Of a stretch of DNA of 11,698 nt, positions 1-11,698 are shown one piece after another. This DNA is from Thermoproteota archaeon. GTDB taxonomy: Archaea > Korarchaeota > Korarchaeia > B14-G2. The position numbers were made by a program, and so were the translations under genes. Numbering within the stretch: the first letter of the stretch is position 1; every line of letters starts with the position of its first letter. The stretch covers positions 1 through 11,698 of the forward strand of contig QMWA01000032.1 in assembly GCA_003661385.1 (NCBI GenBank), in the 5' to 3' direction. The notes beneath the pieces were generated by a model, which had not been told where the DNA came from, searched no databases, and saw only the letters and a list, made by a program, of their open reading frames with translations.

Positions 1-713
1 TATCAAAGTGCAGGAGGCTCATCACAGTAGACCTCAGGGGGACTGGGAAGTCAAGCAAGCCAGACTACCCCTATACCATCGAGATGATGGCTAGAGACTG
101 CATAGCTGTGGTCAGGGAGGCTGGGGAGGAGAGTGTGCATGTAGCTGGGCTGTCGATGGGCGGCATGGTAGCCATCGAAATGGCCTTAATTGAGCCCAAG
201 GCTGTAAGGAGCCTAACCCTCATCTCAACACACCACGGTGGGAACATAGCCCCCTCCCCGAGGGAGGTCTTGAGGAAGCTCACAGCACTGGAGCCAGGTG
301 ACCCAAGGGAGGTGAAGAGGGAGAGGCTTAAGCTAGCCTTCAGCAAGAGCTTCATCAGCAAGCACCCTGAGGTCCTAGATGAGATCCTGGACAGGTACTT
401 CAGCTCAGAGACCCCATACTACGCTGTCTGCAGGCAGCTTCAGGCTGTGCTCAAGTTCAATGCTGAGAGGAGGCTGAAGGAGATCAGGGCGCCAACCCTG
501 ATCGTAGCTGGAAGCGAGGACATCGTGGTAAACCCAGAGAACTCCAGGATGCTCCTCAAGAAGATACCCCAGTCGAAGCTGGTGGTGTTCAAGGGGGCAG
601 GGCACATGCTAAACGTTGAGAGGGCTGAGGACTTCAACAGACTCCTCCTAGAGTTCACTGGGGAAGTTGAGTCAAATACGGTCTCCTACACGCCCAAAGT
701 CAGGTTCATGTAG
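1..713 (+). CDS. Alpha/beta hydrolase, 5' end missing (runs off left edge)
   Basis: The frame is open from base 3 to the TAG at 711-713. The ATG at 84 is internal, because the codons before it encode a typical strand-beta4 region (RLITVDLRGTGKSSKP). The nucleophile elbow GLSMGG has its Ser codon at 153-155. The acid is probably the Asp at 519-521 (AGSEDIVV) and the base the His at 603-605 (GAGHMLNVE), so the Ser-Asp-His triad looks complete. A cap-like helical stretch lies between the elbow and the Asp. The family includes esterases, lactonases such as the enol-lactone hydrolase PcaD, and C-C hydrolases; the substrate cannot be read from sequence. The KAS III-like gene follows almost directly, so the two are probably co-transcribed. 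The protein ends with a short non-family tail (about VSYTPKVRFM). The family call is firm, the substrate unknown. Confidence 0.9.
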   Translation, partial: SKCRRLITVDLRGTGKSSKPDYPYTIEMMARDCIAVVREAGEESVHVAGLSMGGMVAIEMALIEPKAVRSLTLISTHHGGNIAPSPREVLRKLTALEPGDPREVKRERLKLAFSKSFISKHPEVLDEILDRYFSSETPYYAVCRQLQAVLKFNAERRLKEIRAPTLIVAGSEDIVVNPENSRMLLKKIPQSKLVVFKGAGHMLNVERAEDFNRLLLEFTGEVESNTVSYTPKVRFM

Positions 714-717
714 GTGA
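713..717 (+). promoter_or_regulatory. Ribosome binding site deciding the KAS III-like start
   Basis: GGTGA lies five bases before the ATG at 723. The GTG at 714 sits inside this motif, directly after the previous gene's TAG, and has no site of its own. The same five-base spacing recurs before two other genes in this window, so ATG 723 is preferred. Confidence 0.6.
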
Positions 718-722
718 CAGCT

Positions 723-1736
723 ATGGTGTATGCTAGGATAGTTTCAACAGGGATATATGTCCCTAGAAACGTGTACCCAATTGAGGAGATAGCTAGGATC
801 AAAGGGCTGCCACTAGATGAGGGGATGGTTGAGAGGACTGGAGTAAGGGTGAAGTGTGTCTCAAGCCCAGATGAGACACCAGCATACATGGCTGCTGAAG
901 CATGTAAGATGGCCCTGAGGAGGGCGGGGGTATCACCTGAGGAAGTTGACTTGATAATAGTGGCAACAGATACACCAGAGTACATAACGCCGCCGACTGC
1001 AGCTAAGGTCCACAAGCTCCTCGGGGCTGAGGAAAAGCTTACAGGGATATTCGACGTGAACGCCTCCTGCGCCGGCCCAGCTGTCTCCCTTGCAATAGCA
1101 TCCAAGTTCATAATGACTGAGCCAGAGACCTACAGGAATGTGCTGGTTGCAGGAGTCTATGGGATGACCAGGTTCCTTAAGTGGGAGAACCCAGCTGAAA
1201 TCCTCTTCTCAGATGGAGCTGGAGCAGCTCTGCTCCAGGCCTCAGATGAGCCAGGCTTCCTAGCCTCAAAGGTCTCTGGGACAGGAAAGTACTACGACTA
1301 CTGGGGGGTGTACGTGGGTGGAGCCATGGCGCCATGCAACAGCAATGTGAGCAGGGTGCCTGAGCTGAGGGAGGTAGCTGAGCCTAGGGAGCAGTACCTG
1401 AGGCTCCTCAAGCCATACCCTCCAGTAAACTACTGGTACTGGCCTGAGCTCGTCAGGGATGTAGTCTCTAAGATAGGCAAGAGGGTGGAGGACATAGACC
1501 TTGTAATCTTCACTCAAGTCAGGCTTAGGACGATCATGAAGGTGATGAGTGAGCTTAAGCTCCCACCTGAGAAGACGCACTGGGTGATGCACAAGTACGG
1601 GTACACAGGGTCAGCCTGCATATTCCAAGCTCTACACGATGCAGTTGAGGAGGGGAAGCTCAAGAGGGGAAGCCTGCTAGTCATGGTTAGCTCAGGTGTA
1701 GGCTTACAGATGGCCTCAGTAGCCTTCAGATGGTAG
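723..1736 (+). CDS. KAS III (FabH)-like / HMG-CoA synthase-like thiolase-fold enzyme with altered active site
   Basis: 337 residues from ATG 723; a GTG at 714 would add three. The thiolase fold is clear: N-terminal RIVSTGIYVP, nucleophile Cys116 in NASCAGP, LFSDGAGAA at 161-170 matching FabH FGDGAGA, and a C-terminal SSGVG near residue 325. FabH enzymes condense an acyl-CoA with malonyl-ACP using a Cys-His-Asn triad. Here the HQAN motif reads FTQVRLR (263-269), so catalytic His is Thr264. The GNTSA motif reads GYTGSA (293-298), so catalytic Asn is Tyr294. Decarboxylative condensation by the usual route is therefore doubtful. Acyl transfer, non-decarboxylative chemistry or a partner-dependent role is possible. 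It lies 9 bases after an alpha/beta hydrolase and faces a ligase-hydrolase operon across a 47-base gap. Superfamily call firm, reaction open. Confidence 0.87.
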   Translation: MVYARIVSTGIYVPRNVYPIEEIARIKGLPLDEGMVERTGVRVKCVSSPDETPAYMAAEACKMALRRAGVSPEEVDLIIVATDTPEYITPPTAAKVHKLLGAEEKLTGIFDVNASCAGPAVSLAIASKFIMTEPETYRNVLVAGVYGMTRFLKWENPAEILFSDGAGAALLQASDEPGFLASKVSGTGKYYDYWGVYVGGAMAPCNSNVSRVPELREVAEPREQYLRLLKPYPPVNYWYWPELVRDVVSKIGKRVEDIDLVIFTQVRLRTIMKVMSELKLPPEKTHWVMHKYGYTGSACIFQALHDAVEEGKLKRGSLLVMVSSGVGLQMASVAFRW

Positions 1737-1783
1737 CCACAGGATCTGAGGGCAGGCTGTGGTGGCAGCAGCCTCCAGGTGAG

Positions 1784-2596
1784 CTACCTCCTCTCCTGTA
1801 GCCTACACTTCTCTAGGAATCCTAGGAGCAGGGTGTTCACTGCCTCATGTCTCTCAATGATGACAGCATGCCCTGAGCCATGGACTATATGCAGCTCTGA
1901 GCCAGGTATCCCCTCACTTATTATCCTAGAGTAGAGTGGAGGCTTCACTCTATCTAGCTCAGCTGCCACGACCATGGTTGGAGCCCTTATGCCACCCAGC
2001 TTGGGGGTTAGAGGCTCCCTTTCAAGTGTTTTGAAGCACCTCAGCAGCCTTACAGCCGCGTCGAAGTCGAAGCTCCTGTAAACTGATGTGAGCCTCCTCC
2101 AGAGCATGCTCCAGTGCTCCTCCAGGAACCTATCTGAGTACACGTCGTTTATCCAGCCCAGTATGAACTTCACAGGGTCCCTTGTCTCAGCTGCAGCAAT
2201 CCACCTGTCAGTTAGGAGGCTGAGCGGCCTGCGTATCTCACTTACAGACGCTATGATGGATAGGCTCCTAACCATCTCAGGGTACTTGAGAGCGAAGAAC
2301 ATGGCTATCTCACCGCCATATGAGGTCCCTATGATGTGAGCTCTCTCAGCTTCAAGGTGCTCTAGGAGGGCTCTAAGGTCCTCGACGTGGCTGCTGAAGG
2401 TGTACTCGCCAGGAGGCTTGCTGCTCCTCCACTGCCCCCTACAGTCATGTAGTATAACCCTATACCTCCTTGAGAGCACTGTGGACTGGAAGCTCCAGCT
2501 CTCAGTGCTCATGAACACGCCATTAACCAGGGCAACAGGGTCTCCCTCACCATGAACCTCATAGTACAGCTTAACCTCCCCAGTATCCAGGTACAG
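1784..2596 (-). CDS. Alpha/beta hydrolase with intact triad, probable CTG start
   Basis: 270 residues if translation starts at the CTG at 2596-2594. The frame is open right back to the upstream gene's TGA (2599-2597) and contains no ATG, GTG or TTG before the GTG at 2518. Starting at 2518 would remove the first strands (EVKLYYEVHGEGDPVALVNG), which match residues 7-16 of the upstream paralog position for position. A perfect GGAGGTGA lies five bases before the CTG. The nucleophile Ser92 is in GTSYGG; likely Asp215 (AAELDRV) and His243 (GSGHAV) complete the triad. Family members hydrolyse esters, lactones or C-C bonds; the substrate is not evident. It is the last gene of the ligase-hydrolase-hydrolase operon and is clearly a paralog of the gene before it (shared RWI.AA, VYSD.FLE, FDFDA/IDFDA blocks). 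A conventional annotation would start at 2518. Confidence 0.85.
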   Translation of the reverse strand: MYLDTGEVKLYYEVHGEGDPVALVNGVFMSTESWSFQSTVLSRRYRVILHDCRGQWRSSKPPGEYTFSSHVEDLRALLEHLEAERAHIIGTSYGGEIAMFFALKYPEMVRSLSIIASVSEIRRPLSLLTDRWIAAAETRDPVKFILGWINDVYSDRFLEEHWSMLWRRLTSVYRSFDFDAAVRLLRCFKTLEREPLTPKLGGIRAPTMVVAAELDRVKPPLYSRIISEGIPGSELHIVHGSGHAVIIERHEAVNTLLLGFLEKCRLQERR

Positions 2597-3373
2597 TCAG
2601 CTCACCTCCCTCATGAACTTGAGAGCTAGCTTACTGAACAGGGAGGGGTTCTCTATGTGGGCTAGGTGCCCGACTCCACCCAAAACCTCCAGCCTAGATG
2701 AGGGGATGAGCTCAGCTATCTGCCTAGAGTACCTTACTGGGAGGAGCTTATCCTCCTCTGCTGCAGCCACTAGGACTGGAGCCTCTATGCCAGGTAGCTC
2801 ACCTGATATGTCTAGTGCCCGGAAGCTCTTGGCCAGCTCAAGGAAGGCGTCGAAGTCGATCCTCTCATACCTCAAGGCCTCAGCCTCAACCCTACTCCAG
2901 CTTGACTCCAAGAAGCTATCTGAGTAGATGTCTGGGTAGACAGCCTGGAATAGGTACCTGCCACTCCTGAATCGAGCTGCCATAATCCACCTATCAACCC
3001 TAGCCTTAAGCGGCCTGTCAGCTCTGCAGGCTGAGCACGCCGCGACAACGCCTCTAACAGGGTTCCTGGCGGCATAGAGGAGCGCGACAGCCCCACCGTA
3101 GCCTACTCCAATGAGGATCGGGTCTCTAAGCTCTAGCTCAGCTGCAAGCGCCTCGAGATCCCTGCAGTGCCTCTCTATGCTGTAGCTCTCCCTGGGCTTA
3201 CCAGACCTCCCCTGCCCCCTCAGCTCCACAGCCACAGCCCTAAAGCCAGCATACCACTCAATCTGAGGCCTCCAGTCCTCCACCCCACCCAGGATCCAGC
3301 TCAAGAGGACTATAGGCTTCCCCCTGCCATGCTCCTCATAGTACAGCTTAACCCCCACATCAGCATAGGGCAT
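2597..3373 (-). CDS. Alpha/beta hydrolase-fold protein lacking the nucleophile Ser (Gly91)
   Basis: 258 residues from ATG 3373. GTG 3382 and ATG 3379 are earlier in-frame options, but AGGTGA (3384-3379) is five bases before 3373. The fold is clear: VKLYYEEHGRG, ELRGQGRSGKP (50-60), the elbow region at 87-94, acid Asp208 (AAEEDKLLP) and His236 (GGVGHLAHIENP). The elbow reads GVGYGG instead of GxSxGG, so the catalytic Ser position is Gly91, encoded by GGC, one base from AGC. Asp and His remain. The protein is not degraded otherwise: no stop, full length, conserved cap. It may be a non-hydrolytic member of the fold, a binding protein, or a subunit working with its active paralog downstream. It sits 12 bases after the ligase stop and ends one codon before the paralog's proposed start, in the same frame. 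Confidence 0.87.
   Translation of the reverse strand: MPYADVGVKLYYEEHGRGKPIVLLSWILGGVEDWRPQIEWYAGFRAVAVELRGQGRSGKPRESYSIERHCRDLEALAAELELRDPILIGVGYGGAVALLYAARNPVRGVVAACSACRADRPLKARVDRWIMAARFRSGRYLFQAVYPDIYSDSFLESSWSRVEAEALRYERIDFDAFLELAKSFRALDISGELPGIEAPVLVAAAEEDKLLPVRYSRQIAELIPSSRLEVLGGVGHLAHIENPSLFSKLALKFMREVS
2602..2609 (-). promoter_or_regulatory. Perfect Shine-Dalgarno GGAGGTGA before a CTG codon
   Basis: Read on the - strand, GGAGGTGA lies inside the last codons of the upstream hydrolase. It is followed by GCTGA (which includes the TGA stop) and then CTG at 2596. It is the strongest such site in the window, and no ATG, GTG or TTG is at a usable distance. It is the main evidence for a non-standard start. 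Confidence 0.6.
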
Positions 3374-3378
3374 AGACA

Positions 3379-3384
3379 TCACCT
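3379..3384 (-). promoter_or_regulatory. Ribosome binding site for the Ser-less hydrolase
   Basis: AGGTGA on the - strand lies just after the ligase stop (TAG 3388-3386) and five bases before ATG 3373. The upstream GTG 3382 and ATG 3379 overlap the motif itself, so 3373 is the better start. Confidence 0.55.
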
Positions 3385-3385
3385 G

Positions 3386-4945
3386 CTAGTAGCTGTCCTC
3401 AGGCTTCCCATACAGCTCAGCTAAAGCAGCCCTAGAAACCTTCCCAAGAGGGCTCTTAGGTATCTCATCAAGAACCTGAAGGTACTTCGGTATCTTATAC
3501 CTTGCTATCTTCCCCTCACAGAACTCAGCCAGCTCCTCTTTAGTCAGCTTCTCCCCCCTCCTCAAGACCACAAGAGCCTTAGGGACCTCACCCCACTTCG
3601 GGTCTGGGACACCTATCACCACAGCCTCCTCAACCTTAGGGTGAGCCAGCAGAACCCTCTCAACCTCCTCAGGGTATATGCTCTCACTCCCACTCCTTAT
3701 AACATGCTTCCTCCTCCCCACGACATAGAAGTAGCCTTCATCATCTCTCTTCACGACATCCCCGGTGTGAAGCCACCCTCCTCTCAAGGCTCTCTCAGTC
3801 TCCTCAGGCATCCTCCAGTATCCACCGAATAAGGAGGGGCCTCTAAGCAGGAGCTCACCTTCCTCACCTGGTGAAGCCTCCACCTCACCATCCTTAACGA
3901 CCCTAGCCTCGACAAGCAGGTTAGGCTTCCCAATGGACCCCATCTTCCTCTCAGCATCCCATGGGTCTAGAGCGAAGACACCTGGCCCCATCTCAGTCAT
4001 CCCAAACCCCTGCTTCTGGACAACACCCTTCTTCATCACAGCCCTGATAAGCTCAGGGGTCAAGGCAGCTCCACCACTCGTTATCCACCTGACTGAAGTG
4101 AAGTCAGCCTCCCAGAACCTAGGTGACTCAACAAGCATCTTGAGCTGAGCTGGAACGAGGAAGAGGAAGGTAGGCCTCTCCCTCTCAACCAGCTCTATAA
4201 ACCTGTCTACACTCCACCTATGCATGATGAAGTTCACCCCACCATAGAGCAGCAGAGGAAGCGTGTATGTGTACCCCCCGATGTGGAAGAGGGGGACGGC
4301 AGTTATGGTAGCGCCACCAGGCACAGTCAAGTCCCTAAGAGTGTTCAAGGCATTCCAGAAGACCATCCTATGGGTGACAACACCCCACTTAGGCCTCCCA
4401 GTAGTCCCACCAGTCTGCAGCAGCATCACAGGGTCTTCAAGCCCAACAAGCTCAGGGCTATCATCTCCACCCAAGTCAACAGCCTCAAGGTAGCTTACAG
4501 AAGGCCCAAAGCCCCCCTCACCTATGTGGACGAGCTCACGTACACCGAGAGACTCAGCAACAGCCTTAGCCTTCCTGGCATGCTCCCCCTCAAAGAAGAG
4601 GGCCTTCGGCTGCACGTCACCAGCTAGGTCAGTGAGCTCAGGAGCAGCTAGCCTGACGTTAAGAGGAGCGAAGATAGCTCCAATCCTAGAGCAAGCGAAG
4701 AGAACCTCCAAGACCTCAACCCTACCCCAAGAGAGCATAGCTACAACATCCCCCCGCCCAACACCAAGCTCACTACGCATGTACCCAGCGACACGTCTAG
4801 CTCTCTCACTAAGCTCCCTGAAAACCACCCTCCTAACCCCCCCGGCAGCGTCGTCAGCCAAAGCAACCCAGCTTGGAGAAAGCTCAGCTCTCCTCTCAAT
4901 CCAGGTATTAATCCAAAACCCCTCAAACGGAACAGCCCCACCCAC
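3386..4945 (-). CDS. AMP-forming acyl-CoA synthetase / ligase (ANL superfamily)
   Basis: 519 residues, a normal length for the family. These enzymes activate a carboxylic acid to an acyl-adenylate with ATP and then load it on CoA. The core motifs are present in order: P-loop TGGTTGRPK (178-186), GFGMTE (313-318), HTGD with Asp396, GRRKHVIRSGSESIYP (410-425), and C-terminal PKSPLGKV with the adenylation Lys502. The hinge position, often Asp or Lys, is His414 here. Overall similarity is to medium/long-chain fatty acyl-CoA or aryl-CoA ligases; the acid is unknown. The GTG start at 4945 follows a GGTGG site five bases upstream, with a TAG just before it. It is the first gene of a three-gene operon with two alpha/beta hydrolases. 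Its job is probably to make the acyl-CoA used or released by the neighbouring enzymes. No signal peptide or membrane segment is seen, so it should be cytoplasmic. Confidence 0.94.
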   Translation of the reverse strand: MGGAVPFEGFWINTWIERRAELSPSWVALADDAAGGVRRVVFRELSERARRVAGYMRSELGVGRGDVVAMLSWGRVEVLEVLFACSRIGAIFAPLNVRLAAPELTDLAGDVQPKALFFEGEHARKAKAVAESLGVRELVHIGEGGFGPSVSYLEAVDLGGDDSPELVGLEDPVMLLQTGGTTGRPKWGVVTHRMVFWNALNTLRDLTVPGGATITAVPLFHIGGYTYTLPLLLYGGVNFIMHRWSVDRFIELVERERPTFLFLVPAQLKMLVESPRFWEADFTSVRWITSGGAALTPELIRAVMKKGVVQKQGFGMTEMGPGVFALDPWDAERKMGSIGKPNLLVEARVVKDGEVEASPGEEGELLLRGPSLFGGYWRMPEETERALRGGWLHTGDVVKRDDEGYFYVVGRRKHVIRSGSESIYPEEVERVLLAHPKVEEAVVIGVPDPKWGEVPKALVVLRRGEKLTKEELAEFCEGKIARYKIPKYLQVLDEIPKSPLGKVSRAALAELYGKPEDSY

Positions 4946-5653
4946 CTACACCACCACAACCCCACACAGCAAAACAGGAATAAACCTGACGCCAGCAGAT
5001 AGCAAGGAAAACAAAGGTGAAGACGCAACAAGCCATATGGAACACAGCCAGCTAAGCACAACAGCAAAACCCAAGGGCCCAGGTTCCATGCTGCAAGCTG
5101 AAGCTAAAGCCGCCATCCAGCTGACAGGACGCCTACAGCAGCGCTAGCGGACAAGGAAGCACACACGACTCAGGTAGAAGCTAGCAGCCTAAGCTGAGCG
5201 CTTTACAGCTCCTTCACCCCAAGATCCTTAGCTCATGCAGCTCCTAGAGGCTCTTGCCTGCTATACCTGTGAAGAGAGGTGCTTGCTGAGTGTGCTTGCT
5301 TTAACATGGCTGCCACCTTCGGCTAGCACCTCAGGTCTGCTCTCCACTGTCTTGAGAAGCTGTGTTATGCGGTGTGCCAGCGCCCACGCCATCAAAAAGC
5401 CTAGCATTAAGCAGCAAGAGCAGCCAAGCACACAGGCTAGCTTACAGGCTCAGCCAACTCGACCTCTTATCGAAGCTCTCACGACGCTCTGTGCGGCTTA
5501 AGCTCGGAGCCTATGGCCTATGGTGCTGCCTAGCTTTAGCTGCTAGATCTGCATGCTTCTTCAGGCTTTAGCTGCTGCAGGCTGTTAAGCTTTCATCTAG
5601 AGCAGTAGCGGGCAGCATGGTCCACACTACTTGGACTGGTATGTGGATCTAGC
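4946..5653. other. About 710 bases without a convincing gene
   Basis: Apart from the ligase operon promoter at the left end, I see no gene here. The open frames present are short, show no recognisable protein pattern, and partly run antisense into the ligase gene. No tRNA-like or other known RNA motif was recognised by eye. The stretch is rich in AGCT (about 18 occurrences from 4946 to 5710 by eye) and in short direct and inverted repeats built from it, such as around 5166-5210 and 5528-5580. It could hold decayed sequence or an unrecognised RNA, but nothing positive supports either. Confidence 0.5.
4978..4987 (-). promoter_or_regulatory. Possible TATA box of the ligase-hydrolase operon
   Basis: Read on the - strand, an AGGTTTATTC stretch is centred about 37 bases before the GTG start at 4945. 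A transcript starting about 25 bases downstream would have a short leader of roughly 12 bases that still includes the GGTGG site. The match is only moderate. Confidence 0.35.
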
Positions 5654-5666
5654 ACGCTTTAAGCGT
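5654..5666. promoter_or_regulatory. 13-base palindrome next to the vapBC TATA box, possible operator
   Basis: ACGCTT-T-AAGCGT is a perfect inverted repeat with a one-base centre. It ends four bases before the TATA element at 5670, where the transcription factor B recognition element would lie. AbrB-type VapB antitoxins commonly bind palindromes in their own promoter, so an autoregulatory operator is plausible. Confidence 0.45.
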
Positions 5667-5669
5667 AAG

Positions 5670-5678
5670 CTTTATATG
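5670..5678 (+). promoter_or_regulatory. TATA box of vapBC
   Basis: CTTTATATG is centred about 37 bases before the vapB ATG. A start about 25 bases downstream would fall near 5699-5700, at the beginning of the GGAGGT site at 5700-5705, which is five bases before ATG 5711. The leader would be very short. Confidence 0.6.
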
Positions 5679-5710
5679 CTATGTGGTAGGTGTCCTGTGG
5701 GAGGTAGGAT

Positions 5711-5953
5711 ATGGAAGCTTTGGTGTACATGGATGAGAAGGGGCGTATACTGATACCAAAGGAGCTGAGGGAGAGGAGCGGATACAGGGTGTTTAAGGCT
5801 AGGGTAATGGGTGATGGAGCCATAGTCCTGGAGCCTCTAGGTGCAGCTGTAAGGAAGCTTGGGGGGAAGTACAGGGGGTTGCTGAAGGCTGATAGCATGG
5901 AGGAGCTTGAGGAGGTGGAGGAAGAGTACTTGAGGCGTGAGGGTAGGATATGA
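5711..5953 (+). CDS. vapB: AbrB/MazE-type antitoxin VapB
   Basis: 80 residues. The N-terminal half is a swapped-hairpin AbrB DNA-binding domain, recognised by MDEKGRILIPKELRERSG (residues 7-24) followed by the strand-rich YRVFKARVMGDGAIVLEPL. The C-terminal 25 or so residues are acidic and helical (SMEELEEVEEEYLRRE), the usual toxin-binding part. Antitoxins of this type neutralise the PIN ribonuclease encoded next and repress their own operon as a complex with it. GGAGGT lies five bases before the ATG. The stop overlaps the vapC start by four bases (ATGA), the usual arrangement for coupled expression. A palindrome beside the TATA box is a candidate binding site. Confidence 0.88.
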   Translation: MEALVYMDEKGRILIPKELRERSGYRVFKARVMGDGAIVLEPLGAAVRKLGGKYRGLLKADSMEELEEVEEEYLRREGRI

Positions 5954-6384
5954 TCAGCCAGAGGATCTTGCTTGATGCAGACGTGTTCATATCATACCTG
6001 GTTGGCAACAGCCTGTACAAGCAGAGCTCAAAGGTCATCAACACCGTCCTGAAGGGCACCACCAGGGCATACACATCCTCTGAAGTCTACAACGACATCA
6101 CTGCAGCCCTCAGAAGCAGTGGAGTAACGCTACCAAAGGTCATAGAGTTTATAGAGGACATAGCTGCAATCCCACATGAACCCCTACCTGTCACTTCTGA
6201 GATAGCAGCTGAAGCCCTGAGGCTATACGAGAAGCACCATGGGCCTAGGAAGCTCCACTACTTCGACTCATATCACATAGCCACAGCAAAACACTACAAC
6301 CTACCACTGGTGACAAGCGACAGGTACATCATAGCACACGCTAGAGAGCTTGGAATCAAAGCAGTAGACCTCAGAAGGGTATGA
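5950..6384 (+). CDS. vapC: PIN-domain ribonuclease toxin VapC
   Basis: 144 residues, typical for VapC. The four acidic residues expected to bind Mg2+ are visible: Asp9 (with Asp11) in LLDADVF, Glu45 in TSSEVYND, Asp106 in YFDSYHIATA, and Asp124 in LVTSDRYI. PIN toxins cut RNA, often tRNA or rRNA, when freed from the antitoxin; the target here cannot be told. The start overlaps the vapB stop as ATGA, so translation is probably coupled. The gene looks intact and potentially active. A 9-bp inverted repeat begins five bases after the stop. Being flanked on the left by a long gene-poor stretch fits a mobile toxin-antitoxin module, but no repeats or integrase mark a boundary. Confidence 0.92.
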   Translation: MISQRILLDADVFISYLVGNSLYKQSSKVINTVLKGTTRAYTSSEVYNDITAALRSSGVTLPKVIEFIEDIAAIPHEPLPVTSEIAAEALRLYEKHHGPRKLHYFDSYHIATAKHYNLPLVTSDRYIIAHARELGIKAVDLRRV

Positions 6385-6388
6385 AGCT

Positions 6389-6409
6389 GCTGCCAGCTGC
6401 GCTGGCAGC
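6389..6409. terminator. 9-bp inverted repeat just past vapC, possible terminator or processing hairpin
   Basis: GCTGCCAGC and GCTGGCAGC are perfect reverse complements separated by TGC, starting five bases after the vapC stop. Archaeal termination relies mainly on T-runs, and none follows here, so a role in transcript-end processing or stability is equally possible. The general AGCT/GCTG bias of the region could also produce such a repeat by chance. Confidence 0.3.
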
Positions 6410-6483
6410 TACCCCTCTAACACTCAGCTAGCTGCCCATGGCCTCCACTCAACGGAGATGCACTAGCTATACTCTGCAACCTG

Positions 6484-7311
6484 CTACCCACCTGTAGGAG
6501 GAGCTGGAGGAGTGGCTGGCGGAGCTGGTGGAGCTCTTGGAGGCCTAGCTCTCCCCTCTTCTCCCTCCCCCCCCTCTCCCCCTCCTCTCTTCTCTCCTCC
6601 CTTCCTACCCTCTCTCTTCTCCTCTCCCTTCGCCTTGTGCTCTTGCTGTGCTGCTGGTGGGCTTGCAGGTGGCTTCTCTGGAGGTGTGGTTTGTGGAGGC
6701 CCTTTTGGAGCGCACTTCTTCACGGCTTCCTCGGCTACTTTCTGGAGGTCTATAGGGCACTTCCACCCTCTTCTTGCCATCTCGCCTCCTATAGCTTTTC
6801 CTTCCTCAGCGAAGGAGAGGGCGAGCTCTCTTAGGCTTTCAGCGAGCTCCCATGCCTGCTCCCTCAGGTCAGCTGCCATGTCCATGCTTACTTCAGCGAG
6901 CTCTCCTCCAAGAGAGCCTACTACGATGCCTATTGCCCTCATCTCAGCTGCCAGCACGGCCATTTCAGCCAGGAATGCGTCTAAGGTTATCTCACCGCTC
7001 TGGAGTGCTTGGATTAAGCTGAGCCTCCTCTCTCTGACCTCTGCTAGAGTCTGCAGCAGCCACCTATGTCTCTCATCTATCACACTGAGCTTCTCCCTGT
7101 GTGCTGTGAGGACTGTCATAGTCCTCTCTAGGATGAACTTGTGGATTAAAGCCTGCCTCTCTGCAATGAGCTCATGGAACACTATGGAGATCTCCTTGCC
7201 CAGGGGAAGGGTGTTGTCTTGGGCAGCAGCTAAGCAGCTGCACAGGCTGGCTGCGAGCACTAGTGCTAGTGTTGCACCCGCTGCTCTCCCAGCTGTATGC
7301 ATCTTCTCCAC
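6484..7311 (-). CDS. Secreted or surface coiled-coil protein with low-complexity Pro/Gly/Glu/Lys tail
   Basis: 275 residues; no family recognised. Residues about 8-30 form a signal peptide: a hydrophobic ATLALVLAASLCSCLAAA stretch with possible cleavage near AAA-QD. Cys24 and Cys26 lie in it, but there is no clear lipobox. Residues about 38-200 are almost wholly helical with heptad-like Leu/Ile/Ala spacing, suggesting a long coiled coil. Cys185 and Cys200 near its end could form a disulfide. From about 203 the tail is Pro-rich, then Gly/Glu/Lys/Arg-rich, then PPAPPATPPAPP, like a wall-associated or surface stalk. The GTG at 7311 has GGTGG four bases upstream; ATG 7302 is an alternative. It lies downstream of the membrane-bound helix-turn-helix gene in the same direction, but has its own TATA box and a phased repeat array. 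Its role may be as partner or target of that regulator (inference). Confidence 0.75.
   Translation of the reverse strand: MEKMHTAGRAAGATLALVLAASLCSCLAAAQDNTLPLGKEISIVFHELIAERQALIHKFILERTMTVLTAHREKLSVIDERHRWLLQTLAEVRERRLSLIQALQSGEITLDAFLAEMAVLAAEMRAIGIVVGSLGGELAEVSMDMAADLREQAWELAESLRELALSFAEEGKAIGGEMARRGWKCPIDLQKVAEEAVKKCAPKGPPQTTPPEKPPASPPAAQQEHKAKGEEKREGRKGGEKRGGGEGGEGEEGRARPPRAPPAPPATPPAPPTGG
6549..6631. repeat. 83-base polypyrimidine/polypurine tract inside a gene
   Basis: On the + strand 6549-6606 is uninterrupted C/T. A single A at 6607 is followed by another C/T run to 6631. On the - coding strand it is a purine run encoding the Gly/Glu/Lys/Arg part of the secreted protein's tail. Such tracts can form triplex DNA or slip in replication. 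Confidence 0.75.
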
Positions 7312-7342
7312 AGCACCACCCCTGTGCTCTCTGGCTTAGCCT

Positions 7343-7351
7343 GCTTTTAAC
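7343..7351 (-). promoter_or_regulatory. TATA-like box of the coiled-coil protein gene
   Basis: GTTAAAAGC on the - strand is centred about 36 bases before the GTG start at 7311. A transcript starting about 25 bases downstream would give a leader of some 10 bases containing GGTGG. The gene probably has its own promoter rather than relying only on the gene upstream. Confidence 0.45.
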
Positions 7352-7384
7352 GGTTTCTACGCCCTGGCGGCTTAGCTGGCGTCC

Positions 7385-7435
7385 TGAACTGTTCAATAGA
7401 GTTCATTTCTGTTCAATTGTGTTCAGTGTGCTTCA
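7385..7435 (-). repeat. Array of TGAAC pentamers at exact 10-bp spacing, probable regulator-binding array
   Basis: Read on the - strand, TGAAC occurs at 7425-7421, 7415-7411, 7405-7401 and 7395-7391. A near-copy TGAAG lies at 7435-7431, all with a 10-bp step. The spacers are five bases each, and three of the four are A/T-rich (ACAAT, AGAAA, TCTAT). The last pentamer is followed by A and an inverted copy, giving the 11-base palindrome TGAAC-A-GTTCA (7395-7385). Sites one helical turn apart lie on one face of DNA. The array starts 20 bases past the stop of the membrane helix-turn-helix gene and ends about 33 bases before the TATA box of the coiled-coil gene, a position suited to an activator or cooperative repressor. 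Confidence 0.7.
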
Positions 7436-7454
7436 GCAGCTGCAGTGGAGCCGC

Positions 7455-8372
7455 CTACCTCAGGTACACTATGTTCTGTCTGCCTACTCTCCTCCTGTAG
7501 ACCAGCCCCCTCCTCTCAAGCTCGCTGACAACCATGCTGACCTTGGCCTTGGAGAACCCTGTCAGCTCAACTATCTTTGACTGAGGTAGTGCTCCACCAT
7601 GCTTCTTGAGGAGCTGGATGACAAGCTGGTGTGCAGCTAGAGCAGGGGAAGCAGGCAGCTTCCTCCTCATCCTAGTGAGGGCTAGCGCTGCTGACGTGGC
7701 TAAAGCTGCTACTGCAGCTAGGACGTACGGGAGCATGCCTTCTAGGCGGCGTTCCGTGCTAGCTGGAGCCCCAGCCAGCTCTACGACTACTCTAGGCTCT
7801 CCTGCTCCAAAGTCTCTTCTCCCATACCATATAAGCTCTCCACCCCTCACCTGGTCTTGAGGAGGTGTAGCTGCTACCACTGTGGAGTGAGGGGGGAGCT
7901 TGATGATCAAGACATCGTCTCTCGAGAGGTAGAAGCCTCCTTCAAAGACATCTCCAATGACGACCTTGCTGTCCTCTACCCTAGCAAAGCCTCTCCAGTA
8001 GAACTCGTAGCGGATGACCCCATAGAGCCCTGTAGCAGCCTGGACCTTCCCGACCACTATGTTGAAGTCTGCAGCCTCCATGGAGCGTCCTGTGACGATG
8101 ACTGCTCTCTCAACTATGCTAGTCATCTTCTCCTCGAACTCCCTGAGGTGTGAGGACAGGTTCTTCTCAAGCTCTGCAGCATACTCGTCGAATGCTCTCA
8201 CTGCTTCATCGTCCTGTAGTAGCATCCTTCTTTCCACAACCCACTTAGCTCCTCCCTGCTCGTCTACAGTGATTATGAAAGCTGTTGAGAAGCTCCACCC
8301 AGCCTCCGGCTGAGTAGGCTGCCACATGAAGCTGACAGCAACTAGAGCTAGGAGAGCTCTTCCAGCTAGCAC
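7455..8372 (-). CDS. Membrane-anchored transcriptional regulator: signal/anchor, outside domain, TM helix, cytoplasmic winged HTH
   Basis: 305 residues from GTG 8372, which has GAGGTGG five bases upstream; GTG 8381 lies inside that site and would add three residues. The N-terminal hydrophobic segment (AGRALLALVAVSFMW) is a signal peptide or anchor. Residues about 20-205 form a mixed strand/helix domain expected outside the membrane, including a charged helix around 55-90. A membrane helix follows at about 213-233 (MLPYVLAAVAALATSAALAL), then an RMRRK stop-transfer sequence. The last 60 residues are a MarR/TrmB-like winged helix: HQLVIQLLKKHGGALPQ, VELTGFSKAKVSMVVSELERRGLV and a wing with RRRVGRQN. 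Archaea have membrane-tethered winged-helix proteins of this layout; I cannot name the outside domain. It probably senses an external or envelope signal. A phased TGAAC array directly downstream, before the secreted-protein gene, is a candidate target (inference). Confidence 0.8.
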   Translation of the reverse strand: MLAGRALLALVAVSFMWQPTQPEAGWSFSTAFIITVDEQGGAKWVVERRMLLQDDEAVRAFDEYAAELEKNLSSHLREFEEKMTSIVERAVIVTGRSMEAADFNIVVGKVQAATGLYGVIRYEFYWRGFARVEDSKVVIGDVFEGGFYLSRDDVLIIKLPPHSTVVAATPPQDQVRGGELIWYGRRDFGAGEPRVVVELAGAPASTERRLEGMLPYVLAAVAALATSAALALTRMRRKLPASPALAAHQLVIQLLKKHGGALPQSKIVELTGFSKAKVSMVVSELERRGLVYRRRVGRQNIVYLR

Positions 8373-8377
8373 GTAAG

Positions 8378-8384
8378 CCACCTC
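8378..8384 (-). promoter_or_regulatory. Ribosome binding site of the membrane regulator
   Basis: GAGGTGG on the - strand is followed by five bases and GTG 8372. The alternative GTG 8381 lies within the motif, so it is less likely to be the start. Confidence 0.5.
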
Positions 8385-8415
8385 ACTGAGATAGCTGCCC
8401 TAGTATCTAGGCCTA

Positions 8416-8429
8416 GCTCATATATGAGC
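8416..8429 (-). promoter_or_regulatory. TATA box inside a 14-base perfect palindrome, promoter of the membrane regulator
   Basis: GCTCATATATGAGC is its own reverse complement and contains the only good TATA element in the gap, centred about 50 bases before GTG 8372. A start about 25 bases downstream leaves a leader of roughly 25 bases with the ribosome site. A palindrome coinciding with the TATA box would let a dimeric repressor block TBP (inference). Confidence 0.5.
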
Positions 8430-8528
8430 CTCAGCGTGAGCAGCGGGGTATGCTGCCACATGCTAGTGTGCATCTAGCTGCAGAGCATCTGACCTGGAGC
8501 CTTAGGCTCTGAAGGCTACCTAGGGCAG

Positions 8529-9416
8529 CTAGGCTGTAGGCTGCACGTAGCCTACTGGCACATTCTCTCTCACGTGCTCTACAGTCTTCATCCCAGGTAT
8601 CACTGTGTGTATCCTCTTGTCTTCTAGCAGGGGCTTGAGCAGCTCTCTTGGCTTAAGCCACTTAAGCATCCTACCTCCTACGAAGGGCTTCTTCACGATG
8701 ACCCCTACGTCATTCTCCTCAGCTAGGTCCAAGACCTCCTCTATAGCAGTCCCCATGTAGAGTATGTTGTATGAGACCTGTACCACATCGAACTCACCTG
8801 AGAGTATGGCTAGGGCTATGGTCTTAGCTTCAGCCACGGGGTCCACACGTACTCTGAGGTCGAGCGCGCCATGCCCGCCTGTTATCCCGATGTACCTCAC
8901 CAAGCCAGAGTCTCTGAGCTCCTTGACCGCCTTGAGAGCTCCATTAGCCCCCATCACAAGCTTGAGGGTGCTGGGAGAGCTTACCGAGTGGAGCTGGATG
9001 ATGTCTATTGCTGGGACGCCAAGCCTACGTAGGCTCCCCTCTACGTCTGCCCTAGCCTTAGCTGCTCTCCTCTTGGCAGTCTTGGTTGCAACATACACTC
9101 TGCCACCATAGCGTCTGAGAGCTTCTCCAACAACCCTCTCACTTGCTCCCTTACCGTAGTTTGCAGCTGTGTCAACGAAGTTCACGCCCAGCTTAAAGGC
9201 CTCAAGCAGAGCCTCAGCTTCACGCACCCTCCTCAGAGGAGCCCCACCAAAGCCTATGACAGAGACCTCAAGCCCAGTACGCCCAAGCCTCCTCTTAGCC
9301 ATCTTACCTCCAGTAGTGAGCTCGGAGGAGAGCCTAAGCTTAGACAGCAGGAAAGCTAGAGCAGCTGCACCACCAGCTTTAAGAAAGCACCTCCTACTCA
9401 GCAAGACATCACACAC
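8529..9416 (-). CDS. Aldo/keto reductase with N-terminal Tat signal
   Basis: 295 residues. The first 25 contain a twin-arginine motif, S7-R-R-C-F-L-K13, followed by the hydrophobic AGGAAALAFLL, so the folded enzyme is probably exported by the Tat pathway. The reductase barrel begins near residue 41 (KRRLGRTGLEVSVIGFGGAP). The catalytic tetrad is complete: Asp82 and Tyr87 in VDTAANYG, Lys112 in TKTAK, and His143 in QLHSV. GITGGH (177-182) and VIPGMKTVEHVREN near the end fit the NADP(H)-dependent family. The C terminus is short: unlike many Tat-type relatives there is no ferredoxin-like Cys cluster. The physiological carbonyl substrate is unknown. No ribosome site precedes GTG 9416, but a TATA-like element lies 24 bases upstream, which suggests a leaderless mRNA. 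TTG 9404 is a weaker alternative start that keeps the Tat motif. Confidence 0.92.
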   Translation of the reverse strand: MCDVLLSRRCFLKAGGAAALAFLLSKLRLSSELTTGGKMAKRRLGRTGLEVSVIGFGGAPLRRVREAEALLEAFKLGVNFVDTAANYGKGASERVVGEALRRYGGRVYVATKTAKRRAAKARADVEGSLRRLGVPAIDIIQLHSVSSPSTLKLVMGANGALKAVKELRDSGLVRYIGITGGHGALDLRVRVDPVAEAKTIALAILSGEFDVVQVSYNILYMGTAIEEVLDLAEENDVGVIVKKPFVGGRMLKWLKPRELLKPLLEDKRIHTVIPGMKTVEHVRENVPVGYVQPTA

Positions 9417-9436
9417 TAGACCAGCTGACAGCCGCA

Positions 9437-9444
9437 GTTAAACC
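9437..9444 (-). promoter_or_regulatory. TATA-like box placing a leaderless start at the reductase GTG
   Basis: GGTTTAAC on the - strand is centred 24 bases before the first base of GTG 9416, so transcription would begin at or next to the start codon. The lack of a Shine-Dalgarno site before this gene agrees with that. Confidence 0.5.
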
Positions 9445-9867
9445 TTATGGAAAAACAGTCCATGAGCTGGCAGCTCGCCTAGACGCCAGCTCCAGCCCTG
9501 GAGAGCCTGCTGCATCTGAGCTGCTAAACCTCATGCGCGTGGCAAAATAGTGGGGGGATCAGGGACTGGAGGCAGTGGCGGTATTGGAGGTGGCAGTGCC
9601 AGCATAATTGACTGGCTTTGCCAGCTTATTTCAGCTGGTGTTGTTCCACGTAATTCACGCAGCGTGTGGGCTGCAGCTAGCTTGCTGCTCCTCTCAAGCA
9701 GGTTAGCTGGATGTGCTGGGCTGGGCGCAGCTGGAGGCCTAGCCTACCAGCTGGCTGAGGGCTGCTGAGCTGTCTACTGGATGCTAAGCTGGAGCAGTAT
9801 GGCGCACTAGCTAGGGGAAATAGGCTTTAGACTGGAGGCTTTAGCCTAAAGCAGGCGTGTCAGCAAC
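9445..9867. other. About 420 bases between divergent genes, no convincing gene
   Basis: This separates the reductase from the 427-residue gene. A frame at 9550-9768 would encode 72 residues (Gly-rich start, hydrophobic Ala/Leu-rich middle), but it has no ribosome site and looks like nothing I know. An 8-bp inverted repeat (GAGCTGGC 9464-9471 with GCCAGCTC 9485-9492) lies behind the reductase TATA box. AGCT occurs about 15 times from 9417 to 9916, which makes many short hairpins likely by composition alone. Confidence 0.5.
9838..9852. repeat. Inverted repeat GCTTTA/TAAAGC plus a direct copy, possible operator
   Basis: GCTTTA (9838-9843) and TAAAGC (9847-9852) are separated by GCC. A direct copy of GGCTTTAG lies at 9823-9830, 14 bases before the one at 9837-9844. 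The set ends 15 bases upstream of the TATA box at 9868, a position where activators or TFB-region repressors can bind. Confidence 0.35.
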
Positions 9868-9877
9868 CTTTAAATAC
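9868..9877 (+). promoter_or_regulatory. TATA box of the 427-residue protein gene
   Basis: CTTTAAATAC is a good archaeal TATA match. A start about 25 bases downstream falls near 9898, giving a leader of about 19 bases before GTG 9917. The only ribosome-site-like element, GGGTG at 9900-9904, is 12 bases from the start, rather far. Confidence 0.55.
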
Positions 9878-9916
9878 GTAGAGCGTTTGCCACTGCCGTG
9901 GGTGTAGTCGCCCTCT

Positions 9917-11200
9917 GTGGTCAAGCTGAAGGCTGCTTCTCTCAGAGTAGGCGTCGTGGTGTACTCTCCAGAAGGCTTATGGGATGATGGCAGCGTGTGG
10001 TCTCCTAAGCTCATCTGCAGGAAGCCCAGAGCTGGTGTAGCTCTCGAGCTGAGGTCTCTAGGGGTGTGCCTCGCTTCCGTCTGGGGGCAGCTTACACTGC
10101 CCTATAGGAGCGTGGGTGAGCTCGCTAGCAAGGCTAGGGAGGCAGCTGAGCTAGCTGCTTCAGCTGTGCTAGAGGAAGCTAGGTGCCTGGGGTGCTCCAG
10201 GTCAGGTCTGCTGTGTGTAAGCCACTTTACTGGAGGCTGCAGCAGCAGTGTGGCATACAGGCTGACTGCTCCATGGGCTAGGCTGCGTGTTAAGGGCTTT
10301 AGGTGCAGGCTAGGCATGGGCTTAGGGTACGTGTCTAGAAGTGGGATCACAGTCTGCACTCCCTTAGTAGGAGGTGTAGTGGGGAGGAAGCTGAGGAGGA
10401 GGGTTAGAAGGGCGCTGAGGCATGTCGCTGAGCTAGCTGGGTGCGTTGAGGCCTTGACGAAGGTCAGCAGACTTCCTAGCAGGCTAGGAAGGCTCAGCAG
10501 GCTCCTGGATGCTGTCCTATGTGAGCTGAACCCAAGGTACGTCAGGCTGAAGGCGCCACCGCTTCTCTCAGAGGCTTATGGAGCTTTTGCCTCGGCTAGA
10601 GGAGTCTACTCAGCTTACAGAGCTGCAGTCAGCATAGTAGTCTCTAGGCTGAGCTTGTGGCATGCTCCAGTTCTCGAGGCGTCTGTCAGGAGAGCACTGG
10701 AGCAGGGTGTTAGAGCAAGCTACGCGCTAAGGCTGTTTGAGGAGGCTAAGGGGGTTGAGCTGAGCGAGCTGGATGCTATAGTAGAGAAGCTAGGTGAGCT
10801 AGAGCACAAGATCCTGATGTGGCTTGCAGTAAAGCATGTGGATGATGCAGGTGAGGCTAAAGGGAGGTTCACTGGAGTTCTCAGCAACCACGTGAGCAGA
10901 CGTGGCGTAGAATGGGTCCTCGAGAGCATAAGCTCAAGGAAGCCTAGGATCGGCCTCACTGCACCAGAGCTGACAGAGCTGCTCTCACTAGGAGACAGGA
11001 AGCTCCTCTACAGGAGCAAGGGACCCTTAGCTAAGCTCCAGTCCAAGGGGCTCATCAAGGCAGTTAAAGCTAGGAAGCTTAGAGGAGGAAGCTACGTGGC
11101 TGCCTACACACTCAACTTAAGGCATGTGGTCTGCAGGCAGCTTGCATCTAAAGCCGCTTCAGCTGCCATGGAGGAGCTTAAGCTAGACCTCCTATGGTAG
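9917..11200 (+). CDS. Uncharacterised 427-residue helical protein with probable C-terminal winged helix
   Basis: No family recognised. The frame is long, follows a good TATA box, and a TAG at 9905-9907 limits the start, so it is probably real. Residues 1-60 are strand-rich (LRVGVVVYSPEG, VALELRSLGVCLASVWGQLTL). Residues 65-90 form an Ala/Glu helix. Cys90, 93, 100 and 108 (C-x2-C-x6-C-x7-C) could bind a metal, and Cys34, 51, 130, 147, 176, 202 and 406 make the protein unusually Cys-rich for one with no signal peptide. A very basic patch, KLRRRVRRALRH (158-169), may contact nucleic acid. The middle (about 185-305) is helical. Residues about 345-402 look like a winged helix (LTAPELTELLSLGDRKLLYRSKG, then GLIKAVKARKLRGGSYV as helix and wing). 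This suggests a DNA-binding or DNA-processing protein, but no enzyme motif is evident. Confidence 0.72.
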   Translation: MVKLKAASLRVGVVVYSPEGLWDDGSVWSPKLICRKPRAGVALELRSLGVCLASVWGQLTLPYRSVGELASKAREAAELAASAVLEEARCLGCSRSGLLCVSHFTGGCSSSVAYRLTAPWARLRVKGFRCRLGMGLGYVSRSGITVCTPLVGGVVGRKLRRRVRRALRHVAELAGCVEALTKVSRLPSRLGRLSRLLDAVLCELNPRYVRLKAPPLLSEAYGAFASARGVYSAYRAAVSIVVSRLSLWHAPVLEASVRRALEQGVRASYALRLFEEAKGVELSELDAIVEKLGELEHKILMWLAVKHVDDAGEAKGRFTGVLSNHVSRRGVEWVLESISSRKPRIGLTAPELTELLSLGDRKLLYRSKGPLAKLQSKGLIKAVKARKLRGGSYVAAYTLNLRHVVCRQLASKAASAAMEELKLDLLW

Positions 11201-11224
11201 AGCTTACTGATCTAAGCATTTGGC

Positions 11225-11239
11225 TGCAGCTGAGCTGCA
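11225..11239. repeat. 15-base palindrome between convergent genes
   Basis: TGCAGCT-G-AGCTGCA is a perfect inverted repeat with a one-base centre, in the 72-base gap between two converging genes. A hairpin at both 3' ends is possible, but no T-run follows, and the AGCT bias of the region weakens the case. Confidence 0.3.
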
Positions 11240-11272
11240 TGTGGGCTGCTGTAGGCTTGCTGCCGGCTTAGC

Positions 11273-11698
11273 TCAGCCCTCTAGCTCCTTTCTCAGCTCT
11301 CTAGCCATTATCTTGATGTCCTCTTCGCTTAGCCTGCCGTAGCTTATCCTCATCCACCTTGGGCTTCCGCTGAAGCCTTCTCCTGGAACCACCCCGATGC
11401 ATGCTTCCCTGTCTTCTCTGAGGAGGGAGTCTGCTAGCCTTATTGTGTCTTCTATCTTGGGGTGTGTTGTGTAGATGTAGAAGGCTCCCCTTGGCTCGAT
11501 GAACTTGAAGCCTAGGCCTCTGAGCTCTTCAGCTAGCATGTCTCTCTTACGCCTGTAGTACCTTCTTACCTCCTTGAAGTAGCTTTCTGTAGCCTTGCGC
11601 ATGACCTCAGCGTACACTATCTGGGAGATGTCTGCTACCCCAGCTGTCGTGTAGTACACTACCCTGGCTGCCTTGTCAGCTAGCTCCCTTGTCTGAGA
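11273..11698 (-). CDS. PLP-dependent aminotransferase (class I/II), C-terminal part; runs off right edge
   Basis: About 141 residues, with the frame open to the last base of the window. The GTG at 11659 is internal, since the codons beyond it continue the protein. The visible part is the small C-terminal domain of fold-type I aminotransferases. It has a helix SYFKEVRRYYRRKRDMLAEELRG.. with the family's Y..RRD pattern, then FIEPRGAFYIY, ACIGVVPGEGFSG, and WMRISYGR with the Arg that binds the substrate carboxylate. The PLP-lysine region lies outside the window, so specificity (aspartate, aromatic or other amino acids) cannot be judged. It converges with the 427-residue gene across a 72-base gap. 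Confidence 0.9.
   Translation of the reverse strand, partial: SQTRELADKAARVVYYTTAGVADISQIVYAEVMRKATESYFKEVRRYYRRKRDMLAEELRGLGFKFIEPRGAFYIYTTHPKIEDTIRLADSLLREDREACIGVVPGEGFSGSPRWMRISYGRLSEEDIKIMARELRKELEG

Follow-up and report, generated by a model that had tools for sequence, protein, structure and literature searches.

The window (the whole analysed stretch of DNA, 11,698 nucleotides) contains a 10-bp-phased array of direct TGAAC repeats, located between the gene of a membrane-bound regulator and that of a secreted coiled-coil protein. Although no binding or expression data are available, we consider it probable that the adjacent DUF7345-DUF7343 protein, a membrane-tethered one-component regulator of an uncharacterised archaeal family, uses this array as its operator. 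The array is a likely landing site for that protein because other archaeal groups, too, have similar rows of repeats at this gene pair. From the candidate operator, the candidate partner gene and the phasing rule one obtains a directly testable account of how an archaeal regulator held at the membrane could read DNA. The reading of direct repeats by a MarR-type winged-helix domain (wHTH) would be unusual if true.

The array and its rarity in the genome

The array occupies positions 7391-7435 and is read on the minus strand, in the sense of both flanking genes. It is intergenic, with the regulator gene (7455-8381, minus strand) on one side and the secreted coiled-coil protein gene (6484-7311, minus strand; start GTG at 7311 or in-frame ATG at 7302) on the other. 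Direct reading confirms the composition given in the original prediction, namely four TGAAC (7391-7395, 7401-7405, 7411-7415 and 7421-7425) and one TGAAG (7431-7435), with a step of exactly 10 bp between neighbouring pentamers throughout and an inverted TGAAC at the promoter-proximal end (7385-7389, plus strand). The inverted copy and the proximal unit at 7391-7395 make up a perfect palindrome, TGAAC-T-GTTCA. From 7435 to 7385 the minus strand reads TGAAG CACAC TGAAC ACAAT TGAAC AGAAA TGAAC TCTAT TGAAC A GTTCA. Three of the four spacers are indeed A/T-rich, as had been claimed (TCTAT, AGAAA and ACAAT, 4/5 A/T each), the fourth being CACAC.

The array starts 19 bp past the regulator's stop codon and ends about 25 bp from the BRE/TATA-like sequence of the coiled-coil gene. 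The latter, GTAGAAACCGTTAAAAG (7344-7360, minus strand), is a candidate recognized by inspection without transcript data. Its TATA box, GTTAAAAG (gene sense, 7344-7351), is plausible, and the unmapped transcript start is inferred to lie near 7322. Being so close to the regulator's stop codon, the array would be carried on the regulator transcript in the event of read-through, and the repeats could then act as RNA, either in the 3' UTR of the regulator or in a 5' leader. We give this next to no weight, however, given that the folding stability is not above that of shuffled sequence (z −0.04), that no terminator-like hairpin was found when one was looked for, that exact 10-bp phasing is a signature of the DNA helix, and that the corresponding array in genome G357 lies upstream of a candidate TATA.

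Statistics for the window's own genome (G000, 1.74 Mb) were taken from 389 kb of it, supplemented by genome-wide pattern searches. No 5-mer recurred four times at any fixed period from 7 to 25 in 3000 dinucleotide shuffles of the 143-bp intergenic region, and the array is the sole fourfold 5-mer array, at any of these periods, within the 389 kb. This upholds the earlier judgement that the pattern is too regular for the local composition. When three successive TGAAC at 0-1 mismatch were searched for (TGAACx3), only the array was recovered from the whole 1.74-Mb genome; allowing up to 2 mismatches added one poor match elsewhere. Hence, for this pattern at least, the array is a local element rather than a dispersed regulon motif. 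A scan of viral contigs for TGAACx3 returned scattered matches only.

Two 17-bp stretches, 20 bp apart, are 88% identical, and a past duplication is therefore possible. Nevertheless, the proposition that the array arose by chance, or by slipped-strand tandem duplication of a 20-bp unit, and has no function is strongly disfavoured and in our view scarcely credible: none of 5000 shuffled intergenic regions from the window matched it, and phased arrays that are independent of it, their spacers being different, are present at this module in other genomes.

Phased arrays at the same module in other archaea

DUF7345 is rare outside the haloarchaea, being found in 4/297 and 4/393 genomes in two broad, overlapping searches (five genomes in total). 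Among the genomes searched, only four non-haloarchaeal loci combine DUF7345 with a wHTH. A related-locus search with the single regulator protein found none, and one with a two-member alignment found only G026 and one haloarchaeon. G026 belongs to the same phylum as the window, in another class, and its regulator and coiled-coil genes form a tandem in swapped order. G124 and G357 belong to another phylum; G124 has the regulator with no recognised coiled-coil partner at the locus, while in G357 the gene row is coiled-coil, bactofilin-like gene, regulator. The coiled-coil proteins in the modules of G026 and G357 are homologs of that in the window (E 1e-26 for G357). The intervening gene of G357 (L257:894-2039) encodes a secreted bactofilin/FapA-like beta-solenoid protein, below Pfam cut-offs, which is perhaps a further member of the module. 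Finally, G212 has a DUF7345 protein without a wHTH.

Exact runs of at least three copies of the half-site TRAAC (TGAAC or TAAAC; reverse complement GTTYA), at any step from 6 to 25, were sought in 389 kb of G000, 272 kb of G124 and 112 kb of G357. Each of these samples contains one such run, always at step 10 and always at the module locus. In G124, TGAACx3 at up to 2 mismatches gives four matches, the best of which (1 mismatch) lies directly upstream of the DUF7345-DUF7343 gene. In shuffle tests of the intergenic region of G124 the outcome was 5/5000 with TGAAC and 0/5000 with TRAAC. The TGAACx3 search gave no match at the locus in either G357 or G212. The half-site in G357 is TAAAC, with three TAAAC and one TTAAC at 10-bp steps (87-121), followed by two more TAAAC on the same lattice, which extends to 151. 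This array starts 143 bp upstream of the coiled-coil ATG and ends about 20 bp before a TATA-like sequence, and shuffles of its intergenic region matched the pairs in 0/5000 cases and the run length in 1/5000. The orientation of the half-sites relative to the genes varies between loci.

It should be noted that the R (G/A) of the half-site was admitted only after TAAAC had been seen in G124 and G357; thus only the test of G124 with TGAAC alone used a half-site that the window had set in advance. Values for TRAAC are accordingly post hoc in part, although one unchanged sequence was used for every step from 6 to 25 and step 10 alone was conspicuous.

G026 lends only weak support, which would not convince by itself. 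TGAACx3 at up to 2 mismatches has a single match in its whole genome, which is intergenic and upstream of the coiled-coil/regulator operon; the locus also has one TAAAC pair (reached in 80/5000 shuffles) and near matches, and the 414 kb sampled contain 12 pairs at step 10. Beside this TAAAC-N5-TAAAC pair, upstream of the operon, CTGTTTT occurs three times at exactly 10 bp (L039:7569-7610, gene sense), the sole 7-mer to do so at period 10 in the 414 kb. Since CTGTTTT differs in sequence from TRAAC, we count this array as suggestive only. Other wHTH loci from the first search for relatives had no convincing TGAAC pairs nearby. The suggested look upstream of homologs thus yields exact 10-bp TRAAC repeats at the locus in G124 and G357, and weak support in G026. 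The comparative evidence, in the absence of binding data, favours the original idea that the phased sites serve the membrane-bound winged-helix protein encoded next to them.

The array might instead be the operator of a different, unlinked transcription factor, such as a soluble protein of the Lrp, MarR or TrmB type, that controls the module in several archaea. There are no binding data to contradict this, and the proximal palindrome TGAACTGTTCA would suit an ordinary dimeric regulator. However, the array occurs once per sampled sequence in three genomes, each time at the DUF7345-DUF7343 locus, as one would expect of a regulator dedicated to this locus and not of a global one, and it is missing from the G212 locus, where the DUF7345 protein has no wHTH. 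We therefore regard an unlinked factor as unlikely, without dismissing it.

The haloarchaeal counterpart

DUF7345 is present in 57/59 of the haloarchaeal genomes searched, with 1-5 copies each. In all 16 of the haloarchaeal genomes tested (G342, G319, G320, G351, G311 and 11 more, with loci such as L210 and L220), the best DUF7096 gene divergently adjoins the best DUF7345 gene, and the gene pair thus appears to persist into this group. DUF7345 and DUF7096 are both present in Haloferax volcanii. None of DUF7345, DUF7343 and DUF7096 is named by any paper found in the literature searched, which would miss work using locus tags only or published in subscription journals, and the divergent DUF7345-DUF7343/DUF7096 pair is apparently an undescribed conserved module.

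The halobacterial system (PF24036-PF24034 with PF23379) resembles that of the window in domain architecture and in having phased direct repeats (at half of the loci compared), and in both systems a gene beside the regulator, DUF7096 in Halobacteria, encodes a signal-peptide-like protein in which a helical region is charged. It differs in that the genes are divergent, that there are two boxes two helical turns apart, and that the half-site sequence is only partly the same. In the window's coiled-coil protein the N terminus is signal-like and the tail is rich in Pro and Gly, and the match of this protein to DUF7096 is under the Pfam cut-off (E 0.011; hhalign E 7e-4, probability 26%). Given this weak similarity, homology of the partners is not established.

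Among the 30 top-scoring haloarchaeal loci, 15 have in their intergenic region a GAC-NN-TTYA-like box and a GACGTTTTAT box exactly 20 bp apart, while these boxes lie at a variable distance (14-20 bp) from the GAAA in the core promoter of the regulator. The similarity between the two boxes peaks sharply at offset 20, with 6.8/10 positions against 4.0 at the next best offset, and was reached in 0/5000 permutations of the alignment columns. Hence phasing at exact multiples of 10 bp is observed at this module in several archaeal groups. The core of the box, TTYA, is the reverse complement of the TRAA in TRAAC, although the full GTTYA is found in only 4/13 non-redundant first boxes. Half of the haloarchaeal loci are without canonical boxes, no locus has an exact 10-bp TRAAC pair, and no exact threefold 5-mer array at period 10 was found in them. 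The boxes 20 bp apart came to light only once the loci had been anchored on the conserved GAYGTTTTAT, and the motif must therefore be considered as chosen by eye. A third box, GATRGAAAGCRTTTT, was rejected as an operator; it sits at the expected leaderless core promoter and its distance to the other boxes varies.

These loci also bear on whether the phased repeats merely shape the DNA, through intrinsic bending or through positioning of archaeal histones or the nucleoid by a 10-bp A/T periodicity, with no sequence-specific regulator. Exact helical phasing and A/T-rich spacers are what such a role would call for. The repeated unit, however, is a specific pentamer ending in C and not A/T alone, and the spacers are not conserved; in the haloarchaea the sequence separating the specific boxes is far less conserved than the boxes themselves. 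Moreover, the arrays are found at the module locus and are not widespread. We give little credence to a purely architectural role.

The regulator and a proposed model for reading the array

The preferred reading, an operator for the adjacent protein, rests in part on what can be predicted of that protein, which is presumed to bind the array without binding data. It has a DUF7345 ectodomain (residues 37-164; 86.8 bits against a Pfam cut-off of 27.5) and a C-terminal DUF7343 wHTH of the MarR type (residues 252-307; 68.3 bits against 27.6). Its N-terminal segment is hydrophobic, and a helix predicted at about 217-237, between the two domains, is presumed to be transmembrane (TM), with low pLDDT. 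The predicted topology is thus ectodomain-TM-wHTH. An AlphaFold model built with 23 homologs has a mean pLDDT of 86, with the ectodomain and wHTH blocks above 90; in it, a single helix precedes the wHTH and none follows. The modelled wHTH superposes on MarR-type wHTHs at about 1.0-1.3 Å over 62 residues. A PDB sequence search with the regulator family gave no match. FMO proteins were the top Foldseek matches, but with a TM-score of only about 0.2 they are not taken as homologs.

By this model, each TRAAC half-site would be contacted by one C-terminal winged helix, and the exact steps of 10 or 20 bp would place all half-sites on one face of the DNA. Several regulators, held at the membrane as the predicted topology implies, could then occupy the row side by side. 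With a single helix before the wHTH and none after it, monomers lined up on the half-sites would be the simplest arrangement, although MarR-family wHTH proteins usually bind palindromes as dimers; both the binding and its cooperativity are inferred. The secreted coiled-coil gene would be the regulated partner, the array being just upstream of its BRE/TATA. In archaea, a site in this position suits an activator. Activation of the partner is therefore the probable, inferred sign of control, with repression not excluded. The ectodomain may sense an envelope signal or the secreted partner itself, which would be a natural candidate ligand; the signal, too, is inferred. A broader scheme, which we put forward only tentatively, is that of an ancient signalling module spread over several archaeal phyla, in which a DUF7345-DUF7343 regulator and a DUF7096-like secreted coiled-coil partner form a feedback loop with the partner as co-sensor. 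The direct repeats of its operators would be set whole helical turns apart because the winged helices reach the DNA as a row, coming from the side of the membrane.

By its layout the array would work like operators of the OmpR/PhoB type, which also consist of tandem direct repeats about one helical turn apart, with some steps of two turns, and are bound cooperatively by winged-helix domains. Examples are the pho box and the ArcA DR sites, the latter with 2-5 direct repeats at 11-bp or 22-bp steps and cooperative binding (PMC3798270). Unlike these, the array in the window belongs to an archaeal promoter and has a 10-bp rather than an 11-bp step, and the adjacent regulator is a membrane-anchored MarR/DUF7343 wHTH protein without a receiver domain. 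A Pfam search of the regulator gave neither a Trans_reg_C nor a receiver-domain match, and the protein does not belong to the OmpR/PhoB family.

The nearest archaeal analogue in kind is ArnR/ArnR1 of Sulfolobus acidocaldarius, a membrane-bound one-component HTH regulator acting at a promoter, for which both ArnR boxes are needed together for binding (PMC6396743). Those boxes are inverted repeats, TCGAC-N5-GTCGA, and ArnR has an N-terminal HTH and a putative HAMP domain (PMC6396743); in contrast, the window has direct TGAAC repeats and a C-terminal wHTH, and no DUF7345 is described for ArnR. In Methanococcus maripaludis, likewise, the winged-helix activator EarA binds several short sites (TACATA, four copies) upstream of an archaeal promoter, that of fla (PMC6396743, PMC13286277). 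Their sequence is unrelated, however, and those papers give no ArnR homology or evidence of membrane anchoring for EarA. CsmR was set aside as a comparison system, having turned out to be an Lrp-type protein.

Elsewhere in the window, a gene cluster at 84-4945 encodes three alpha/beta-hydrolase-like proteins, a KAS-III/HMG-CoA-synthase-like protein and an AMP-forming acyl ligase, as judged by eye from the translations. At 5711-6384, the gene of an AbrB/MazE-like protein (just below cut-off) precedes that of a PIN-domain protein, likely as a VapBC-type toxin-antitoxin pair. The gene at 9917-11200 encodes a 427-aa protein with no Pfam or NCBIfam match, and that at 8529-9416 an aldo/keto reductase whose N terminus weakly resembles a twin-arginine signal (TAT_signal below cut-off).
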